DNA from: Parapedobacter pyrenivorans
Lineage (GTDB): Bacteria; Bacteroidota; Bacteroidia; Sphingobacteriales; Sphingobacteriaceae
Assembly (NCBI RefSeq): GCF_014636865.1
Contig: NZ_BMER01000002.1
Location: forward strand, 494,292-558,291
Length of the DNA: 64,000 nucleotides
Direction: 5' to 3'
Shown here: positions 1-64,000 of the stretch, piece by piece
How positions within the stretch are numbered: position 1 is the stretch's first letter
Layout: each line of letters starts with the position of its first letter
Position numbers and translations under genes: made by a program
The notes under the pieces: model-generated
The model's database searches: none
Seen by the model: only the letters and a program-made list of their open reading frames with translations
What the model was told of the DNA's origin: nothing

Positions 1-1
1 A

Positions 2-244
2 TCCAATCCAAACAAACACTTATCGCAAATTAATGGCTTTTTAAAGAAATGCGAGCTCATTGGCACGAACGCGAATACCGCGGACGCTTATGCTTTGGTA
101 AAAACTGACTTGCTAAACAAGGGTAAACCAATACCTGAAAACGACATTTGGATCGCCGCGATAGCAAAGCAATACAATTTAACGCTAGTAACATCCGATG
201 CCCATTTCAGGCAGATAGAAGGTCTAGTCATTGAAAATTGGTAA
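2..244 (+). CDS. PIN-domain toxin, VapC-like (3' part only)
   Basis: Reading from base 2 there is an open frame of 80 codons that ends at 242-244; its start lies left of the window. The C-terminal half carries the typical end of a PIN domain: PENDIWIAAIA, where the Asp is one of the acidic metal ligands, followed by LTLVTSDAHF with the second conserved Asp. VapC toxins of type II toxin-antitoxin systems are Mg2+-dependent ribonucleases that cut tRNA or rRNA. The antitoxin would be expected just upstream, outside the window. It converges on the helicase gene with only a 30-base gap. Assignment to the PIN family is good; its being an active toxin is inferred. Confidence 0.75.
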   Translation, partial: SNPNKHLSQINGFLKKCELIGTNANTADAYALVKTDLLNKGKPIPENDIWIAAIAKQYNLTLVTSDAHFRQIEGLVIENW

Positions 245-274
245 ACCTCAACATATTAATCCATCCGACCCGTT

Positions 275-1657
275 TTACGACGCTTCGCTAGACGGTGTAT
301 CTACATGCTGGGGAGCATCGGGCTTCGGCCCTTTATTCCGTCTCTTGAACGGTCGCTTTTTCTTTTTCTTCTGGCTATCGGGCTTCTCATCGGTTGCAGC
401 AACTGTAGTTCCACCTTCTGGGTGTGCTGCTTTCGGCGCTTGATGATGCTTCGACTTCCCCCCATGACGTTTTCTATTGGGTTGGTTTCCCCGCCTCCGC
501 TCATGGTGATCCGGAACTTCGGCAGCAGCCTCGATTCCTTCCGGCAGCGGTGCCTCCTCCACTTTCCGTTCCATCAACCGTTCAATGGCCAAAAACCGCC
601 GGCTGTCGCGGCTATTTACAAAGGTAATGGCTGTACCGGTACGCTCGGCACGAGCTGTCCGGCCAATCCGGTGGATGTAGTCTTCGGGATCGGGCGGTAC
701 ATCATAGTTGACCACCAAATCGATGCCCACCACATCAATTCCCCTTGAAAGCACATCTGTACCAATCAATATGGGTAATTGCTTATTTCTGAAACGCAAG
801 AGAATCTGTTCGCGTTCCTCCTGCGCCAAATCGGAATGGAAGGGTTGTACCGCCAGTTCTAATTTGCTCAATTCCCTACCCAGGCTTTTTACTTTCTCCT
901 TGGTGGATGAAAATACAATTACACTTCGGAAATCACCACTTTGGAGGATTTGCTTCAACAGCGGCGTCTTCTGATTATCCCCTACCCGGTATTGCTGCTG
1001 CACGATGCCTTGTGCCGGCTGGGATATGGCGATATTAACTTGCTTGGGATCTTTCAAGAGCGTTTTTGCAAATGCCCGGATCTTCGGCGGCATCGTCGCT
1101 GAAAAGAGCATCGTTTGCCTTTCGGAGGAAACTTCGCGGACAATCCGGTTGATGTCATCCTTGAACCCCATATCCAACATGCGATCCGCTTCATCAAGTA
1201 CCAGAAATTTGATTTCATTCAAGCGGACAATGCCTGAACTCATGTGGGCAATAAGCCGCCCGGGCGTTGCAATGACAATATCCACACCTTCCCGCAATGC
1301 CTTTCGCTGTTGCTCATAACCGATACCATCACCTCCACCATAAATGGCCATGGACGTAATTCCCGCGAAATAAGCCAAGCCCTCCACCTGTTGATCGATT
1401 TGCATGGCCAGCTCGCGCGTGGGAGCCAATACCAAGGCACTGATGGTTGGTCGCTGCTCCATACGGCATATGGCATCCATCACCGGCAACAAATAGGAAG
1501 CCGTCTTGCCTGTACCCGTTTGCGCACAGGCAATCAAATCATGGTTGCTTTGGATAATCGGAATGGTTTCGGCCTGTATTGGTGTGGGCGTCTTGAAGCC
1601 CATGCTCGCTAGGCCTTCAAAAAGGTTGATGTCGAAGTTAAAATCGCTAAATGTCAA
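275..1657 (-). CDS. rhlE: DEAD-box RNA helicase, RhlE type
   Basis: 460-residue ATP-dependent RNA helicase of superfamily 2, likely acting in ribosome assembly or mRNA turnover. All core motifs are present: Q motif near residues 22-29 (TPTPIQ), motif I AQTGTGKT (45-52), PTRELA (79-84), TPGR (131-134), DEAD (155-158), SAT (186-188) and HRIGRTAR (329-336). After about residue 390 comes a Lys/Arg-rich tail of low complexity, a usual RNA-binding extension in RhlE-like proteins of Bacteroidota. The start sits a suitable distance below a TAnnTTTG box at 1691-1698. Transcribed alone and away from the tetR/RND operon. The subfamily name RhlE rests on overall look, since CshA-like proteins share these motifs. 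Confidence 0.9.
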   Translation of the reverse strand: MTFSDFNFDINLFEGLASMGFKTPTPIQAETIPIIQSNHDLIACAQTGTGKTASYLLPVMDAICRMEQRPTISALVLAPTRELAMQIDQQVEGLAYFAGITSMAIYGGGDGIGYEQQRKALREGVDIVIATPGRLIAHMSSGIVRLNEIKFLVLDEADRMLDMGFKDDINRIVREVSSERQTMLFSATMPPKIRAFAKTLLKDPKQVNIAISQPAQGIVQQQYRVGDNQKTPLLKQILQSGDFRSVIVFSSTKEKVKSLGRELSKLELAVQPFHSDLAQEEREQILLRFRNKQLPILIGTDVLSRGIDVVGIDLVVNYDVPPDPEDYIHRIGRTARAERTGTAITFVNSRDSRRFLAIERLMERKVEEAPLPEGIEAAAEVPDHHERRRGNQPNRKRHGGKSKHHQAPKAAHPEGGTTVAATDEKPDSQKKKKKRPFKRRNKGPKPDAPQHVDTPSSEAS

Positions 1658-1690
1658 AGTATGTGAATTAATTCAATGCAAATGTCGATG

Positions 1691-1698
1691 CAAAAGTA
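1691..1698 (-). promoter_or_regulatory. Candidate -7 box of the rhlE promoter
   Basis: Reads TACTTTTG on the minus strand, matching the Bacteroidota -7 consensus TAnnTTTG, and lies 34 bases above the helicase start. No clear TTTG -33 element is seen at the usual distance, so this is a partial match. Confidence 0.4.
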
Positions 1699-1861
1699 CA
1701 CAATTCTCGCTTATTATTTTTTACCTTGATTCGGATGCACAAGCAGGAGAACATTTTACATTATCCATCCGGCTGACCCATTTAGTATAAATGTCAAATT
1801 TTCGTTAATAAACGGTTTAGGCACTTATTTTCCACAAATAATGTTTTCCTTTGCCGACCGA

Positions 1862-2446
1862 ATGAACGTTCAATTTGATAATACCGCTGAAAAAAAATGT
1901 GCCATCTTCGGAAGCACCTTACGTTTGGTTCGTGCGCATGGTTTCCATGGCAGCCCAATCAGCCAGATCGCCCAGGAAGCCGGTGTGGCAACGGGTACCA
2001 TCTATCATTACTTTTCGTCTAAAGATGAATTGATCCTGGAACTGTTCTGGCATTGTAAACATAAGATTGTCAAATCGATGTTTAAGGACGAGGAAGCCCA
2101 ATTGCCCTATCCCCAACGTTTTGTTACGATATGGACGAACTTGGTGCGTTTTTACATCGATCATCCAGCAGTACTGAGCTTTATGGAACAATTCTTTTCG
2201 TCGCCGTATGCAACGTCCATCTTTGGAAAAGGGAGTGGCGTGCAAATGCAAGACGAAATGTCCAGGTTCTTGAAGCAAGGTATCGACAAGGGCTATGTGA
2301 AACCGCTAGATATCAATATCCTGAGCGCGGCTTTCATCGGCACCGTAACAGCAGCGGCGAAGCGACACATCAGTGGCCACTATTCGTTTGACGAGCATGC
2401 CATGCATGAAATGGTGGCTATCATTTGGGATGGCATTAAAAAATAA
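1862..2446 (+). CDS. TetR/AcrR-family transcriptional regulator
   Basis: 194-residue DNA-binding repressor if started at ATG 1862; an in-frame ATG at 1841 would add seven residues. The N-terminal helix-turn-helix is clear: PISQIAQEAGVATGTIYHYF near residues 32-51, the TetR signature with the recognition helix ending in YHYF. The rest is the helical ligand-binding and dimer domain. It lies 22 bases upstream of the tolC-like gene and in the same direction, so it is probably the local repressor of the RND pump and co-transcribed with it. Ligand unknown. Confidence 0.85.
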   Translation: MNVQFDNTAEKKCAIFGSTLRLVRAHGFHGSPISQIAQEAGVATGTIYHYFSSKDELILELFWHCKHKIVKSMFKDEEAQLPYPQRFVTIWTNLVRFYIDHPAVLSFMEQFFSSPYATSIFGKGSGVQMQDEMSRFLKQGIDKGYVKPLDINILSAAFIGTVTAAAKRHISGHYSFDEHAMHEMVAIIWDGIKK

Positions 2447-2468
2447 TTATTTCAGACGCAAACAAGTT

Positions 2469-3806
2469 ATGTACAATAAAAACTCGAGAAATCTTTTGGC
2501 CACGATGGTTACGCTCCTATGGACTATCCCATTTGCTGTTGGCCAGGAAACGCAACCTGCTCTACCTGCAAAAGCCACATTGGCTGATGTGGTTAATTAT
2601 GCCCTAGAAAACCGTCCTTCGGTGCAGCAAGCGACCATCGATGAAGAAATCGGTGAACGCGAAATCGCTTCAGCGTTGTCGGCTTGGTTTCCACAGATCA
2701 ACGCTACGGGCACTTACAATTACAATGTTAAAATCCCAACCAATGTCATCGGTGGGAATGTGATTCAGCTCGGCCAAAAACATGCCAGCGCGGCTGTCTT
2801 GCAGGCCGATCAACAAATCCTCAACCCGGCGTTGCTACAGGCTTCGAAGGCTGCGAAGTTTATCCGGCAACAAAATGCGCTGAATACCGAAAACAGCCGC
2901 ATCAATACCGTGGTGGAGGTGAGTAAGGCCTACTATGATATCCTGACCAGCGAGGAGCAATTGAACATCACCCGCGAAAACATCCAGCGCATCCAAAAGC
3001 AACTCAATGACGCTAAAGTCCGCTATGAAACGGGGATTGTGGATAAGACCGATTTCAAGCGGGCCCAAATTACGCTGAGTAACACGTTGGCTGATCAAAA
3101 GCGGGTGAGCGAGTTGCTTACCTATAAATATGCGTTTTTAAAGGAATTGATCGGGCTGCCTGCCGAACAGACGCTGGATCTTTCATTTGATGGTGCATCG
3201 ATGGAAAGCGAAATGCTTTTGGATACGACATCGGTATTGGATTTCAACCAACGGGTAGAATACCAACAACTACAAACGGTAAAACAATTGCAACAACTCA
3301 ATACCCAGTATAATAAATGGACCTTCTTGCCTAGCTTGTCTGCATTTTACAATTATGCATGGGATTTCCGGGGCCCACAGTTTTCCGATGCATTCGGCGA
3401 AGCATTTCCCCGTTCGGTATTGGGGCTAACACTCAATATTCCGATTTTTCAGGGCGGCAAGCGCACGCATGAAATCCGCAAATCCAAGTTGCAGGAGACG
3501 CGCATAGACTGGGATATCACCCAATTGAAAAACCAGATCAATACGCAATATGAAATGGCCATGGCCACATACCAAGCTAACCTTAACGACTGGCAAGTTG
3601 CTCGGGAAAATGTCGTACTCTCCGAAGAGGTGTACAACACGATCAAATTGCAATATGACGAGGGTATCAAAACTTACCTGGACTTGATGACGGCGGAGAC
3701 CGATCTACGTACGACACAAATCACTTACCTCAATGCGCTTTTTTCCGTACTGGCCGGCAAGCTGGACGTTCAGCGTGCGTTGGGTATTATCCCATCCGAG
3801 AATTAA
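2469..3806 (+). CDS. TolC-family outer membrane efflux channel
   Basis: 445-residue outer membrane channel of a tripartite RND pump. ATG 2469 was chosen because it gives a Sec signal peptide (hydrophobic stretch LLATMVTLLWTIPFAVG, likely cut before QETQP) and does not overlap tetR; the open frame runs further upstream into tetR. The body shows the two-fold long coiled helices of the OEP family, with Gln/Asn/Leu-rich heptads near residues 50-250 and 270-440, and the usual ILNPALLQASKAA and YDEGIKTYLDLMTAE segments. It is followed after 5 bases by the adaptor gene. Exports drugs, detergents or metabolites together with the next two proteins; substrate not deducible. Confidence 0.9.
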   Translation: MYNKNSRNLLATMVTLLWTIPFAVGQETQPALPAKATLADVVNYALENRPSVQQATIDEEIGEREIASALSAWFPQINATGTYNYNVKIPTNVIGGNVIQLGQKHASAAVLQADQQILNPALLQASKAAKFIRQQNALNTENSRINTVVEVSKAYYDILTSEEQLNITRENIQRIQKQLNDAKVRYETGIVDKTDFKRAQITLSNTLADQKRVSELLTYKYAFLKELIGLPAEQTLDLSFDGASMESEMLLDTTSVLDFNQRVEYQQLQTVKQLQQLNTQYNKWTFLPSLSAFYNYAWDFRGPQFSDAFGEAFPRSVLGLTLNIPIFQGGKRTHEIRKSKLQETRIDWDITQLKNQINTQYEMAMATYQANLNDWQVARENVVLSEEVYNTIKLQYDEGIKTYLDLMTAETDLRTTQITYLNALFSVLAGKLDVQRALGIIPSEN

Positions 3807-3811
3807 TCCAC

Positions 3812-4984
3812 ATGAAAAGATCTCATACAACTACGAATACCGTGACCATGATCAAGACAAACACTACGAATATCGCTGCCATCCTCTTGATAGGTGCAAG
3901 TTTGATGGCCGCTTGCGGCAACAAGCAGCAACAACAAAACCGGGCCGCAGGTCCGCAAGCCATACCGGTTTCGACGGCGCCCGTAACCGAAGAAATTGTG
4001 GTAGGTACCGAAAATTATCCGGGCACCGTTGTACCGCTTAACGAAACCGAATTAAGGGCCGAGGTGAGTGGCTACATCACCGGCATTTTTGTGGCGGACG
4101 GCGCTGCAGTGAGCAAGGGCCAAAAACTGTACGAGATAGACCGTACCCGTTATGAAGCCGCGGAACAACAAGCCAAGGCGGCGCTGGCTATTGCTGAAGC
4201 CAACCTTAATCGGGTTAAGCGCGATGTAGAACGCTACCGCAAGCTTGCCGAGCAAGACGCGATTGCCAAACAAACACTGGATTATGCGGAGACTGACCTC
4301 AACAACGCAGAGGCGCAGGTAGTGTCCGCTCAGGCTGCATTGGTGACCGCAACGACCAACCTCAACCGGTCCGTAATCACCGCTCCGTTCGGCGGTACCA
4401 TCGGCATTGCCCAAGTACGCATGGGAGCATTGGTTTCCGCTGGCACCACACTCATCAACAGCATCTCTTCGGTAAGCCCGATTGCGATTGATTTTCCGGT
4501 GAGCCAAGCCGATATCCAACGGTTTGCAGAATTGCAGCGCCGGGGAGCAATCGAAAAGGACTCCATCATTACATTAAGCTTACCGGGCGGCACGGCTTAT
4601 ACCCATTCGGGAAGCATCAGTGCAATTGACCGGGCCGTGGATGCCAACACCGGTACCATTACGGTACGTGCAAGTTTTACTAACCCCGACGGCATCCTAC
4701 GGGCAGGCATGAATGCCAACGTACACATACGCAGCCAATCGGAGACCAAACAATTGGTGATTCCCTATCGTGCAATATCCGAGCAACTTGGGCAAACATC
4801 GGTATATGTGCTTACCGACAGCAGTACGGTTGAACAACGCCCGGTACGCCTCGGACTGAAAGTAACCGATCGGGTCGTCATCAACGAGGGGCTTGCGCTG
4901 GGGGAAACCGTGGTGACCGATGGCCTGATCAACCTGCGCCCCGGAGCGAAGGTACAAGTGAGCCAGCCCTCCGCGACAAAGTAG
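3812..4984 (+). CDS. RND efflux periplasmic adaptor lipoprotein
   Basis: 390-residue membrane fusion protein (HlyD/AcrA family) linking the TolC-like channel to the RND pump. The N-terminus carries a lipoprotein signal with lipobox LMAAC (Cys35), followed by a Gln-rich linker. A barrel-sandwich hybrid (lipoyl-like) half-motif is seen in LRAEVSGYITGIFVADGAAV and its partner in VITAPFGGTIGIAQVRMGA, with an alpha hairpin rich in Ala/Glu between them, then beta-barrel and membrane-proximal domains. An alternative start at 3848 (MIKTNTTN) gives a more normal lipoprotein signal and may be the real one. Middle gene of the tetR-tolC-MFP-RND operon. Confidence 0.9.
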   Translation: MKRSHTTTNTVTMIKTNTTNIAAILLIGASLMAACGNKQQQQNRAAGPQAIPVSTAPVTEEIVVGTENYPGTVVPLNETELRAEVSGYITGIFVADGAAVSKGQKLYEIDRTRYEAAEQQAKAALAIAEANLNRVKRDVERYRKLAEQDAIAKQTLDYAETDLNNAEAQVVSAQAALVTATTNLNRSVITAPFGGTIGIAQVRMGALVSAGTTLINSISSVSPIAIDFPVSQADIQRFAELQRRGAIEKDSIITLSLPGGTAYTHSGSISAIDRAVDANTGTITVRASFTNPDGILRAGMNANVHIRSQSETKQLVIPYRAISEQLGQTSVYVLTDSSTVEQRPVRLGLKVTDRVVINEGLALGETVVTDGLINLRPGAKVQVSQPSATK

Positions 4985-5024
4985 GGGCCAATAACGACTA
5001 TCAAGTATTTAGGACAGAACAAAC

Positions 5025-8000
5025 ATGATTTCAGAAGTATTCATAAGAAGACCCGTTACCTCCATCGTTATCTCCATCCTGATTACGTTGATTGGGGTCA
5101 TTTCGATCACGACCTTGCCTATCAGTCAGTACCCGAACATCTCGCCGCCCACGGTGCAGGTGCAGGCAACCTATACCGGTGCTGATGCGCAAACTGTAGA
5201 ACAAACGGTAACCACGCTGATTGAAAGTCAGATAAACGGTACGCCAGGGATGCAGTACATGCAGTCGAATAGCACATCGGATGGCCGTGCTTCGATTACG
5301 GTCACGTTTGAAGTGGGCACTGATATCGATATCGCAACACTGGATGTACAGAACCGGGTAGGCATCGCCGAACCCGCACTTCCCGAAACGGTACGGCGAC
5401 TTGGTGTGGTAACCCGCAAGGCCAATACGGATGTATTGATGATGGTATCGTTGATATCGCCCAATGGTACGCGCGACCAGAAATTTCTGGCCAACTATGC
5501 CAACCTCTATGTACGCGATGCATTAATGCGCGTAAAAGGAGTAGGAGACGTCATGGCGTTTGGCCAACCTTTCGCCATGCGGGTATGGCTGGATGCGACC
5601 AAGCTCTCTAACCTCGGACTCACCCCTGCGGATGTCAACGCCGCGATCCAAGAACAGAATATCCGGATGCCCGGCGGTAGCGTCGGTGCACGGCCACAGG
5701 TCGAAACCCAGGTGTTTGAATACCCCGTTATCCTTGATGGCGACCTCGACCAAGAGGAACAGTTTGAGCATATCATCGTCAAAACAAATGCCGATGGATC
5801 ACTGGTTTACCTCAAGGACGTGGCTCGCGTGGAACTTGGTGAATTTGGATATGCCATCACCAACAAAGTCAATGGCTTAGTCGCATCGGGTATGATGATC
5901 AATCAGATGCCGGGCGGGAATGCGGTCGAAACCGCAGACGGTATCTATGCTGCATTGGAGCAGCTAAAAGCGAATTTTCCAAACGACATGGATTACGTGG
6001 TCAACTATGAAACGGTCACCGTAGTCCAAGAATCGATCAGCAATGTGCTCCATACGTTGGTCGAGGCCCTGATATTGGTAACGCTTGTCGTGTTTGTCTT
6101 TCTGCAAAGCTGGCGGGCTACACTGATTCCCGTGCTGGCCATACCGGTTTCCATTATCGGCACCTTTATTTTCTTCAACCTATTCGGCTTTTCCATCAAC
6201 AACCTCACCATGCTGGCATTCGTGCTGGCCATCGGTATCGTGGTGGATGACGCCATCGTGGTGGTGGAAGCGGTACAGCATTACATCGACCACGATAAGC
6301 TGTCGGCACCGGAAGCCACACGCCGGGCGATGAAGGAAATCACGGCTCCAGTAATCGCCATTGCACTCATCCTCGCGGCGGTATTTGTGCCCGTGGGTTT
6401 CATTCCGGGCATGGTGGGACAGCTTTACCAGCAATTTGCCATCACGATCGCCGTTTCCGTTTTGCTCTCGGCATTTGTCGCCCTAACGCTTACCCCCGCG
6501 CTGTGTTCGCTCTTGCTTAAACCATCACAATTCAACGAGAAATCGACAGGAGTCAACCGATTGTTTTACAAGTTCAACGTCTGGTTTGAGCGGGTCACCA
6601 GGCGGTACTCCAGTGTCGTCAGGGTGGCTATCAAGCGCGCGCCACTGGTCATCATCCTATTGGTCTGCATCTATGTGGGTACCATCGGCCTATTCAACAC
6701 CAAGCCGACCGGTTTTATTCCTACCGAGGACGCAGGTGTATTTATGATGGGGGTTACCCTGCCCGAGGGTGCATCATCAGAACGGACAGCTACCCTCTTG
6801 GACGCGTTGTCTGATTCCATTCGCCGGGAGAATCCTGAAGTCAAAAACGTGATGCGTATCGCAGGCATCAACCTGCTTAACCGATCGTTCAAACCGAACG
6901 GAGGTACCTTCTTTGTTCAATTGCATCCTTGGGACGAGCGCACCCGTGCTGCTCCGGAGATCATCGCCGGCCTGCAACAAAAATATGCAGGCTTCCAACA
7001 AGCCTCACTCCTACCCGTTTCCCCGCCGGCAATCCCTGGATTGGGTATGAGCGGTGGTTTCTCCATCCAACTCATCGACCAACGCAGCGGTGACGTGAAA
7101 GACTTTGAAGCGCAGGTGGGTAAGTTCCTGATGGCAGCTAACCAACGCCCTGAAATCGGCATGGCCTATACGCTTTTCAACTCGAATACCCCCAACTACG
7201 AAGTTAAAGTCGACCGGGAACAGGCAAAGCGAATGGGGGTACCGATATCGAATGTATACAGTACCATTTCATCGTTCCTTGGAAGCAGCTATGTCAATGA
7301 TTTCACGCGTTATGGCAGAAGCTTCCGCGTAGTCACCCAGGCCGATACCGCATTCCGTATGGACATCGCCGATATCAAGAAGCTTTACACCAAAAACCAA
7401 CAGGGAAATCCTGTGCCGTTGAGCGCCTTGGTTTCGTATGACATCATCGAAAGCCCGTCGATCATCAACCACTTCAACATTTTCCGATCCATCGAAATCA
7501 TGGGTGGAGCAGCACCCGGATACAGTAGCGGCGATGCCCTGAAGGCGCTCGAAGAGGTGGCAGCGGAGACGCTGGGCGCCGGTTTTTCTTACGAATTTTC
7601 GGGGTTAAGCTTGCAGGAAAAGGAAGCGGGCAACATGACCATCATGATTTTTGGCCTATGTATCATATTTGTTTTCTTGCTGCTGGCCGCGCTATACGAG
7701 AGTTGGTCTGTACCGTTCTCCATTCTGATGTCTGTACCGCTTGGGATATTCGGAGCCATACTCGTACTCACCTTCCTTCCACGCTTGGACAATAACATTT
7801 ACGCGCAGATCGGACTGGTGGCCATCATCGGCTTGGCAGCGAAAAATGCCATTTTGATCGTTGAATTTGCGAAAGAGCGGGTAGATATCGGTATGGGGCT
7901 ATTAAAGGCCACATTGGAAGCCGTAAAACTGCGATTGCGCCCCATTATTATGACTTCCTTTGCGTTCATATTGGGAATTGTACCCCTGATGTATTCGGCC

Positions 8001-8210
8001 GGTGCCGGAGCTATCGCTCGGCAGACCATCGGCTGGACGGTCTTCGGCGGTATGCTCATTGCGACCCTGCTGGCGATATTCATCGTACCGGTCTTATTCG
8101 TACTGATAACGAAATTGGCCTATGGGAAAAAGAAACTGGCCGCACTCCAGGGTACCTACAGGCCCGAAGAGCATGAGGATATGCTTCACACGGATGACGA
8201 GGAGGAATAG
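5025..8210 (+). CDS. RND multidrug efflux transporter, AcrB/HAE1 family
   Basis: 1061-residue inner membrane proton-driven pump of the hydrophobe/amphiphile efflux family, the normal size for AcrB homologues (about 1030-1060). It begins with MISEVFIRRPVTSIVISI, the standard first transmembrane helix. Twelve TM segments are arranged as 1 + 5 and 1 + 5 around two large periplasmic loops. The proton-relay pair Asp408-Asp409 in TM4 (IGIVVDDAIVVVEAV) is present, as is the family motif GFIPTEDAG after TM7. The C-terminus is a short acidic tail. Last gene of the operon, 40 bases after the adaptor. Substrate range unknown. Confidence 0.95.
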   Translation: MISEVFIRRPVTSIVISILITLIGVISITTLPISQYPNISPPTVQVQATYTGADAQTVEQTVTTLIESQINGTPGMQYMQSNSTSDGRASITVTFEVGTDIDIATLDVQNRVGIAEPALPETVRRLGVVTRKANTDVLMMVSLISPNGTRDQKFLANYANLYVRDALMRVKGVGDVMAFGQPFAMRVWLDATKLSNLGLTPADVNAAIQEQNIRMPGGSVGARPQVETQVFEYPVILDGDLDQEEQFEHIIVKTNADGSLVYLKDVARVELGEFGYAITNKVNGLVASGMMINQMPGGNAVETADGIYAALEQLKANFPNDMDYVVNYETVTVVQESISNVLHTLVEALILVTLVVFVFLQSWRATLIPVLAIPVSIIGTFIFFNLFGFSINNLTMLAFVLAIGIVVDDAIVVVEAVQHYIDHDKLSAPEATRRAMKEITAPVIAIALILAAVFVPVGFIPGMVGQLYQQFAITIAVSVLLSAFVALTLTPALCSLLLKPSQFNEKSTGVNRLFYKFNVWFERVTRRYSSVVRVAIKRAPLVIILLVCIYVGTIGLFNTKPTGFIPTEDAGVFMMGVTLPEGASSERTATLLDALSDSIRRENPEVKNVMRIAGINLLNRSFKPNGGTFFVQLHPWDERTRAAPEIIAGLQQKYAGFQQASLLPVSPPAIPGLGMSGGFSIQLIDQRSGDVKDFEAQVGKFLMAANQRPEIGMAYTLFNSNTPNYEVKVDREQAKRMGVPISNVYSTISSFLGSSYVNDFTRYGRSFRVVTQADTAFRMDIADIKKLYTKNQQGNPVPLSALVSYDIIESPSIINHFNIFRSIEIMGGAAPGYSSGDALKALEEVAAETLGAGFSYEFSGLSLQEKEAGNMTIMIFGLCIIFVFLLLAALYESWSVPFSILMSVPLGIFGAILVLTFLPRLDNNIYAQIGLVAIIGLAAKNAILIVEFAKERVDIGMGLLKATLEAVKLRLRPIIMTSFAFILGIVPLMYSAGAGAIARQTIGWTVFGGMLIATLLAIFIVPVLFVLITKLAYGKKKLAALQGTYRPEEHEDMLHTDDEEE

Positions 8211-8248
8211 TTGCGGATTGACCGGTATTGAAAATTGAAAATTAATAG

Positions 8249-8277
8249 TTGACAATTGGTCATTATTAATATATTTG
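8249..8277 (+). promoter_or_regulatory. Candidate promoter of tRNA-Leu
   Basis: TTGAC at 8249-8253 and TATATTTG at 8270-8277, the latter an exact match to TAnnTTTG. The boxes are about 38 bases above the mature tRNA start. The inverted repeat at 8277-8311 begins inside the -7 box. Confidence 0.55.
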
Positions 8278-8311
8278 CACTCCCAAACCCGATCTCGGGT
8301 TTTGGGAGTGC
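8277..8311. repeat. Near-perfect inverted repeat in front of tRNA-Leu
   Basis: Arms of 16 and 17 bases (GCACTCCCAAACCCGA and TCGGGTTTTGGGAGTGC) with a 2-base loop and one bulged base. No T-tract follows, so it is a poor intrinsic terminator for the RND operon. It occupies the whole space between the tRNA promoter and the tRNA. A transcript starting about 6 bases below the -7 box would lack the first bases of the left arm. Confidence 0.7.
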
Positions 8312-8314
8312 CCC

Positions 8315-8398
8315 GCCCGGATGGCGAAATTGGTAAACGTTGCGGTCTCAGAAGCCGTTGGGAGCAGTCCCTTGAGAGTTCGAGTCTCTCTCCGGGCA
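8315..8398 (+). tRNA. tRNA-Leu (anticodon CAG)
   Basis: 84-base class II tRNA. The acceptor arms GCCCGGA (8315-8321) and TCCGGGC (8391-8397) pair fully; base 8398 is the discriminator A, as usual for leucine. The D arm contains AAATTGGTAAAC. The anticodon stem GCGGT/GCCGT closes the loop CTCAGAA, giving CAG, which reads CTG. A long variable arm follows, then the T arm GAGAG-TTCGAGT-CTCTC. CCA is not encoded. Followed at once by an intrinsic terminator. Confidence 0.93.
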
Positions 8399-8402
8399 CA
8401 CG

Positions 8403-8436
8403 AAAGTGCGATTCTCTATGAGAGTCGCACTTTTTT
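8403..8436 (+). terminator. Intrinsic terminator after tRNA-Leu
   Basis: Stem AAAGTGCGA/TCGCACTTT, extended inward with one G-U pair to about 14 pairs, loop TAT, followed by six T. It ends right at the 3' end of the converging DUF202 gene. Confidence 0.85.
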
Positions 8437-8728
8437 ATACCTCCTTTTCGTAATCGAATTGGTAATCACCGATATGCTTTTCGCTTGCCTTGATTTTCTT
8501 ATTTTGCACCACATAGTTAACTATGCCGACCACCAATACCACCGCGGAAATAGCAAGAAATAGGTGTTCGATCACGTGTCCGCCCGGCAATTTCAGGAGT
8601 TGGTCTATCGATATACCAGCAACAGCAAAATACATCGCAGTACGTAGAAATGCCAAAAACGTAGATTGATTGGCCATGATGGTCCGCTGGATCGCCAAAC
8701 GTTCGCGTAAAATCAGATCTTTATTCAT
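8435..8728 (-). CDS. DUF202 family inner membrane protein
   Basis: 97-residue membrane protein related to E. coli YidH. It has the family pattern LRERLAIQRTIMANQSTFLAFLRT near residues 7-30 (only the ends are diagnostic: ERLA then ANxxTFLAFLRT), a transmembrane stretch near 31-45 and another near 55-74, and a charged cytosolic tail. No biochemical role is established for this family. It starts 3 bases after the stop of the rRNA methyltransferase gene, so it is co-transcribed with it. Confidence 0.75.
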   Translation of the reverse strand: MNKDLILRERLAIQRTIMANQSTFLAFLRTAMYFAVAGISIDQLLKLPGGHVIEHLFLAISAVVLVVGIVNYVVQNKKIKASEKHIGDYQFDYEKEV

Positions 8729-8731
8729 TGC

Positions 8732-9907
8732 TCAACATTTAATCAACCGAGCTACAAACATACTATCGGCACGATGCCGATAGCCCTGCAAAAGCTCCAT
8801 CTGTTCTAATTCAACTACACCCAAATCTTGAAGGGATGCCACCACCTGTTCATTTTCTTCGGAAAAAACAGAACACGTAATATAAATCAAGGGTTGACCG
8901 CGTTTCAGATGTATCGTTGCCTGCGTAGCGATTTGCCGCTGAATGGCAGCAAAGTGCTGGATCGAATCCTCGTCGAACGTGGCAATCATTTCAGGTGTCC
9001 GCCCCCAGGTGCCCGACCCGGTGCAGGGCGCATCCAGGATGATGCCGTCAAACTGTTCGCTGCCAAGAATGACCGTCGTATCTTTGGTTAGGTCTAGTAC
9101 TTTCTGCCGATATTTTCTAACACCGGCCGCTTCAAACCGTTCATCCAAGTTGCGCAGGATACTGCGCCGGATATCGGATACCAACAGGTTCACTTCGGGT
9201 GCTGTGTCCAGCAATAAGAGTGATTTCCCCCCTGCGCCCGCACAGGCATCCCACCAGCTTTCACCAGGGGATGCGTCGAAATATCCGCCGGTTTGTTGCG
9301 ACGAATAATCTTGTATCTCATATTTGCCGGCGATGCTACTGATCTGATCCAACGCGGTACGATTGGGCAGGGCAATGGTATACGCATCAAGAAGCCGGTA
9401 ACTGATCCCTGCATCGGTCAACGCAGTGATCACTGCAGCTACATGACCCGGCCGCAAACGGATGAACAGATCGGGTTGCGCAAGCAAGGCCGCCGTAAAT
9501 GCCCCGTGATCGATACCAGCCGACAAATGCCGGTGGAACGGGAATAGTTCTTCCGCGCGAAAGGTCGTATTTGCTTCCAACACCGCTATCTTCTCCGCAA
9601 TCCCCTCGCGGATATGCGGGTACAAGGCGGGAAGCATGAGCTGTGCCACCGGGCTTTCGTCGCTGCATAGAAACTCGGCGATAGCGAGTCGCATTGCCGT
9701 TCCTTCCAGTTTTGCGGCTTTACCTATCCGAAAGTAATGATATACCAATCGGGAGATTGCCCGCCTGTCTTTGGCGCCCATCTGCCGGTTCCGTTTGTAA
9801 AATCCAGTCAGGAAACGAGCCAGGGGCATCCCGGGCTCCCGGTTGTATTCAACGAGTAAACGCTCAATCAGTTGGATTTGCTGACCTACTCTTTTCTCCG
9901 TAGACAT
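8732..9907 (-). CDS. RsmB/NOP-family rRNA (cytosine-5) methyltransferase
   Basis: 391-residue SAM-dependent m5C methyltransferase. The SAM-binding motif I reads DACAGAGGKS (220-229), motif IV is DAPCTGSG with Cys295, and motif VI is TCSVFSEEN with Cys345. Both cysteines of the two-cysteine RNA m5C mechanism are thus present (catalytic in motif VI, release in motif IV). The N-terminal 130 residues are helical and basic, as in RsmB, where a NusB-like domain binds rRNA. The likely target is a cytosine of 16S rRNA, by analogy with RsmB; which position cannot be read from sequence. It lies between a lipoprotein gene and the DUF202 gene. Confidence 0.85.
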   Translation of the reverse strand: MSTEKRVGQQIQLIERLLVEYNREPGMPLARFLTGFYKRNRQMGAKDRRAISRLVYHYFRIGKAAKLEGTAMRLAIAEFLCSDESPVAQLMLPALYPHIREGIAEKIAVLEANTTFRAEELFPFHRHLSAGIDHGAFTAALLAQPDLFIRLRPGHVAAVITALTDAGISYRLLDAYTIALPNRTALDQISSIAGKYEIQDYSSQQTGGYFDASPGESWWDACAGAGGKSLLLLDTAPEVNLLVSDIRRSILRNLDERFEAAGVRKYRQKVLDLTKDTTVILGSEQFDGIILDAPCTGSGTWGRTPEMIATFDEDSIQHFAAIQRQIATQATIHLKRGQPLIYITCSVFSEENEQVVASLQDLGVVELEQMELLQGYRHRADSMFVARLIKC

Positions 9908-9919
9908 GTGAAAACCGGA

Positions 9920-11185
9920 TTAGTTTAGCGGCCGGAAATCGCCGCTGCCATATTGCAGAATGGAAATGGCATTGTTCACGTAACCCCAAGCGGGATTGTA
10001 TTCAAATTTAAAGTGATTATGCAACCCCTCATATTCGCTATCGGTAATATGTTCCTTATAGTCTGCGCCGTATTTGGCCAATAAGCCACCGAAGTAATAA
10101 GCCGCGTCATAGCCTTTGTAAGCAAACTCCGTAGGCGTCACCCCGAATTCACTCCGGTATTGCTGGTCGAACCTGCGTACCGGCTGCGCTTGCTTATCAA
10201 TATGGTATGACGTGGTAATGCGGGCTTTAAGTGCGGCTAAGCCATCATCTTCAGCAAAGCCCAATTTCGACCAGCTTGGGTGCCCGAATAACTGGATCTG
10301 GTAAGCATGTTCTTCCTGCAGTGCGCGCAATTGAGCCAGGATCGGTGAAATCTGGTACTTATTGGTCGTAGCCAATACCACGAAATTTTTACCCGAAAGG
10401 TGCACACTGCTTTCGAGGGTTTCGGCGTCTTGCACAGCCACCATCTTGATATCTCTTTTCAACCGTTGAATTTCTGCCCGCAGTGGCGCTAGAAGCTGTT
10501 CACTCGTTGCATCACGTGTCTCGTACAGCAAAACGACATCGCCGCTTTGATATTGTTTTACGATGTGTGCCGCCAACGCCCGCACATGGACAGCGAGCGG
10601 TGCCGTGATGGTCACCAAATTAGGCAAATTGAATTCGGACGGCATGCTTGCCGCCAGTGGTGAGATCTGCAGGGCATTATCCAGCGAGGCATTAAAGCCA
10701 AACACCTGTATTTCCTTGGGGTACACCGGTCCAACCACCAGTGCCGCATTCTGCACCGCTTCCGCCTTCGCTATGCGGGCGCTTTCGCCCACATCATCCC
10801 GTGTATCCAACACATCCAGCTTGAAATTGGTTCCTGCTGCAGCAAGGGCATCCAAGCCCAGCTTGAACCCTTGATAGAAATCCAAGGCCAGCGCCGATCG
10901 TTTGATATCCGCCGTGCTCGGTGCGTGCGGATTAGCCTTGTCTAGCTCAAACGGCAGCAAGAGGGCGATGTTTTTTACAGCTACTTTTTCTTTTTCGACA
11001 ACCTCTTCTTCCGCCTTTTCCTTTTCCGCAGGGACGGCTACCTTTGGCGGCACCTTGTTTCCTGATCCGCGCAATACCCGCACCTTGGGTGTACACCCTG
11101 CTAAAAACAGCAATATGGCTAAAACCGTTAGGTATTTACTCCCATTCGATGGTAGCCGGAGGTTTTGAACTAATATCATATACAA
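9920..11185 (-). CDS. Periplasmic-binding-protein-like lipoprotein
   Basis: 421-residue predicted lipoprotein. A hydrophobic stretch ends in LFLAGC (Cys31), followed by a Lys/Glu/Val-rich linker (about 45-68). The remainder looks like a two-lobed type 1 periplasmic binding fold (Leu/Ile/Val-binding or LpoA-like): an IALLLPFEL first strand, then [20 protein letters not shown] and [10 protein letters not shown]. No ABC permease is near, so a sensor or scaffold role at the envelope is as likely as transport. The only upstream starts (11185, 11179) lie inside the 3' end of guaA, giving about 50 bases of overlap and suggesting translational coupling. Family assignment moderate, role unknown. Confidence 0.7.
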
Positions 11186-12686
11186 CCCTGTTTATCCCTT
11201 TTACGTGATTGATTATCTCATTTGATATCTTTGCCAGCAATTCGTAAGGAAGATGCACCCAATCTGCGGTCATCCCATCAAGCGAGCCAACGGCACGTAG
11301 TGCCACCACATGTTCATAAGTACGCTCGTCTCCCATCACGCCTACCGACTGGACGGGCAGGAAAATCGTACCCGCCTGCCATACTTTATCATACCATCCC
11401 GATTCGCGTAGGTTACGCATATAAATATCGTCAGCTTCCTGCAAGATCCGTACCTTTTCGGGCGTGATTTCACCCAATATACGGATGGCAAGCCCCGGAC
11501 CCGGAAACGGGTGCCTTCCAAGGATACTTGGAGCAACGCCCAATGCTTTACCCACCCGTCGCACTTCGTCCTTGAACAGGGTATTGAGCGGTTCCACGAC
11601 CTTCAATTTCATGAAGTCCGGCAATCCGCCTACATTGTGATGCGACTTAATGGTAGCCGACGGTCCATTTACGGATACCGATTCGATGACATCGGGATAG
11701 ATTGTACCTTGTCCAAGCCATTTTACCTCCACACCTTCCGGCAACTCCGCCTGAACCGCATGGGCTGCCTCGTCAAACTCGTCGATAAATGCAGCGCCGA
11801 TGATTTTACGCTTCTGCTCAGGTTCGCTCACCCCTGCCAATTTGCGATAAAACCGTTCTTTAGCATTTACACCTTTGATGTTTAGCCCCATATGCTGGTA
11901 CGATTCCAGCACTTGTTCGTATTCGTTTTTACGCAATAGCCCATGATCTACAAAAATGCAATGCAGGTTTTTACCAATGGCTTGATGCAACAACACCGCT
12001 GCCACTGTAGAATCAACGCCCCCGGATAAGGCCATGATAACGTGACTGTTACCCAGCTTTTCTTTTAGCGAGGCTACGGTCGTATCGACGAAAGCGTCGG
12101 CCGTCCACGAAGACGCACAGCCACAAATATCGATAACGAAATTTTTTAACAACGTCATACCATCCGTGCTGTGGGTCACTTCGGGATGGAACTGGATACC
12201 ATAGGTGCGGGTATCCTTGATGTGATAAGCCGCTACCTTCACTTTGTCGGTACTGGCGATAATCTCAAATTCCGATGGAATTGCCGAGATGGTATCGCCA
12301 TGAGACATCCACACTTGGGAGTCGACTGGAATATCAGCCAACAATGGATTACCATGGTCGACAAAGTGCAAATTGGCCCGGCCATATTCACGGATCGTCG
12401 AGGCTACCACCTCCCCTGCCGAATGCTGGGCAATATATTGCGCCCCATAACACACGCCCAATAGTGGAAATCTCGCTTGCAGCGAACGGAAATCAATTTG
12501 CGGTGCATTCTCCTGGCGTACGGAATATGGACTTCCAGAAAAGATTACGCCCTTTACGGTCGCATCAAACTCCGGAAGATGGTTATATGGATGGATTTCG
12601 CAATAAACATTCAACTCCCGCACCCGCCGCGCAATTAATTGGGTATATTGAGAGCCGAAATCAAGGATAACGATTTTTTCTGGCAT
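11136..12686 (-). CDS. guaA: GMP synthase (glutamine-hydrolysing)
   Basis: 516 residues, normal for GuaA. It converts XMP to GMP with ATP and glutamine, the last step of guanine nucleotide synthesis. ATG 12686 gives the standard beginning [19 protein letters not shown]; the frame is open further up but that part is not conserved. The class I glutamine amidotransferase domain has nucleophile Cys79 (GVCYGAQ), His167 and Glu169 (FHPEV). The ATP pyrophosphatase P-loop is SGGVDS (221-226). The C-terminal dimer domain ends in the expected KPPATIEWE. It follows the alanine symporter gene by 53 bases and overlaps the downstream lipoprotein gene. Confidence 0.97.
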
Positions 12687-12739
12687 GGGCCAAAGGTACA
12701 TATAAGATACGAAATCGGGACAGGAAAAACGAAAATCGG

Positions 12740-14176
12740 CTACCTGCTTTTCCGCTTCGTCCACTCCTCGGCGTGCTTGATATCCCACTCGTCTGCATCA
12801 AACACCGGGTCTTTACCTGCATCTCGCTGCCTTCGGTAATCCTTCAATGCTTTTAATGCCGGTTTCCGTAGCAGAAATATAGCAATCAGGTTGAGCCACG
12901 CCATCACTCCCACACCGATATCACCCATGGTCCAAGCTACGCCGGCGGTTTTGATTGTACCGTAATAGGTCGCAAAAAGGATGAGAATGCGCAATCCCCA
13001 AACCGCCCATTTCTGTTTACCTCGCTGGTCCAGATAGCTAAGGTTGGTCTCAGCCATGTAGTAATAGGCCATGATGGTGGTAAAGGCAAAAAACAACAGT
13101 GCCAATGCGACGAAGCCTGCACCTATGGTCGGGAAGTGGTGCGCAATGGCATGCTGCGTATATTCCGACCCGATTTCGGCTCCTGGTATATGCTCAACAA
13201 GATAGCCACCCGAGGGATTTTGCACATTGTATTTTCCGGTAAAAAGGATCACAAGCGCGGTTGCCGTACACACGAACAAGGTATCTACATATACTGAAAA
13301 AGCCTGCACCAACCCTTGCTTAGCGGGATGGCTTACTTCAGCCGCCGCAGCTGCGTGCGGTGCTGTACCCTGTCCTGCTTCATTGGAATATATCCCGCGT
13401 TTGACGCCCCAAGATACGGCCATACCGAGAATTCCGCCGAAAGCAGGCTCCAAATTAAAAGCGGACCGAAAAATAAGCCCAAAAACCGACGGTATCCCCC
13501 TGAAATTCAAAATAAGGATAATCAATGCCATCAGAATGTAGGCGCCCGCCATGAATGGCACTACCACCTCGGCTACTTTAGCTATGCGCTTAACGCCGCC
13601 GACAATGATCAAACCAACCAACAGAACCAAACCGATACCGGTGTATTCGACCGGAACGGCGAAGGCGTTCTGCACACTGAGCGCGATACTATTACTTTGT
13701 ACACCGGGTAGAAAAAGTGCAGTGCTCAAAATAGTGGCAACAGCGAAAGCCACTGCATACCACTTTACACCCAATCCTTTTTCGATATAGAATGCCGGAC
13801 CGCCCCGGTACTGCCCGTCTTTCACTTCTTTGTAGATTTGCCCCAATGTTGCCTCTACGTACGCTGATGCGGCACCTAAAAAAGCAATGAGCCACATCCA
13901 AAATACTGCACCCGGCCCACCCATGGCGATAGCCGTGGCTACGCCGGCGATATTGCCCGTTCCGATCCTGCCGGACAGCGCAATAGCAAATGCTTGGAAC
14001 GACGATACGCCCTTGGTGGAAGAGCTTCCTCCAAATAGGAGCTTCACCATATCCCTGAAATACCTGACCTGTAAAAATCCAGTTGCAAATGAAAAATAGA
14101 CACCTACGCCGATACACAGCACAACGAGTGCATTGCTCCAGATGATATTATTGATTGCATTGATAGCCTGCTCCAT
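12740..14176 (-). CDS. AGCS-family sodium:alanine symporter
   Basis: 478-residue multi-pass inner membrane protein of the alanine or glycine:cation symporter family. It takes up alanine or glycine with Na+. The family signatures are present: [20 protein letters not shown] near residues 59-78 and a [17 protein letters not shown] segment near 260-280. About ten hydrophobic segments can be seen. The C-terminal 40 residues are charged and cytosolic. It lies directly upstream of guaA on the same strand and could share its transcript. Confidence 0.9.
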
Positions 14177-14230
14177 AGTTGGTTTTGTCTAGGGCCGCAA
14201 GATAGAAAATATTTGACTTTATCGAAACAG

Positions 14231-14863
14231 CTAGTCCAACTGAGCCCTTACCTTCAGGTGAAACGTGCCTTTCACGTACTTTCCCGGTTCGTTACCTGAC
14301 GATCTAACCAAGGTTGAATGGAACCCGTACCGGCCCTTTAGCTGGAATACACCATAATTACCGTCCGTACCTACCCGCTTGATTTCGGTAATTTCGGTAA
14401 ATTCTGTTTCGGAATCACCGGCGTCGCTCTCCAATCGCCCATACGAAACATCTAATTTATCGTCATCCAAAGGTAGTTTCATGGCGTACTGGAATGGGCC
14501 CGCAACCGCGCTATATTTAGCAACAGGATATCGTCGGATATTTCCGGCCTTTTCCAAATCGCCCGCGTATTTCGGGTATGACAGCATGAACGTATTGCGG
14601 GTTGATTCCGAAGAAGCAAATACGAACACAACCTGGGGATCAGGTGCGTCTGTAGGGTTAAGGTCCAGATGCGAGCAATCGATCTGCCGCTTCCAATCCG
14701 GGGTTTCAAACGCAATATGCAGGCTGTTGGGTATGGCGCCACCGCTATCCCGGTCAGGACCGTCCGGATCATCGGGTCCAGAGCCTGTTTTGGCACATGA
14801 CATCATAAAAAAAAGCCCCAAAACACACGAGGCTTTGACGGCGCTTAATATCGACTTTTTCAT
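14231..14863 (-). CDS. Lipoprotein of unknown function
   Basis: 210 residues. The N-terminal signal ends in FMMSC (Cys23), followed by a low-complexity linker rich in Gly, Pro and Asp (GSGPDDPDGPDRDSGG), typical of surface or periplasmic lipoproteins in this phylum. The mature part looks all-beta (alternating short strands, for example YGVFQLKGRYGFHSTLV) and ends in FHLKVRAQLD. No family was recognised. It stands alone between the symporter and the aldolase gene, with an aldolase terminator upstream of it. Confidence 0.65.
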   Translation of the reverse strand: MKKSILSAVKASCVLGLFFMMSCAKTGSGPDDPDGPDRDSGGAIPNSLHIAFETPDWKRQIDCSHLDLNPTDAPDPQVVFVFASSESTRNTFMLSYPKYAGDLEKAGNIRRYPVAKYSAVAGPFQYAMKLPLDDDKLDVSYGRLESDAGDSETEFTEITEIKRVGTDGNYGVFQLKGRYGFHSTLVRSSGNEPGKYVKGTFHLKVRAQLD

Positions 14864-14952
14864 AGCTAACGTTAATTGACAGCACGAATATCATACCTTA
14901 ACAATTCCCATGCAATACTCACTTTTGAGTATTTTTTGAAGCGTTCATCAAC

Positions 14953-14985
14953 AAAAAACCCTTGTTTCATTAAGAAACAAGGGTT
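14953..14985 (-). terminator. Intrinsic terminator of fbaA
   Basis: Perfect 12-bp stem AACCCTTGTTTC/GAAACAAGGGTT with a 5-base loop; on the minus strand it is followed by a T-run (A-run at 14953-14958 on the plus strand). It lies 25 bases below the aldolase stop. Confidence 0.9.
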
Positions 14986-15009
14986 GGTCAGTTCGCTATA
15001 GTTAACGTG

Positions 15010-16089
15010 TTAGAGCTTGCCGTTCACATCCACAGCATTCAGCTCTTCAAACGCCTGTGTAAGCCGCGTAACGAAAGTCTCTTCGCCCTTGCGCAGCCAC
15101 ACGCGCGGGTCATAATACTTCTTATTCGGAGAATCCGGCCCTTCGGAGTTACCGATTTGCCCTTGTAAATAACCTTCCTTAGCTTGGTAATAGCCGCGTA
15201 TGCCGTCCCAAAATGCCCATTGCATATCCGTATCGATATTCATTTTGATGGCACCATATGAGATCGCCTCAGCAATCTCTTCCGGAGCCGACCCCGAGCC
15301 TCCGTGGAACACAAAATTTACCGGCTTCTCGGCCGATAGGCCAAATTTCTGGCGGATGTACTCCTGTGAATTGTGGAGGATGACCGGTTGCAGCTTCACA
15401 TTACCTGGCTTGTATACCCCATGCACATTACCGAACGCAGCTGCCACGGTAAACTTGTCACTGATACTTTTCAGTTCTTCGTAGGCATAGGCCACTTCCT
15501 CCGGTTGGGTATACAATTTGGAGCTATCTACGTCCGAATTGTCCACACCGTCTTCCTCGCCGCCGGTCACGCCAAGTTCGATTTCGACCGTCATGCCAAG
15601 TGGTTTCATTCGCTCCAAATATTTCTTTGAAACTTCGATATTTTCTTCAAGGGGCTCTTCGGATAAATCGAGCATATGTGAGGAAAACAGCGGCTTTCCA
15701 TGCTGCTTGAAAAATTGCTCGCCATGGTCGAGCATCCCATCAATCCATGGCAGCAGCTTCTTCGCAGCATGGTCGGTATGGAGAATCACCGCTACACCAT
15801 AGTGCTCGGCTAATAAATGTACATGCCGGGCGGCAGATACCGCACCGAGAATGCAGGCTTTCAACCCGTCGTTGTTCATCGACTTGCCCGCATAAAACTG
15901 CGCGCCACCGTTAGACAGTTGGACAATCACCGGTGAATTGACTGCCTTTGCAGTTTCCATAACGGCATTGATGGAATTCGTACCGATTACGTTGACTGCC
16001 GGCAACGCAAATTTATGAGCCTTAGCCGCCTCAAACAATTCCTGAACAGCGTCTCCGGTAACGACCCCTTTAAAATTTTTCAAACTCAT
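15010..16089 (-). CDS. fbaA: Class II fructose-bisphosphate aldolase
   Basis: 359 residues, the size of E. coli-type FbaA. The zinc-dependent enzyme splits fructose 1,6-bisphosphate to dihydroxyacetone phosphate and glyceraldehyde 3-phosphate in glycolysis, and runs in reverse in gluconeogenesis. Visible signatures are LHTDHAAK with Asp106 and zinc ligand His107, VEIELGVTGGEEDGVDN, the phosphate-binding loop FVFHGGSGS and the NIDTD segment. Single gene with its own terminator. It sits in a different transcript from the glycerol genes of the window, although their product enters glycolysis at the same point. Confidence 0.95.
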   Translation of the reverse strand: MSLKNFKGVVTGDAVQELFEAAKAHKFALPAVNVIGTNSINAVMETAKAVNSPVIVQLSNGGAQFYAGKSMNNDGLKACILGAVSAARHVHLLAEHYGVAVILHTDHAAKKLLPWIDGMLDHGEQFFKQHGKPLFSSHMLDLSEEPLEENIEVSKKYLERMKPLGMTVEIELGVTGGEEDGVDNSDVDSSKLYTQPEEVAYAYEELKSISDKFTVAAAFGNVHGVYKPGNVKLQPVILHNSQEYIRQKFGLSAEKPVNFVFHGGSGSAPEEIAEAISYGAIKMNIDTDMQWAFWDGIRGYYQAKEGYLQGQIGNSEGPDSPNKKYYDPRVWLRKGEETFVTRLTQAFEELNAVDVNGKL

Positions 16090-16182
16090 GGTATTCTCTT
16101 TGTTATCGTTGTTTAACGGCTTCGAAAGTAGTGAAAATTTTTGAAAATCTGCGAATCAGGAACCCATTCGGATCGACCGATC

Positions 16183-18252
16183 TCAATACCGCACCGCTAT
16201 ACCACCATAAAAATTCCTCGGTGGTGCAGCGTTGAAGAAACGACCGCCAAATGCATTGATATCGTTGCCGAGGCTATATTGTTGATTCAGCAGGTTGTCT
16301 CCACCCACGAACACCTGGACACGAAGATTATTTCCCATCGGCTTGTCCCAACTTACTTTCGATTGCAATAATTGATAAGCATCGGCAAAAACGGTATTCG
16401 CATCATCCAATGGAATGGAGGCCGTGTAATTATGCATGACATATGCAGCGATATTCAGCGGGAATCGAAGCAGCACGTTATTCACGGTCGTGGTTGCCGG
16501 TACGCCGGTCAGCTTATTACCGGTGAAATCGCTCGTACCTATACGATAATCCCCAAAACGGAATTTGCTCCAGGTAAAGTTCGATCCCACTTGAAGGCCA
16601 CGCAGCCAGCCGGTTTGGCGGGGTTCCACGATCCAGGCACCGAATGAAAGTTCCACCCCACGTTGTTTTACGGAGCCTGCATTACCGAAAAACTCGCTCC
16701 CATCCTCGCGTAATTGACGAATAATGGCATCCTTCATGTAGTAAAAAAATACCGATCCATCTACCGAGAACCGCCGGTCTTGGGTTTGCCACCGAAAGCC
16801 GGTCTCATAGTTCCAACCCGTCTCGGCAGCCAAGGCTGTATTGACAATTTGGTCTGATGGTCGCACCTCGGCGATGGTAGGTGGCGAGTACCCTCGAGAC
16901 ACCGAGGCCCGCCAAGCCCATTGTGTATCGATCAGGTAGGACAACGCCACCCGTGGCATCCACTCGGCATCAAAATGTTTAGTTGTATAGTCGGACTCAT
17001 TGCCCGGGTAGTTGGATTTGAATGCGTAGCCGTAATAGTTGAGGCTCATCGACGCTTCCAAAAACAGTCGACTGAAGAGATCAGCACTGAATCGCCCAAA
17101 ATAAAAATGCTGTAGGCTCCGTAGCCCGTCTATTGCCTGTTTATCACCACGGGTTCCTCCATTATTATCGTAATTGGAAATGTCGTTTTGGCCGTATTGC
17201 AATTCCATACCCGCGTTCGCCCGCCATGACACGACACCGGGGCTCCCACCGACATAATCGAAATAGGTACGGAATCCCATATTGTACTCATCCCTGATCT
17301 CGTAGTTGGTGATAAATGGGTTACGGAAATCGGTATGCGAACCAAAAACACTGGCCACATGCCGAAGTTTGGAGTTTAACCGGGTATCGTGTATCACGCC
17401 GCCTACCAATGTCTTGTTGATGATACCCGCCTGTTGGTCGACTGCGCCGGGGATCGTAGCCGTGGCCGGGCGTGCCAACCGCGGGTCATCAGCGAATTGA
17501 GTTGCCGTGAGTCCGCCTGGCGTACGGTATTGCAAATCGGAATACAGCGCCAGTAGACGCAGCTCACTATTTGCCTTATACCGCCACCGTTGCGTGGTTT
17601 GGAAGGCCATTCGTTTCATCGCCGAATTTTGCCGATAGCCGTCGGCCCGTTGATACGCTTGGTTGACACTGAATTGGTAATCTTCAGCAGGATGCAATAC
17701 CGCAGCCAATTGCTGATGGAATAACCCGTACGACCCGCCATTCAATTGCAAGGCGGCGGTATTATTATCCTCATTGCCCATTCCATGCGGCCGAAGGAGT
17801 ACCACACCGCCCGAATTGGCACCGAAAAGACTCCCATCCGGTCCTTTTAATATTTCAATGCCGTCTACACTGCCTGCATCCAACAAATTGAAATAGGTAT
17901 TGCCACCTGCGTCCGTAAGTGGTATCTCATCAAGATATACCTTCACATTCCGGACACCGAATGGCGACCGCAGCAAACTGCCACGGAGAGACAGCCGATA
18001 ACTCCCCGGCGAACGCTCTTCCATCCGGACACCCGGCACCGTATTGATCGCTGGCAATAGGGTAGCGCCACTTTGGTGTGCCAACGTAGTACGACCGATG
18101 ACTCCTGCAGAGGCAGGGAGTCGCAACAAAGGCTGTTCGGCAAAATAGGCCTTTACCGTTGCTTCTTCTAAATAGTTGACGGTATCCCGGAGTGAACCGG
18201 CAATGGATTGTAGCGGAAGGACTGCTAAAACACAAAAAATAATACGTACCAT
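16183..18252 (-). CDS. TonB-dependent outer membrane receptor
   Basis: 689-residue TonB-dependent receptor with a signal peptide (cut near residue 18-19, QSIAG). A TonB-box-like stretch LEEATVKAYF is followed by a plug domain (about 45-160) with the usual VRNVKVYLDEIPL and IEILKGPDGSLFGANSGG motifs, then a 22-strand barrel ending in NFYGGIAVRY with a terminal aromatic. It lacks the N-terminal carboxypeptidase-like domain of SusC proteins and has no SusD partner, so it belongs with the classical siderophore/metal/cofactor receptors. The ligand cannot be told. The leader holds an inverted repeat (18293-18314) but no riboswitch that I can recognise. Confidence 0.88.
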   Translation of the reverse strand: MVRIIFCVLAVLPLQSIAGSLRDTVNYLEEATVKAYFAEQPLLRLPASAGVIGRTTLAHQSGATLLPAINTVPGVRMEERSPGSYRLSLRGSLLRSPFGVRNVKVYLDEIPLTDAGGNTYFNLLDAGSVDGIEILKGPDGSLFGANSGGVVLLRPHGMGNEDNNTAALQLNGGSYGLFHQQLAAVLHPAEDYQFSVNQAYQRADGYRQNSAMKRMAFQTTQRWRYKANSELRLLALYSDLQYRTPGGLTATQFADDPRLARPATATIPGAVDQQAGIINKTLVGGVIHDTRLNSKLRHVASVFGSHTDFRNPFITNYEIRDEYNMGFRTYFDYVGGSPGVVSWRANAGMELQYGQNDISNYDNNGGTRGDKQAIDGLRSLQHFYFGRFSADLFSRLFLEASMSLNYYGYAFKSNYPGNESDYTTKHFDAEWMPRVALSYLIDTQWAWRASVSRGYSPPTIAEVRPSDQIVNTALAAETGWNYETGFRWQTQDRRFSVDGSVFFYYMKDAIIRQLREDGSEFFGNAGSVKQRGVELSFGAWIVEPRQTGWLRGLQVGSNFTWSKFRFGDYRIGTSDFTGNKLTGVPATTTVNNVLLRFPLNIAAYVMHNYTASIPLDDANTVFADAYQLLQSKVSWDKPMGNNLRVQVFVGGDNLLNQQYSLGNDINAFGGRFFNAAPPRNFYGGIAVRY

Positions 18253-18292
18253 GAATCGTTAAGCTTGGGGACGAAATTAACGATTATGTATA

Positions 18293-18314
18293 TAGGCTGT
18301 ACTTGTCCAGCCTA
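18293..18314. repeat. Inverted repeat between receptor and exported-protein genes
   Basis: Arms TAGGCTG (18293-18299) and CAGCCTA (18308-18314), 8-base loop, in the divergent space between the TonB receptor and the gene at 18388. It could be an operator or a leader hairpin of the receptor mRNA; nothing in the sequence decides this. Confidence 0.4.
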
Positions 18315-18387
18315 ATTGTAACACGAATTAAACTTTACAGGCAAAAAAAAGTCTAACAAAAGCTAGTTCAGAAAGGAGAATGAAACC

Positions 18388-19026
18388 ATGAAAATGTTCG
18401 TTGCAGTTATCCTGCTTGTTGTATCCGGTGCTGCATTTGCACAGGAAACCAATACGATACGTATACCTAAACTGGAAATCAATAAAAATAAGAAGGAAGT
18501 TTTTACCGGGAGGGATTCTTCATTGACGGTATATATTGACACGTTGATCATGAAAGACAAGAGTCAATTGGTGTTTTTCGGCAAAAAGGATGTAGATCTG
18601 CGCGTTGCTCATGCCGAAATCGGCAAGCGTGCCTACATTTTTGGCACAGATGGCAAGAACAACGGCACTGACTTTCAAATTGATATGCGGTTTGAGAAGC
18701 TAGGGATGCTATATGTATTGGCCGGCGGCCAAGATGCAAACAATAACGGATCGCGTACTTTTCCAAACGGAGATGGCGGCAACGTAGCTTTCACCTATGA
18801 CACCGCCGGTGTTGTACCGCAGACCAACGACAAAAAATCGCCGCATTACTTACAGATAGACACCCGCGCCGGTGGATATCGCGTAAACCCGCAGAATGAC
18901 CTCCGCAATATCTACAGCCTGATCAATATGGGTTCGCCGGGCAGACCGTTAGGTAATTTAGCTCAAGGGACCGTATATTCCGGCTCACCGGGTAAAGATG
19001 GGAAAAGCACGGTGAAAGGTAGGTAG
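18388..19026 (+). CDS. Exported protein of unknown function
   Basis: 212 residues with a clear Sec signal peptide (MKMFVAVILLVVSGAAFA, cut before QE). ATG 18388 is backed by an AGGAG Shine-Dalgarno at about 18376-18380, rare in this window. The mature part looks beta-rich with alternating charged strands (RIPKLEINKNKKEVF, LRVAHAEIGKRAYIFG) and a loop GGQDANNNGSRTFPNGDGGN. The last 25 residues are Gly/Ser/Pro-rich (GSPGKDGKSTVKGR), a collagen-like low-complexity end. No family recognised. It is divergent from the TonB receptor and may share regulation with it. Confidence 0.65.
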   Translation: MKMFVAVILLVVSGAAFAQETNTIRIPKLEINKNKKEVFTGRDSSLTVYIDTLIMKDKSQLVFFGKKDVDLRVAHAEIGKRAYIFGTDGKNNGTDFQIDMRFEKLGMLYVLAGGQDANNNGSRTFPNGDGGNVAFTYDTAGVVPQTNDKKSPHYLQIDTRAGGYRVNPQNDLRNIYSLINMGSPGRPLGNLAQGTVYSGSPGKDGKSTVKGR

Positions 19027-19039
19027 GTTGGCGGCAGGC

Positions 19040-19969
19040 TTATGCCTGTGGCCTAGGGTTTAACGCGTTAATAGCCCCCTTGATCTCAGGGTATGCGAAT
19101 GTGAATCCAGCGTTTTGGATTTTTTCGACCGAGACGCGTGTACTGCTGAGGAGCATTTCACTCATTTGCCCCAAAATTGCTTTCAACAAAAAGCTGGGGA
19201 CACGGGGTAACCACAATGGCTTGTCTTGCTGGTTTGCGATTGTATGTACGAACGTGGACATGGTAACTTGACCGGGGGCAGCCATGTTGTAAACACCTCG
19301 TATACCTTGATGTTCCAAAGCAAATAGATACATAGCCACGGCATCGTCGATATGTATCCAAGGCATCCACTGCGTGCCTTTTCCCGGCACAACGCCCAAC
19401 CCTTTCCTGATCATCGAGGCAAATCGATCATATATCCCACCTTTATCGGACAATATAGCACCGCTTCTCAAGGAAACCGTGCGCAGTCCAAGTTCCTTGC
19501 CCTTGTTGACGGCCTGCTCCCATGCCACACAAGTTTGCCCCAGAAAATCTGCTGCCGGAGCTTTATCCTCACTCATCCATTCATCGCCCCTATGGTTATA
19601 ATAACCGGTAGCAGAAGCCGATACGACGGTTTTGACCGTGTGTCCGTGCTGCTTTCTCAACACGTCATAGATCAACCCGATGGGTTGGGTGCGGCTTGTC
19701 AAGATTGCACGTTTCCGCTTATTGCTCCACGGCAGGGCGGCGATGTTTTCACCAGCAAGATGGACAATGCTTCCCACACCGTCGATGCACGCTGCGTCGA
19801 TTTCACCGGCCGCAATGTCCCACTCATAAAACCGTACATTCGGCAAATCCGTCTGTCGCTCTTGCCTGCTCAACGCATTGACGGAATAACCACCGTCAAT
19901 CAACGCAGCGATTAACGCCTGCCCAACCATACCGCTTGCTCCCGTAACCAAAACACGTTCCTTCATCAT
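19040..19969 (-). CDS. TIGR01777-type NAD(P)-dependent epimerase-like protein
   Basis: 309-residue atypical extended SDR of the YfcH/SDR39U1 group. It shows the N-terminal nucleotide motif GASGMVGQAL (10-19), VGSIVHLAGENIAALPWSNKRK cut short here as the family's HLAGENI...RW region, SASATGYY with the active-site Tyr, and GVYNMAAPGQVTM near the C-terminus. The real start may be the second Met. No reaction is established for the family. It is followed upstream on the same strand by a second SDR, 8 bases away, and lies divergent from a cryptochrome; this association recurs in light-responsive gene groups of other bacteria. Confidence 0.85.
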   Translation of the reverse strand: MMKERVLVTGASGMVGQALIAALIDGGYSVNALSRQERQTDLPNVRFYEWDIAAGEIDAACIDGVGSIVHLAGENIAALPWSNKRKRAILTSRTQPIGLIYDVLRKQHGHTVKTVVSASATGYYNHRGDEWMSEDKAPAADFLGQTCVAWEQAVNKGKELGLRTVSLRSGAILSDKGGIYDRFASMIRKGLGVVPGKGTQWMPWIHIDDAVAMYLFALEHQGIRGVYNMAAPGQVTMSTFVHTIANQQDKPLWLPRVPSFLLKAILGQMSEMLLSSTRVSVEKIQNAGFTFAYPEIKGAINALNPRPQA

Positions 19970-19977
19970 GAGGCCAG

Positions 19978-20874
19978 TTATCCATTCGAAGACATCGTTT
20001 GCTGCATGCCCAACGCATATCGAATAGCAGTATTAAAGGGTGCCAATTTAATCACGGGATAAAGTTTACTCAACCCGTTATTTACCGCCACCAGATCCTT
20101 GCGCATATAAACGATAAATGCAGCCGAAACATCTTGCTCAAACTTATAGATGTAGCGGCTCAAAAACAATGAAAGGGGCCTATTCAGCCCCGGCAATGCC
20201 AACACCTTTTTCTTTAATTTGGCAACATCCATGTAACGCTCGAAAACCTCTTTGTAAGTCATCACCTCCGGTCCCCCAACATCGAAGACCTTTCCATAGG
20301 TATTGGCATCGAGCACAATATTGTTTAGGTATGCACATACGTCCAGCAAGTGGATAGGCTGGCAACGGCTCGTCGCAAATTCTTTCGGAAGGATAACCAA
20401 TTTTCGTTTGGCCAAACCCGACAGGATATTCATCAGCGCTGATCCTTTTCCGACGATATTACTGATCCGCACAACCGTATAGTCCAACCCGCTTCGGTGG
20501 AGGTAGTCCTTGATCGTATTCACGTTGTCATCGGCCAACTTGGTGACATAGATCAGATGCCTACAGTCCGTAGCTTTCAATGCCCGGATGTATTTTTGGA
20601 GTGCAATCAGTTCCATTTCCAGTCGGATATCGATTTCGTTGACGGGCGATTGGTTGAAGTAAAACGCCACGCGGGTGTCCTTATCCAAACCAGAAGGAAG
20701 CGCACCCTTAAACAAATCGCCTTCCAAGATAGTTATCCCATATTTCTCGGGTACATGTTTATAGAAGAACTTGCTATTTCTGATCAAGCAAGTTACCTGA
20801 TGATTCTCTTCGGAGAGGCACACCGCTATATTTCTTGCTAAATAGTTATTAAGGCCAGCTATCAGGACTTTCAT
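19978..20874 (-). CDS. Atypical SDR / NmrA-like NAD(P)-binding protein
   Basis: 298 residues with a Rossmann-fold N-terminus (MKVLIAGLNNYLARNIAVCL). The glycine motif is degenerate: GLNNYLA instead of GxxGxxG. Later parts fit the atypical SDR/NmrA group: HLIYVTKLADD, YTVVRISNIVGKGS and IHLLDVCAYL, with no clear YxxxK catalytic pair. It may bind a cofactor as a sensor or act in quinone or lipid redox; this is not decidable here. Upstream gene of a two-gene transcript with the TIGR01777 protein. Confidence 0.75.
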   Translation of the reverse strand: MKVLIAGLNNYLARNIAVCLSEENHQVTCLIRNSKFFYKHVPEKYGITILEGDLFKGALPSGLDKDTRVAFYFNQSPVNEIDIRLEMELIALQKYIRALKATDCRHLIYVTKLADDNVNTIKDYLHRSGLDYTVVRISNIVGKGSALMNILSGLAKRKLVILPKEFATSRCQPIHLLDVCAYLNNIVLDANTYGKVFDVGGPEVMTYKEVFERYMDVAKLKKKVLALPGLNRPLSLFLSRYIYKFEQDVSAAFIVYMRKDLVAVNNGLSKLYPVIKLAPFNTAIRYALGMQQTMSSNG

Positions 20875-21084
20875 ACGCTATGCTCCCATTTTAAAGAAGA
20901 CGGTTTGGTTATTATTAACTAGTACAACTAAGAACAGAATATGTTTCCGTCCCAATGGATTTTTTTGCGCAAACTTAGGTAAAATGCACTTATACACAAA
21001 AATTAAAAGGAAACTGAATTGTGGTTTTATTGTCAATATTCGCATTCCGGCCAAACAGACCCGATTTCATCAATAAATAAAACC

Positions 21085-21092
21085 TATATTTG
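21085..21092 (+). promoter_or_regulatory. Candidate -7 box of the cryptochrome promoter
   Basis: TATATTTG, an exact TAnnTTTG match, 25 bases above the ATG at 21117. The -33 side is AT-rich without a clean TTTG. Confidence 0.45.
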
Positions 21093-21116
21093 TAGCATTT
21101 AATCTCTTCGTAAGGC

Positions 21117-22370
21117 ATGCATAAAAGGACAATTTTGGTTTGGTTCAGGAATGATCTGCGTATCCATGATAATGAGATATTGCTTCGTGCCGTCGAACGT
21201 AGCCATCAGATTGTCCCTGTATTTTGTTTTGACCCCAGGTACTTTGCCGACACGGAATACGGCACAAAAAAAACAGGAGTGCTCCGTGCTGCATTTATTC
21301 GCGAAAATGTCTCGGCACTGCAGCACATGCTACGGCAATTGGGTGGCGAACTAATCATTGCTCACGGTTATCCCGAAATCCTGATTCCGCAAATTGCCGA
21401 AAAACATCAGGTAGATGAAGTATATCACCACCGGGAGGTAGCCCACGAAGAAACGGCCATCTCTGCGCTCGTTGAAGAAGCGTTGTGGAAGATGCAAATC
21501 AATCTGCGGCACTTCATCGGTCATACCCTGTACCACAAAGAAGACCTTCCATTCCCGATTAAAGATATTCCCGATGCGTTTACCATCTTCAAGAAAAAGA
21601 CCGAACGGGAAAGCACCATCCGCCCCGAATTGGGCCGCCCGGATACCATCCGGGTACCGGAAGGTCTGGACGCCGGTTGTCTTCCCGATTTATCAGCACT
21701 GGGGTTCAGCTCAACAGCCATCCAACACGCCCGCAAGTTGCGTTTCCCAGGTGGTGAATCGGTAGCATTGCAACAGATGAACGCATTTTTATACGGAGAT
21801 CCAGATGTTACCGATTATTCTTGCCTCTCCCCTTATATCGCGATCGGAGCCTTATCCCCCAACACCCTCTATCACGCAGCAAAAGATGCGGAGAACACGG
21901 CGTTGGACAAGAAACGGGTAGAACAAATCATACTGAAATTGCTTTGGCGCGACTACTATCGCTTTATGTTCAAAAAACATGGCAATCGCTTTTTCCAAGT
22001 AGGCGGTTTAACGGGCACTCCGCCGGACAGCGTGGACGATGATGAACAGCATTTTGGCCGGTGGAAAACCGGAAATACCGGAAACGCGATTATCGATAAA
22101 ACCATGTATCAGCTCAATGAAACCGGATACATTCCCCATGACCAACGGGTAATCGTTGCCGCATACCTCGTGCACGAACTGAAAGTCAATTGGCTCAAAG
22201 GTGCGGCCTGGTTTGAAGAAAGACTACTGGATTATGGCCCTGCCAGTAACTATGGCAGTTGGGCCCACTTGGCAGGCGTGGGTAGTAGCATCAAGGACAA
22301 TAAGCCGGTGGACATCAAAAAACTAAGCACACGGCTCTACCCCAAGGAAGCGCTGGCATTCGGAGAGTGA
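21117..22370 (+). CDS. Cryptochrome-DASH / photolyase family flavoprotein
   Basis: 417 residues. The N-terminal photolyase domain starts TILVWFRNDLRIHDNEILLRA, the antenna-binding Rossmann part. The C-terminal FAD-binding domain has KLLWRDYYRFMFKKHGNRFF, which matches the DASH group (FxxKxGxRxFxxGG), and later IPHDQRVIVAAYLVHEL and DYGPASNYGSWAHLAGVG. CRY-DASH proteins bind FAD and a folate antenna, repair UV dimers in single-stranded DNA and may also signal light. It is slightly shorter than most members. Divergent from the two SDR genes across a 242-base spacer; single gene. Confidence 0.9.
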   Translation: MHKRTILVWFRNDLRIHDNEILLRAVERSHQIVPVFCFDPRYFADTEYGTKKTGVLRAAFIRENVSALQHMLRQLGGELIIAHGYPEILIPQIAEKHQVDEVYHHREVAHEETAISALVEEALWKMQINLRHFIGHTLYHKEDLPFPIKDIPDAFTIFKKKTERESTIRPELGRPDTIRVPEGLDAGCLPDLSALGFSSTAIQHARKLRFPGGESVALQQMNAFLYGDPDVTDYSCLSPYIAIGALSPNTLYHAAKDAENTALDKKRVEQIILKLLWRDYYRFMFKKHGNRFFQVGGLTGTPPDSVDDDEQHFGRWKTGNTGNAIIDKTMYQLNETGYIPHDQRVIVAAYLVHELKVNWLKGAAWFEERLLDYGPASNYGSWAHLAGVGSSIKDNKPVDIKKLSTRLYPKEALAFGE

Positions 22371-22467
22371 GTTGAGCTGGGCGTATCAAAATCGTCAAAA
22401 TCGCATTACGACTAAAATTTGGCTGTAAAATTGTAGTATATTGCTATGGCAAACGATTTAATAATTA

Positions 22468-22475
22468 TAACTTTG
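22468..22475 (+). promoter_or_regulatory. Candidate -7 box of the sucAB promoter
   Basis: TAACTTTG matches TAnnTTTG, 25 bases above the sucA ATG. An ATTG at 22440-22443 is somewhat too far upstream for an ideal -33 element. Confidence 0.4.
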
Positions 22476-22499
22476 ACCCGTTATTGCATAAACAACTAA

Positions 22500-25295
22500 A
22501 TGGACAAGCTTTCTTACCTAAGTAACGCAGATTCGGCCTATATCGACTCATTATACGAAGCATATAAACAAGATCCTGATGCGGTTGATTTCGGCTGGCA
22601 AAAATTCTTCGAAGGCTTTGATTTCGGCCAAAATGGTACCAGCAATGCTGCACAGGCTACGCCCGACCATGTACTAAAAGAAATCAATGTACTGAATATG
22701 ATCAATGGCTACCGTGATCGGGGCCACCTATTTACCGAAACTAACCCGGTACGCCAACGCAGGAAATATTATCCCGGGAAGGAATTGGAAACTTTCGGCT
22801 TAAGCGAATCCGATATGGATACGGTGTTTAATGCCGGTGTGGAAATTGGATTGGGGCCTGCCACGTTGCGTGATATCCGGCAACTGATCGAAGACACCTA
22901 TTGCCGTTCCATCGGGGCCGAATTCAAATACATCCGGAGCCCAGATAAAATCAAGTGGTTGCAGGAGCGTATGGAAGGCGAACGCAATACGCCCAATTTC
23001 CCGTTGGAACGGAAAAAAAGAATCTTGCAGAAGCTTAATGAAGCCGTGGTATTCGAGAATTTTCTCGGCACCAAATTCCTGGGTCAGAAGCGGTTTTCAC
23101 TCGAAGGGGCAGAGAGTTTGATCCCCGCCCTGGACTCCGTCATTCAGAAAGGGGCAGATTTGGGTATCCAAGAATTCGTTATTGGCATGGCCCATCGTGG
23201 CCGACTCAATGTACTGACCAATATCCTCGGGAAATCTTACGAAAGCATCTTCTCCGAATTCGAGGGTAAAACCTATACCGAAGAAGCCGAACAAGACTTT
23301 GGTGGTGATGTTAAATACCATTTGGGATATTCCACGGATATCACCACCGACAATGATGCTAGCGTACACCTTAGCCTGGTACCCAATCCCTCTCACCTCG
23401 AAACGGTGGATCCTGTAGTAGAAGGTATCGTACGTTCGAAAATCGACATGAAATATGATGGTGATGCAACCAAAATTGCGCCACTATTGATCCATGGCGA
23501 TGCCGCGGTAGCTGGCCAGGGCATCGTGTACGAGGTCCTCCAGATGTCTAAACTGGAAGGATTCCGTACGGGGGGCACCATCCACATCGTGGTGAATAAC
23601 CAAGTAGGGTTTACAACCAATTTCAAAGACGGACGATCGTCTACCTATTGCACGGATATTGCAAAAGTGACGTTGTCGCCCGTATTCCATGTGAATGGGG
23701 ATGATGCGGAAGCGCTGGTCTATGCAATCAACCTTGCCGTGGAATATCGCCAGAAGTACCATACAGACGTATTTATCGACCTGCTGTGTTACAGAAGATA
23801 CGGGCATAATGAAGCGGATGAGCCCAAATTTACCCAGCCCTTGCTGTATAAAGCCATCGAGAAGCATGCAAACCCCCGGGAGATTTACGCCAAGAAACTC
23901 CAGGAGCAAGGGAGTGTAGACGCCAATTTGGCCAAGGAAATGGAAAAAGATTTCCGAAAGCTCCTTCAAGAGCGGTTGGAGGATTCGAAGGAGGATGAAA
24001 ACCTTACGCAGGATACCCCGATGTATTCGGGCGCATGGAAAGGCCTCCGTAAGGCAAAATATGAAGACATTTTCGTGCCCGCCAAAACGGCCGTCACTGA
24101 AAAAGTCTTTTTATCCCTCGCCAAAGAAATCAATACCCTTCCGACAGACAAGAAATTTTTCCGGAAGATTTCCCGTCTGTTTGACGAGCGGCTCAATATG
24201 GTGGATACCAAAACATTCGATTGGGCAATGGGCGAGTTGATGGCTTATGCGACCTTGTTGAACGAAGGCGCACGTGTACGGGTAAGCGGGCAGGATGTAG
24301 AGCGGGGTACTTTTTCGCACCGCCATGCGGTGCTCACTTTGGAAGATTCCGAAGAAGAATATATCCCGTTACAGCAAATCACCGGTGGCGAACGCTTCAA
24401 CATTTACAATTCACATCTTTCGGAATATGGCGTACTGGGATTCGAATATGGGTATGCCCTCGCGAATCCGCAATCATTGACGATTTGGGAAGCCCAATTC
24501 GGGGATTTCTACAACGGTGCACAGATTATTGTTGACCAGTATATTTCGAGCGCCGAGACCAAGTGGCGGCGTTCCAATGCGCTTGTCATGCTGCTTCCAC
24601 ATGGTCTTGAAGGTCAGGGGCCTGAGCACTCTTCCGCGCGCATCGAACGTTTTCTGGAGCTTTGTGCAGAAAACAACATGCAAATCGTCAATTGCACGAC
24701 GCCGGCAAACCTCTTCCATGTACTGCGCAGGCAAATCAAACGCGATTTCCGCAAGCCATTGGTGGCTTTCACACCCAAGAGTCTGCTGCGCCACCCGAAA
24801 GTGGTGAGCAACCTTTCCGAATTTACCGGCAAGTCGCAATTTCAGGAGATCATCGATGATAGCTTCGTGAAATCAGCCGACGTGAAGCGGGTGCTTTTCT
24901 GCTCGGGCAAAATTTATTACGACCTGCTCGAAAAGCAGCAAGCCGATAAACGCAAGGATGTAGCTGTTGTTCGTGTGGAGCAGCTTTATCCCACGCCAAT
25001 GGATAAACTCCGCGCCGTGCGCAATAAATACAAAAATGCCACGGAATTTCTATGGGTACAAGAAGAACCCGAGAACATGGGGGCATGGCCCTATATTTGT
25101 CGGAAGTTCAGGAACCGGAACATCACATTGGAAGTCGTATCACGCAAGGAAAGTAGCAGCACCGCTACCGGATACGCCAAGCAGCACATCGCCCAGCAAC
25201 TTGCTGTAGTGGGCCGCGCATTTGAAGACAAAGCCGGCCCAGAGGTAAAGGAAAAGGTGAAAAGCAATGTGAAAATTGCCGCAAAAATAGATTGA
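22500..25295 (+). CDS. sucA: 2-oxoglutarate dehydrogenase E1 component
   Basis: 931-residue thiamine-diphosphate-dependent decarboxylase of the 2-oxoglutarate dehydrogenase complex (TCA cycle, 2-oxoglutarate to succinyl-CoA). The N-terminus has the family's [17 protein letters not shown]. The central ThDP-binding part has [35 protein letters not shown] (about 332-341) and [12 protein letters not shown]. The C-terminal transketolase-like half has [16 protein letters not shown] and the ending [13 protein letters not shown]. Length is as expected. It is followed by sucB after 23 bases. The E3 subunit (lpd) is not in the window. Confidence 0.97.
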
Positions 25296-25318
25296 CCAAC
25301 GTAATAACACAGTCGTAT

Positions 25319-26554
25319 ATGAGCTTAGAAATAAAAGTACCGACCGTAGGCGAATCCATCACGGAAGTAATTTTATCCCAGTGGTTGAAACAAGACGGGG
25401 ATTATGTGGAGATGGATGAAAATATCGCCGAACTTGAATCGGATAAAGCAACCTTTGAGTTACCTGCTGAAAAAGCCGGAATCCTCAGAATTGTAGCCCA
25501 GGAAGGAGACACCCTGGAGATAGGCGCAGTGGTGGCCACGATTGAAGAAGGTGGCGCACCCGCAAGCACAGACGACGGAAAATCCCATCAAGCGGAAGCC
25601 CCGAAAACGGCAGAAACGTCTGCTGATGCCCCTGCCCCTACCCAGTCCGACAGCTATGCATCTGGCACAGCCTCACCAGCGGCTGCCAAAATCCTCAGGG
25701 AGAAAGGCATGGATCCAGCCGCGATTAAAGGTACCGGAAAAGACGGTCGCATTACGAAGGAAGACGCCGAAAAAGCGGAAACAGCTAAGGCTGCAGCAGC
25801 TGGCAAGCCTGCAGCAACCCGGGCGCCCGAGGTCGCAAACGCACCAAGCGGCGCGCGGAACGAGCGTCGCGAGAAGCTCTCCTCACTCCGCAAAACCATC
25901 GCTAAACGGTTGGTAACCGTAAAAAATGAAACCGCGATGCTCACCACATTCAATGAGGTGAACATGAAGCCAATCATGGACCTCCGGGCAAAATATAAAG
26001 AACTATTCAAGGAAAAACATGGAGTTGGACTGGGATTCATGTCATTCTTTACCAAAGCGGTGTGTACCGCATTGAAGGAATGGCCAGCAGTGGGTGCCCG
26101 TATAGAAGGTGATGAAATCGTATACAGTGACTTTGCGGATGTATCGATCGCTGTGTCCGCCCCAAAAGGGCTGGTCGTACCCGTCATCCGGAATGCCGAT
26201 TCGTTATCGCTCCATGAAATAGAAAAAGCTGTCGTTGAGCTGGCCACCAAGGCCCGTGATAACAAGTTGACCATCGAAGAGATGACTGGTGGTACATTTA
26301 CGATCACCAACGGTGGCGTATTCGGATCGATGATGTCTACGCCGATTATCAATGCACCGCAGTCGGCAATACTCGGTATGCACAATATCATCGAGCGCCC
26401 AGTTGCCGAAAACGGGCAAGTGGTTATCCGCCCAATGATGTATATCGCGATGTCATACGATCACCGTGTGATCGACGGTCGCGAGTCCGTTAGCTTCGTC
26501 GTCCGCGTGAAACAATTACTGGAAGATCCTGCACGCCTGCTATTGGGAGTTTAG
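25319..26554 (+). CDS. sucB: 2-oxoglutarate dehydrogenase E2 (dihydrolipoyl succinyltransferase)
   Basis: 411 residues from ATG 25319, chosen because [17 protein letters not shown] is the conserved E2 start; the open frame reaches back to 25292 across the sucA stop. Domains: lipoyl domain (1-77) with lipoylated Lys43 in ESDKATFE; an Ala/Pro-rich linker; peripheral subunit-binding domain (about 115-152, [20 protein letters not shown]); a second Ala-rich linker; and the catalytic acyltransferase domain with His382 and Asp386 in DHRVIDG. It transfers succinyl from E1 to CoA. Co-transcribed with sucA. Confidence 0.97.
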
Positions 26555-26574
26555 TTGAGGTGCTTGAATTGGAG

Positions 26575-27594
26575 ATGTCTGCTTTACGCCGTCTGTCTGC
26601 CCTGGTAACCGTGCTTTTGGCCCTTGGGCAAACGCAAGCACAGGACATTGGGTGGAACGTTTATTTCCATGGCTTTGCCGACAACCGGGAATACGCGAAG
26701 TCCGGTCGATATTCACAATCCATTCTCGGCGTACGGGTTGCCCCCGAGGCCAATCTATCCTTAGATAGCACCCACTTTTTGCATGGCGGCGTCAATCTGT
26801 TACACGAATTTGGTTCTAAAAAAACCGAATCCCGGCAGATTTCACCTACTATCTACTACAACTACAAGCGGCGGGGTCATGATTTTTATATCGGTATGTT
26901 TCCCCGCAAGGACCTCTTCAGTGGATATCACCGTGCGCTCCTGAATGACACTCTCGACTATTACCACCCAAACATCGAGGGCTTATTATGGCGGTACGGG
27001 AGCAACACATTCCATCAACAAGTGTGGATAGACTGGACCAGTAGACAAACCGAAAAAGACCGCGAACAATTTATGGCAGGCATTTCCGGTCGCGTGAATT
27101 TGGGCATCGTTTACTTTTCGCACAACGTCACGTTATGGCATAACGCCGGGAAAAAGAACGAAAACCCAGAAAATAACCTGCCATTACGAGACAATGGAGC
27201 GGCAATCGCCAAAATGGGTATCGACTTTTCCGGCCGGTCTTTCCTGGACTCCTTGGATATCAATGCAGGTGGGCTGGTGGCGTATGACCGGCTACGTGGC
27301 GTCTATGACTGGCGTATACCAAAAGGCTTTATTACCGACCTGTACGCAGAATATAAAAAAGTATTCATCGCCAATACATTTTACAGCGGTGAGCCCTTAG
27401 CCATTGTCTATGGCGATCAATTTTATACGGCCGAGCTTTATGACAGACTTGAATTAGGCTGGAAACCACTGCAATACAAAGGATTGGAAAGCAAGTTTAC
27501 GCTGAGCTTTCACTTTACCCGCGGTGCGATAGACAATCAGCAGCAATTTACGTTGCAATATAATATCGGGCGACTGTATCCTAGACGACGGTAA
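26575..27594 (+). CDS. Exported, probable outer membrane beta-barrel protein
   Basis: 339 residues from ATG 26575; GTG 26560 is an alternative start. A signal peptide (SALVTVLLALGQTQA, cut before QD) is followed by alternating aromatic-rich strands through the whole length (YNYKRRGHDFYIGMFPRKDLF, LWRYGSNTFHQQVWIDWTS cut short, FTLSFHFTRGAI, FTLQYNIGRLYP), the pattern of a porin-like barrel. No family was recognised. It lies 20 bases after sucB on the same strand, so it may be read from the same transcript, but there is no functional reason for a TCA link. Its end overlaps the converging DeoR gene by 14 bases. Confidence 0.65.
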   Translation: MSALRRLSALVTVLLALGQTQAQDIGWNVYFHGFADNREYAKSGRYSQSILGVRVAPEANLSLDSTHFLHGGVNLLHEFGSKKTESRQISPTIYYNYKRRGHDFYIGMFPRKDLFSGYHRALLNDTLDYYHPNIEGLLWRYGSNTFHQQVWIDWTSRQTEKDREQFMAGISGRVNLGIVYFSHNVTLWHNAGKKNENPENNLPLRDNGAAIAKMGIDFSGRSFLDSLDINAGGLVAYDRLRGVYDWRIPKGFITDLYAEYKKVFIANTFYSGEPLAIVYGDQFYTAELYDRLELGWKPLQYKGLESKFTLSFHFTRGAIDNQQQFTLQYNIGRLYPRRR

Positions 27595-28342
27595 CCATTA
27601 CCCCCATCCCCTCCAGCGCTTTCACGGTGTGGGGTGAAATGCCCTTATCGGTAATAATGCGATCAACCTCCTCGATACCGCATATCCTTCCGAAGCCCCG
27701 CTTACCGAATTTGGTCGAGTCAGCCAACACGATCACCTTCTGCGACACTTCCATCATCTTCCGGTTGAGATGGGCTTCCTGCGCATTCGTGGTGGTCAAC
27801 CCAAACTCCAGATCGATTCCATCCACCCCCAGAAAAAGCTTACTGCAGAAGAAGTCGCTCAATATTCGCTCGGCATACAGGCCGGCAACCGACGTCGAAC
27901 TTTTCCGCAGGATACCGCCCAATTGCAAAATCTCGACGTTGGGATGCTTGATCAACTGCACGGCCACATTCAATGCGGATGTCACCACCGTTAGGTTACC
28001 AATCGGCTGAATTTCCCTGGCCATCGCCTGTACCGTCGTCCCGGACGCGATGATGATCGAATCATTGTCGGTTATCATCGAAGCCGCTTCCCGGGCAATC
28101 GCCGTTTTCTCCGATGCCTGTATCCGTTCCTTCTCAAAAACCGTCCGGTCGGCAGTATACGGATTAATCAAGGTAGCGCCCCCATGCGTACGGAAAAGCA
28201 ACTGACGATCTTCCAGCAGTTTCAAGTCCTTTCGAATGGTAACAGATGACACATCCAGCAGCTTGCACAGGTCTAGGACGTTGACCGAGCCCTTTTGCTG
28301 CAACCGATTCATAATAAATTGATGGCGCTCTACATTATTCAT
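27581..28342 (-). CDS. glpR: DeoR-family transcriptional regulator, GlpR-like
   Basis: 253 residues from ATG 28342 (MNNVERHQFIMNRLQQKG). The N-terminal helix-turn-helix (about 20-44) has the DeoR signature LDVSSVTIRKDLKLLEDRQLLFRTHGGA. The C-terminal sensor domain (DeoRC, ISOCOT-like) shows IIIASGTTVQAMAREI, a phosphosugar-binding loop, and ends in VKALEGMGVMVTVV. It is divergent from glpD across a spacer with phased TTTCATTTA repeats. By analogy with GlpR, the inducer would be glycerol 3-phosphate. The symbol is inferred from context; another DeoR paralogue is possible. Confidence 0.8.
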   Translation of the reverse strand: MNNVERHQFIMNRLQQKGSVNVLDLCKLLDVSSVTIRKDLKLLEDRQLLFRTHGGATLINPYTADRTVFEKERIQASEKTAIAREAASMITDNDSIIIASGTTVQAMAREIQPIGNLTVVTSALNVAVQLIKHPNVEILQLGGILRKSSTSVAGLYAERILSDFFCSKLFLGVDGIDLEFGLTTTNAQEAHLNRKMMEVSQKVIVLADSTKFGKRGFGRICGIEEVDRIITDKGISPHTVKALEGMGVMVTVV

Positions 28343-28413
28343 AACCAGCATTCTTGCGGGGCTAAGATACGTATTTCGGTCATAAAACCGACACTACAAA
28401 TGCGTATGTTTAA

Positions 28414-28454
28414 TTTCATTTAGTTTCATTTAATATTTTTATTATTTCGTTTTG
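28414..28454. promoter_or_regulatory. Candidate GlpR operator: phased TTTCATTTA direct repeats
   Basis: TTTCATTTA occurs at 28414-28422 and 28424-28432, ten bases apart, and a related TTTCGTTTT at 28445-28453 runs into the -33 element of the glpD promoter. DeoR-type repressors often bind short direct repeats on one DNA face, so binding here would block glpD transcription. Inference from position and spacing only. Confidence 0.5.
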
Positions 28455-28481
28455 TTTTATATAAAGGATTATTTAGGTTTG
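28451..28481 (+). promoter_or_regulatory. glpDKF promoter
   Basis: TTTG at 28451-28454, 19 bases, then TAGGTTTG at 28474-28481: an exact match to the Bacteroidota TTTG-N19-TAnnTTTG pattern. The ATG of glpD is 60 bases below the -7 box. Confidence 0.75.
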
Positions 28482-28540
28482 TAATCACAAACAAAACACT
28501 TCAACTATTTACACATTGTTGTTTTTTCTAATTGACTGCT

Positions 28541-30136
28541 ATGTATACCTCACTGTTAGACCGGAAAACCGCGCTTGATCGGGCCGCCACGCATTCCCAA
28601 TGGGACGTTGCCATTATTGGTGGCGGAGCGACCGGACTCGGCATCGCCGTAGACGCCGCTACCAGGGGATATAATACGATTTTGCTTGAACAGCACGATT
28701 TTGCCAAGGGCACATCAAGTAGAAGCACCAAGCTGATACACGGCGGTGTGCGCTATCTGGCAATGGGTGATGTCAAATTGGTATACAGCGCATTACGCGA
28801 ACGGGGGTTAATTTTCAAGAACGCCCCCCACCTGGCACGCGCACAATCTTTCATTATCCCGTGTTACTCGCTGTTCAGTAAATGGAAATATCTTGTCGGG
28901 CTAAAGGTCTATGATTGGCTGGCCGGCAGCTACCGCATCGGAAAGTCATCATTCGTATCAAAAAAGGAAACCAGCGCATGCCTACCCGGAATCAAAACCA
29001 ATCGATTAAAAGGCGGCGTGCGTTACTTAGACGGGCAATTTGACGATGCCCGGATGGCCATCAATCTTGCACAAACTGCGGCCGCCCACGGCGCCGCAGT
29101 GATTAATTATTGTAAAGTAACTGCACTGCAAAAAGACAATGCGGGCAAAATAAAGGGACTTCGTTTTACGGATGGGGAAACGGGGGAGCAATTTGAAATC
29201 GACGCCAAGGTCACCATCAATGCTACCGGTGTTTTTGTAGATGACATCCTCCAGTTAGATCTAGACAAGCATCAGCCACTGGTAAAGCCCAGCCAAGGCA
29301 CGCACGTTGTCATAAACCGGGCCTTTCTCGGTGATCGCGATGCGCTGATGATTCCGGAAACGAGCGACGGGCGGGTACTTTTCGGTGTGCCGTGGCACAA
29401 CCATGTGCTCCTCGGCACTACGGATACCCCCATTGATACACATAGCTTGGAACCCCGGCCGTTGGATATGGAAATTGACTTCATTCTAAAAACCGCAGCT
29501 GCGTACCTCACCAACCCACCGCAAAAAACAGATATTCTCAGCACATTTGCCGGATTAAGACCGCTTGCGGCGCCCGCTAAGACAAATGGATCGACAAAAG
29601 AGATCTCACGCGACCATAAATTAATTATCAGCAACTCGGGGCTGATCACCATTACCGGCGGAAAATGGACAACTTACCGTAAAATGGCAGAAGAGACCGT
29701 AGACAAGGCGATAGCGACCACTGCCCTGGAACTACGGCCATGCCGCACAAAAAACACCCAAATACATGGTTTCAGTACGCAAAAGCCGACCGGCCATTGG
29801 GCTGGTTACGGCAGTGATGCACCGCATATCCTGGCGCTGACTGATACCGACCCCAAACTAAAGGAAAAATTACACGCGGATTTCGAACATATTGCTGCAG
29901 AAGTCGTATGGGCGGTGAGCCACGAAATGGCGCGGACAGTAGAAGATGTCCTGGCCCGTCGGCTCAGGATATTATTCCTCGATGCCGCTAGGTCGATGGA
30001 TATGGCACCAAAGGTGGCCGCCATCATGGCTGTGCAGTTGGCCAAAGATGATAAATGGATTGCCGATCAGGTAAGTCGTTACCAGTCACTTGCCAAAGGC
30101 TACCTGCCGAGCATGGAAATAGCGGAAACCAATTAG
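28541..30136 (+). CDS. glpD: Glycerol-3-phosphate dehydrogenase (FAD, quinone-linked)
   Basis: 531 residues from ATG 28541; a TTG at 28532 is a possible upstream start. It oxidises glycerol 3-phosphate to dihydroxyacetone phosphate at the inner membrane, passing electrons to menaquinone. The N-terminal FAD dinucleotide motif is VAIIGGGATGLGIAVDAATRG. Next come TSSRSTKLIHGGVRYL, the typical GlpD loop, then a substrate region with GTTDTP and ITGGKWTTYRKMAE. The C-terminal helical cap has VWAVSHEMARTVEDVLARR. First gene of the glpD-glpK-glpF run, with a strong promoter match and a DeoR repressor gene opposite. Confidence 0.96.
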   Translation: MYTSLLDRKTALDRAATHSQWDVAIIGGGATGLGIAVDAATRGYNTILLEQHDFAKGTSSRSTKLIHGGVRYLAMGDVKLVYSALRERGLIFKNAPHLARAQSFIIPCYSLFSKWKYLVGLKVYDWLAGSYRIGKSSFVSKKETSACLPGIKTNRLKGGVRYLDGQFDDARMAINLAQTAAAHGAAVINYCKVTALQKDNAGKIKGLRFTDGETGEQFEIDAKVTINATGVFVDDILQLDLDKHQPLVKPSQGTHVVINRAFLGDRDALMIPETSDGRVLFGVPWHNHVLLGTTDTPIDTHSLEPRPLDMEIDFILKTAAAYLTNPPQKTDILSTFAGLRPLAAPAKTNGSTKEISRDHKLIISNSGLITITGGKWTTYRKMAEETVDKAIATTALELRPCRTKNTQIHGFSTQKPTGHWAGYGSDAPHILALTDTDPKLKEKLHADFEHIAAEVVWAVSHEMARTVEDVLARRLRILFLDAARSMDMAPKVAAIMAVQLAKDDKWIADQVSRYQSLAKGYLPSMEIAETN

Positions 30137-30187
30137 CGAATGAATAGGGGAAAAAATAACCGAATCAGCAAACCAAGTAAACAACGT

Positions 30188-31675
30188 ATGATGAACCAAT
30201 ATATCTTATCATTAGACCAAGGGACTACCAGTTCACGCGCAATCATCTTTGACAAGGAAGGTCGGATTGTTACGCTTGCGCAAAAGGAATTCAAGCAGTA
30301 CTATCCACAATCGGGATGGGTGGAACATGACGCACAGGAAATTTGGTCGAGCCAGCTATCGGTGGCCACCGAAGCGGTGGCAAAGGCCGGATTAAAGGCC
30401 TCGTCCATTGCCGCTATCGGCATTACCAACCAGCGGGAAACCACGATCGTATGGGACAGGTCTACCGGTCGTCCCATCCATCCTGCTATTGTTTGGCAAG
30501 ATAGGCGTACGGCGAAGTATTGCGACGAATTGAAAGAACAGGGTCATGGTGACACCATACGTCAAAAAACCGGCTTACTGATCGATGCCTATTTTTCAGC
30601 CAGTAAAATCAATTGGTTGCTCCAAAATGTAGACGGTGCACGTGAAAAGGCCGAAAAAGGTCAGTTGGCGTTTGGCACCGTAGACACCTGGCTGGTGTGG
30701 AACCTCACCGGCGGCGGGAAGCACCTTACGGATGCGACCAACGCTTCAAGGACCATGCTGTATAACATCAATACGCTGGAATGGGATAACGAACTGCTGG
30801 AATTGTTCGAGGTTCCGAAAAGTATGTTGCCCGAAGTGAGGAGTTCATCGGAAGTTTATGGCGAAACCGCCGCAAATATCCTTGCGGCTAAAATCCCGAT
30901 TGCCGGTATTGCGGGCGATCAGCACGCTGCACTTTTCGGGCAATTATGCACCAAGCCGGGTATGGTCAAGAATACCTATGGCACCGGTTGCTTCATGTTG
31001 ATGAACATTGGGGATAAGCCCGTCTTATCAAAAAATAATTTGGTAACGACCATTGCATGGAAAATAGGCGACAAGGTAAGCTATGCCCTTGAAGGTAGTA
31101 TATTCATCGGTGGTGCCATCGTACAATGGCTGCGCGATGGATTGGGCATTATCCGTCAATCATCCGACGTTGAAGAGCTAGCCTTGAAAGTAAAAGACAC
31201 CGATGGCGTATACCTCGTCCCTGCGTTTGCCGGATTGGGTGCCCCCCATTGGGATCCTTACGCCCGTGGCACGATCGTAGGCCTCACAAGAGGTAGCAAT
31301 GCAGCCCATATTGCACGCGCCGCATTAGAAGGCATCGCCTTTCAAACCGTGGATATCCTACAGGCGATGGAAGCGGATGCAAACACGGAAATCAAAGAAT
31401 TGCGGGTAGACGGTGGTGCTACGGCCAACAACCTTTTGCTTCAGTTTCAATCCGACATTTTGCAGGCCAATGTGGTCAGACCCAAAATTACAGAAACGAC
31501 GGCTATCGGAGCCGCATATTTGGCCGGCCTCGCTGTAGGGCTTTGGGAGCATACGGACGACATCCAAAACCAATGGCAAATTGACAAAACATTTGAACCA
31601 AACCAAGCGTACGATGCCGAGTCTGCTTTAAAGAACTGGCACCGAGCCGTGGAGACTGCAAAACATTTCAAATAG
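30188..31675 (+). CDS. glpK: Glycerol kinase
   Basis: 495 residues from ATG 30188 (494 from the adjacent ATG 30191); upstream in-frame residues are not conserved. It phosphorylates glycerol to glycerol 3-phosphate with ATP, trapping glycerol that enters by GlpF and supplying GlpD. FGGY-kinase landmarks: [18 protein letters not shown] at the start, [17 protein letters not shown], the catalytic Asp region [23 protein letters not shown], and the C-terminal [20 protein letters not shown]. Normal length. Begins 51 bases after the glpD stop. Confidence 0.96.
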
Positions 31676-31748
31676 CCAATTATTTGCCTGTTCGCCTTTC
31701 ATAGAAATCAGCGAATAACAAGCATAGCGCAAAAATAGAAAACCAATT

Positions 31749-32489
31749 ATGACACCATTTATTGCAGAAATCATCGGCACGGGCTTCCTCATTCTATTGG
31801 GAGGTGGTGTAGTTGCCAACGTCGTACTCAACGGCACAAAAGGGAACAACAGCGGCTGGATCGTCATCACGACGGCCTGGGCACTGGGGGTATTTGTGGG
31901 TGTAGTCATTGCCGGTCCTTATAGCGGGGCGCACCTCAATCCGGCGGTCACGTTGGCCATGCTTATTGCCGGAAACATTGATGCATCCGACGCATTAGTT
32001 TATGTGCTGGCCCAATTCATCGGTGCTATGGGCGGTGCGTTCGTTGTATGGCTCATATACCAGGATCATTTCAAGGCCACAACCGATGCAGGAGCCAAAC
32101 AAGCCGTGTTCTGTACGGCGCCGGCGATCCGAAACCTACCGGTAAACCTCATCAGTGAAGTGGTGGGTACCTTTGTTCTTCTTTTCACCATCTTCTATTT
32201 CACGGATGCTACACTCAACCATGACGCGGATGCAACCGTCCCTATTGGCTTGGGTTCTTTGGGCGCCATTCCGGTAGCTTTCGTCGTGTGGGTAATCGGC
32301 TTGGCGCTGGGGGGTACCACGGGCTACGCCATCAACCCCGCGCGGGACCTGGGCCCGCGTATCGTGCATGCACTACTTCCCATTAGGGGAAAAGCCGATT
32401 TCGATATCGGGTACGCATGGGTACCGGTAATCGGTCCGCTTATCGGGGCTGCACTAGCCGCGATCGCTTTCCTTTGGATGGGCAAGTAG
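31749..32489 (+). CDS. glpF: Glycerol facilitator (aquaglyceroporin)
   Basis: 246-residue MIP-family channel in the inner membrane, with six TM helices and two half-helix NPA loops: AHLNPAVT (NPA 64-66) and YAINPARDLGPR (NPA 196-198). The Asp right after the second NPA-Arg is the known mark of glycerol facilitators, separating them from water-only aquaporins. It allows passive glycerol uptake, trapped by GlpK. Third gene of the glycerol run, 73 bases after glpK. Confidence 0.94.
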   Translation: MTPFIAEIIGTGFLILLGGGVVANVVLNGTKGNNSGWIVITTAWALGVFVGVVIAGPYSGAHLNPAVTLAMLIAGNIDASDALVYVLAQFIGAMGGAFVVWLIYQDHFKATTDAGAKQAVFCTAPAIRNLPVNLISEVVGTFVLLFTIFYFTDATLNHDADATVPIGLGSLGAIPVAFVVWVIGLALGGTTGYAINPARDLGPRIVHALLPIRGKADFDIGYAWVPVIGPLIGAALAAIAFLWMGK

Positions 32490-32601
32490 CATACTCATGT
32501 TCATTAAACTTGACGTTATTGTAACCCCGCATTAATATTAACTAAACATAATAACCTCATACTTGCAGCTTAAAATAAAGCTGCAAAACACCCCCTATGC
32601 A

Positions 32602-35600
32602 ATGAAAAAACTACTAAAAACTTCCGCAGGACGTCGACTTTTGACACGTTGCCTGTTTCTGTTTTCCCTGTTTCATTTCACGGATCTGACGGCCCAGCCG
32701 GTCATTACCGTGCGCGGAACGGTTCAAGACGCCGCGACAGATCAACCGATCAACGGAGTCACCATACTATCCGAAGGGAAATCACTCAGTGCCACGGATG
32801 CACAAGGGCGATTTGAAGTGTCCGTAGCTTCGGGCAGTCAATTAACTTTTTCCCTTATCGGATACGACACCGAAACGATAACGGTTACCAATGTCAATGC
32901 TAACCTGAGGATTGCACTCCAAAGCTCATCGACCGAAATCGAAGAGGTCGTGGTCACCGCGCTAGGTATCGAGCGCGAGGCCAAGGGCCTCGGATATGCC
33001 GTTAGCACAGTCAAAGGTGAAGATCTTACAGACGCCATGCCAGCCAGTTGGTCAGACGCCCTAAAGGGCAAAGTCGCTGGCCTGAACTTAACACAACCCG
33101 GATCCGGACCATTGAACTCCACTCGGATCAACCTCCGTGGCGATCGTTCACTAAGCGCGTCCGGCAACGAAGCCCTGATCGTGATCGACGGTATTCCAAT
33201 GATCAACAGTTCGGGCAGAGCCAGCTCCGGTGTTAACGATGCTTACGGCGCGGGCGTATCAACGGGAGATAAAGACATCCCCATTGATTTCGGCAACGGC
33301 CTGGGCGATATCAATCCAGATGATATCGAGTCGGTAAGCGTTTTGAAAGGGGCGGCAGCGACAGCGTTATATGGTAGCCGGGCCGGCAATGGCGCTTTGA
33401 TCATTACCACCAAAAAAGGCTCCAGCCGTGGCGGTATCGGCATTACGATCAACTCCAATACCAGCATGAATGACATCCTTCGCTGGCCAGATATCCAATA
33501 CGAATACGGACAGGGCAATAACAACCGGAATGCGGACGGCGAATTGTATTATTCGTACCAGCTTTCCGAAGATGGACCGAATACGGGATCGACTTCAAGC
33601 GCCTGGGGCCCTAAGTTCGACGGTCAGCAGTATTATCAATACGATCCGGCCATAGAAGGCCAGTCGACCGAGCGCCTTCCATGGCGCCCGTATAAGGACA
33701 ACATCAAGGGACTCTACCAGACCGGTATGACCCTGATGAACAGTGTCGCTTTTGACGGTGCTACTGACCGGTTTTCGGCACGGGCCTCCTTTACACACAC
33801 GAAGAACGAATGGATCCTGCGCAATACAGGTTACGAACGGCTTGTTGCCTCATTAAATACCAGCGCCCAATTGTCAGACAAATTGAAGGTAAACGCGAAA
33901 TTTGCCTATACCAACAAAACCAGTGACAACCTGCCCGGCACGGGCTATAACAACCAGTCGATTTCCTACTTTATGATCTTCCAAAACCCGAACGTCGATT
34001 TGGCTGTATATGAACCACGCTGGCGGACGGGACAGGAGCAAATCACGCAGATCCACCCATACAGCTCCTACATTGAAAACCCTTTCCTCATTCTCTACGA
34101 GATGACCAACAGCCTCAATAGCACCAACATCGACGGGAATCTCCAAGGTATCTATACCTTCAGCCCGAAGTGGGAGCTCATGGTCCGCTCTGGCCTCAAT
34201 CTACGTCAGGATAGACGGGAAAGCCGTCGCCCGTTTGATACGGCCAATTTCCCGCGTGGGTATTACAAGCAACAAGACGTTTACTTCTTCGAATCCAACA
34301 CCGATGCATTGCTTACTTACAAGGACCGGTTGAGCGAGCAATTTAACATCACCGCCGCACTGGGCGGCAATGCCATGAGCCGCGAAGAAAAAAACAACAA
34401 CGCCGTAGCCCGCGGGCTCACGCTGCCCGGCGTATACAAACTCACCAACGCCCTTGATATCGCTGTGGCCAGCAACAACTTGTATCAGAAAAAAATACAC
34501 AGCATATATGGTTTGGTGAATCTTTCATGGCAAGACAAAATCTATGTCGACATAACCGGACGGAACGATTGGTCTTCCACCCTACCTACCGACAACTGGT
34601 CATACTTCTATCCTTCCGTAAGCAGCAGTTACGTACTCAGCGACATCTTCTCGTTGCCACGTGCCATCTCTTTTGCCAAGGCTCGCCTCTCTTGGGCTAT
34701 GGTCGGCAATGACACCGAATCGTACCGGTTGCACAAATATTACGCGACATCAGAGTTCCCCGGTTCTGCCAACGCCCCGACTACACTACACAATGCAGAA
34801 CTGAAGCCAGAGATTTCCAATTCGTGGGAAGGCGGGTTAAACTTCTCGCTGCTTAACAACCGCATCAACGCAGACGTCAACCTGTACCACAATACAACGG
34901 TCAATCAAGTATTACGTGTGCCGCTTGACATTACCACCGGTTATAGCTATGCCTTTATCAATGGCGGAACAATCCGCAACAAGGGCATCGAACTGATGCT
35001 CAGCGGAAAACCGGTAGTTTCGGATAATTTCAGCTGGACGTCAACGGTTACATGGGCCAAAAACGACAACCGTATCCTCGAGCTCAGTGCTGACATCGAA
35101 AACGAAGAACAGGTAATCGCGCAAAGCGGTGCCGGGGTCGTTTCAATTATCGCCCGTAAAGGCGGTAGCACGGGCGATATCTACGGATATGGCTTGGTGC
35201 GCAATGAACAGGGCCAGGTGGTCTTTAATTCCGAGACCGGTTTGGCCGTACGCCCATCAGACATCCAAAAAATCGGAAACGCCTATGCCGATTGGCGCGG
35301 CGGTTTCCACAATGAATTCCAGTATAAAAACTGGCGGGCGAGCATACTGGTGGATGGGCAGTATGGAGGCATCGTATACTCGCAGACTCACCACAAAATG
35401 ACCGAACAGGGAAAATTAGCACATACCCTGCATGGCCGCGAAACCATGACCGTTGTCGGCGACGGCGTCGTACAGAACGAAGATGGCAGCTACTCGCCCA
35501 ATACCAAAGAGGTGGCTATCAATACGTGGTATAGCGATTATTACCGCCGGGCGAATGTCGAAACAAACAGTTTCGATGCCTCGTACCTGAAATTGCGCGA

Positions 35601-35823
35601 AGTGCGTCTTGAGTACGGGCTGCCACGTACGTTTACCGCCCGGATCGGTATATCAAGTGCCAGCGTAGCCGTATACGGACGGGATTTAGCCATGATTTCC
35701 AAATTCCCGATGTTTGATCCCGAAACCGCAGCCCTTAACGGTTCCGATATTATGCCCGGGGTGGAAATGGGACAGATGCCCACGCCCAGAACCTGGGGAT
35801 TTAATCTCCGGCTAACCCTTTAA
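32602..35823 (+). CDS. SusC/RagA-type TonB-linked outer membrane transporter
   Basis: 1073 residues from ATG 32602 (upstream residues are not signal-like). Signal peptide ending near FTDLTAQ; N-terminal CarboxypepD-regulatory-like domain (about 25-105: VTVRGTVQD-like start, LIGYDTETITV, ending IEEVVVTALGIERE, the SusC hallmark). Plug domain (about 110-240) with IDGIPM and IESVSVLKGAAATALYGSR, then a long barrel ending in WGFNLRLTL. It forms the energised pore under its SusD lid, 34 bases downstream. It lies 112 bases after glpF in the same direction with no terminator visible between, which ties this transporter to glycerol metabolism by context. Confidence 0.94.
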   Translation: MKKLLKTSAGRRLLTRCLFLFSLFHFTDLTAQPVITVRGTVQDAATDQPINGVTILSEGKSLSATDAQGRFEVSVASGSQLTFSLIGYDTETITVTNVNANLRIALQSSSTEIEEVVVTALGIEREAKGLGYAVSTVKGEDLTDAMPASWSDALKGKVAGLNLTQPGSGPLNSTRINLRGDRSLSASGNEALIVIDGIPMINSSGRASSGVNDAYGAGVSTGDKDIPIDFGNGLGDINPDDIESVSVLKGAAATALYGSRAGNGALIITTKKGSSRGGIGITINSNTSMNDILRWPDIQYEYGQGNNNRNADGELYYSYQLSEDGPNTGSTSSAWGPKFDGQQYYQYDPAIEGQSTERLPWRPYKDNIKGLYQTGMTLMNSVAFDGATDRFSARASFTHTKNEWILRNTGYERLVASLNTSAQLSDKLKVNAKFAYTNKTSDNLPGTGYNNQSISYFMIFQNPNVDLAVYEPRWRTGQEQITQIHPYSSYIENPFLILYEMTNSLNSTNIDGNLQGIYTFSPKWELMVRSGLNLRQDRRESRRPFDTANFPRGYYKQQDVYFFESNTDALLTYKDRLSEQFNITAALGGNAMSREEKNNNAVARGLTLPGVYKLTNALDIAVASNNLYQKKIHSIYGLVNLSWQDKIYVDITGRNDWSSTLPTDNWSYFYPSVSSSYVLSDIFSLPRAISFAKARLSWAMVGNDTESYRLHKYYATSEFPGSANAPTTLHNAELKPEISNSWEGGLNFSLLNNRINADVNLYHNTTVNQVLRVPLDITTGYSYAFINGGTIRNKGIELMLSGKPVVSDNFSWTSTVTWAKNDNRILELSADIENEEQVIAQSGAGVVSIIARKGGSTGDIYGYGLVRNEQGQVVFNSETGLAVRPSDIQKIGNAYADWRGGFHNEFQYKNWRASILVDGQYGGIVYSQTHHKMTEQGKLAHTLHGRETMTVVGDGVVQNEDGSYSPNTKEVAINTWYSDYYRRANVETNSFDASYLKLREVRLEYGLPRTFTARIGISSASVAVYGRDLAMISKFPMFDPETAALNGSDIMPGVEMGQMPTPRTWGFNLRLTL

Positions 35824-35857
35824 TCAATCGGTTGAACAACTAAAAATGCGAATAACA

Positions 35858-37318
35858 ATGAAAAAGACGATATACAGTGTGTTTGGAGCCGCCGCCTTGC
35901 TGGCTTTGACACCTTCTTGCACCAAAAACTTCGAAGCGCTTAATATCGACCCCAACCTGATCGAAAAAGTGACCCCCGGCAGTTTACTCACGCCTACCAT
36001 TTACGGCATGAGTACGTACTTTACGGTACGGAGCTATGATTTCACGTGGCAGCTCATGCAGGTCGGATTGCCTAACCCCAGTGTTCAGCTGGGGCTGCAT
36101 CGATACGATGTCACCGAAACGGCTGGCAATGGAACCTGGAACACGTGCTACCGGTGGCTGAGAAATATCCGCGAAATGCAGAATGCCGCTGACGTATATG
36201 GCCAACCCATGTACCGGGCAGTAGCGTTTACCTTGCAAGCTTATATCACGGGAATACTCACGGACAGCTTCGGCGATGTACCCTTCAGCGAGGCACTACA
36301 GGCTGAAGAAGGCGTCAGCCAGCCCAAATTTGACACGCAAGCGGAAATTTACACGCAATTGATCGCCAACCTGGAAGAGGCCAACACCATCTATGCGGGT
36401 GAAGGGATTATGGATGGCAACGACCTCTTGTATGACAATGACCAAACAAAATGGCAGAAGTTTAACAACTCCCTACTCATGCGTTTGCTTTTAAGAGTCT
36501 CGAAGCGGTCCGAATTTGATAGTTACAACCGCATTCAGAACATGATAAACAATCCGGAGACCTACCCGATCTTCGAGGGCAATGCCGATGCGGCATTAGT
36601 GACAATCACCGGAAATCCACCTTACAACTATGCGTGGGCACGTCGGCAGGACTACGTCAACTTTGAGGCCATGTCCTCGTTCTTTGTCGACTTGTTGAAT
36701 AACCTGGAAGATCCACGCCGCCCGTTGTTTATGACAGAGGCCAGCGAAATGGTAGATGGCGAGCCACAGCGTATCGGATACAAAGGCATACCCAGTGCAC
36801 ACTCGGGCGATGCATCCCAGTTTAACTATAGTCCAAGTACGCCCAATGGCAACCTGATGATTTATGACGCCATCGGCACCCCGATCAAGGAGGTCATCAT
36901 GGGCTATGCCGAGGTGGAATTCATCAAAGCCGAAGTTGCCCTGCACCATGGAGACTTGGAAGCTTCCGAGGCAGCCTATAAAAAAGGTGTGGAAGCGGCG
37001 ATCACCCAATGGAATGGTGGAGAAATACCCGCGGACTACTTCGAGAACGAAACTGCGGCTTTTGACGGCACGCTTGAGCGCATCATGACGCAAAAGTATC
37101 TCGGCTTATTCTTCAATGACTATCAACAATGGTTTGAATACCGGAGGACCGGATATCCCGTACTGCCAAAAACTGAATATATGCTGCACGACGGCGTGAT
37201 GCCAACCCGCTTTATGTATCATAACGACGTAAGGCGCTTCAATCCCCAAAACTATCAGATTGCAGCTGACCGAATCGGCGGCGATGATGTGATGACCAAA
37301 GTATGGTGGGAAAAATAG
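35858..37318 (+). CDS. SusD/RagB-family surface lipoprotein (SusD_2 type)
   Basis: 486 residues from ATG 35858; ATG 35846 adds four. Lipoprotein signal ending in TPSC, followed by TKNFEALNIDPN, the start typical of the SusD_2 group. The helical TPR-like scaffold is seen in TLQAYITGILTDSFGDVPFSEAL and in FIKAEVALHHGDLEASEAAYKKGVEAAI near the C-terminus. It binds the substrate on the cell surface and hands it to the SusC pore upstream. Probably the last gene of the transcript; a hairpin follows at 37349-37381. Confidence 0.9.
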   Translation: MKKTIYSVFGAAALLALTPSCTKNFEALNIDPNLIEKVTPGSLLTPTIYGMSTYFTVRSYDFTWQLMQVGLPNPSVQLGLHRYDVTETAGNGTWNTCYRWLRNIREMQNAADVYGQPMYRAVAFTLQAYITGILTDSFGDVPFSEALQAEEGVSQPKFDTQAEIYTQLIANLEEANTIYAGEGIMDGNDLLYDNDQTKWQKFNNSLLMRLLLRVSKRSEFDSYNRIQNMINNPETYPIFEGNADAALVTITGNPPYNYAWARRQDYVNFEAMSSFFVDLLNNLEDPRRPLFMTEASEMVDGEPQRIGYKGIPSAHSGDASQFNYSPSTPNGNLMIYDAIGTPIKEVIMGYAEVEFIKAEVALHHGDLEASEAAYKKGVEAAITQWNGGEIPADYFENETAAFDGTLERIMTQKYLGLFFNDYQQWFEYRRTGYPVLPKTEYMLHDGVMPTRFMYHNDVRRFNPQNYQIAADRIGGDDVMTKVWWEK

Positions 37319-37348
37319 CAGGAAAGACAACCAATTAAATCAAGCGGC

Positions 37349-37381
37349 GCGGGCAGTTTCCCCTATTGGGATGCTGCCCGC
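37349..37381. terminator. Terminator hairpin between converging genes
   Basis: Stem GCGGGCAG (37349-37356) with CTGCCCGC (37374-37381), with a small inner CCC/GGG helix. Only a weak T-run follows on the plus strand. It lies between the SusD stop and the converging MBL gene. Confidence 0.6.
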
Positions 37382-37394
37382 CTTCGTTCTTATA

Positions 37395-38342
37395 CTAGCC
37401 AATGGCTTTAACCGCTATAGATCCCGCGAAATGTTCGGCTAGGTGTTTACCCTCGCCATGTACGGTCCAAATCTCCAAAGGCTTCACCAGGTTCACGTAG
37501 CCCATGATATCGTTCCAATCCACATGGTCCGATATGAATAGCTCCATATCGTTGTTGTGTTGTAGGCGCTTCCATCCGGAGGCAAATACACGCAATACGT
37601 TCGTCGCCCGGAAATAACTATTAAACGTTAGCGGAGGTACGATATAAATATAATCGGATCCATCCACTTTCATCAATCTACGTTCATAAGGTGCATAGCA
37701 AAGGTGGTCCACACCCAGCGATCTGTAGAGTTGATGGATAGGCAATATGGTATGATGTATAAGCACCTTCCTGCTGGGGCAGTGCGCATTGATCAAGGAA
37801 GTAAGCCGCTGTGCTTTACCGAGCGTGTAAGCACCCAGCAACACATTGCTTGGTTTATCATTGAGTTTCGATATCTCCGCCACCGGATCGGGATGACGCA
37901 CTTGCGGGTCGGCAAAGGTACTCTCTGTGATCAGCACATCGGCTTGCATCGCTTCCAAAGGCTCACAGGTGTCGTCTGCCTGCACTTTATAGTCGCCCGT
38001 AAACAGGTAAGTAGCCCCGTTGTAATCCATGACGATTTGGGCGGAGCCCAAAATATGTCCGGCAGGTATAAAACGAATCGCAACACCGCCGACCGAAAAT
38101 GGATGGTGATAAGAAAACTCCGAAAAGGCATGAGCAGCCAGATGACGATACCGATACCGCATAAAGCTAGCCGTTGGCGGTGTGCAAAATATCATGCCAT
38201 GGCCAGGGCTGGCATGATCAGCATGCGCATGTGTAATCAATGCACGGCCTACCGGCAATGGTGGGTCTATAAAAAAATCACCGTATTTACAGTAGTACCC
38301 CTCTGCCCGTCTCACCAGGAAATCTGCCAAGATTACGCCCAT
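37395..38342 (-). CDS. Metallo-beta-lactamase-fold exonuclease-like protein
   Basis: 315 residues. The MBL metal site is intact: THAHADHASPG with His38, His40, Asp42 and His43, then GHILGSAQIVMD and FTGDYK for the later ligands. The N-terminus YYCKYGDFFIDPPLPVGRA resembles the group called ligase-associated DNA exonuclease (related to the beta-CASP/CPSF branch). The usual partners of that group, an ATP-dependent DNA ligase and an Lhr-like helicase, are not adjacent. Instead the ATG overlaps the coaE stop by one base (TAATG), so it is translated with coaE. A nuclease role is probable; the substrate is unknown. Confidence 0.75.
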   Translation of the reverse strand: MGVILADFLVRRAEGYYCKYGDFFIDPPLPVGRALITHAHADHASPGHGMIFCTPPTASFMRYRYRHLAAHAFSEFSYHHPFSVGGVAIRFIPAGHILGSAQIVMDYNGATYLFTGDYKVQADDTCEPLEAMQADVLITESTFADPQVRHPDPVAEISKLNDKPSNVLLGAYTLGKAQRLTSLINAHCPSRKVLIHHTILPIHQLYRSLGVDHLCYAPYERRLMKVDGSDYIYIVPPLTFNSYFRATNVLRVFASGWKRLQHNNDMELFISDHVDWNDIMGYVNLVKPLEIWTVHGEGKHLAEHFAGSIAVKAIG

Positions 38343-38935
38343 TATGATTGCTTTGAGCGGAAAAAACGATCAAGCTCCAACACCTGAGGAATGATGGCCC
38401 GGACACCGTCGTTGACGAGCATGAAATCCGCCAGTTCCTTCTTTCTCTCATCCGGCCACTGCTGTTTCATCCGGGCTTCTACCTGCTCAGCCGTAACCCC
38501 ATCACGTGCCATCACGCGATCAATCCGTACCGATTTAGGGGCGGTGACCAACACATTATAGTGGTTCAATTTGAAAGAACCGCTTTCGAAAAGCAGCGCG
38601 GCCTCCTTGATCGTATAGGGCGCATCCTGACTACTGGCCCACTCCTCCCCGGCTTGTATAACAACCGGATGCACCAGGCTATTCAGCTTTTTCAGCCGCT
38701 GTTCATGTCCGAATACTTGTGCAGCGAGGAAAGCACGGTTCAATGTCCCATCTTCATGATACGCTTCACGCCCAAACTCCGATTTGATTGCGGCAACCAA
38801 GCGGACATTACCGGTCATCAGCTGCCGGGCTGCAATGTCGGCATCGAAAACGGGAATCCCTAACGTACCGAATATCCTACAAATAATTGATTTGCCGCTC
38901 CCGATTCCACCCGTTATCCCTACTTTCAAATGCAT
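38342..38935 (-). CDS. coaE: Dephospho-CoA kinase
   Basis: 197 residues from ATG 38935, chosen because MHLKVGITGGIGSGKS is the conserved start; the open frame runs further up into cdaR. It phosphorylates dephospho-CoA at the 3' hydroxyl of ribose, the last step of CoA synthesis. The P-loop GGIGSGKS (about 8-15) and DADIAARQLM, a substrate motif, are present, as is the VMARDGVTAEQVEARMKQQWP lid region (partly). Length is normal. It lies 28 bases after cdaR and one base overlaps the MBL gene. Confidence 0.94.
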   Translation of the reverse strand: MHLKVGITGGIGSGKSIICRIFGTLGIPVFDADIAARQLMTGNVRLVAAIKSEFGREAYHEDGTLNRAFLAAQVFGHEQRLKKLNSLVHPVVIQAGEEWASSQDAPYTIKEAALLFESGSFKLNHYNVLVTAPKSVRIDRVMARDGVTAEQVEARMKQQWPDERKKELADFMLVNDGVRAIIPQVLELDRFFRSKQS

Positions 38936-38963
38936 ATCCTTTTCCACGTGATGAAACCCATTA

Positions 38964-39911
38964 CTACTTTCGAATGAAAAAATCGACATTCTGCGGCTCT
39001 ACCTTTACCAGTTTGCAAAAATCGGGTATCTGCGTAATGATGACCGGCAAGTTAGTAACACCGTCGGCCACCCAATCATCCATATTTACAACCGCTTCAA
39101 ATGAGCTACCCGTCACCTTCATGAAATCACGTAACGATACCATAACGGTAAGCCGAACCTTGCTCGGCAGCAATTTCACTGAACTGAACTGTTTAGCGTT
39201 TTCTACTTTTAAGGGCACCTCCAGTATTTTCTCAGTGACCTCACCGACAGGGATATCCACTTCCACGGAAGTCGGATAAACGTTGATGTTGGCCCGCTGG
39301 TTTTGCTTCAATTGAACCACGGTATGGATGCTGCCATTGACATTCGAAGCACGGACGGTATCCGTATCCCAACGTTCGATTTGCACAACGTCCTCAAGTG
39401 GACCGGTAATCGTGACATATTCCGGAGAAATCCGCACCTCATCGATGATGTCATATTGCTTCCTGAATTGCAGATTATGCAGTGCGGTCACCGGCACCTT
39501 GCGCTCGGTCTGTTTTGAAAAATCGAAATACAGTGTATCCGGCGAAACGGCGATAACGCGCTTGTTTGCGGGAAACTGACGATTAACAAAACCCAATTGA
39601 TTCGTGAAAACCACCCAGTTTCTACGTTGCAGCCCGCTGAGATCAACCTGTATGGATTGCGTCGTTGATTGAAGCGTTGAAAACAACAGTTGCCATCCGT
39701 TTGCTTCCAATTGTATACTTACGGTATCTGACTGCAACGGATGAAATGCCCTATTATCAGGCGCATTAACATATTGCATGCCCGCCTTGATCGTATAGAC
39801 ATAGTCACTCGACACGGCGAAGAGCGCCCATGCTAGAAAGGAAAAAATGACACATTTCGCAAAAATGCTAAGCTTGCGCCGCTGTGTTTTATTTAAATTC
39901 AGTGCCGGCAT
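38964..39911 (-). CDS. cdaR: YbbR/CdaR-like membrane-anchored protein
   Basis: 315 residues. A short cytosolic start is followed by one transmembrane helix (about 18-38, FAKCVIFSFLAWALFAVSS), then extracytoplasmic YbbR-like beta repeats, each with a PxxVxVxGP-like pattern: SPEYVTITGPLEDVVQIE and YPTSVEVDIPVGEVTEKILEVPL (partly) are two of them. In Firmicutes CdaR regulates the diadenylate cyclase CdaA; in Bacteroidota the gene sits in the yajC-coaE run instead, and its partner is not next to it here. A regulatory role in c-di-AMP synthesis is therefore inferred only. Confidence 0.8.
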   Translation of the reverse strand: MPALNLNKTQRRKLSIFAKCVIFSFLAWALFAVSSDYVYTIKAGMQYVNAPDNRAFHPLQSDTVSIQLEANGWQLLFSTLQSTTQSIQVDLSGLQRRNWVVFTNQLGFVNRQFPANKRVIAVSPDTLYFDFSKQTERKVPVTALHNLQFRKQYDIIDEVRISPEYVTITGPLEDVVQIERWDTDTVRASNVNGSIHTVVQLKQNQRANINVYPTSVEVDIPVGEVTEKILEVPLKVENAKQFSSVKLLPSKVRLTVMVSLRDFMKVTGSSFEAVVNMDDWVADGVTNLPVIITQIPDFCKLVKVEPQNVDFFIRK

Positions 39912-39943
39912 TAAACAAACTTAGCAAAACTTGGGTTTATTTA

Positions 39944-39970
39944 CAAAAGCTGCCTTATCGGCAGCTTTTG
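39944..39970 (-). terminator. Hairpin between yajC and cdaR
   Basis: Perfect 11-bp stem CAAAAGCTGCC/GGCAGCTTTTG with a 5-base loop, 22 bases below the yajC stop. The T-run is weak on both sides, so it may be a partial terminator or processing site within the run. Confidence 0.6.
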
Positions 39971-39992
39971 CAGCAATGTAGCGTCGATATGA

Positions 39993-40322
39993 TTACGCCT
40001 TCGGGGCAGCGTTCTGTGCCTTGGATGCATCCAGTGCTATGGCCGATTTATCAAAACGAATTTTGACACCGCCACCGACATCCACAAGGAATGTAGTTTC
40101 CGATACTTCGACAAGACGGCCGTGAATACCGGCGGTTGTTACCACCCGGTCGTTTACTTTCAACTCCTCGATGTATTTCTTGTGATCCTTGGCTTTTTTC
40201 ATCTGCGGCCTAATCATAAAGAAATAGAAAACCACGATAATCAGAATCATCGGCAAGAACCCCATGATTCCCCCCATTCCTTCTGAACCTCCTGCTTGCA
40301 ATAAAATTGTTGATGTAATCAT
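39993..40322 (-). CDS. yajC: Preprotein translocase subunit YajC
   Basis: 109 residues. One transmembrane helix (about 18-40, MGFLPMILIIVVFYFFMIRPQ), directly followed by the YajC signature FFMIRPQMKKAKDHKKYIEELKVND (here only its ends are diagnostic) and the small beta domain VVTTAGIHGRLVEVSETTFLV. The N-terminus is Gly-rich (GGSEGMGGIMG). It associates with SecDF in protein export. Member of the nusB-DUF1573-yajC-cdaR-coaE run. Confidence 0.93.
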   Translation of the reverse strand: MITSTILLQAGGSEGMGGIMGFLPMILIIVVFYFFMIRPQMKKAKDHKKYIEELKVNDRVVTTAGIHGRLVEVSETTFLVDVGGGVKIRFDKSAIALDASKAQNAAPKA

Positions 40323-40426
40323 TGTTTGTTTATTTGTTTACTTGTTGATTCATTTCTCCGATATCGCTTTGTACATCGGTATTTGACATTACTCCGTTTG
40401 CGCATCCGCAGGTAGCGGATCTCCTT

Positions 40427-40891
40427 TTACTTTTTCACTTCACCCCGAAGGTGCAAAAGTGTATTCGGGCTAGCCGCATTTGATGATACAGTCACCACTT
40501 TGTGTTGCTTGCCTACCTGGCCAGCACTATTGAACACCACCTTCACCATTCCTTTATCGCCAGGTGCAATGGGATTTTTAGAATATTCCGGCGTGGTACA
40601 TCCACAAGAAGCCTGCACGTTTGAAATAATCAACGGTGAACTACCGGTATTGGTAAACATGAACTCGTGCTCAACTTTTTCGCCTTCCTTGACCTCACCG
40701 AAATCATACGAATCATTTTCGACCTCCAATACGGCGGCAGCAGAATCCGCGCCCGGTATCACTGCCTGACCAACGGGTTGCTTACCGATTTGATCCAAGG
40801 GTAGATCTGCCGCTTCCTGTTCTTGATTTTTACCTGTGTTGCACGCTGTCACTAACAGCAGTCCTGCGAAAAATAAGGATATCCATTTCAT
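40427..40891 (-). CDS. DUF1573 lipoprotein
   Basis: 154 residues from ATG 40891 (MKWISLFFAGLLLVTAC, lipobox Cys17). The mature part has a short linker and an Ig/MSP-like DUF1573 domain: YDFGEVKEGEKVEHEFMFTN, LIISNVQASCGCTTPEYSK with the Cys-Gly-Cys motif, and PIAPGDKGMVKVVFNSAG, as in the family. The function of DUF1573 is unknown; its place between nusB and yajC is common in this phylum. Expected on the periplasmic face of a membrane. Confidence 0.85.
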   Translation of the reverse strand: MKWISLFFAGLLLVTACNTGKNQEQEAADLPLDQIGKQPVGQAVIPGADSAAAVLEVENDSYDFGEVKEGEKVEHEFMFTNTGSSPLIISNVQASCGCTTPEYSKNPIAPGDKGMVKVVFNSAGQVGKQHKVVTVSSNAASPNTLLHLRGEVKK

Positions 40892-40963
40892 AACGTTCGA
40901 TATTACGTGTAATTGATGTGTGTTCCTATTATTGATTAACATGGGATCTCCCCAGTTTGTTTA

Positions 40964-41911
40964 TCACTGTACCAAGCCTCTTCCGTGCTTGCGTATACGT
41001 CCTTCCGTCTGCAATTCGTTCAAAATCTTATCCAAGACACCATTGATAAATGTGTTGCTCTTCGCCGTACTAAACACCTTCGAGATTTCAATGTATTCAT
41101 TGATCGTCACCTTCACCGGTATCGTGGGAAAATTAAGCAATTCACAAATGGCCATCCGCATCAGTAAATTATCTAACAACGCGATGCGATCTGCCTCCCA
41201 GTTCTTGGTTTTCGTAGCAACCAGCTGTTGGTACTCGTCTGCAAAGCGGATCGAATGTGTCAACAAGTCTATGATGAACTGCCGGTCTTCCTGCCAATTG
41301 GGGGTCAGTTCGGCCAAATGGTTCTGACTCGGGTCTTCACTGGTGAAATTCTTGAATGTTTTAGCGACCATCGCCTGTAAGACTTCTTTATCGACCTGCC
41401 AATTGATAAACTTCTCCTCAAACACCTGCTCGATAGCGGGCGCCTTCAGGATAATTTTTTTGAAAACGTACTTGGCTATTTCCTTTTCTGCGCCAATTGA
41501 CCGATCGTCCTGATTTAGGTAAGCCGCATATGCCTCCGTATCCTTCAGCTGGAGAAAAACCAAACGAACAATCTCGGGATCGAAACTCCAAGCTACCTTA
41601 TAACGCTTCACATCGGCTTTATACTTCTCATTATGCCGTAATAGCTCAATAAAGGTATTGTTATGCAACCGGGTGTTAGGTGATAAATCATCTGCTGAAG
41701 GCAAAAATTTATTTGCACGTTCTTCGGCATCGATACGCACGTAATCAGACACTTCATCCAATAGGTTTAATGCCCAGATGTACATCTCATACACTTGGTC
41801 GACACTCTTGAGCAGTGCTTTTTCAAAGATACTAACCTGTTTATCTTCCGATAGTTGGTACGCATATAGCGTCTGTAATACTTTGACCCGTAGGTGCCTT
41901 CTGTTTAACAT
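40964..41911 (-). CDS. nusB: Transcription antitermination factor NusB (long form)
   Basis: 315 residues, about twice the length of E. coli NusB (139). The start MLNRRHLRVKVLQTLYAYQLSE is the family's RRxARExALQxLY-like first helix, but the rest of the RNA-binding NusB domain is in the C-terminal part: LLTHSIRFADEYQQLV, NWEADRIALLDNLLMRMAICELL and the end VTINEYIEISKVFSTAKSNTFINGVLDKI. The intervening 130 residues are helical and charged. Such long NusB proteins are usual in Bacteroidota. It binds boxA RNA with S10 in rRNA antitermination. Confidence 0.9.
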   Translation of the reverse strand: MLNRRHLRVKVLQTLYAYQLSEDKQVSIFEKALLKSVDQVYEMYIWALNLLDEVSDYVRIDAEERANKFLPSADDLSPNTRLHNNTFIELLRHNEKYKADVKRYKVAWSFDPEIVRLVFLQLKDTEAYAAYLNQDDRSIGAEKEIAKYVFKKIILKAPAIEQVFEEKFINWQVDKEVLQAMVAKTFKNFTSEDPSQNHLAELTPNWQEDRQFIIDLLTHSIRFADEYQQLVATKTKNWEADRIALLDNLLMRMAICELLNFPTIPVKVTINEYIEISKVFSTAKSNTFINGVLDKILNELQTEGRIRKHGRGLVQ

Positions 41912-41952
41912 AATTCTGTAAGAACGATTGGATTAAAGTACCAATATCGATT

Positions 41953-43032
41953 TTATTGCTTGATTTTACGCATATCAGCCATCCGCGCCTCTGCGATCTG
42001 ATTTGCCGCTTGATAAGAAGCGACACGCTCGGAGATCGATTTACGCAATACGGAGCGAGTAGTCTCATATATGTTCTCGGTAAGCGCTGCCGTACGCGAT
42101 ACGCCATATCCGGCAATTTCGGAGTAGCAACTGATCAGTCCTCCTGCATTAATCAGGTAATCAGGCGCATAGAGAATTTTCTTATCCATCAGCAACTGTC
42201 CGTCTTCCCGCTCATTGCGCAGTTGGTTATTCGCCGACCCGGCAATAATCCGGCACCTCATTTTAGCGATGGTATCTTTATTGACCGTACCCCCCAATGC
42301 ACAAGGTGCATACACATCTACATCCAATTCATAGATGTTGTTATTGGAAACAGGTACCGCCTTGTATTTATTCGCTACCTCCACCATTCGCTCTTCGACA
42401 ATGTCGCTTACGTATACTTTGGCGTTTTCCTCTCGCAATAAGGCAATCAATTGTTCACCAACATTCCCCGCTCCCTGTACAGCCACGGTACGTCCGGCTA
42501 GGCTATCGTTGCCATACAGCTCCTTTAAGGAAGCTTTTATACCGTAATATACCCCTTTTGCAGTAAACGGGGCCGAGTCGCCACTCCCACCCAAGGATTT
42601 CGGCAATCCAGCAACGTGGCCGGTCTCCATCCGTAGGTATTCCATATCCCTGGGGGTGGTACCGATATCCAATGAGGCTATAAAGGTACCGCTGAGTTGC
42701 TCAACAAACTGTCCGAACCTGCGAAGCAACGCCTCACTTTTCAGTAAGCGATGGTCACCGATAATTGCCGCATTGCCCCCGCCTAGGTTTACACCCGCCA
42801 CAGCTGCTTTGTAGGTCATTCCTCTCGAAAGGCGGAGCACGTCGTCTATGGCTTCATCCGTATTTTGGTAGGGCAACATCCTTACACCGCCAATTGCTGG
42901 GCCAAGCGTCGTATCGTGGATAGCGATCACCGCCTGCAAGCCAACAGCACCGTCATTACAGAAAACAAGTTTCTGATGGCCAAATTGGGCCATCAACTCA
43001 AAGGTTGAATTGTCTTTAGTAGGTACGGACAT
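41953..43032 (-). CDS. Leucine/Glu/Phe/Val dehydrogenase homologue with altered active site
   Basis: 359 residues from ATG 43032. The overall fold is the leucine dehydrogenase family: IGGVRMLPYQNTDEAIDDVL, GMTYKAAVAGVNLGGGN, and the NAD-binding GRTVAVQGAGNVGEQLI. In leucine dehydrogenases of Bacillus the Lys in MTYK and the Lys in GGGK are both needed (Lys68 and Lys80). Here the first is kept (Lys75) but the second is Asn87 (GGGNAAI), read directly from the codon AAT. The catalytic Asp (Asp122 in LDIGTT) is kept. So oxidative deamination by the standard route is doubtful, though this may be a phylum-wide variant. It lies upstream of nusB on the same strand. Confidence 0.8.
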   Translation of the reverse strand: MSVPTKDNSTFELMAQFGHQKLVFCNDGAVGLQAVIAIHDTTLGPAIGGVRMLPYQNTDEAIDDVLRLSRGMTYKAAVAGVNLGGGNAAIIGDHRLLKSEALLRRFGQFVEQLSGTFIASLDIGTTPRDMEYLRMETGHVAGLPKSLGGSGDSAPFTAKGVYYGIKASLKELYGNDSLAGRTVAVQGAGNVGEQLIALLREENAKVYVSDIVEERMVEVANKYKAVPVSNNNIYELDVDVYAPCALGGTVNKDTIAKMRCRIIAGSANNQLRNEREDGQLLMDKKILYAPDYLINAGGLISCYSEIAGYGVSRTAALTENIYETTRSVLRKSISERVASYQAANQIAEARMADMRKIKQ

Positions 43033-43071
43033 AAAAAACGATAGCTCAATACGTAATCTGCAATATTGGGG

Positions 43072-43079
43072 CAAACTTA
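43072..43079 (-). promoter_or_regulatory. Candidate -7 box of the dehydrogenase promoter
   Basis: TAAGTTTG on the minus strand, an exact TAnnTTTG match, 40 bases above the ATG at 43032. The -33 side offers only TTGG about 22 bases away. Confidence 0.45.
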
Positions 43080-43121
43080 GCAAAAAAATTATGCATATAA
43101 CCAACACCGCCAAACATTTCG

Positions 43122-43129
43122 TATTTTTG
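43122..43129 (+). promoter_or_regulatory. Candidate -7 box of the ABC exporter promoter
   Basis: TATTTTTG matches TAnnTTTG and lies only 12 bases above the ATG at 43142, implying a very short leader. No clean -33 element. Confidence 0.35.
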
Positions 43130-43141
43130 CTCACTATTCAT

Positions 43142-44935
43142 ATGAAACACCTCGCACACCTCAATAAATACTTTTACAAATACCGCTGGCGGATGATTCC
43201 CGGTGTTATCTTCGTAATCGTCTCCAATTATTTCGGTGTCTTGCCCGCCCAGGTTATCCGCATCGCCTTCGACCTGGTCAAGGAGAACATCAGCATGTAT
43301 CGACTATTCGATGGGTTTGAACGTCAGCAGCTGGTCTATGAGATTTTCGGCTATAGTCTATTGCTCTTCGGCGCACTTGTATTACTGCTCTCGCTTATCC
43401 GCGGCGTTTTCCTGTTCTTAATGCGGCAAACCATCATCCTCACATCGCGGCATATCGAATTTGATCTGAAGAATGAGATTTATGGCCATTACCAACAATT
43501 GGACATGGCGTTCTATCGCCGGAATAATACCGGGGACCTGATGAACCGGGTGACAGAAGATGTGAACCGGGTACGGTCTTACCTTGGGCCCGCAGTCATG
43601 TATTCTATCAATACGGTGGTACTTTCCATCATGGTAATTGCAGCCATGATCAGTGTAAACCCGACTTTGGCCCTGTATGCATTGTTGCCCATACCGGTAT
43701 TGTCGGCCATCCTGTTAGTCGTCAATAAAATCATCAACCGTCGCAGTGAGCGTATACAGGAACAGTTATCCACGCTTTCGTCTTTTGTGCAGGAAACGTT
43801 CTCTGGCATACGGGTCATAAAGACCTACAACCGGGAAGCCGATAAAATGGACCGCTTTACGGAGGAGAGCAATACGTACAGACAAGCTGCATTGGCGCTG
43901 GTAAAAACCGAAGCCATTTTCTTCCCGCTTATCCTGTTACTCATCGGCCTAAGCACCGTCATCACCGTGTACGTCGGCGGATTGGAAGTAGCCAAGGGCA
44001 CCATCACCTCCGGCAACATCGCCGAATTCATTATCTACGTAAACCAGCTGACATTCCCGGCCATGGCCCTGGCCTGGGTGACATCGCTCATCCAACGGGC
44101 GGCGGCCTCGCAAAAGCGCATCAATGAATTCCTTCGTACCGAGCCAGAAATCCAATCTGCAGCCGAAGGACATATCGAAGTAACGGGTAATATCCAGTTT
44201 GAGCAGGTAAGCTTCACCTATCCGGATACCGGGATCCAGGCGCTCAAAAACGTTTCGTTTGAAATAAAGCCAGGCAAAGTGCTTGCCATAGTAGGTAGGA
44301 CGGGGTCGGGCAAATCGACATTGGCCAACCTGCTCATGCGGATGTATGACGTACAATCGGGAGCCATCCGGGTAGATGGCCGAGACATCAGGCAATTCCC
44401 GCTGCGAGCCTACCGCAGCCAGATCGGCTTTGTTCCGCAGGATGTATTCTTGTTTTCCGATTCGATTGCCAATAATATCGCGTTTGGATTGGATAACGCC
44501 ACTAGCGATGAAGTCGAAGAAGCCGCAAAAGGAGCGGCCGTATACGGAAATATCGCGGCATTTGAAAAAGGATTTGAGACCACTATCGGCGAACGGGGCA
44601 TCACGCTTTCAGGCGGACAGAAACAACGTGTATCCATTGCTCGGGCACTCATTAAAAAACCGCAAATCTTGATTTTCGATGACTGCCTCTCTGCGGTGGA
44701 CACAAAAACCGAGGAGGAAATCCTGCAAAACCTCAGTATCGCCATGCAAGGCAAGAGCACCATTTTTATTGCGCACCGCATTTCCACCATTAAGAACGCA
44801 GACCATATCATCGTCTTAGATCAAGGGATGATCATCGAGCAGGGCAGTCACGAAGAATTATTGGCTATGCAGGGAAACTATTTCGAGTTGAATGAGAAAC
44901 AGCTACTGGAGGAAGAAGATCAAGTAGGAAACTAA
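43142..44935 (+). CDS. ABC transporter, fused permease and ATPase (exporter type)
   Basis: 597 residues from ATG 43142 (MKHLAHLNKYFYKYRW), a half-transporter that dimerises. The N-terminal six-TM domain (about 20-320) is of the MsbA/LmrA exporter type. The C-terminal nucleotide-binding domain has Walker A GRTGSGKST (about 384-392), signature LSGGQ (about 488-492) and Walker B ILIFDDCLSAVD, where the usual catalytic Glu after Walker B is Asp (FDD instead of FDE). The H-loop AHRIST follows. Asp there is found in one half of asymmetric exporters such as TM287/288, so this may work at reduced rate or with a partner. Substrate unknown: lipids or peptides are possible. Confidence 0.92.
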   Translation: MKHLAHLNKYFYKYRWRMIPGVIFVIVSNYFGVLPAQVIRIAFDLVKENISMYRLFDGFERQQLVYEIFGYSLLLFGALVLLLSLIRGVFLFLMRQTIILTSRHIEFDLKNEIYGHYQQLDMAFYRRNNTGDLMNRVTEDVNRVRSYLGPAVMYSINTVVLSIMVIAAMISVNPTLALYALLPIPVLSAILLVVNKIINRRSERIQEQLSTLSSFVQETFSGIRVIKTYNREADKMDRFTEESNTYRQAALALVKTEAIFFPLILLLIGLSTVITVYVGGLEVAKGTITSGNIAEFIIYVNQLTFPAMALAWVTSLIQRAAASQKRINEFLRTEPEIQSAAEGHIEVTGNIQFEQVSFTYPDTGIQALKNVSFEIKPGKVLAIVGRTGSGKSTLANLLMRMYDVQSGAIRVDGRDIRQFPLRAYRSQIGFVPQDVFLFSDSIANNIAFGLDNATSDEVEEAAKGAAVYGNIAAFEKGFETTIGERGITLSGGQKQRVSIARALIKKPQILIFDDCLSAVDTKTEEEILQNLSIAMQGKSTIFIAHRISTIKNADHIIVLDQGMIIEQGSHEELLAMQGNYFELNEKQLLEEEDQVGN

Positions 44936-44993
44936 TGACAGTACCACCGGTGATTTCTGTAATCCTTTCCCTCTCTTAGCGTAGATCACAAAA

Positions 44994-45023
44994 AAACCAC
45001 CAGCCAAATCTGACTGGTGGTTT
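44994..45023. terminator. Bidirectional terminator between ABC exporter and rpmA
   Basis: Perfect 10-bp stem AAACCACCAG/CTGGTGGTTT with a 10-base loop. An A-run at its left side gives a T-run on the minus strand, the stronger direction (end of the rplU-rpmA transcript); a few T follow on the plus strand. Confidence 0.8.
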
Positions 45024-45032
45024 CTCTATTTT

Positions 45033-45051
45033 CCGCCCGCTGTTCGGGCGG
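45033..45051 (-). terminator. Second hairpin below rpmA
   Basis: CCGCCCG/CGGGCGG with a 5-base loop, 5 bases below the rpmA stop. It has no T-run and may support the main terminator or protect the mRNA 3' end. Confidence 0.45.
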
Positions 45052-45055
45052 TCAA

Positions 45056-45739
45056 TTATTCTACTTCTTTACCGCCGTCTAGCTCGTCTTGCCATTTTTT
45101 CAGCTCATCAAACTTTCCATCCGCAGCAAGCTTAGCTTGTTCTGGCCAGGTATCTGTAACGGCCGTGTTGTATTGGTCGCCCGCTTCTGCAAGAATTGCT
45201 TTCAACTCTTCAGCAGATTTCGCTGCTACGTCGGCAAAGCCAGCGATACCGGCATCTGCCAATACCTCAGCGATCTTCGGACCAACCCCTTCGATAACGG
45301 TTAAATCATCAGCCTTGGCTTTCTCCTTTTTGGGGGCTTCAGCCTTTTCTTTCGCTTCAACCTTCTCTTTCTTTTCCGCTTGCTTCGGCGCTTCAGTAAC
45401 AACCTCGGCTTTAGCCGCTACCTTCTTGGCGGCTGGCTTCTTCTCAGCTACTTCCGCTTTGGGTTGTGTTGCAACCACTTCTTCCTCAAAAGGCAACACC
45501 GAAACAAAGGACTTGTTATTGGCTTTTTTGCGAAATACCACTTTACCCTCAATCAGTGCAAACAACGTATGGTCCTTGCCCATTCCAACATTCACGTCGG
45601 GGTGGTGTTTCGTACCGCGTTGGCGTACGATGATATTTCCAGCAACCGCGTGCTGACCACCGAATATTTTCACCCCTAAACGCTTACTGTGTGACTCACG
45701 GCCGTTCTTAGAACTACCCGCACCTTTTTTATGTGCCAT
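45056..45739 (-). CDS. rpmA: Ribosomal protein L27 with C-terminal helix-hairpin-helix extension
   Basis: 227 residues against about 85-90 for normal L27. Residues 1-85 are L27: [50 protein letters not shown]. It carries no N-terminal extension that would need cleavage. Residues 86-142 are a Lys/Ala/Glu linker resembling histone-like tails. Residues 144-187 ([21 protein letters not shown] and following) form a helix-hairpin-helix-like unit with the GVGPKIA hairpin, and the last 40 residues are acidic ([20 protein letters not shown]). L27 sits at the peptidyl transferase centre. The added domain probably reaches the ribosome surface or binds nucleic acid, which is inference. Codon use continues smoothly and there is no stop between the parts. 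Confidence 0.9.
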
Positions 45740-45790
45740 GTCTTATTATCTTATTGATTATAGGCAGATGCCCAATTTAAACTAGCTGAT

Positions 45791-46102
45791 TTATAAAGCA
45801 ATCCCTGTAATTTCAATCTTAGTGAATTGCTGCCGGTGCCCGTTTTTCTTTTTGTAACCTTTGCGGCGTTTCTTTTTGAAAACGATCACCTTATCACCCT
45901 TTAAATGTGACAAAATCTTAGCCGAAACCTTCGCTCCCTTTACTGTGGGCGCGCCTATGGTGAACTTACCACCATCTTCTGCTAACAATACATTGTCAAA
46001 TTCAATACTAGCGCCCTCATCTCCCTGCAAACGGTGCACAAAGAGTTGCTGGTCTTTTGCAACTTTAAATTGCTGTCCGGCTATATTTACTATTGCGTAC
46101 AT
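45791..46102 (-). CDS. rplU: Ribosomal protein L21
   Basis: 103 residues, complete and of usual length. Signatures: [18 protein letters not shown] at the start, [19 protein letters not shown], and [20 protein letters not shown] with [11 protein letters not shown] near the end. First gene of the rplU-rpmA operon, with a strong promoter match at 46147-46177. Confidence 0.97.
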
Positions 46103-46146
46103 TGTTAATGAATTAATAAATAAATTGTCTCTTAAAATTCGAAGCG

Positions 46147-46177
46147 CAAAGATAGCGCTTTATTTTTATTATTCAAA
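46147..46177 (-). promoter_or_regulatory. rplU-rpmA promoter
   Basis: On the minus strand TTTG (46177-46174), 19 bases, then TATCTTTG (46154-46147): an exact TTTG-N19-TAnnTTTG match, 45 bases above the rplU ATG. Confidence 0.75.
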
Positions 46178-46207
46178 TTTCAATCAGAAAAATTATCGGA
46201 GCACCGC

Positions 46208-46238
46208 TTTGATATCAAAAACTTTATGCATAAATTTG
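46208..46238 (+). promoter_or_regulatory. rpsF-rpsR-rplI promoter
   Basis: TTTG at 46208-46211, 19 bases, then TAAATTTG at 46231-46238: an exact TTTG-N19-TAnnTTTG match. The leader to the ATG at 46293 is about 48 bases, with a small hairpin CCCG/GCGG (46242-46256). Confidence 0.75.
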
Positions 46239-46292
46239 CAACCCGTTTTAAAGCGGAATAATGATTATATAATTTTATTTTTAAACGAAAGT

Positions 46293-46664
46293 ATGCAACA
46301 GTACGAAACCGTTATCGTTCTTACCCCGTTGCTTTCAGAGGAAGTTTCGAAAGAGGCGATTGCCAAATTCAAAAACATCCTTACCGAAGGCGGAGCCGAA
46401 ATTGTCCATGAAGACAATTGGGGTTTGAAAAAATTAGCGTATCCGATTGAGAAAAAAACAACCGGATTCTATCACCTCATCGAATTCAAGGCTCCAGGTG
46501 AGATTATCAGTAAACTGGAAATTGAGTACAAACGGGATGAGCGGGTAATGCGTTTCCTAACGATCCGATTGGACAAACATGCCCTTGCTTACAACGAGAA
46601 AAAACGCAGTGGTGCTTTCAACAAAAAGGCTGAAACGCCCAAAGCAGAGGAGGTAGCAAACTAA
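46293..46664 (+). CDS. rpsF: Ribosomal protein S6
   Basis: 123 residues. ATG 46293 gives MQQYETVIVLTPLLSEE, the standard S6 beginning; the open frame continues far upstream but has no coding character. Landmarks are NWGLKKLAYPIEKKTTGFYHL and DERVMRFLTIRLDKHALAY. A short charged tail follows. S6 pairs with S18 in the small subunit. Its stop overlaps the rpsR ATG (TAATG), which fits the fixed S6:S18 ratio. Confidence 0.96.
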   Translation: MQQYETVIVLTPLLSEEVSKEAIAKFKNILTEGGAEIVHEDNWGLKKLAYPIEKKTTGFYHLIEFKAPGEIISKLEIEYKRDERVMRFLTIRLDKHALAYNEKKRSGAFNKKAETPKAEEVAN

Positions 46665-46927
46665 TGGCCAATGAACAAATCCAATACGTGACTGCTCCCA
46701 AGGTGGAGGACAATCGTAAAAAGTATTGCCGTTTCAAAAAGAATGGCATCAAATACATTGATTACAAAGACGCGAACTTCTTGTTGAAGTTTGTCAATGA
46801 CCAGGGCAAGGTATTACCACGCCGGCTTACGGGCACGTCGTTGAAATTCCAACGCAAGGTGGCCCAGGCAGTGAAACGTGCACGCCACATCGGCTTATTG
46901 CCATATGTTGCTGATTCATTAAAATAG
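46664..46927 (+). CDS. rpsR: Ribosomal protein S18
   Basis: 87 residues, complete. Signatures: KKYCRFKKNGIKYIDYKDAN, then VLPRRLTGTSLKFQRKVAQAVKRARHIGLLPY (only YRxKR-like ends are diagnostic). It binds S6 in the 30S platform. Translationally coupled to rpsF by a one-base overlap. Confidence 0.96.
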   Translation: MANEQIQYVTAPKVEDNRKKYCRFKKNGIKYIDYKDANFLLKFVNDQGKVLPRRLTGTSLKFQRKVAQAVKRARHIGLLPYVADSLK

Positions 46928-46940
46928 GGAGGTAAACGTC

Positions 46941-47384
46941 ATGGAAGTAATTTTAAAGCAAGATATCAAGAAACTGGGCGAGAAAGACGACGTTGTGTCT
47001 GTAAAACCCGGTTATGGGCGCAATTACCTCATTCCACAGGGATTTGCAACGCTAGCTACCGAATCAGCTAAAAAAGTGTTGGCAGAAAACATCCGCCAAG
47101 CGCAATTCAAGCAAGACAAGGTTAAGAAAGACGCCACTGAATTGGCAGCCAAGCTTGAGGCGGTAAAACTGACCATCGGTGCAAAAGCCGGCGAAACCGG
47201 AAAGATTTTCGGATCGGTTAACAGCATCCAGGTAGCAGACGCCTTGAAAAAGCAAGGCTTTGAGGTAGATCGTCGCCGTATTACCTTTGAAGAGGATCCC
47301 AAAGTATTGGGTGAGTACGTCGCTAACCTCAACCTCCATAAGGAAGTAAAGGTACAGATACCTTTTGAGGTGGTAGCTGAGTAA
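46941..47384 (+). CDS. rplI: Ribosomal protein L9
   Basis: 147 residues, normal length. N-terminal domain MEVILKQDIKKLGEKDDVVSVKPGYGRNYLIPQ, here recognised by its KxGYGRNYLIP part; a long connecting helix; and a C-terminal domain with IGAKAGETGKIFGSVNSIQVADAL (partly) and VAN-LHKEVKVQIPFEV. The start has a good Shine-Dalgarno, GGGAGGT (46927-46933), 7 bases ahead. Last gene of the operon, before a strong terminator. Confidence 0.96.
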   Translation: MEVILKQDIKKLGEKDDVVSVKPGYGRNYLIPQGFATLATESAKKVLAENIRQAQFKQDKVKKDATELAAKLEAVKLTIGAKAGETGKIFGSVNSIQVADALKKQGFEVDRRRITFEEDPKVLGEYVANLNLHKEVKVQIPFEVVAE

Positions 47385-47404
47385 GCCATTCACTTCATGT
47401 ATAG

Positions 47405-47440
47405 AAACGGTTGTCTTTTGAAAAAAGGCAACCGTTTTTT
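47405..47440 (+). terminator. Intrinsic terminator of rpsF-rpsR-rplI
   Basis: AAACGGTTG-T-CTTTT pairs with AAAAAGG-CAACCGTTT, one bulge, followed by six T. Confidence 0.9.
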
Positions 47441-47489
47441 ATTTGACACAACATGATGCCTTCAACTCCATGCGTTCATTCCCCGATTA

Positions 47490-47841
47490 GACCACCAACT
47501 CCCTACTTTCTCCTGCCTATTTCCTGCCATTTGCTATGCGCCAGCTAAGGCTCAGCTAACCTGTCGCTATGAAATTAATAGCCACCGCACGGCCACCGCA
47601 TAGCTGGGGTTTACATTACGGCAGGAGAATGGCGGGAGAAGTTCAAAAGAAAGGCAGAAGAAAACGGCCATCCGTAGCCAGAAGACGCCGCATCATGGGG
47701 GAGTCAGCTGGCTGTCACGCTGCGGTCACGTTGCTGTAAGGGTGCAAAAAACAGCTGTCACACAGGCAGCTCACAGCACTCATACCGCCAAGCCACCCGC
47801 AGCAGTCCGGCAGCGGTTTGGCAGCAGGTGCGGACGGATTG
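47490..47841. repeat. Degenerate noncoding stretch with repeated words at 11-bp spacing
   Basis: The 435-base gap between the rplI terminator and the next gene holds no convincing reading frame. It contains short words that recur exactly 11 bases further on: CCTGCC at 47512/47523; CAGCTAA at 47542/47553; GCCACCGCA at 47581/47592; GGCAGGAGAA at 47620 and GGCGGGAGAA at 47631; GTCACG at 47714/47725; CACAG at 47761/47772; and three units GCAGCAGTCCG, GCAGCGGTTTG, GCAGCAGGTGC at 47799, 47810 and 47821. Neighbouring units resemble each other while distant ones do not. A period of 11 cannot keep a reading frame, and the spacing is far too short for CRISPR. Cause and role unknown. Confidence 0.6.
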
Positions 47842-47875
47842 AATATTCCCGAGTTGTAAAATCACTAATCGGAAG

Positions 47876-48838
47876 TTAAAACCGCTTAACCACATTAAAG
47901 CCTAACCCATCATGGCTGTTAGGAATGGCTATACGCTGAAACCCCCATCGTACCGTCTTTTCCTTTCCCGGTCTATTGGCAATCAGGTTCCACGAACTTA
48001 ATATCATGCTAGCGGTACCCAAACCAATATTAAGAAAAGAGACATTACGCTGTCCTACATTCATATAGGGTTCATCATATATATTCCTCTCCTCTTCCGG
48101 ATATTTGGCGATACCCAATGTAATCTGGGCGGCTCCACTTGCCAAACCAATCCATGGAACTATCCGATTACCTGCCCCTCGACCGATTTGAACGGCATTG
48201 ATTGCGGCAAAAGAAATATTTGCCCCACTGAGCAATGCTGAACTAATACCGTAACCTTTTGAAACATGGTTTTTATCGTCATACACGACGGTCACGCCTC
48301 CATATGCAGGTTGAATCATTGCGCATTCCATCTTGGTGAGCCCGCTTGATGCAATCCAATTGTCGACTGTCGGATCGTTCATATCGAGTATATTCTCGTA
48401 TTGATACTTCTTGTTTATCGTTTCAGCGACTTCTCGCCCAGCGGTTTGTTCAATTAGATACCCCACGGCACATATCCGCCCATCCTTGTCTATAAAGCAT
48501 GGTTTCCGTTCATTCACATCATCATAATTTCTAGGAAACACGCCCGTTATACGATAAGTGTGCAGCAAGTCCAGCATCAGCTGCCTTTTTCTCCGGAGCT
48601 CCATAGGCAATGTAGAAACATCCGTATTCCAGAGTACGTTTTCGACATACGCTAGATGCGTGCCGATGCGTAAATCCTCGTCGGTTTCGGCAGTTGGTTC
48701 CTTTGTGTACTTATCCTCGAAGCTAATGTCGCCAAGAATGGCATTTACCGATTGGTTCCCGTCACCCTTGGAATTTTTGTTGTATACCCACAATGCGCTT
48801 GCCAATGCCAGCGCAAGTAAAAAGGTTAAGATTTTCAT
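47876..48838 (-). CDS. Exported protein of unknown function
   Basis: 320 residues from ATG 48838, which gives a signal or anchor helix (MKILTFLLALALASALWVYN); the frame is open upstream but unlikely to be coding. The mature part has FIDKDGRICAVGYLIEQTAG, a segment seen in several Bacteroidota proteins of unknown function, then LTKMECAMIQPAYGG and, in the C-terminal third, two hydrophobic Ala/Gly-rich stretches (ALLSGANISFAAINAV and FLNIGLGTASMILSSW) that may be membrane helices. No enzyme motif seen. It stands alone next to the 11-bp periodic stretch and a long AT-rich gap. Confidence 0.6.
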   Translation of the reverse strand: MKILTFLLALALASALWVYNKNSKGDGNQSVNAILGDISFEDKYTKEPTAETDEDLRIGTHLAYVENVLWNTDVSTLPMELRRKRQLMLDLLHTYRITGVFPRNYDDVNERKPCFIDKDGRICAVGYLIEQTAGREVAETINKKYQYENILDMNDPTVDNWIASSGLTKMECAMIQPAYGGVTVVYDDKNHVSKGYGISSALLSGANISFAAINAVQIGRGAGNRIVPWIGLASGAAQITLGIAKYPEEERNIYDEPYMNVGQRNVSFLNIGLGTASMILSSWNLIANRPGKEKTVRWGFQRIAIPNSHDGLGFNVVKRF

Positions 48839-49508
48839 AATTGTATTGTTTTTGACTAGTTTACTTATTTGATAGAACGGCGGGAAAGCTGATTTCGCTA
48901 CAAGGAAACCTACTTCGGCGTTACAGTAAATTGCCTGAACACTTTCAATTGACAAATTGGTAGATCTTGCTGTATTCATTGAGAAGGTGAAGCAGGGATT
49001 GAATGATATGGATCAAGGCAAAGTAAACACCTAGCAACAGCACATAACGGCAAATGGTTGATTTCAAACACAAAGCATTCTATTTTGTTATACTCCGTCA
49101 ATTAATTAAAAGATTTCCTCAAAAAACATTTGGATATTACCATCCCATTCTTTAGCTTTACCTAGCCAATTGCATCAGACTTCTTCAAGTTAAGCTAAAG
49201 TTGACTAGATGAACAGTCATGACAGACCAAATTAAGCTACCTTTTTGAATAAATTAGCAACTAACAAATACTAGTATATTAGCCAATTTATAGATTTCTA
49301 TTTCAACGACGTTTTTTTTACGTGGTGTAAAACATTTGCCTGCGCTATATACTAAACATTGGATGTACGTATGTCATCTCATTTAAAAATATTATTGTAT
49401 TCTAAGAATATAAGATATGGTTAATCAACTAATCAATATTTGAATATTAAAACAAAATACCAAGGATATTCTAACAATAACTAATGTCTACCTTACTATA
49501 ATTTAAAT
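48839..49508. other. AT-rich gap without genes
   Basis: 670 bases, visibly AT-richer than the flanks, with no supportable reading frame. A perfect palindrome TATTCT-A-AGAATA lies at 49398-49410, about 100 bases above the protease gene, and could be an operator. The leader of the protease gene and the promoter of the minus-strand gene must lie here, but no clean TAnnTTTG element was found for either. Confidence 0.5.
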
Positions 49509-50996
49509 ATGAACTCTTTCTTTAAATTCCGACGTATAAATACTTACTTGACATATACCTTTGCTTTACTACTCCTTATCGCGTGCCATAAAACAGAAAT
49601 TATTGAAAATATGTCATCAGCTATTAATGGATTACAGCAATATGACAAACTTATATTGCAGGATTCTGCTGGGCTGAATTGTGGAACAATTGCCTCCGAG
49701 GACTTTCTAACCCAACGATTAGGGATTGAAACTTACAAACTTAGTGCGATAACAGATAAAATTTTTCTGGTCCATTTCCATATTATCCGTAAGAGTGACG
49801 GAACGGGTGGATTAACCACTTCACAAGTGGATCAGGTTTTATCCAACCTCCAAATAGGAATGGAGCAAGCAAGCATATGCATAGTTGAAAAAGGGAGGTC
49901 TTTTATTAATAATAGCACCTTTTTTTCAGGCAATCCTGATACAAACTTCGGCAGCATAGTATCTACAAGCAGACAAACGAATGCGATTAATATATATTTG
50001 CTACCTACTGGAGCGACTGCATTTGGCAAGGCAGACGGGATACCGTCAAATGCCTTGGTTCTTGCTGGATCATACGTGCTCACACCAGTAGTGGCACATG
50101 AGTTCGGCCATTGCGTGGGGCTTTTTCATACTCATAGGGGGACAGCGCGCATCGAGCCGGGTGGAGGGCCTGCCCAATGCCCTGAGCTTGTTAACGGTAG
50201 CAATTCCTCTACATGCGGTGATTACGTAACTGATACTCCAGCCGATCCCGAACAATGGTCATTTACTTGTGCTTACGTTGGTACGGGGACGGATGCGAAT
50301 GGACAAGCTTACTCGCCGCTAACGGATAATGTAATGTCATACGTGCCTCCAGTTTGTTTGCTGAATTTTACACCATTGCAAACTGCAAGGATGCATACTG
50401 CAATCGATAATAGTTCGATCCTACAAAACGCGATGAGTCGAATTACCGGTCCCGACGTGGTTTGTACAAACGGGACCTATAATATCAGTAATCTTCCTTC
50501 TGGCGCCACGGTTACCTGGAGCACAAATGGATATCTAAACATATCTGGTTCGGCCACTGGAACTACTGTAAACGTAGTCAAAGTTGCAGATGGGGCAGGT
50601 TCCGTTAGTGCGCAAATAACAACGTCATGCGGTACATCCTCTGTTGTAAAAGACAATATTGAAGTTGGTTCTTCAATAGTATTAGGAATTGAAAATATGA
50701 TTGATCTTCAAGATTCACCTTCAGGGGATAGGTTTACAGTGTTAGCCGGAATAGGCAACTATAAATATACAGGAGTACTAACGATAGAGAATCTTAGCGA
50801 TGTTCCCACCACTTATTCATGGTCTAAAATATCCGGATCAACCGGAGCTCCTATCATAGGTTGGTCAGCACAAGGACGTACAGTTACAGTTTACTCAAAA
50901 GGTGTTAATAGATATCTAAGATTGAGATGTACGGCGACTACTTCCTGTGGTTCTTTTTCAAAAGACTATTGGTTCTATACTGGATTTGCACCCTAG
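49509..50996 (+). CDS. M43-like zinc metalloprotease lipoprotein
   Basis: 495 residues. Signal ending in LLLIAC (Cys26), so a lipoprotein. The catalytic domain (about 80-310) has the metzincin motif HEFGHCVGLFH (His197, Glu198, His201, His207) and the Met-turn NVMSY (274-278), with paired Cys nearby, as in pappalysin/cytophagalysin M43 peptidases. The C-terminal 180 residues look like two Ig/PKD-like beta domains: GPDVVCTNGTYNISNLPSGA is the start of the first. No type IX sorting tail is present; the lipid anchor would hold it at the membrane. Codon use is AT-richer than the neighbours, suggesting transfer. A terminator follows. Confidence 0.85.
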   Translation: MNSFFKFRRINTYLTYTFALLLLIACHKTEIIENMSSAINGLQQYDKLILQDSAGLNCGTIASEDFLTQRLGIETYKLSAITDKIFLVHFHIIRKSDGTGGLTTSQVDQVLSNLQIGMEQASICIVEKGRSFINNSTFFSGNPDTNFGSIVSTSRQTNAINIYLLPTGATAFGKADGIPSNALVLAGSYVLTPVVAHEFGHCVGLFHTHRGTARIEPGGGPAQCPELVNGSNSSTCGDYVTDTPADPEQWSFTCAYVGTGTDANGQAYSPLTDNVMSYVPPVCLLNFTPLQTARMHTAIDNSSILQNAMSRITGPDVVCTNGTYNISNLPSGATVTWSTNGYLNISGSATGTTVNVVKVADGAGSVSAQITTSCGTSSVVKDNIEVGSSIVLGIENMIDLQDSPSGDRFTVLAGIGNYKYTGVLTIENLSDVPTTYSWSKISGSTGAPIIGWSAQGRTVTVYSKGVNRYLRLRCTATTSCGSFSKDYWFYTGFAP

Positions 50997-51031
50997 CAAC
51001 GACAGAAATCTAAATCAACAGAATATTTAAC

Positions 51032-51055
51032 GCCTCTCATTTGGGAGGCTTTTTT
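51032..51055 (+). terminator. Intrinsic terminator of the protease gene
   Basis: GCCTCTC/GGGAGGC stem (one G-T pair) with loop ATTT and six T, 36 bases below the stop. Confidence 0.85.
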
Positions 51056-51398
51056 GTTTTTATAGATAATGAGGAATAAGAATAGATATTACCTGTCGAA
51101 TGCTTTAGCAAAAAGCCTTGGCTAATTTCTATCTTATCTTTTAATACAAAAATTAGATATAGCTTAATTTTTCAACTCACTATTATACATTTTTAGAAAT
51201 CATTGGTTTGAGAATAACAAACCCTCATAATTTGTAACCAATAGCATAGAAGATAACAGCCCGCATACGATTCGGTCCACGGACGGGCTGCTAGTCCACT
51301 TCAGTTTCACCGGTTTTGCCTTGTTACAGCCCCAATAAGATCCCCAAAAACCGCCCGGACTGCATTTACATTTCCCCCAATGAATTAAGGGTATTCTT

Positions 51399-51430
51399 TT
51401 TGTTTTATAACTAACGTAGTCGTATCTTTA
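51399..51430 (+). promoter_or_regulatory. Candidate promoter of the exported-protein gene
   Basis: TTTG at 51399-51402, 20 bases, then TATCTTTA at 51423-51430 (one mismatch to TAnnTTTG). Transcription would begin near 51437, which argues for the ATG at 51458 as the start. Confidence 0.5.
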
Positions 51431-51457
51431 TTTCTGATGAAACAAAAATACGCACCC

Positions 51458-52123
51458 ATGAAAAGAATCTTCGTAAAATCATTGCTTAGCATATTATTGC
51501 TAACTTGCGCTGCAACCACGTTTGCGCAAAGAGAGATATCCATTGGAGATTACCTCTCACCTACCTATGCGCCGATGCTGATAAATAAAAAAACGGATCT
51601 GCGAGCGTCTCCATTTCTAAGTCCAGATTGGCTAGTTGGAGAAGTAGTACTCGACGACGGAAAAACATATCAGAACGTAAAGTTCAACTACGACCAGTCT
51701 TCCGAATCATTGGTCATTGAGGTAAATGGAAATACGTACGTTCCGAATCGGCAGGTAAAAAAATTCACCTACATGGATGGCACAGATACCGTGATCTTTA
51801 AAAATGGATATTTACCAGAGGGTCAGACATTGTTCCAAGTCTTATACGAAGGGAACACAACATTGTTGAAACATACCAAAAAACCGAAAATTCAGCGAGA
51901 AGACCATTTTACGGGCAATACCGAAATCAATTTTGTACCCCGGACGGATTATTATTTAGTTAAGGACAACCGGCTACAAAAAGTGTCGCCCACTGAAAAA
52001 GGAGTATTAGGCGCGTTAGCGGACAAAAAACCGGCTTTAAAAAGTTATGTCGATGAACATGACGCCAACCTGAAAGACGATCGGGTACTTGCAAACATTA
52101 TCAGTTACTATGATTCATTGTAA
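51458..52123 (+). CDS. Exported protein of unknown function
   Basis: 221 residues from ATG 51458; ATG 51437 lies at the predicted transcription start and is less likely. Signal peptide MKRIFVKSLLSILLLTCAATTFA, cut before QREIS. The mature part has strands around DDGKTYQNVKFNYDQSSESL and KFTYMDGTDTVIFKNGYLP, and a C-terminal helix LKSYVDEHDANLKDDRVLAN. Similar small exported proteins are common in Sphingobacteriales, but I do not recognise a named family. Monocistronic. Confidence 0.65.
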   Translation: MKRIFVKSLLSILLLTCAATTFAQREISIGDYLSPTYAPMLINKKTDLRASPFLSPDWLVGEVVLDDGKTYQNVKFNYDQSSESLVIEVNGNTYVPNRQVKKFTYMDGTDTVIFKNGYLPEGQTLFQVLYEGNTTLLKHTKKPKIQREDHFTGNTEINFVPRTDYYLVKDNRLQKVSPTEKGVLGALADKKPALKSYVDEHDANLKDDRVLANIISYYDSL

Positions 52124-52162
52124 TGACAAAAACCACAGATAAATAGCAACACCTTCTCAATC

Positions 52163-52205
52163 GTCAAAAAAAATTGGCAAAGCGGCCTGAGCCACTTTGC
52201 CAATT
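52163..52205 (-). terminator. Terminator of the second SusCD operon
   Basis: Perfect 11-bp stem AATTGGCAAAG/CTTTGCCAATT with a 12-base loop. On the minus strand it is followed by a T-run (A-run just left of the stem). 26 bases below the last gene; it may also stop the converging plus-strand gene. Confidence 0.85.
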
Positions 52206-52230
52206 CTATAGCCTTACTTGTCAACAAGTC

Positions 52231-52722
52231 TTATTGCTCGTCTTCCAAAAAGCCTGTCCGCTTAAAGCCGGAAATGATCCAAGGCGTCGTAATTTGTTCG
52301 CCGTCTTCGTCTACGTCATCACTGAAAGTTAATTCAAAATAGATGGAATCTGTAGGCGTGTTTGATCCCGGTCCTTTCGCTGCTCCCTTGAGAATCTTAC
52401 CATTTGCAACTCCAAATGTCATATCGTAGTACTCGTTTTGAGCAGGTGCCGATGTCGAAAAAGTCATACTGGCAAGATCCACACTCACTTTGCCTTTTGT
52501 TTGCCAGAAAGATTCCAAATCGTCCAGCCACATTTCCGTAGCGTTGTTCGCCGCAGTGTTGTATGTTGAAAAATGTGCATCGTACGAATCGCTCCCCCTC
52601 GAAGCCGTTACATACCATTCACCGGCCATTGCTTCAATAGCCGTTCCTCCCGGTACTTCTTCCTTTTGGCAAGAAGTGAAGATTAGCGCCGATAAAATAA
52701 AAATACTTATTATCTTTTTCAT
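52231..52722 (-). CDS. Small lipoprotein, lipid-binding-like, of a SusCD operon
   Basis: 163 residues with lipobox LIFTSC (Cys18). The mature part begins with the MAGEWYVTA strand typical of the lipocalin-like or 'lipid-binding putative hydrolase' group often found downstream of SusCD genes, and has further strands (YYDMTFGVANGKIL, SIYFELTFSDDVDEDGE). The family is only weakly recognised. It is the last gene of the operon susC-susD-lipoprotein-lipoprotein and probably sits on the cell surface with the SusD protein. Confidence 0.65.
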   Translation of the reverse strand: MKKIISIFILSALIFTSCQKEEVPGGTAIEAMAGEWYVTASRGSDSYDAHFSTYNTAANNATEMWLDDLESFWQTKGKVSVDLASMTFSTSAPAQNEYYDMTFGVANGKILKGAAKGPGSNTPTDSIYFELTFSDDVDEDGEQITTPWIISGFKRTGFLEDEQ

Positions 52723-52742
52723 ATGAATATCTCTAATAACGG

Positions 52743-53366
52743 TTATTGTTTAGTCCAATTTCTGGGTATATCTATTAGTCCGTTTTGATCCAATAAAGAA
52801 ACGATCAACGCCAGGCTATTGCCAGTCAATTCACCAGAGCCCAATACCCGACCGAATGGCGTATTCGTCAACGGAAGTACCAAGTCCTTGCCATCACTCG
52901 TTAATATATAGCAAGGGACGTCGCTAGGCCCCCATATATTATTCATGTAATAGAAGCCGGGGGCGTATTTTGTAATTTCAGCAATTTGGCTACCACCATT
53001 GTATTTGTAATTGCCAGCTATATTAACGCCATCACCCTCAGCCGCCGGAATTACGGCGACGGTCCTAGTCGCCGACCCAGGATAACCATCGTTATTAACC
53101 GCGGAGTATTTCAGTTCATACACGCCGACTTTATTCACATCCACATTCCCGCTGATGGTTACCTCTTTCTCTTCTTCACCTTCTTTAGCTATCGCTCCTT
53201 CATCTACAAACTCTTCACCAAGCACTACTGACATGTATGCGTTGCCGTTTAACTCGATGTCTACAAACTGAGTTTCGAAGGAGACGCCTTCGCTCTCTAA
53301 TTTTTCACAGCCCTGTAGCGCCACAATTGTTGCTATCAGACCCCATATATATTTTTTCATATTCAT
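52743..53366 (-). CDS. DUF5011/DUF5012-like Ig-domain lipoprotein
   Basis: 207 residues. Lipoprotein signal ending in VALQGC (Cys20 from the first Met; the start could be Met3). Then an Ig-like DUF5011 domain: YMSVVLGEEFVDEGAIAKEGEE and NVDVNKVGVYELKYSAVNNDG match the pattern in which a constant 'G..F.D.G..A' strand is followed by 'vGvY.v.Y.a.D..G'. The C-terminal half is another beta domain with GFYYMNNIWGPSDVP. Surface accessory of the SusCD system, between SusD and the last lipoprotein. Substrate unknown. Confidence 0.7.
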   Translation of the reverse strand: MNMKKYIWGLIATIVALQGCEKLESEGVSFETQFVDIELNGNAYMSVVLGEEFVDEGAIAKEGEEEKEVTISGNVDVNKVGVYELKYSAVNNDGYPGSATRTVAVIPAAEGDGVNIAGNYKYNGGSQIAEITKYAPGFYYMNNIWGPSDVPCYILTSDGKDLVLPLTNTPFGRVLGSGELTGNSLALIVSLLDQNGLIDIPRNWTKQ

Positions 53367-53387
53367 TTCTGTTTAATATCACACAAA

Positions 53388-54893
53388 CTATTTCTTGTCC
53401 CACCAAACGTTGGTTGTGATAGGCACTATAGCAGGAACGTTTGGATTACGATTCCGCTCGTCCTGTGGGATAATCAACCTTTTGGGGTATTGCCCTCCTG
53501 TAACACCATTTTTCGGATAAACAAATTGGCCGGGCACATAAGATATGTCTGTTGAGTAAACGGGGCTGGTTTTTGGGTATCCCGTCCTGTTTTTCTCAAT
53601 ATAACCCTCTAAGGCATGAGCACCAGGAAACGAAGCCCACTTTTGTACAATAATCGCCTCCAACTTTGACTCGAAGTCACCCGAAGCCGGATAGACATAT
53701 ACACCGTCTGAAGCTGTAAAATCAGCTGCTCGATCCTCTACTCCGTATTGTGCAAATGCGGCCTCGACACCACTGTTGTAAAGCTCGTTGGCTCCGACAC
53801 CCCCATAGTACCGCTCTAATGCCTCAGCTTGCAGGAAATAAGATTCTGCTTCTGAAATAAAGTAAACAGGGTCTACCGCTGTCGCTCTGGCAACTGAGAT
53901 ATTAGCTAACGCTGGATCAGGGTTGTTATAATCCCCTTGGTGATTACCGGAATACGTTGTCGTTCCGCTAGTCGGCGAAAAGTAAGAACTCAATCTGGGA
54001 TCAGCATTGGTCTGCAAAAATGAAAGGAAAGTAACACTCGCGCGGAGATTTGTTGTCGTATTCAGCCTACGAAAGTTGAATTCGAAAAACGGATTACTTT
54101 TATCTTGAGTACCTTCAAAGATCGCCAGCTGAGCATCTGTATCCAAGAACTGAGCTCCGCTGTCATACATCGCCCGTATTCCTGCCTCAGCCTCCGCCGA
54201 CTGCGCATAGACCATTCTCAGGTAGAATTTCAACTTCAAGGTATTGGCAAACTTCACCCAATTGTCCATGTTAAACCGAAAAACAACATCCAAAGCCTTA
54301 TCCTTAGTAGGATCTACCGGATCAGCTCCGGCCTCCATCGCAAGTGCATTGTCTAACTCCGCAATCAACTTCTTGTAGATTTCGTATCCTTCTTCGTAGG
54401 CTGGCGTCAGATTTTCTACACCTTGAAAGGCCTCGTCGTAAGGAAGCGTATCATACAAATCAACCATCAATTGATATGTATAGGCTTTCATCACCGTACC
54501 CATCAAAAGATAATGCCAATCTTCAGTTTCTTGCGCCTTTTTAATCACAAAATGGTAATCGTTCAGCGCACCTGAAAACACTTCGTTGAACCGGCCATTC
54601 AAAGCAGTCTGGGTTACGTTGTAGGAGTCAAATTCCCGATACTGGTTAGAAACCGAACTTTGGGTCCAATATTGCGCCCAAATTCCTCCCAATATCGCAT
54701 ACTCGCCTCCCAATGCTCCTGCAGACGAAACAACAGCCGCAGGAAATACCAATTCCGGTGTACCTTTACCCACCTCAGGATTATTAGGATCTTGATTAAT
54801 ATCCAATGCTCGCTCACAAGCACCCAATGTCAGCAGGGAAGCCAAGCCGAAAGCGACGGCTTTTCCCTTTATACTATTTATATTTATTCTCAT
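53388..54893 (-). CDS. SusD/RagB-family surface lipoprotein (SusD_2 type)
   Basis: 501 residues. Lipobox LLTLGAC (Cys26), followed by ERALDINQDPNNPEVG, the SusD_2 start. Family landmarks include YTYQLMVDLYDTLPYDEAFQG, AESYFLQAEALERYYGG and, at the end, NVWWDKK, much as in the other SusD of this window. Substrate-capturing lid of the SusC pore encoded 12 bases upstream. The two SusD proteins here clearly belong to one subfamily, which often comes without polysaccharide-degrading enzymes nearby. Confidence 0.9.
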   Translation of the reverse strand: MRININSIKGKAVAFGLASLLTLGACERALDINQDPNNPEVGKGTPELVFPAAVVSSAGALGGEYAILGGIWAQYWTQSSVSNQYREFDSYNVTQTALNGRFNEVFSGALNDYHFVIKKAQETEDWHYLLMGTVMKAYTYQLMVDLYDTLPYDEAFQGVENLTPAYEEGYEIYKKLIAELDNALAMEAGADPVDPTKDKALDVVFRFNMDNWVKFANTLKLKFYLRMVYAQSAEAEAGIRAMYDSGAQFLDTDAQLAIFEGTQDKSNPFFEFNFRRLNTTTNLRASVTFLSFLQTNADPRLSSYFSPTSGTTTYSGNHQGDYNNPDPALANISVARATAVDPVYFISEAESYFLQAEALERYYGGVGANELYNSGVEAAFAQYGVEDRAADFTASDGVYVYPASGDFESKLEAIIVQKWASFPGAHALEGYIEKNRTGYPKTSPVYSTDISYVPGQFVYPKNGVTGGQYPKRLIIPQDERNRNPNVPAIVPITTNVWWDKK

Positions 54894-54905
54894 CGTTCAG
54901 TTTAA

Positions 54906-57900
54906 TTAAAACGTTGCCCGTAATGATAAACCATAAGACCTCGTAGTAGGTCCACCAGCAAACTCACCTAAATCGCCGCGAAGGTCGTTATTATACGTAC
55001 TGACATCCGGATCGATAAAGCCATTTTCGGCAGGTACCCAAAGCAGTAGGTTACGACCAAATGCTGTTAAAGACAATCCCTGCAGGCCTATACGAGATGC
55101 AACTGTTTGCGAGAACGCATAGGAAAGCGTCACGTCTCGTAAACGTAATGATGTCTTGTCCAACACCGTGCGGCGGGATTCAGTTTGTGTGGTAGAACCA
55201 TTGTTAAATAACGAATAATAATTTTCCACGTCAATAGGTGTTGTGTTCTCCACATAGGAAACATTCCCCTCTGAATCCGTTATTTTATTAACAGAATTCG
55301 GGAAAATGTACGGATTTCTATCGTTATACGTTGTCCTCACTGAATTTCCGATAAAATCCGTAAGTTGTGAGGTATAGCTCCAAAACTTCCCACCCTTTCT
55401 GTAGTCAAAGGCAAAGCCTAAGCTCCAGTTATTTAATCGTAAGGTATTGGTCAATCCCATAGTGAAATCACGCTGGCTATTTCCGAAGACCTCCTTATCG
55501 TCTGCTTGGGTCGGGATACCATTTGACGGATTGACAACGACATTGCCATTCGGATCGCGTTCCTCGACAGGGCCTTTGTATACACCTAAGGGCTGCCCCT
55601 TAATGGCTACGAAGTCAATATCATACCCACTGGCAATTACCACTTCATTAAGACCTTCTGGGAGTTCCAGTACTTTATTGCGGTTACGTGCAAATACATA
55701 GTTCAAGTCCCAAGAAAAGACATCAGATTTCACAGGCGTCACATTGACTGCCAACTCGATCCCCTTGTTTTCTACCAATCCAAAGTTCATTACCAAAAAC
55801 CCATATCCTGATGTGTGCGCAATTGGCACCGGAAGGATTTGGCCATCTGTACGTTTATTGTAATAGCTAAAGTCGAAACCAACACGATTATTTAGGAACC
55901 TTACGTCCGCACCCAATTCATATTCGGTGGTGATTTCCGGCTCTAAAGCGCTATTTCCAATCTGATTCGCTACTTCGAATGAACCGACACCACCTAATGG
56001 AAATGTGATGTTACCGAAACCAAGCAATACATCGCCACCAGTTAGTAAAGAGCTTAATAGATAAACTCCTGCATCGTTACCGGTTTGTCCTAAACTAGCA
56101 CGTAATTTGGCAAAGCTGATGCCGTTATCCTTCAACGAAGGTGCTAAATCGGTCAAGACCAAACTCAGGTTTGCAGCGGGATAGAAAAAGGAGTTCTTCC
56201 CCATAGGTAAGGTTGAAGACCAGTCATTCCTAGCATTTAGCGAGAGAAATAAATAATCGCGGAAGCCAAAGTTTGCCTGTGCATACGCACCAAACAACCG
56301 TCTTTTGGTATAATCCGCTGATGAAGTAGGGGGCGCTGATGAATTGGAAAGGTTATAAAATTCGGGAACAGTCAGGTTCGTAATAGCCGATGTCTGTACG
56401 CGGGTTTCACGTTGGTTATAATTCCAACCCAACAAACCATCGAATGTAAAGTCTTCATTAATGGGCGCATTGAAATTTAACAACACGTCTGTATTGAATT
56501 CCCCGAAATACCGTGCCTCTTCCATGACACCACCGACATCTGGCTGACGGGATGCATTCGGGCTATTACCGTCAGGTCTATTGATAGCCTGCCAGTCTTT
56601 CAGACGTGAATTCGTAAAATCGCCGCCCACCCGGACAGTCGAAGAAAGCCAATTAGCAAATTCGTATCCGACTTCAGCATTCCCGTAAACCCGGTCACTA
56701 TTAAAATCGTTACCATTTTCATTTAACACAAAATATGGATTCTGTGCATAGGGCGTGTAAAAGGTGTTGATGTCATAGAATTTAGCCTCATAGTCCTTGC
56801 CATCCACAATACTGATATCCCGTGGAAACTGAATGAGTTCTTGAAACATGGTAGCACCGGTATTAGTACCCTGCCCTGTTGCTATGAATTTCGCTTTCCG
56901 GCCCACATAGTTAATGGAACCGGAAGCATTAAATTTCTCATATTTGGTAGAACCGCGGAGACTTAATGTATTGCGATTGTAAGAGTCCGCGTCTGTCGGA
57001 ACAATACCGTCGCTTGAAATGTTTCCATACGATAAATAAAACGTAGACTGCTCGTTACCACCGCTAACTGCGATGTTAGTATTCAATTCCGCTCCTGTGT
57101 CATAAAAATCCCGAATATTATTCTCAAGGGCTACAAAAGGCTTCACAAGACGCGCGTTGTCTACCGTATTTCCCCAAAGCCGGTTTGCACCGTCAAAACG
57201 TGGCCCCCAGCTTCCTTGCTCAATCGGATCAAATATACCACTCCAGCCTTGCCCAAAGGTGTTTTGAAGCCTTGGCAGCATCAATATTGAAGACAGGGTT
57301 GTCGAGTGATTCAAATCGACAGAAATCTTGCCGGCCTTCCCTTTCTTAGTGGTAATGACGATCACTCCGTTAGCCGCACGTGAACCATACAAACTGGTCG
57401 CACCTGCACCCTTGAGCACGTTAATGGATTCAATATCTGCTGGATTAATGTCATTGGCATTGTTTCCGAAGTCGGTTGAGCGATTGACTGGTTCAGCTTC
57501 TCCAAAAGTACTATTGTTAACGGGAACCCCGTCAATCACATATAGTGGCTGGTTATTTCCGCTAATGGAAGAATAACCGCGCAAAACCACTTTTGTCGAG
57601 GCACCGGGTGCTCCGGATTGCGACGTAATGTTTGCACCAGCAATTTTGCCTTGCAAGCCATCAAACATACTTACGGGCGAAGTCCTGGTAATATCTTCTG
57701 AATCAACCTTCGTGGCCGAATAACCCAAGCTTTTCGCGTCTCGCGAAATCCCCAGGGCCGTTACCACGACCTCATCCAGTGAAGCGGCATCTTCGGTCAA
57801 CTGTACATTGATCACCGACTGATTTCCGATATCTACACGCTGAGTCGTATAGCCAAGGAAACGAAACTCCAGCGCCATAACGGCTTGTGGGGCGTTGATT

Positions 57901-58085
57901 GTAAATGCGCCCTGCTCATCCGTTTGGGCGGCAACATTTGTACCAACAGCGAACACGGACACCCCTGAGATCGGACTGCCGTCGGCCGCTGCCGTAACCC
58001 TACCGCTGATTCTCCTGTCTTGGGCGTATGCCGATCCAATCAGCAGTATCCCCAGCATAAAGAAACATAGTAATTTTTGTTTCAT
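54906..58085 (-). CDS. SusC/RagA-type TonB-linked outer membrane transporter
   Basis: 1059 residues. Signal peptide (FFMLGILLIGSAYA, cut before QD); CarboxypepD-regulatory-like domain (about 22-100: ISGRVTAAADGSPISGVSVF, FLGYTTQRVDIG); linker with LDEVVVTALGISRDAKSLGY; plug with YVIDGVPVNNSTFG and IESINVLKGAGATSLYGSR; and a barrel ending in TRSYGLSLRATF. First gene of a four-gene operon. The predicted promoter lies almost 400 bases upstream, an unusually long leader. No glycoside hydrolase, sulfatase or sigma/anti-sigma pair is adjacent. Confidence 0.94.
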   Translation of the reverse strand: MKQKLLCFFMLGILLIGSAYAQDRRISGRVTAAADGSPISGVSVFAVGTNVAAQTDEQGAFTINAPQAVMALEFRFLGYTTQRVDIGNQSVINVQLTEDAASLDEVVVTALGISRDAKSLGYSATKVDSEDITRTSPVSMFDGLQGKIAGANITSQSGAPGASTKVVLRGYSSISGNNQPLYVIDGVPVNNSTFGEAEPVNRSTDFGNNANDINPADIESINVLKGAGATSLYGSRAANGVIVITTKKGKAGKISVDLNHSTTLSSILMLPRLQNTFGQGWSGIFDPIEQGSWGPRFDGANRLWGNTVDNARLVKPFVALENNIRDFYDTGAELNTNIAVSGGNEQSTFYLSYGNISSDGIVPTDADSYNRNTLSLRGSTKYEKFNASGSINYVGRKAKFIATGQGTNTGATMFQELIQFPRDISIVDGKDYEAKFYDINTFYTPYAQNPYFVLNENGNDFNSDRVYGNAEVGYEFANWLSSTVRVGGDFTNSRLKDWQAINRPDGNSPNASRQPDVGGVMEEARYFGEFNTDVLLNFNAPINEDFTFDGLLGWNYNQRETRVQTSAITNLTVPEFYNLSNSSAPPTSSADYTKRRLFGAYAQANFGFRDYLFLSLNARNDWSSTLPMGKNSFFYPAANLSLVLTDLAPSLKDNGISFAKLRASLGQTGNDAGVYLLSSLLTGGDVLLGFGNITFPLGGVGSFEVANQIGNSALEPEITTEYELGADVRFLNNRVGFDFSYYNKRTDGQILPVPIAHTSGYGFLVMNFGLVENKGIELAVNVTPVKSDVFSWDLNYVFARNRNKVLELPEGLNEVVIASGYDIDFVAIKGQPLGVYKGPVEERDPNGNVVVNPSNGIPTQADDKEVFGNSQRDFTMGLTNTLRLNNWSLGFAFDYRKGGKFWSYTSQLTDFIGNSVRTTYNDRNPYIFPNSVNKITDSEGNVSYVENTTPIDVENYYSLFNNGSTTQTESRRTVLDKTSLRLRDVTLSYAFSQTVASRIGLQGLSLTAFGRNLLLWVPAENGFIDPDVSTYNNDLRGDLGEFAGGPTTRSYGLSLRATF

Positions 58086-58604
58086 GTGTTTGTGAATTTG
58101 GTTAAAAAATAAAAAAGTTAAAGATTAGTTATATGACCTATTCCAATGGAAGTGGATAGGATTTGAAAGATATATGGATAGCCTACTCGCCAGGCTTGAT
58201 AATAAGAGAATAAAAACCTAATTGAAAGGACACCTTAACAGCTGTTACTAACAGTGTATCGGTTGATGTTATTTTTCCAAACATTGCCTTCACTTTACCT
58301 TAAATGCAATGCAACAATTTTAAACGACAACGCTGGTATGAAAAGAGATTAGTAACGCCCCTAAATCAATTGCGATTTATCAAAAATAGATGTTTACTAA
58401 GAGAAAGGAGTGTAAAGAATACCAATAATGTGTGTCTAAAAAATGTGCCTCAATGTGTGACTTAATTCTATCGCTGCCCCAAAAGTACGATGTTCAGCCA
58501 TATAATCAAATTTTTCCCTAAAAAAAAGTTAAAAAATGTTAACGTGCCGTACATATATACCATAAGATTTTTGTTACTTTGGCCATAAAATCGATAAAGT
58601 AACC
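58086..58604. other. Long gap and susC leader
   Basis: 519 bases with no supportable reading frame. It contains the predicted susC promoter (58480-58510), the presumed leader of about 390 bases below it, and the upstream region of the LapA-like gene with a near -7 motif TTACTTTG at about 58573. Nothing recognisable as a riboswitch was found in the leader, which is AT-rich. Confidence 0.5.
58480..58510 (-). promoter_or_regulatory. Candidate promoter of the second SusCD operon
   Basis: On the minus strand TTTG (58510-58507), 19 bases, then TACTTTTG (58487-58480), an exact TTTG-N19-TAnnTTTG match, about 395 bases above the susC ATG. Confidence 0.6.
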
Positions 58605-58877
58605 ATGAGCGCTAAAACCATTTCGATCATCGTGCTAACCGTGTTGGTTACAGTTATCCTCATGAAAAATATGGATGAGGTCAATTTTTGGATATTCGGT
58701 ACACGAACCGTTCCCAAACTGGCGGTCTTGGGCACCATGTTCTTCATCGGTGCTGTAGTCGGTTTCCTGCTTGGCCGACCGAAAAAGAAACGCATCAAGG
58801 AAGAATATCCGGCGCCCGACACGACCTTCGGCACGGACAAACCGCTGGATCAAGCCGATGAGGATTACATCAGGTAG
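58605..58877 (+). CDS. LapA-domain-like small membrane protein
   Basis: 90 residues. Two transmembrane helices (about 5-22 and 38-57) enclose the MDEVNFWIFGTRTVPKLAVL segment, the pattern of LapA/DUF1049 proteins (N-V-x-F-W-x-F, then GxxxGxLLGRPKKKR). The tail is charged and cytosolic (EEYPAPDTTFGTDKPLDQADED). In E. coli the LapA/LapB pair controls LPS synthesis; here no LapB-like gene is adjacent. Its last codons overlap the end of the converging sensor kinase gene by 8 bases. Confidence 0.75.
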   Translation: MSAKTISIIVLTVLVTVILMKNMDEVNFWIFGTRTVPKLAVLGTMFFIGAVVGFLLGRPKKKRIKEEYPAPDTTFGTDKPLDQADEDYIR

Positions 58878-60144
58878 GTAGTTGAAAGTTGAAGTAATGT
58901 ATACCGGCTTCATAATGATAGTCCAGCTCGGCTTGGTAAAGTTGCGCAATCGCCTTGACAACGGCTAGACCAAGACCGGTAGATGACGCGTTGTCTGCTG
59001 CCCGATAAAAACGGGCAAACATTTTCCCTGGGTCTAACGGTTGCTTTAAGCCGGTATTAGCAATTTCGAAGCCGTTATCCTTGATGACGATGTGGACAGC
59101 CCCCCCACTATGGTTATGAACAATGGCGTTTTTCAATAAATTCGTGATCAATACATCTGCCAGATCCGCATTGAAAACCCGCGTAAACCTGGCTTTTTCA
59201 ACGATTTCAACAGTGATGGCTTTGTATTGGAGAAGTTCATCAAAGTCAGCTATCTGTTGCCGCAGCCGCTGATTGAAATCGACTTTTTCTTCTTTCGAAA
59301 ACTGCTTATTTTCAATCTTGGAAAGCAGTAATAAGGACTTGTTGAGCCGGGTCATCCGTTCGAGGTACTGGATAGCATTCGCTAGCAACTGCATCTGCCC
59401 GTCCGCTCCCTGGAATTGTTCAAGCAGTAACTCAAGCTTATTGATGGCAATCGCCAAAGGGGTCTGCAGTTCGTGTGACGCATTTTCGATAAACTGCTTT
59501 TGCTGCTGGAAAACGGCGATATTGGCTTTAAGCAACGCAGCCACGGTATCATTCATGTCCCGGAATTCCGTTACCTTGGTCTGCGGTGGTTTAAACGATT
59601 TATCCTCGCCCAGCTTAAACCCCCTCAATTCGTGCTGCAACTCATAAAACGGTCGCCAGATTTTTCGCAACACCCAATTATTGATGATAAATGCACTGGC
59701 AATCACCGCAACATACAACCACAGCAAGGCATGGAGCAAGTCACCTACCAAATCCTCCCCTTCTACCATGGAGGTGATGATCCTCAATTCATAATACTGT
59801 TCTGCTGGGGTAGAGAAATACGTGGTAAGCATGCGCACCACCTCATAGTCTTCCTCATACTCCATATACATGGAAGTGTCCCTGAACTGTTCCGTTGCCC
59901 GGAGGGCCCATTCGCGGTCGATGGGCCGTATGGCATAGTTGCTTTCGTCAAAGCTGTCCTTACTGAGTAACGTTGAATCCCGGCTGGCCTTTTTGATAAT
60001 GAGCATCTTGTAGTTTTCCAGCCCATCGTCGATACTGTCGTACACTTCATCCATCATACTGAAGTAGAAGACAACGGCCCATATACTCAAGATGAAAATC
60101 AATGAGGCAGAGAGATACAGCAGCGTGTGATTAAGCAGCTTCAT
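58870..60144 (-). CDS. Sensor histidine kinase
   Basis: 424 residues. Two TM helices (about 8-30 and 138-158) flank a periplasmic sensor of about 105 residues that shows no known domain. A HAMP-like stretch follows (about 160-205), then HisKA with the phospho-acceptor His224 in NASHELQTPLAIA. The ATPase part has LLKNAIVHNHSGGAVHIV (N box) and STGLGLAVVKAIAQLY (G box near the end). Its ATG directly follows the regulator stop with no gap. Signal unknown. Confidence 0.92.
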   Translation of the reverse strand: MKLLNHTLLYLSASLIFILSIWAVVFYFSMMDEVYDSIDDGLENYKMLIIKKASRDSTLLSKDSFDESNYAIRPIDREWALRATEQFRDTSMYMEYEEDYEVVRMLTTYFSTPAEQYYELRIITSMVEGEDLVGDLLHALLWLYVAVIASAFIINNWVLRKIWRPFYELQHELRGFKLGEDKSFKPPQTKVTEFRDMNDTVAALLKANIAVFQQQKQFIENASHELQTPLAIAINKLELLLEQFQGADGQMQLLANAIQYLERMTRLNKSLLLLSKIENKQFSKEEKVDFNQRLRQQIADFDELLQYKAITVEIVEKARFTRVFNADLADVLITNLLKNAIVHNHSGGAVHIVIKDNGFEIANTGLKQPLDPGKMFARFYRAADNASSTGLGLAVVKAIAQLYQAELDYHYEAGIHYFNFQLPT

Positions 60145-60819
60145 CTATACAGAGAGCTTGTACCCTACCCCGTATATCGCTTGGATTTCCAGGTTGGCAC
60201 CATGGTCTTTCAGCTTCTTGCGCAGGTTTTTGATCTGAGAATAAATGAAGTCGAAATTATCCGCGTTGTCCATGTGATCGCCCCACACGTGCTCGGCCAA
60301 TGCGGACTTGTAGATCAGGCGGTTTTTATTGACTACAAAAAAAGCCAATATATCGAACTCTTTCCGGTTAAGGTGGATTTCGGCACCCGCTACATTGACC
60401 GTCCTACTATCGAAGTTCAGTTCCATATTATTGAGCCTTACGATATGGCCACCGCCAAGTGCTTTCCTCCGTATTACGGCTTTGATGCGGGCGTTCAGCT
60501 CTGCTAGGTGAAATGGTTTAGTCAGGTAGTCATCAGCGCCCAACTCGAGCCCTTCCAATTTATCATCCAGCGAATCCTTAGCTGAAATAATAATCACGTT
60601 ATCGCTCTTTTGCTTCGATTTGAGTGCCCTTAGCACATTCAGCCCATTGCCATCCGGCAACCCCACATCAAGCAAGATGCAGTCGTAGTCGTAAAGAGAA
60701 ATCTTCTCAATGGCCGACCGGAAATCGGGGGCCGCCTCGACAATGTACTGTTCTTTATGCAAGAACTGGATGATATTCTCCCGTAATCCTTTTTCGTCTT
60801 CAACGATAAGCAATTTCAT
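60145..60819 (-). CDS. OmpR/PhoB-family response regulator
   Basis: 224 residues from ATG 60819 (MKLLIVEDEKGLREN). Receiver domain with acidic pocket Glu7/Asp8, phospho-acceptor Asp51 (CILLDVGLPDGNGL) and Lys in DDYLTKPFH. The C-terminal winged helix has LNRKEFDILAFFVVNKNRLI and DFIYSQIKNLRKKLKDHG, with YGVGYKLSV at the end. Paired with the kinase gene below. Targets unknown; the His-rich lipoprotein gene just upstream is a candidate. Confidence 0.94.
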   Translation of the reverse strand: MKLLIVEDEKGLRENIIQFLHKEQYIVEAAPDFRSAIEKISLYDYDCILLDVGLPDGNGLNVLRALKSKQKSDNVIIISAKDSLDDKLEGLELGADDYLTKPFHLAELNARIKAVIRRKALGGGHIVRLNNMELNFDSRTVNVAGAEIHLNRKEFDILAFFVVNKNRLIYKSALAEHVWGDHMDNADNFDFIYSQIKNLRKKLKDHGANLEIQAIYGVGYKLSV

Positions 60820-60891
60820 ACGCCGGCTTTTTAAAAGCACAAAGATACCGTGAAAATCTGTAAAAAGGCTGGAGGACTTCCTGCACCGGTT

Positions 60892-61290
60892 TTACTTCTT
60901 CAGATCTTCTTTTACTTTTTTTGCCGCGTCGCCAACCTCATCTCCCACCTTCTTTGCCGCATTCTTTACATCCTTAGCTACTGCCTTTGACGCATCCACG
61001 ACTTCCTCCTTGGCGCTTTGAACACCTGCCTTAACCCCTTCCTTGGCTTCCTCGAATTTCGATTTCGATTCGTCACCCAATTCTTCTGCTTTTGCCTTTA
61101 TTTCGTCACTTTTCTTCTGAACGGTATCCATAGCAGCATCTACTTGCTCGCCGATGGTATGGTCGTGTCCATCATGATCGTGATCGGCATGATTGTGCTC
61201 ATGGGCATCGTCGATCGATTCACTGCTATTATTGCACGCTGCAAACGTCAACGCTCCTGCAAACAAGGCTACCAATGCCAGTTTCTTCAT
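60892..61290 (-). CDS. His-rich, LEA/apolipoprotein-like lipoprotein
   Basis: 132 residues. Lipobox LTFAAC (Cys19). Residues 30-44 are His/Asp-rich (HEHNHADHDHDGHDH), a likely binding patch for Zn2+, Ni2+ or Cu2+. The rest (about 47-132) is one long run of charged 11-residue-like amphipathic helix repeats with alternating Lys/Glu/Asp and Ala/Val (KSDEIKAKAEELGDESKSKF, VKNAAKKVGDEVGDAAKKVK), like LEA or YtxH-type proteins that protect membranes under stress. The combination suggests an envelope stress or metal-buffer lipoprotein; no direct evidence. It lies just upstream of the two-component genes. Confidence 0.7.
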   Translation of the reverse strand: MKKLALVALFAGALTFAACNNSSESIDDAHEHNHADHDHDGHDHTIGEQVDAAMDTVQKKSDEIKAKAEELGDESKSKFEEAKEGVKAGVQSAKEEVVDASKAVAKDVKNAAKKVGDEVGDAAKKVKEDLKK

Positions 61291-61314
61291 TTCTTCCGTT
61301 TGATAATGGTGAGA

Positions 61315-62199
61315 TTATTTTAAATATACACTTCCCTTTGCTGCTTCCAACGTATTCTTCAGCAGTCCGATAATGGTCATCAATCCTACCCCACCGGGTA
61401 CAGGCGTAATCCAGGATGATTTCGGCGCAACGTGTTCAAAATCGACATCTCCATAAAGCTTATATCCCGATTTGGTTTCGCTACTGACCTCACGGTTGAT
61501 ACCAACATCGATTACCACTGCACCTTCCTTTACCATATCTGCAGTAATAAAATGCTTTTTTCCGATTGCCGCTACTACAATATCTGCGCGCTGTACCTCT
61601 TCCTTGATGTTTTTTGTGCGGCTGTGGGTTAGCGTTACCGTACAGTTGCCGGGTTTTTCATTTCTCGCCAGGAGGATACTCATTGGGCTTCCCACAATGT
61701 TGCTCCTCCCTACCACCACGGCATGCATGCCCGTGGTATCGATACCGTAGTGGTCGAGCATCAACAAAATACCATACGGCGTGGCAGGGATAAAACAAGG
61801 TAGGTTGCGTTGCATCCTGCCAAGATTCACAGGATGGAAACCGTCCACATCCTTTCGATAATCAATCGCCTCGGTAATACGATCCGGATCGATGTGTGCT
61901 GGCAATGGCAGCTGCACAATGAGTCCATCTACCCCTGCGTCCGCGTTGAGTTCCTTGATCTTTGCAATCAGTTCGGCCTCGGTGATGTGCGTTTCGTAGT
62001 GGATATTGGTAGACTCAAAGCCAACCAATTCGCAGTTACGCATCTTGCTGGCCACATACGTCTCGCTCGCACCGTCGTTGCCAACGAGAATCGCTACCAA
62101 ATGCGGCCGCCTTCCGGTCGAAGCCAAAAATGCTGCGGCTTCTTGCTTGATGTCTTCCTTGATTTTTGCGGATACCAGTTTTCCGTCAAGTAATTGCAT
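61315..62199 (-). CDS. folD: Methylenetetrahydrofolate dehydrogenase / cyclohydrolase
   Basis: 294 residues, normal length. Bifunctional enzyme of one-carbon metabolism: 5,10-methylene-THF to 5,10-methenyl-THF with NADP+, then to 10-formyl-THF. Landmarks: ASETYVASKMRNCELVGF with the conserved Tyr48 and catalytic Lys52; GLIVQLPLPAHID; KDVDGFHPVNLGRM; VVGRSNIVGSPMSILL for the cofactor; and the end motif TPVPGGVGLMTI. It lies 12 bases after lepA on the same strand. Confidence 0.96.
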   Translation of the reverse strand: MQLLDGKLVSAKIKEDIKQEAAAFLASTGRRPHLVAILVGNDGASETYVASKMRNCELVGFESTNIHYETHITEAELIAKIKELNADAGVDGLIVQLPLPAHIDPDRITEAIDYRKDVDGFHPVNLGRMQRNLPCFIPATPYGILLMLDHYGIDTTGMHAVVVGRSNIVGSPMSILLARNEKPGNCTVTLTHSRTKNIKEEVQRADIVVAAIGKKHFITADMVKEGAVVIDVGINREVSSETKSGYKLYGDVDFEHVAPKSSWITPVPGGVGLMTIIGLLKNTLEAAKGSVYLK

Positions 62200-62211
62200 A
62201 TTATTCGAGAT

Positions 62212-64000
62212 TTAATCCAACTTCAACACCGCCATAAATGCCGATTGGGGGATTTCAACATTACCCACTTGGCGCATGCGCTTTTTCCCCTTCTTCTGCT
62301 TCTCCAACAATTTGCGCTTACGGGAAATATCGCCACCGTAACATTTCGCCGTTACGTCCTTACGCAATGCCCGGATATTCTCGCGGGCGATGATTTTAGC
62401 CCCAATAGAGGCCTGTATGGCGATTTCAAATTGCTGCCTGGGCAACAGCTCCTTCAGTTTTTCGCAAATCTTCTTACCAAAGTCATAGGAGTTGCTCCTA
62501 TGGATGAGTGACGATAATGCATCCACCGGCTCACCGTTCAACCGGATATCCAGCTTTACTAAGTCTGATTGCCGGTACCCTATTTGATGGTAGTCAAACG
62601 ACGCATACCCTTTGGATATGGTTTTTAACTTATCATAGAAATCAAAGACAATCTCACCCATCGGCATTTCGAACACAAGCTCCACCCGATCGGCGGTCAG
62701 GTAAGATTGATTGACAATCGTCCCCCTTTTTTGGATGCATAATGACATAACCGGCCCGGTGAACTCAGCCTTCGTGATGATATTCGCTTTGATGTAAGGC
62801 TCCTCCACAAATTCCAACTTGCTGGGGTCGGGCAAGTCTGACGGATTATGCACGATAATTTCCTCGGTATTTTTCGTGAGGTAAGCTTTGTAAGACACGT
62901 TTGGCACGGTGGTAATGACCGTCATGTCAAATTCCCGCTCCAGCCGCTCCTGGATGATTTCCATATGCAACATGCCCAGAAAACCACAACGGAAACCAAA
63001 TCCCAGTGCAGCAGAAGACTCAGGCTCGAACACCAATGATGCATCATTGAGTTGCAATCGGTGCATACTCTCGCGCAGTTCTTCGTAATCTTCCGTATCT
63101 ACCGGATAGATACCGGCGAATACCATTGGCTTCACCTCCTCAAACCCTTTGATAGCTCCTATGCTTGGGCGGGCCACATGGGTGATGGTATCACCTACCT
63201 TTACCTCACGGGCTTCCTTGATGCCGGATATGATGTACCCGACATCACCAGTCTTGATGACCGCTTTGGGTACTTGATTAAGCTTCAATGTGCCGATCTC
63301 ATCCGCAATATATTCTTTGCCTGTGGCGATGAACTTCACTTTGTCACCTTTTCTTATTTCGCCGTTCTCCACTTTGAAATAGGCCATGATACCGCGGAAC
63401 GAATTAAACACCGAATCGAAAATCAGCGCTTGCAAAGGTGCCTCCGCATCGCCTACCGGTGCAGGAACACGGTCTACAATAGCATTCAGGATATCCGGCA
63501 CGCCCAGACCCGTCTTTCCGGATGCAGGGATGATGTCTTCGCGCTTACCGCCGATCAAATCAACGATCTGGTCTTTCACCTCTTCCGGCATCGCTCCGGG
63601 CAAATCCATTTTGTTCAGTATTGGGATGATTTCCAGGTCGTGCTCAACGGCAAGGTAAAGGTTCGAAATCGTTTGCGCCTGAATTCCCTGGGAGGCATCG
63701 ACGATAAGCAATGCACCCTCACAGGCCGCAATGGAGCGCGATACCTCATAAGAAAAATCCACGTGTCCCGGCGTATCGATCAGATTCAGTACATATTCCT
63801 GCCCATCCCGCTCGTAGTTCATCTGGATGGCGTGACTTTTAATGGTGATGCCCCGCTCACGCTCCAGATCCATATTATCCAGCAGCTGCGCTTGGGCTTC
63901 GCGTTGGGTAATCGTCTTCGTAAACTCCAACAGCCTGTCTGCCAAGGTGCTTTTTCCGTGGTCTATGTGCGCAATGATGCAAAAATTACGGATATGGTTC
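62212..64000 (-). CDS. lepA: Elongation factor 4 (LepA), 5' end cut by window edge
   Basis: The frame is open to the window edge: the residues at the edge read [26 protein letters not shown], lacking only the first one to three residues of a normal LepA (about 598 in total). GTPase motifs: G1 HIDHGKST, G3 DTPGHVDF, G4 NKMD. Domains II-V follow, with [14 protein letters not shown] (the lepA-type domain III to IV part) and the LepA-specific C-terminal basic tail [20 protein letters not shown] near the end. A ribosome-dependent GTPase that back-translocates or rescues stalled ribosomes under stress. It leads the lepA-folD run. Confidence 0.96.

Follow-up and report, generated by a model that had tools for sequence, protein, structure and literature searches.

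Two adjoining mirrored modules with an 11-bp period after rplI belong to dispersed noncoding elements of the genus Parapedobacter

What is the stretch that follows rplI in Parapedobacter pyrenivorans, in which short words recur exactly 11 bp apart? The question was raised by an earlier note on the 64,000 nucleotides of DNA analysed here (the window). The words listed there were located at their positions: CAGCTAA at 47542 and 47553, GCCACCGCA at 47581 and 47592, GTCACG at 47714 and 47725, and GCAGC.G at 47799, 47810 and 47821. Autocorrelation confirmed the period. Between 47491 and 47841, the fraction of matching letters at lag 11 was 0.468 (z 9.2 relative to 2000 dinucleotide-preserving shuffles), and harmonics appeared at lag 22 (z 5.2) and lag 33 (z 2.95). 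When lags 1 to 60 were all tested, 0 of the 2000 shuffles equalled the observed lag-11 value, and lags 10 and 12 were flat. The decrease in similarity from lag 11 to 22 to 33 agrees with the view that neighbouring units are alike and distant ones drift. Over the wider span 47441-47875, the z values at these three lags were 7.7, 5.1 and 3.7. An extra peak at lag 43 in this span (z 3.7) is put down to a 10-bp step within the right module described below. In a scan with a 150-bp sliding window, 47440-47863 was the sole stretch of the 64 kb with a lag-11 value above 0.42. The hairpin of the rplI terminator (about 47405-47437, by self-match) precedes the stretch and is not part of it.

The description of the stretch as noncoding holds in that it contains no long open frame: no listed ORF of at least 60 aa overlaps 47490-47841 on either strand. 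The argument that 11 is not a multiple of three is invalid by itself, because 11-bp repeats can encode 11-residue repeats. A coding reading was also considered at two other loci (L014 and L059), where a mechanical ORF runs through the modules into a gene that we take to be thioredoxin-like; it is regarded as a chance open frame. No ORF of at least 110 aa is overlapped by 38 of the 63 elements classed by position. Rfam at gathering scores gave no match in the stretch, and its only report in the window was a tRNA at 8315-8398. As a separate observation, a 227-aa ORF on the minus strand at 45056-45739 of the window combines a presumably L27-like part, a linker rich in lysine, alanine and glutamate, and a helix-hairpin-helix-like tail.

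The earlier note took the stretch for one array of some 30 units. This is rejected, because each half aligns on its own to copies elsewhere, which lie in either orientation. Two adjoining modules of about 150-165 bp make up the stretch, each with its own mirrored layout. The left module (47504-47669, plus strand), characterised by GCTA and CCTGCC units, was delimited by an alignment with six other copies (A2) and by a profile (R2). It is a quasi-palindrome of 11-bp units, with a pyrimidine-rich outer 5' arm and a purine-rich outer 3' arm. The 5' arm (47507-47570) carries TTTCTCCTGCC and TATTTCCTGCC, followed by GCTA-bearing units 11 bp apart. The 3' arm (47578-47641) carries TAGC-bearing units, followed by GGCAGGAGAAT and GGCGGGAGAAG. 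The two arms pair in the predicted fold and in the register i+j=142 of A2.

The right module (47672-47832, plus strand) was delimited by an alignment of 15 copies without internal gaps (A3) and by a profile (R1). TGCNGT recurs at 11-bp steps in its 5' half, and the reverse complement, as ACNGCC/GCAGC units, occupies the 3' half. The 5' array (47709-47745) reads GGCTGT, TGCGGT, TGCTGT and TGC at 11-bp steps, and the TGC..T columns are invariant at these steps in A3. The mirrored 3' array (47754-47790) has ACNGC units about 11 bp apart, in the register i+j=157. The variable base of the mirrored units lies in columns 53/104 and 64/93 of A3, which covary. Terminal direct units, CGCAGCAGTCC GGCAGCGGTTT GGCAGCAGGTG (47798-47832), are conserved in A3 and form the right edge of homology; by eye, the copies part company just past AGGT. 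It should be mentioned that an inverted octamer, CCGATTAG/CTAATCGG, flanks both modules at 47483-47490 and 47865-47872. This enclosure may be due to chance, the right copy being in the flank of the neighbouring gene.

The two modules are neighbouring members of genus-specific, dispersed, noncoding Parapedobacter elements. Such modules adjoin one another in different combinations, and the species differ in which sites carry them. When 41 genomes were searched at the DNA level, the P. pyrenivorans genome and congeners gave similar stretches, the left and right parts matching separately. Among named records there were three matches, in Parapedobacter defluvii and P. koreensis. Profiles built from sequence alone gave 28 right-module copies (R1) and 37 left-module copies (R2) of at least 130 letters, in each case in seven of the nine Parapedobacter genomes. 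Left and right modules were found alone, together and in inverted order. In a family-wide search of 301 genomes with stricter filters, R2 matched in seven genomes of the genus only, and R1 in seven genomes of the genus and at one marginal place in another genus (G256, E 6e-4). This marginal match (L188, about 1551-1654) is a plain tandem repeat of 11-bp GCTGTCATCGT units, apparently without mirror symmetry by eye. A search of plasmid and phage collections in distant mode was negative at E 1e-3. A lag-11 excess is shared by all 65 copies, the smallest being 0.115 for right and 0.161 for left modules, which is partly built in because the profiles were derived from such sequences. In genome G002, nine places are 90-100% identical in a comparison that includes the query; they are many dispersed, near-identical, short noncoding copies, as a MITE would have. 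The two modules, the mirror symmetry, the dispersal over genome and genus and the side-by-side combination of modules were not foreseen in the earlier note. By eye, three adjoining modules (left, CTTCGG and CTTGGTTTGGT) follow one another in one and the same order in two species (L014, 2165-2753, and L026, 1789-2389). The adjacent genes differ, as if the three modules had been moved or put together as one block.

The same periodicity was also found in this genome and in congeners with units of other sequence. By eye, the unlike units of 11-bp stretches in the genus include TTACC/GGTAA, CTCCGCTG, CTTGGTTTGGT, TCGAGTGT and GTCCAC, among others. The P. pyrenivorans genome was scanned over 1.264 Mb, namely the window and three 400-kb stretches from the starts of contigs already known to bear copies. 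A score of at least 0.20 was reached by nine stretches of period 11, and by one stretch for eight other periods together (5, 7, 8, 10, 13, 14, 16 and 17). At a score of 0.13 this contrast vanished, with 15 stretches of period 11 versus 3 to 16 for each other period. Scores of at least 0.20 were also found once in 0.14 Mb of G003 and twice in 0.17 Mb of G001, and other genera of the family gave no stretch at 0.20 and four at 0.15 in 0.708 Mb. Neither R1 nor R2 matches G001 at E 0.01; its two stretches therefore share the plan and not the sequence.

Two further kinds of periodic sequence were observed. On contigs C3 and C4 of the P. pyrenivorans genome (L080 6118-6335, L106 5895-6114 and L074 2276-2436) there are runs of about 3-5 direct 11-bp units that end in TAGGGG (TTTCTAGGGG and the like). 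In appearance, these short runs are closer to direct repeats of the promoter type than to mirrored modules. In G014, a genome of another genus (L231-L240 and L064), 7-bp periodic stretches occur nine times in 220 kb at a score of at least 0.20; the P. pyrenivorans genome has one in 1.264 Mb.

Units are gained and lost singly. Two of the G002 places carry one additional 11-bp unit. Close copies differ by exactly one unit, which supports the local duplication of 11-bp units that had been supposed as the mode of growth. Gaps were counted in pairs at least 72% identical with strict gap costs. In 93 left-module pairs, the commonest gap was exactly 11 bp (15 of 32). Nine of these 15 lie inside the G002 group, and by reading of the alignments the 15 result from at least four separate events; the 1-bp gaps (9) are nearly all due to one copy. 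The 75 right-module pairs showed 2732 differences and 4 gaps of 1 or 2 bp. The share of right-module pairs with gaps varied with the cost, from 4 of 75 at the strict cost to 7 of 77 and 29 of 91 at milder ones, with many lengths. With a permissive aligner, 124 of 266 right-module and 226 of 299 left-module pairs had gaps, whose many lengths showed a local peak at 11. Since the count depends on the gap cost, the claim of a guarded length is softened: a length constraint on the modules seems suggestive rather than firm.

Orthologous sites were also compared. At the 3' end of clpP, the elements of G003 and G006 are alike at 39 of 43 positions in the 5' outer arm and at 20 of 27 in the 3' outer part. 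Their cores, of equal length and both 11-periodic, are alike at 33 of 85 positions without a gap. This is still above the shuffled value of 20.4 +- 3.9 and allows strong divergence in place of unrelated cores; they may have diverged rather than been exchanged. Among the eight clpP loci, a third version is present in G005, short remnants were seen by eye in G002 and G004, and no element was found in G000, G001 and G007. Upstream of a gene that is presumably an aquaporin gene, the elements of G003 and G004 differ by 11 bp in length, and the other six of eight loci have no element at a score of 0.15. After rplI, a diverged 11-bp stretch is present in one of eight other genomes and none in the other seven. 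The relative in G007 of the gene to the right of the window stretch is without an 11-bp stretch.

Left modules are clear quasi-palindromes and right ones are mostly weak. The left module of the window folds as one long hairpin (single-strand fold z -4.2), and the fold of the right module has z -1.65 on the plus and -1.07 on the minus strand. Twenty representative elements were also rated by a hairpin scorer in which G.T and A.C count equally. Scores of 14.7 to 33.6 were obtained for 19 of them, as compared with 7.8 to 10.5 for shuffled sequences; the remaining one, the right module at 47672-47832, reached 10.3 versus 8.6 +- 1.3. Scores more than 3 sd above 15 shuffles each were obtained for 27 of 29 left modules and 7 of 28 right modules. 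In A3, columns 53/104 and 64/93 form standard pairs of three types in 11 and 13 of the 15 copies, respectively. The covariation score of A3 was reached by 5 of 500 shuffles and its share of paired cells by one; the count of pairs in which both sides changed was reached by 221 and shows no excess. The corresponding numbers for A2 were 39, 11 and 441 of 500. Mutual information on the 28 right-module copies is dominated by subfamily structure, and the mirrored pair 60/89 (64/93 of A3) is third in the ranking. The covariation terms of RNAalifold were +0.34 on A3 and 0 on A2.

The explanation preferred here, held tentatively and as somewhat short of probable, is that the modules serve at the DNA level as arrays of phased binding sites. 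They would belong to non-autonomous elements that slippage and inverted copying reshape. The element would act as DNA, and a putative sequence-specific protein would bind once per 11-bp unit. Together with this protein, the mirrored arms might assemble into a regular complex, either wrapped or cruciform, akin to that of ParR with the 11-bp repeats of parC in plasmid R1. The elements would travel as non-autonomous passengers of separate, putative machinery. One-unit slippage and inverted template switching between the arms would change the units of an element together, and recombination or exchange between copies might do so as well. To judge from the sequences, with spacing kept while the letters change, this looks like an unusual way to lay out repeated protein-binding sites. 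The earlier note offered a phased protein-binding site or a structured RNA, and the former seems to us the better of the two. In its favour are the excess of period 11 over other periods, the dispersal and polymorphism of the sites, the rarity of gaps at strict cost, the matching arms and changed core at clpP, the invariant TGC..T columns and the balance of G.T and A.C given below. Several points stand against it. Within one genome the unit sequences are very unlike each other, so that several binding specificities or a shape-reading protein would be needed. Strict 11-bp spacing also suits A-form RNA, with a pitch of 11 bp, better than relaxed B-DNA, which has about 10.5 bp per turn. Most right modules, that of the window included, are weakly mirrored, the gap count varies with the cost, the clpP cores may have diverged, and pairs with a change on either side of the mirror show no excess. 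The limited power of the G.T/A.C test and the negative findings on a binding protein, a transposase, recurrent flanking genes and a target-site duplication are given below.

A mutational by-product without any binder is unlikely, but not strongly so. Slippage and template switching would regenerate periodic palindromes, which would spread passively with occasional duplication. The gains and losses of exactly 11 bp and the strongly changed clpP core of constant length are in its favour. The covariation of the two mirrored variable positions and the balance of G.T and A.C given below are as expected from inverted template copying. In the relevant passages of PMC8794818, template switching is described as able to create and repair inverted repeats. 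This explanation gives no reason why unlike units share a period of 11 instead of 9, 10 or 12. It does not account for the small number of indels in close right-module pairs, a number that carries the caveat of gap cost, nor for the stretches scoring at least 0.20 in Parapedobacter when 0.708 Mb of the other genera had none.

The reading as a structured RNA is less supported and is considered quite improbable. The transcribed modules would form hairpin rods that present a motif once per A-form turn, for protein or RNA packing. The agreement of the unit with the A-form pitch, the left-module fold, the clear self-complementarity of 19 of the 20 representative elements and the two covarying column pairs of A3, with their low number of matching shuffles, all speak for such rods. 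If an RNA stem is selected for, G.U should be tolerated in it more readily than A.C. The ratio of G.T to A.C was 50:49 in 28 right modules, 117:137 in the 29 left ones and 87:81 in the 20 elements of mixed kind (two-sided binomial 1.0, 0.23 and 0.70, respectively), with no excess scatter among the 20 mixed elements (chi-square 19.6 on 20). As controls, E. coli rRNA hairpins with the same scorer gave an uninformative 10:10, and ffs, ssrS and 16S helix 44 gave 6:4; with softer gaps, the latter ratio was 16:6 versus 98:88 in 18 elements. The balance argues weakly against an RNA hairpin, the power of the test being limited according to these controls. The weak fold of the right module, the empty Rfam search of the stretch and the occurrence of neighbouring genes in every orientation are further points against hairpin rods.

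The position of the elements relative to genes bears on another possibility, that they are BIME-like sites for topology or regulation, at which palindromes near gene ends bind a general factor such as gyrase, a nucleoid protein or a terminator factor. The elements are intergenic, mosaic, palindromic and lineage-restricted, like REPs and BIMEs as portrayed in part of PMC2817692, and the copy in the window sits between convergent genes. However, 63 of the 65 elements could be classed, and no clear bias for gene ends was seen: 9 are convergent, 5 divergent and 24 codirectional, and 25 overlap a mechanical ORF of at least 110 aa. The unit sequences also seem too varied for one general factor. A REP system driven by RAYT is rejected in view of the lack of an intact Y1_Tnp gene in nine genomes. 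The RAYT domain (Y1_Tnp, PF01797) has 0 matches in the P. pyrenivorans genome, and the nine genomes of the genus have one match, G007:C34:46216-46512, with three internal stop codons; the same search was positive in five of 14 control genomes. Taken together, a BIME-like role is very doubtful.

Other signs of mobility were sought around the copies. Among the nearest flanking ORFs of the 65 elements, the largest family has three members, which is the clpP site, and no larger recurrent family was seen; this comparison is not exhaustive for an autonomous parent. No binding protein and no transposase were found. No target-site duplication was evident by eye in the flanks of the G002 copies, and no alignable empty site was close enough. 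The arms of left-type modules are mirror-like over most of their length, and an exact terminal repeat is not defined.

An ordinary decayed minisatellite or a set of chance word pairs, for which it could be said that TRF finds only three weak 11-bp arrays (scores 35), is hardly credible in view of the z of 9.2 and the mirror symmetry, and is in our view refuted by the homologous copies dispersed over other loci and other species.

Among known systems, the elements are filed as a variant of dispersed intergenic repeats, the distinct feature being the 11-bp phase and mirror plan across unlike sequences. The statement that no such element was known agrees with the literature searched, as far as the genus is concerned: a literature search found no description of these elements for Parapedobacter, and a term search of the text available from a paper on the genus (PMC7500135) gave no passage on intergenic or transposable repeats. 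The search did lead to an analogue, the nearest one in print being BrickBuilt, a MITE of Porphyromonas gingivalis with 23-nt repeats. According to the sections of PMC4596501 that describe it, BrickBuilt is an intergenic, dispersed and host-restricted element of the Bacteroidota, made of tandem units, of which whole units are gained or lost between strains at conserved loci. In these respects the Parapedobacter elements are alike. The same sections (PMC4596501) give BrickBuilt 23-nt direct repeats inside a leader and a tail, and small terminal inverted repeats, whereas in the Parapedobacter elements the units have 11 bp and many different sequences and the arms are mirrored. REP/BIME systems with RAYT are likewise dispersed, palindromic, mosaic and lineage-specific in the account cited above (PMC2817692). 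REPs are, however, short palindromic units of 20-40 bp in the part of PMC3733652 that deals with them, and the modules here are about 150-165 bp long and phased every 11 bp, and the nine genomes of the genus gave no intact RAYT.

The third comparison is with R1 parC, which is one site per plasmid, adjoining the par genes. Its repeats are reportedly laid out as 2x5 around a promoter. Arrays of 11-bp direct repeats are found in both systems; those of parC are bound by the DNA-wrapping protein ParR, which needs at least two 11-bp repeats, as stated in an excerpt of PMC9426499. Unlike parC, the Parapedobacter elements have many chromosomal copies and mirrored arms, and no recurrent neighbour genes were seen. 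Lastly, quasipalindrome-associated template-switch mutation, as treated in portions of PMC7202029 and PMC8794818, could explain arms that change together. It is a process and not an element, and it yields no 11-bp period.

For the genus, the preferred reading as phased binding sites on DNA may be carried further, to a claim that is clearly unlikely as yet. Parapedobacter would then have a genome-wide centromere-like or DNA-wrapping system, in which dozens of chromosomal mirrored arrays with a conserved 11-bp phase are read by one or several fast-evolving, co-evolving DNA-binding proteins, the architecture being kept while the sequence is rewritten at an orthologous site. If the preferred reading holds, it is the spacing more than the sequence that is conserved: one plan would be realised in unit sequences as unlike as TGCNGT, TTACC, TCGAG and GTCCAC, and searches by sequence similarity would miss such elements. 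A lag-11 excess together with mirror symmetry could serve as a search rule for other genera. The dozens of phased arrays in one genus would form a natural set for the study of helical phase, protein-DNA assembly, slippage and inverted template switching.
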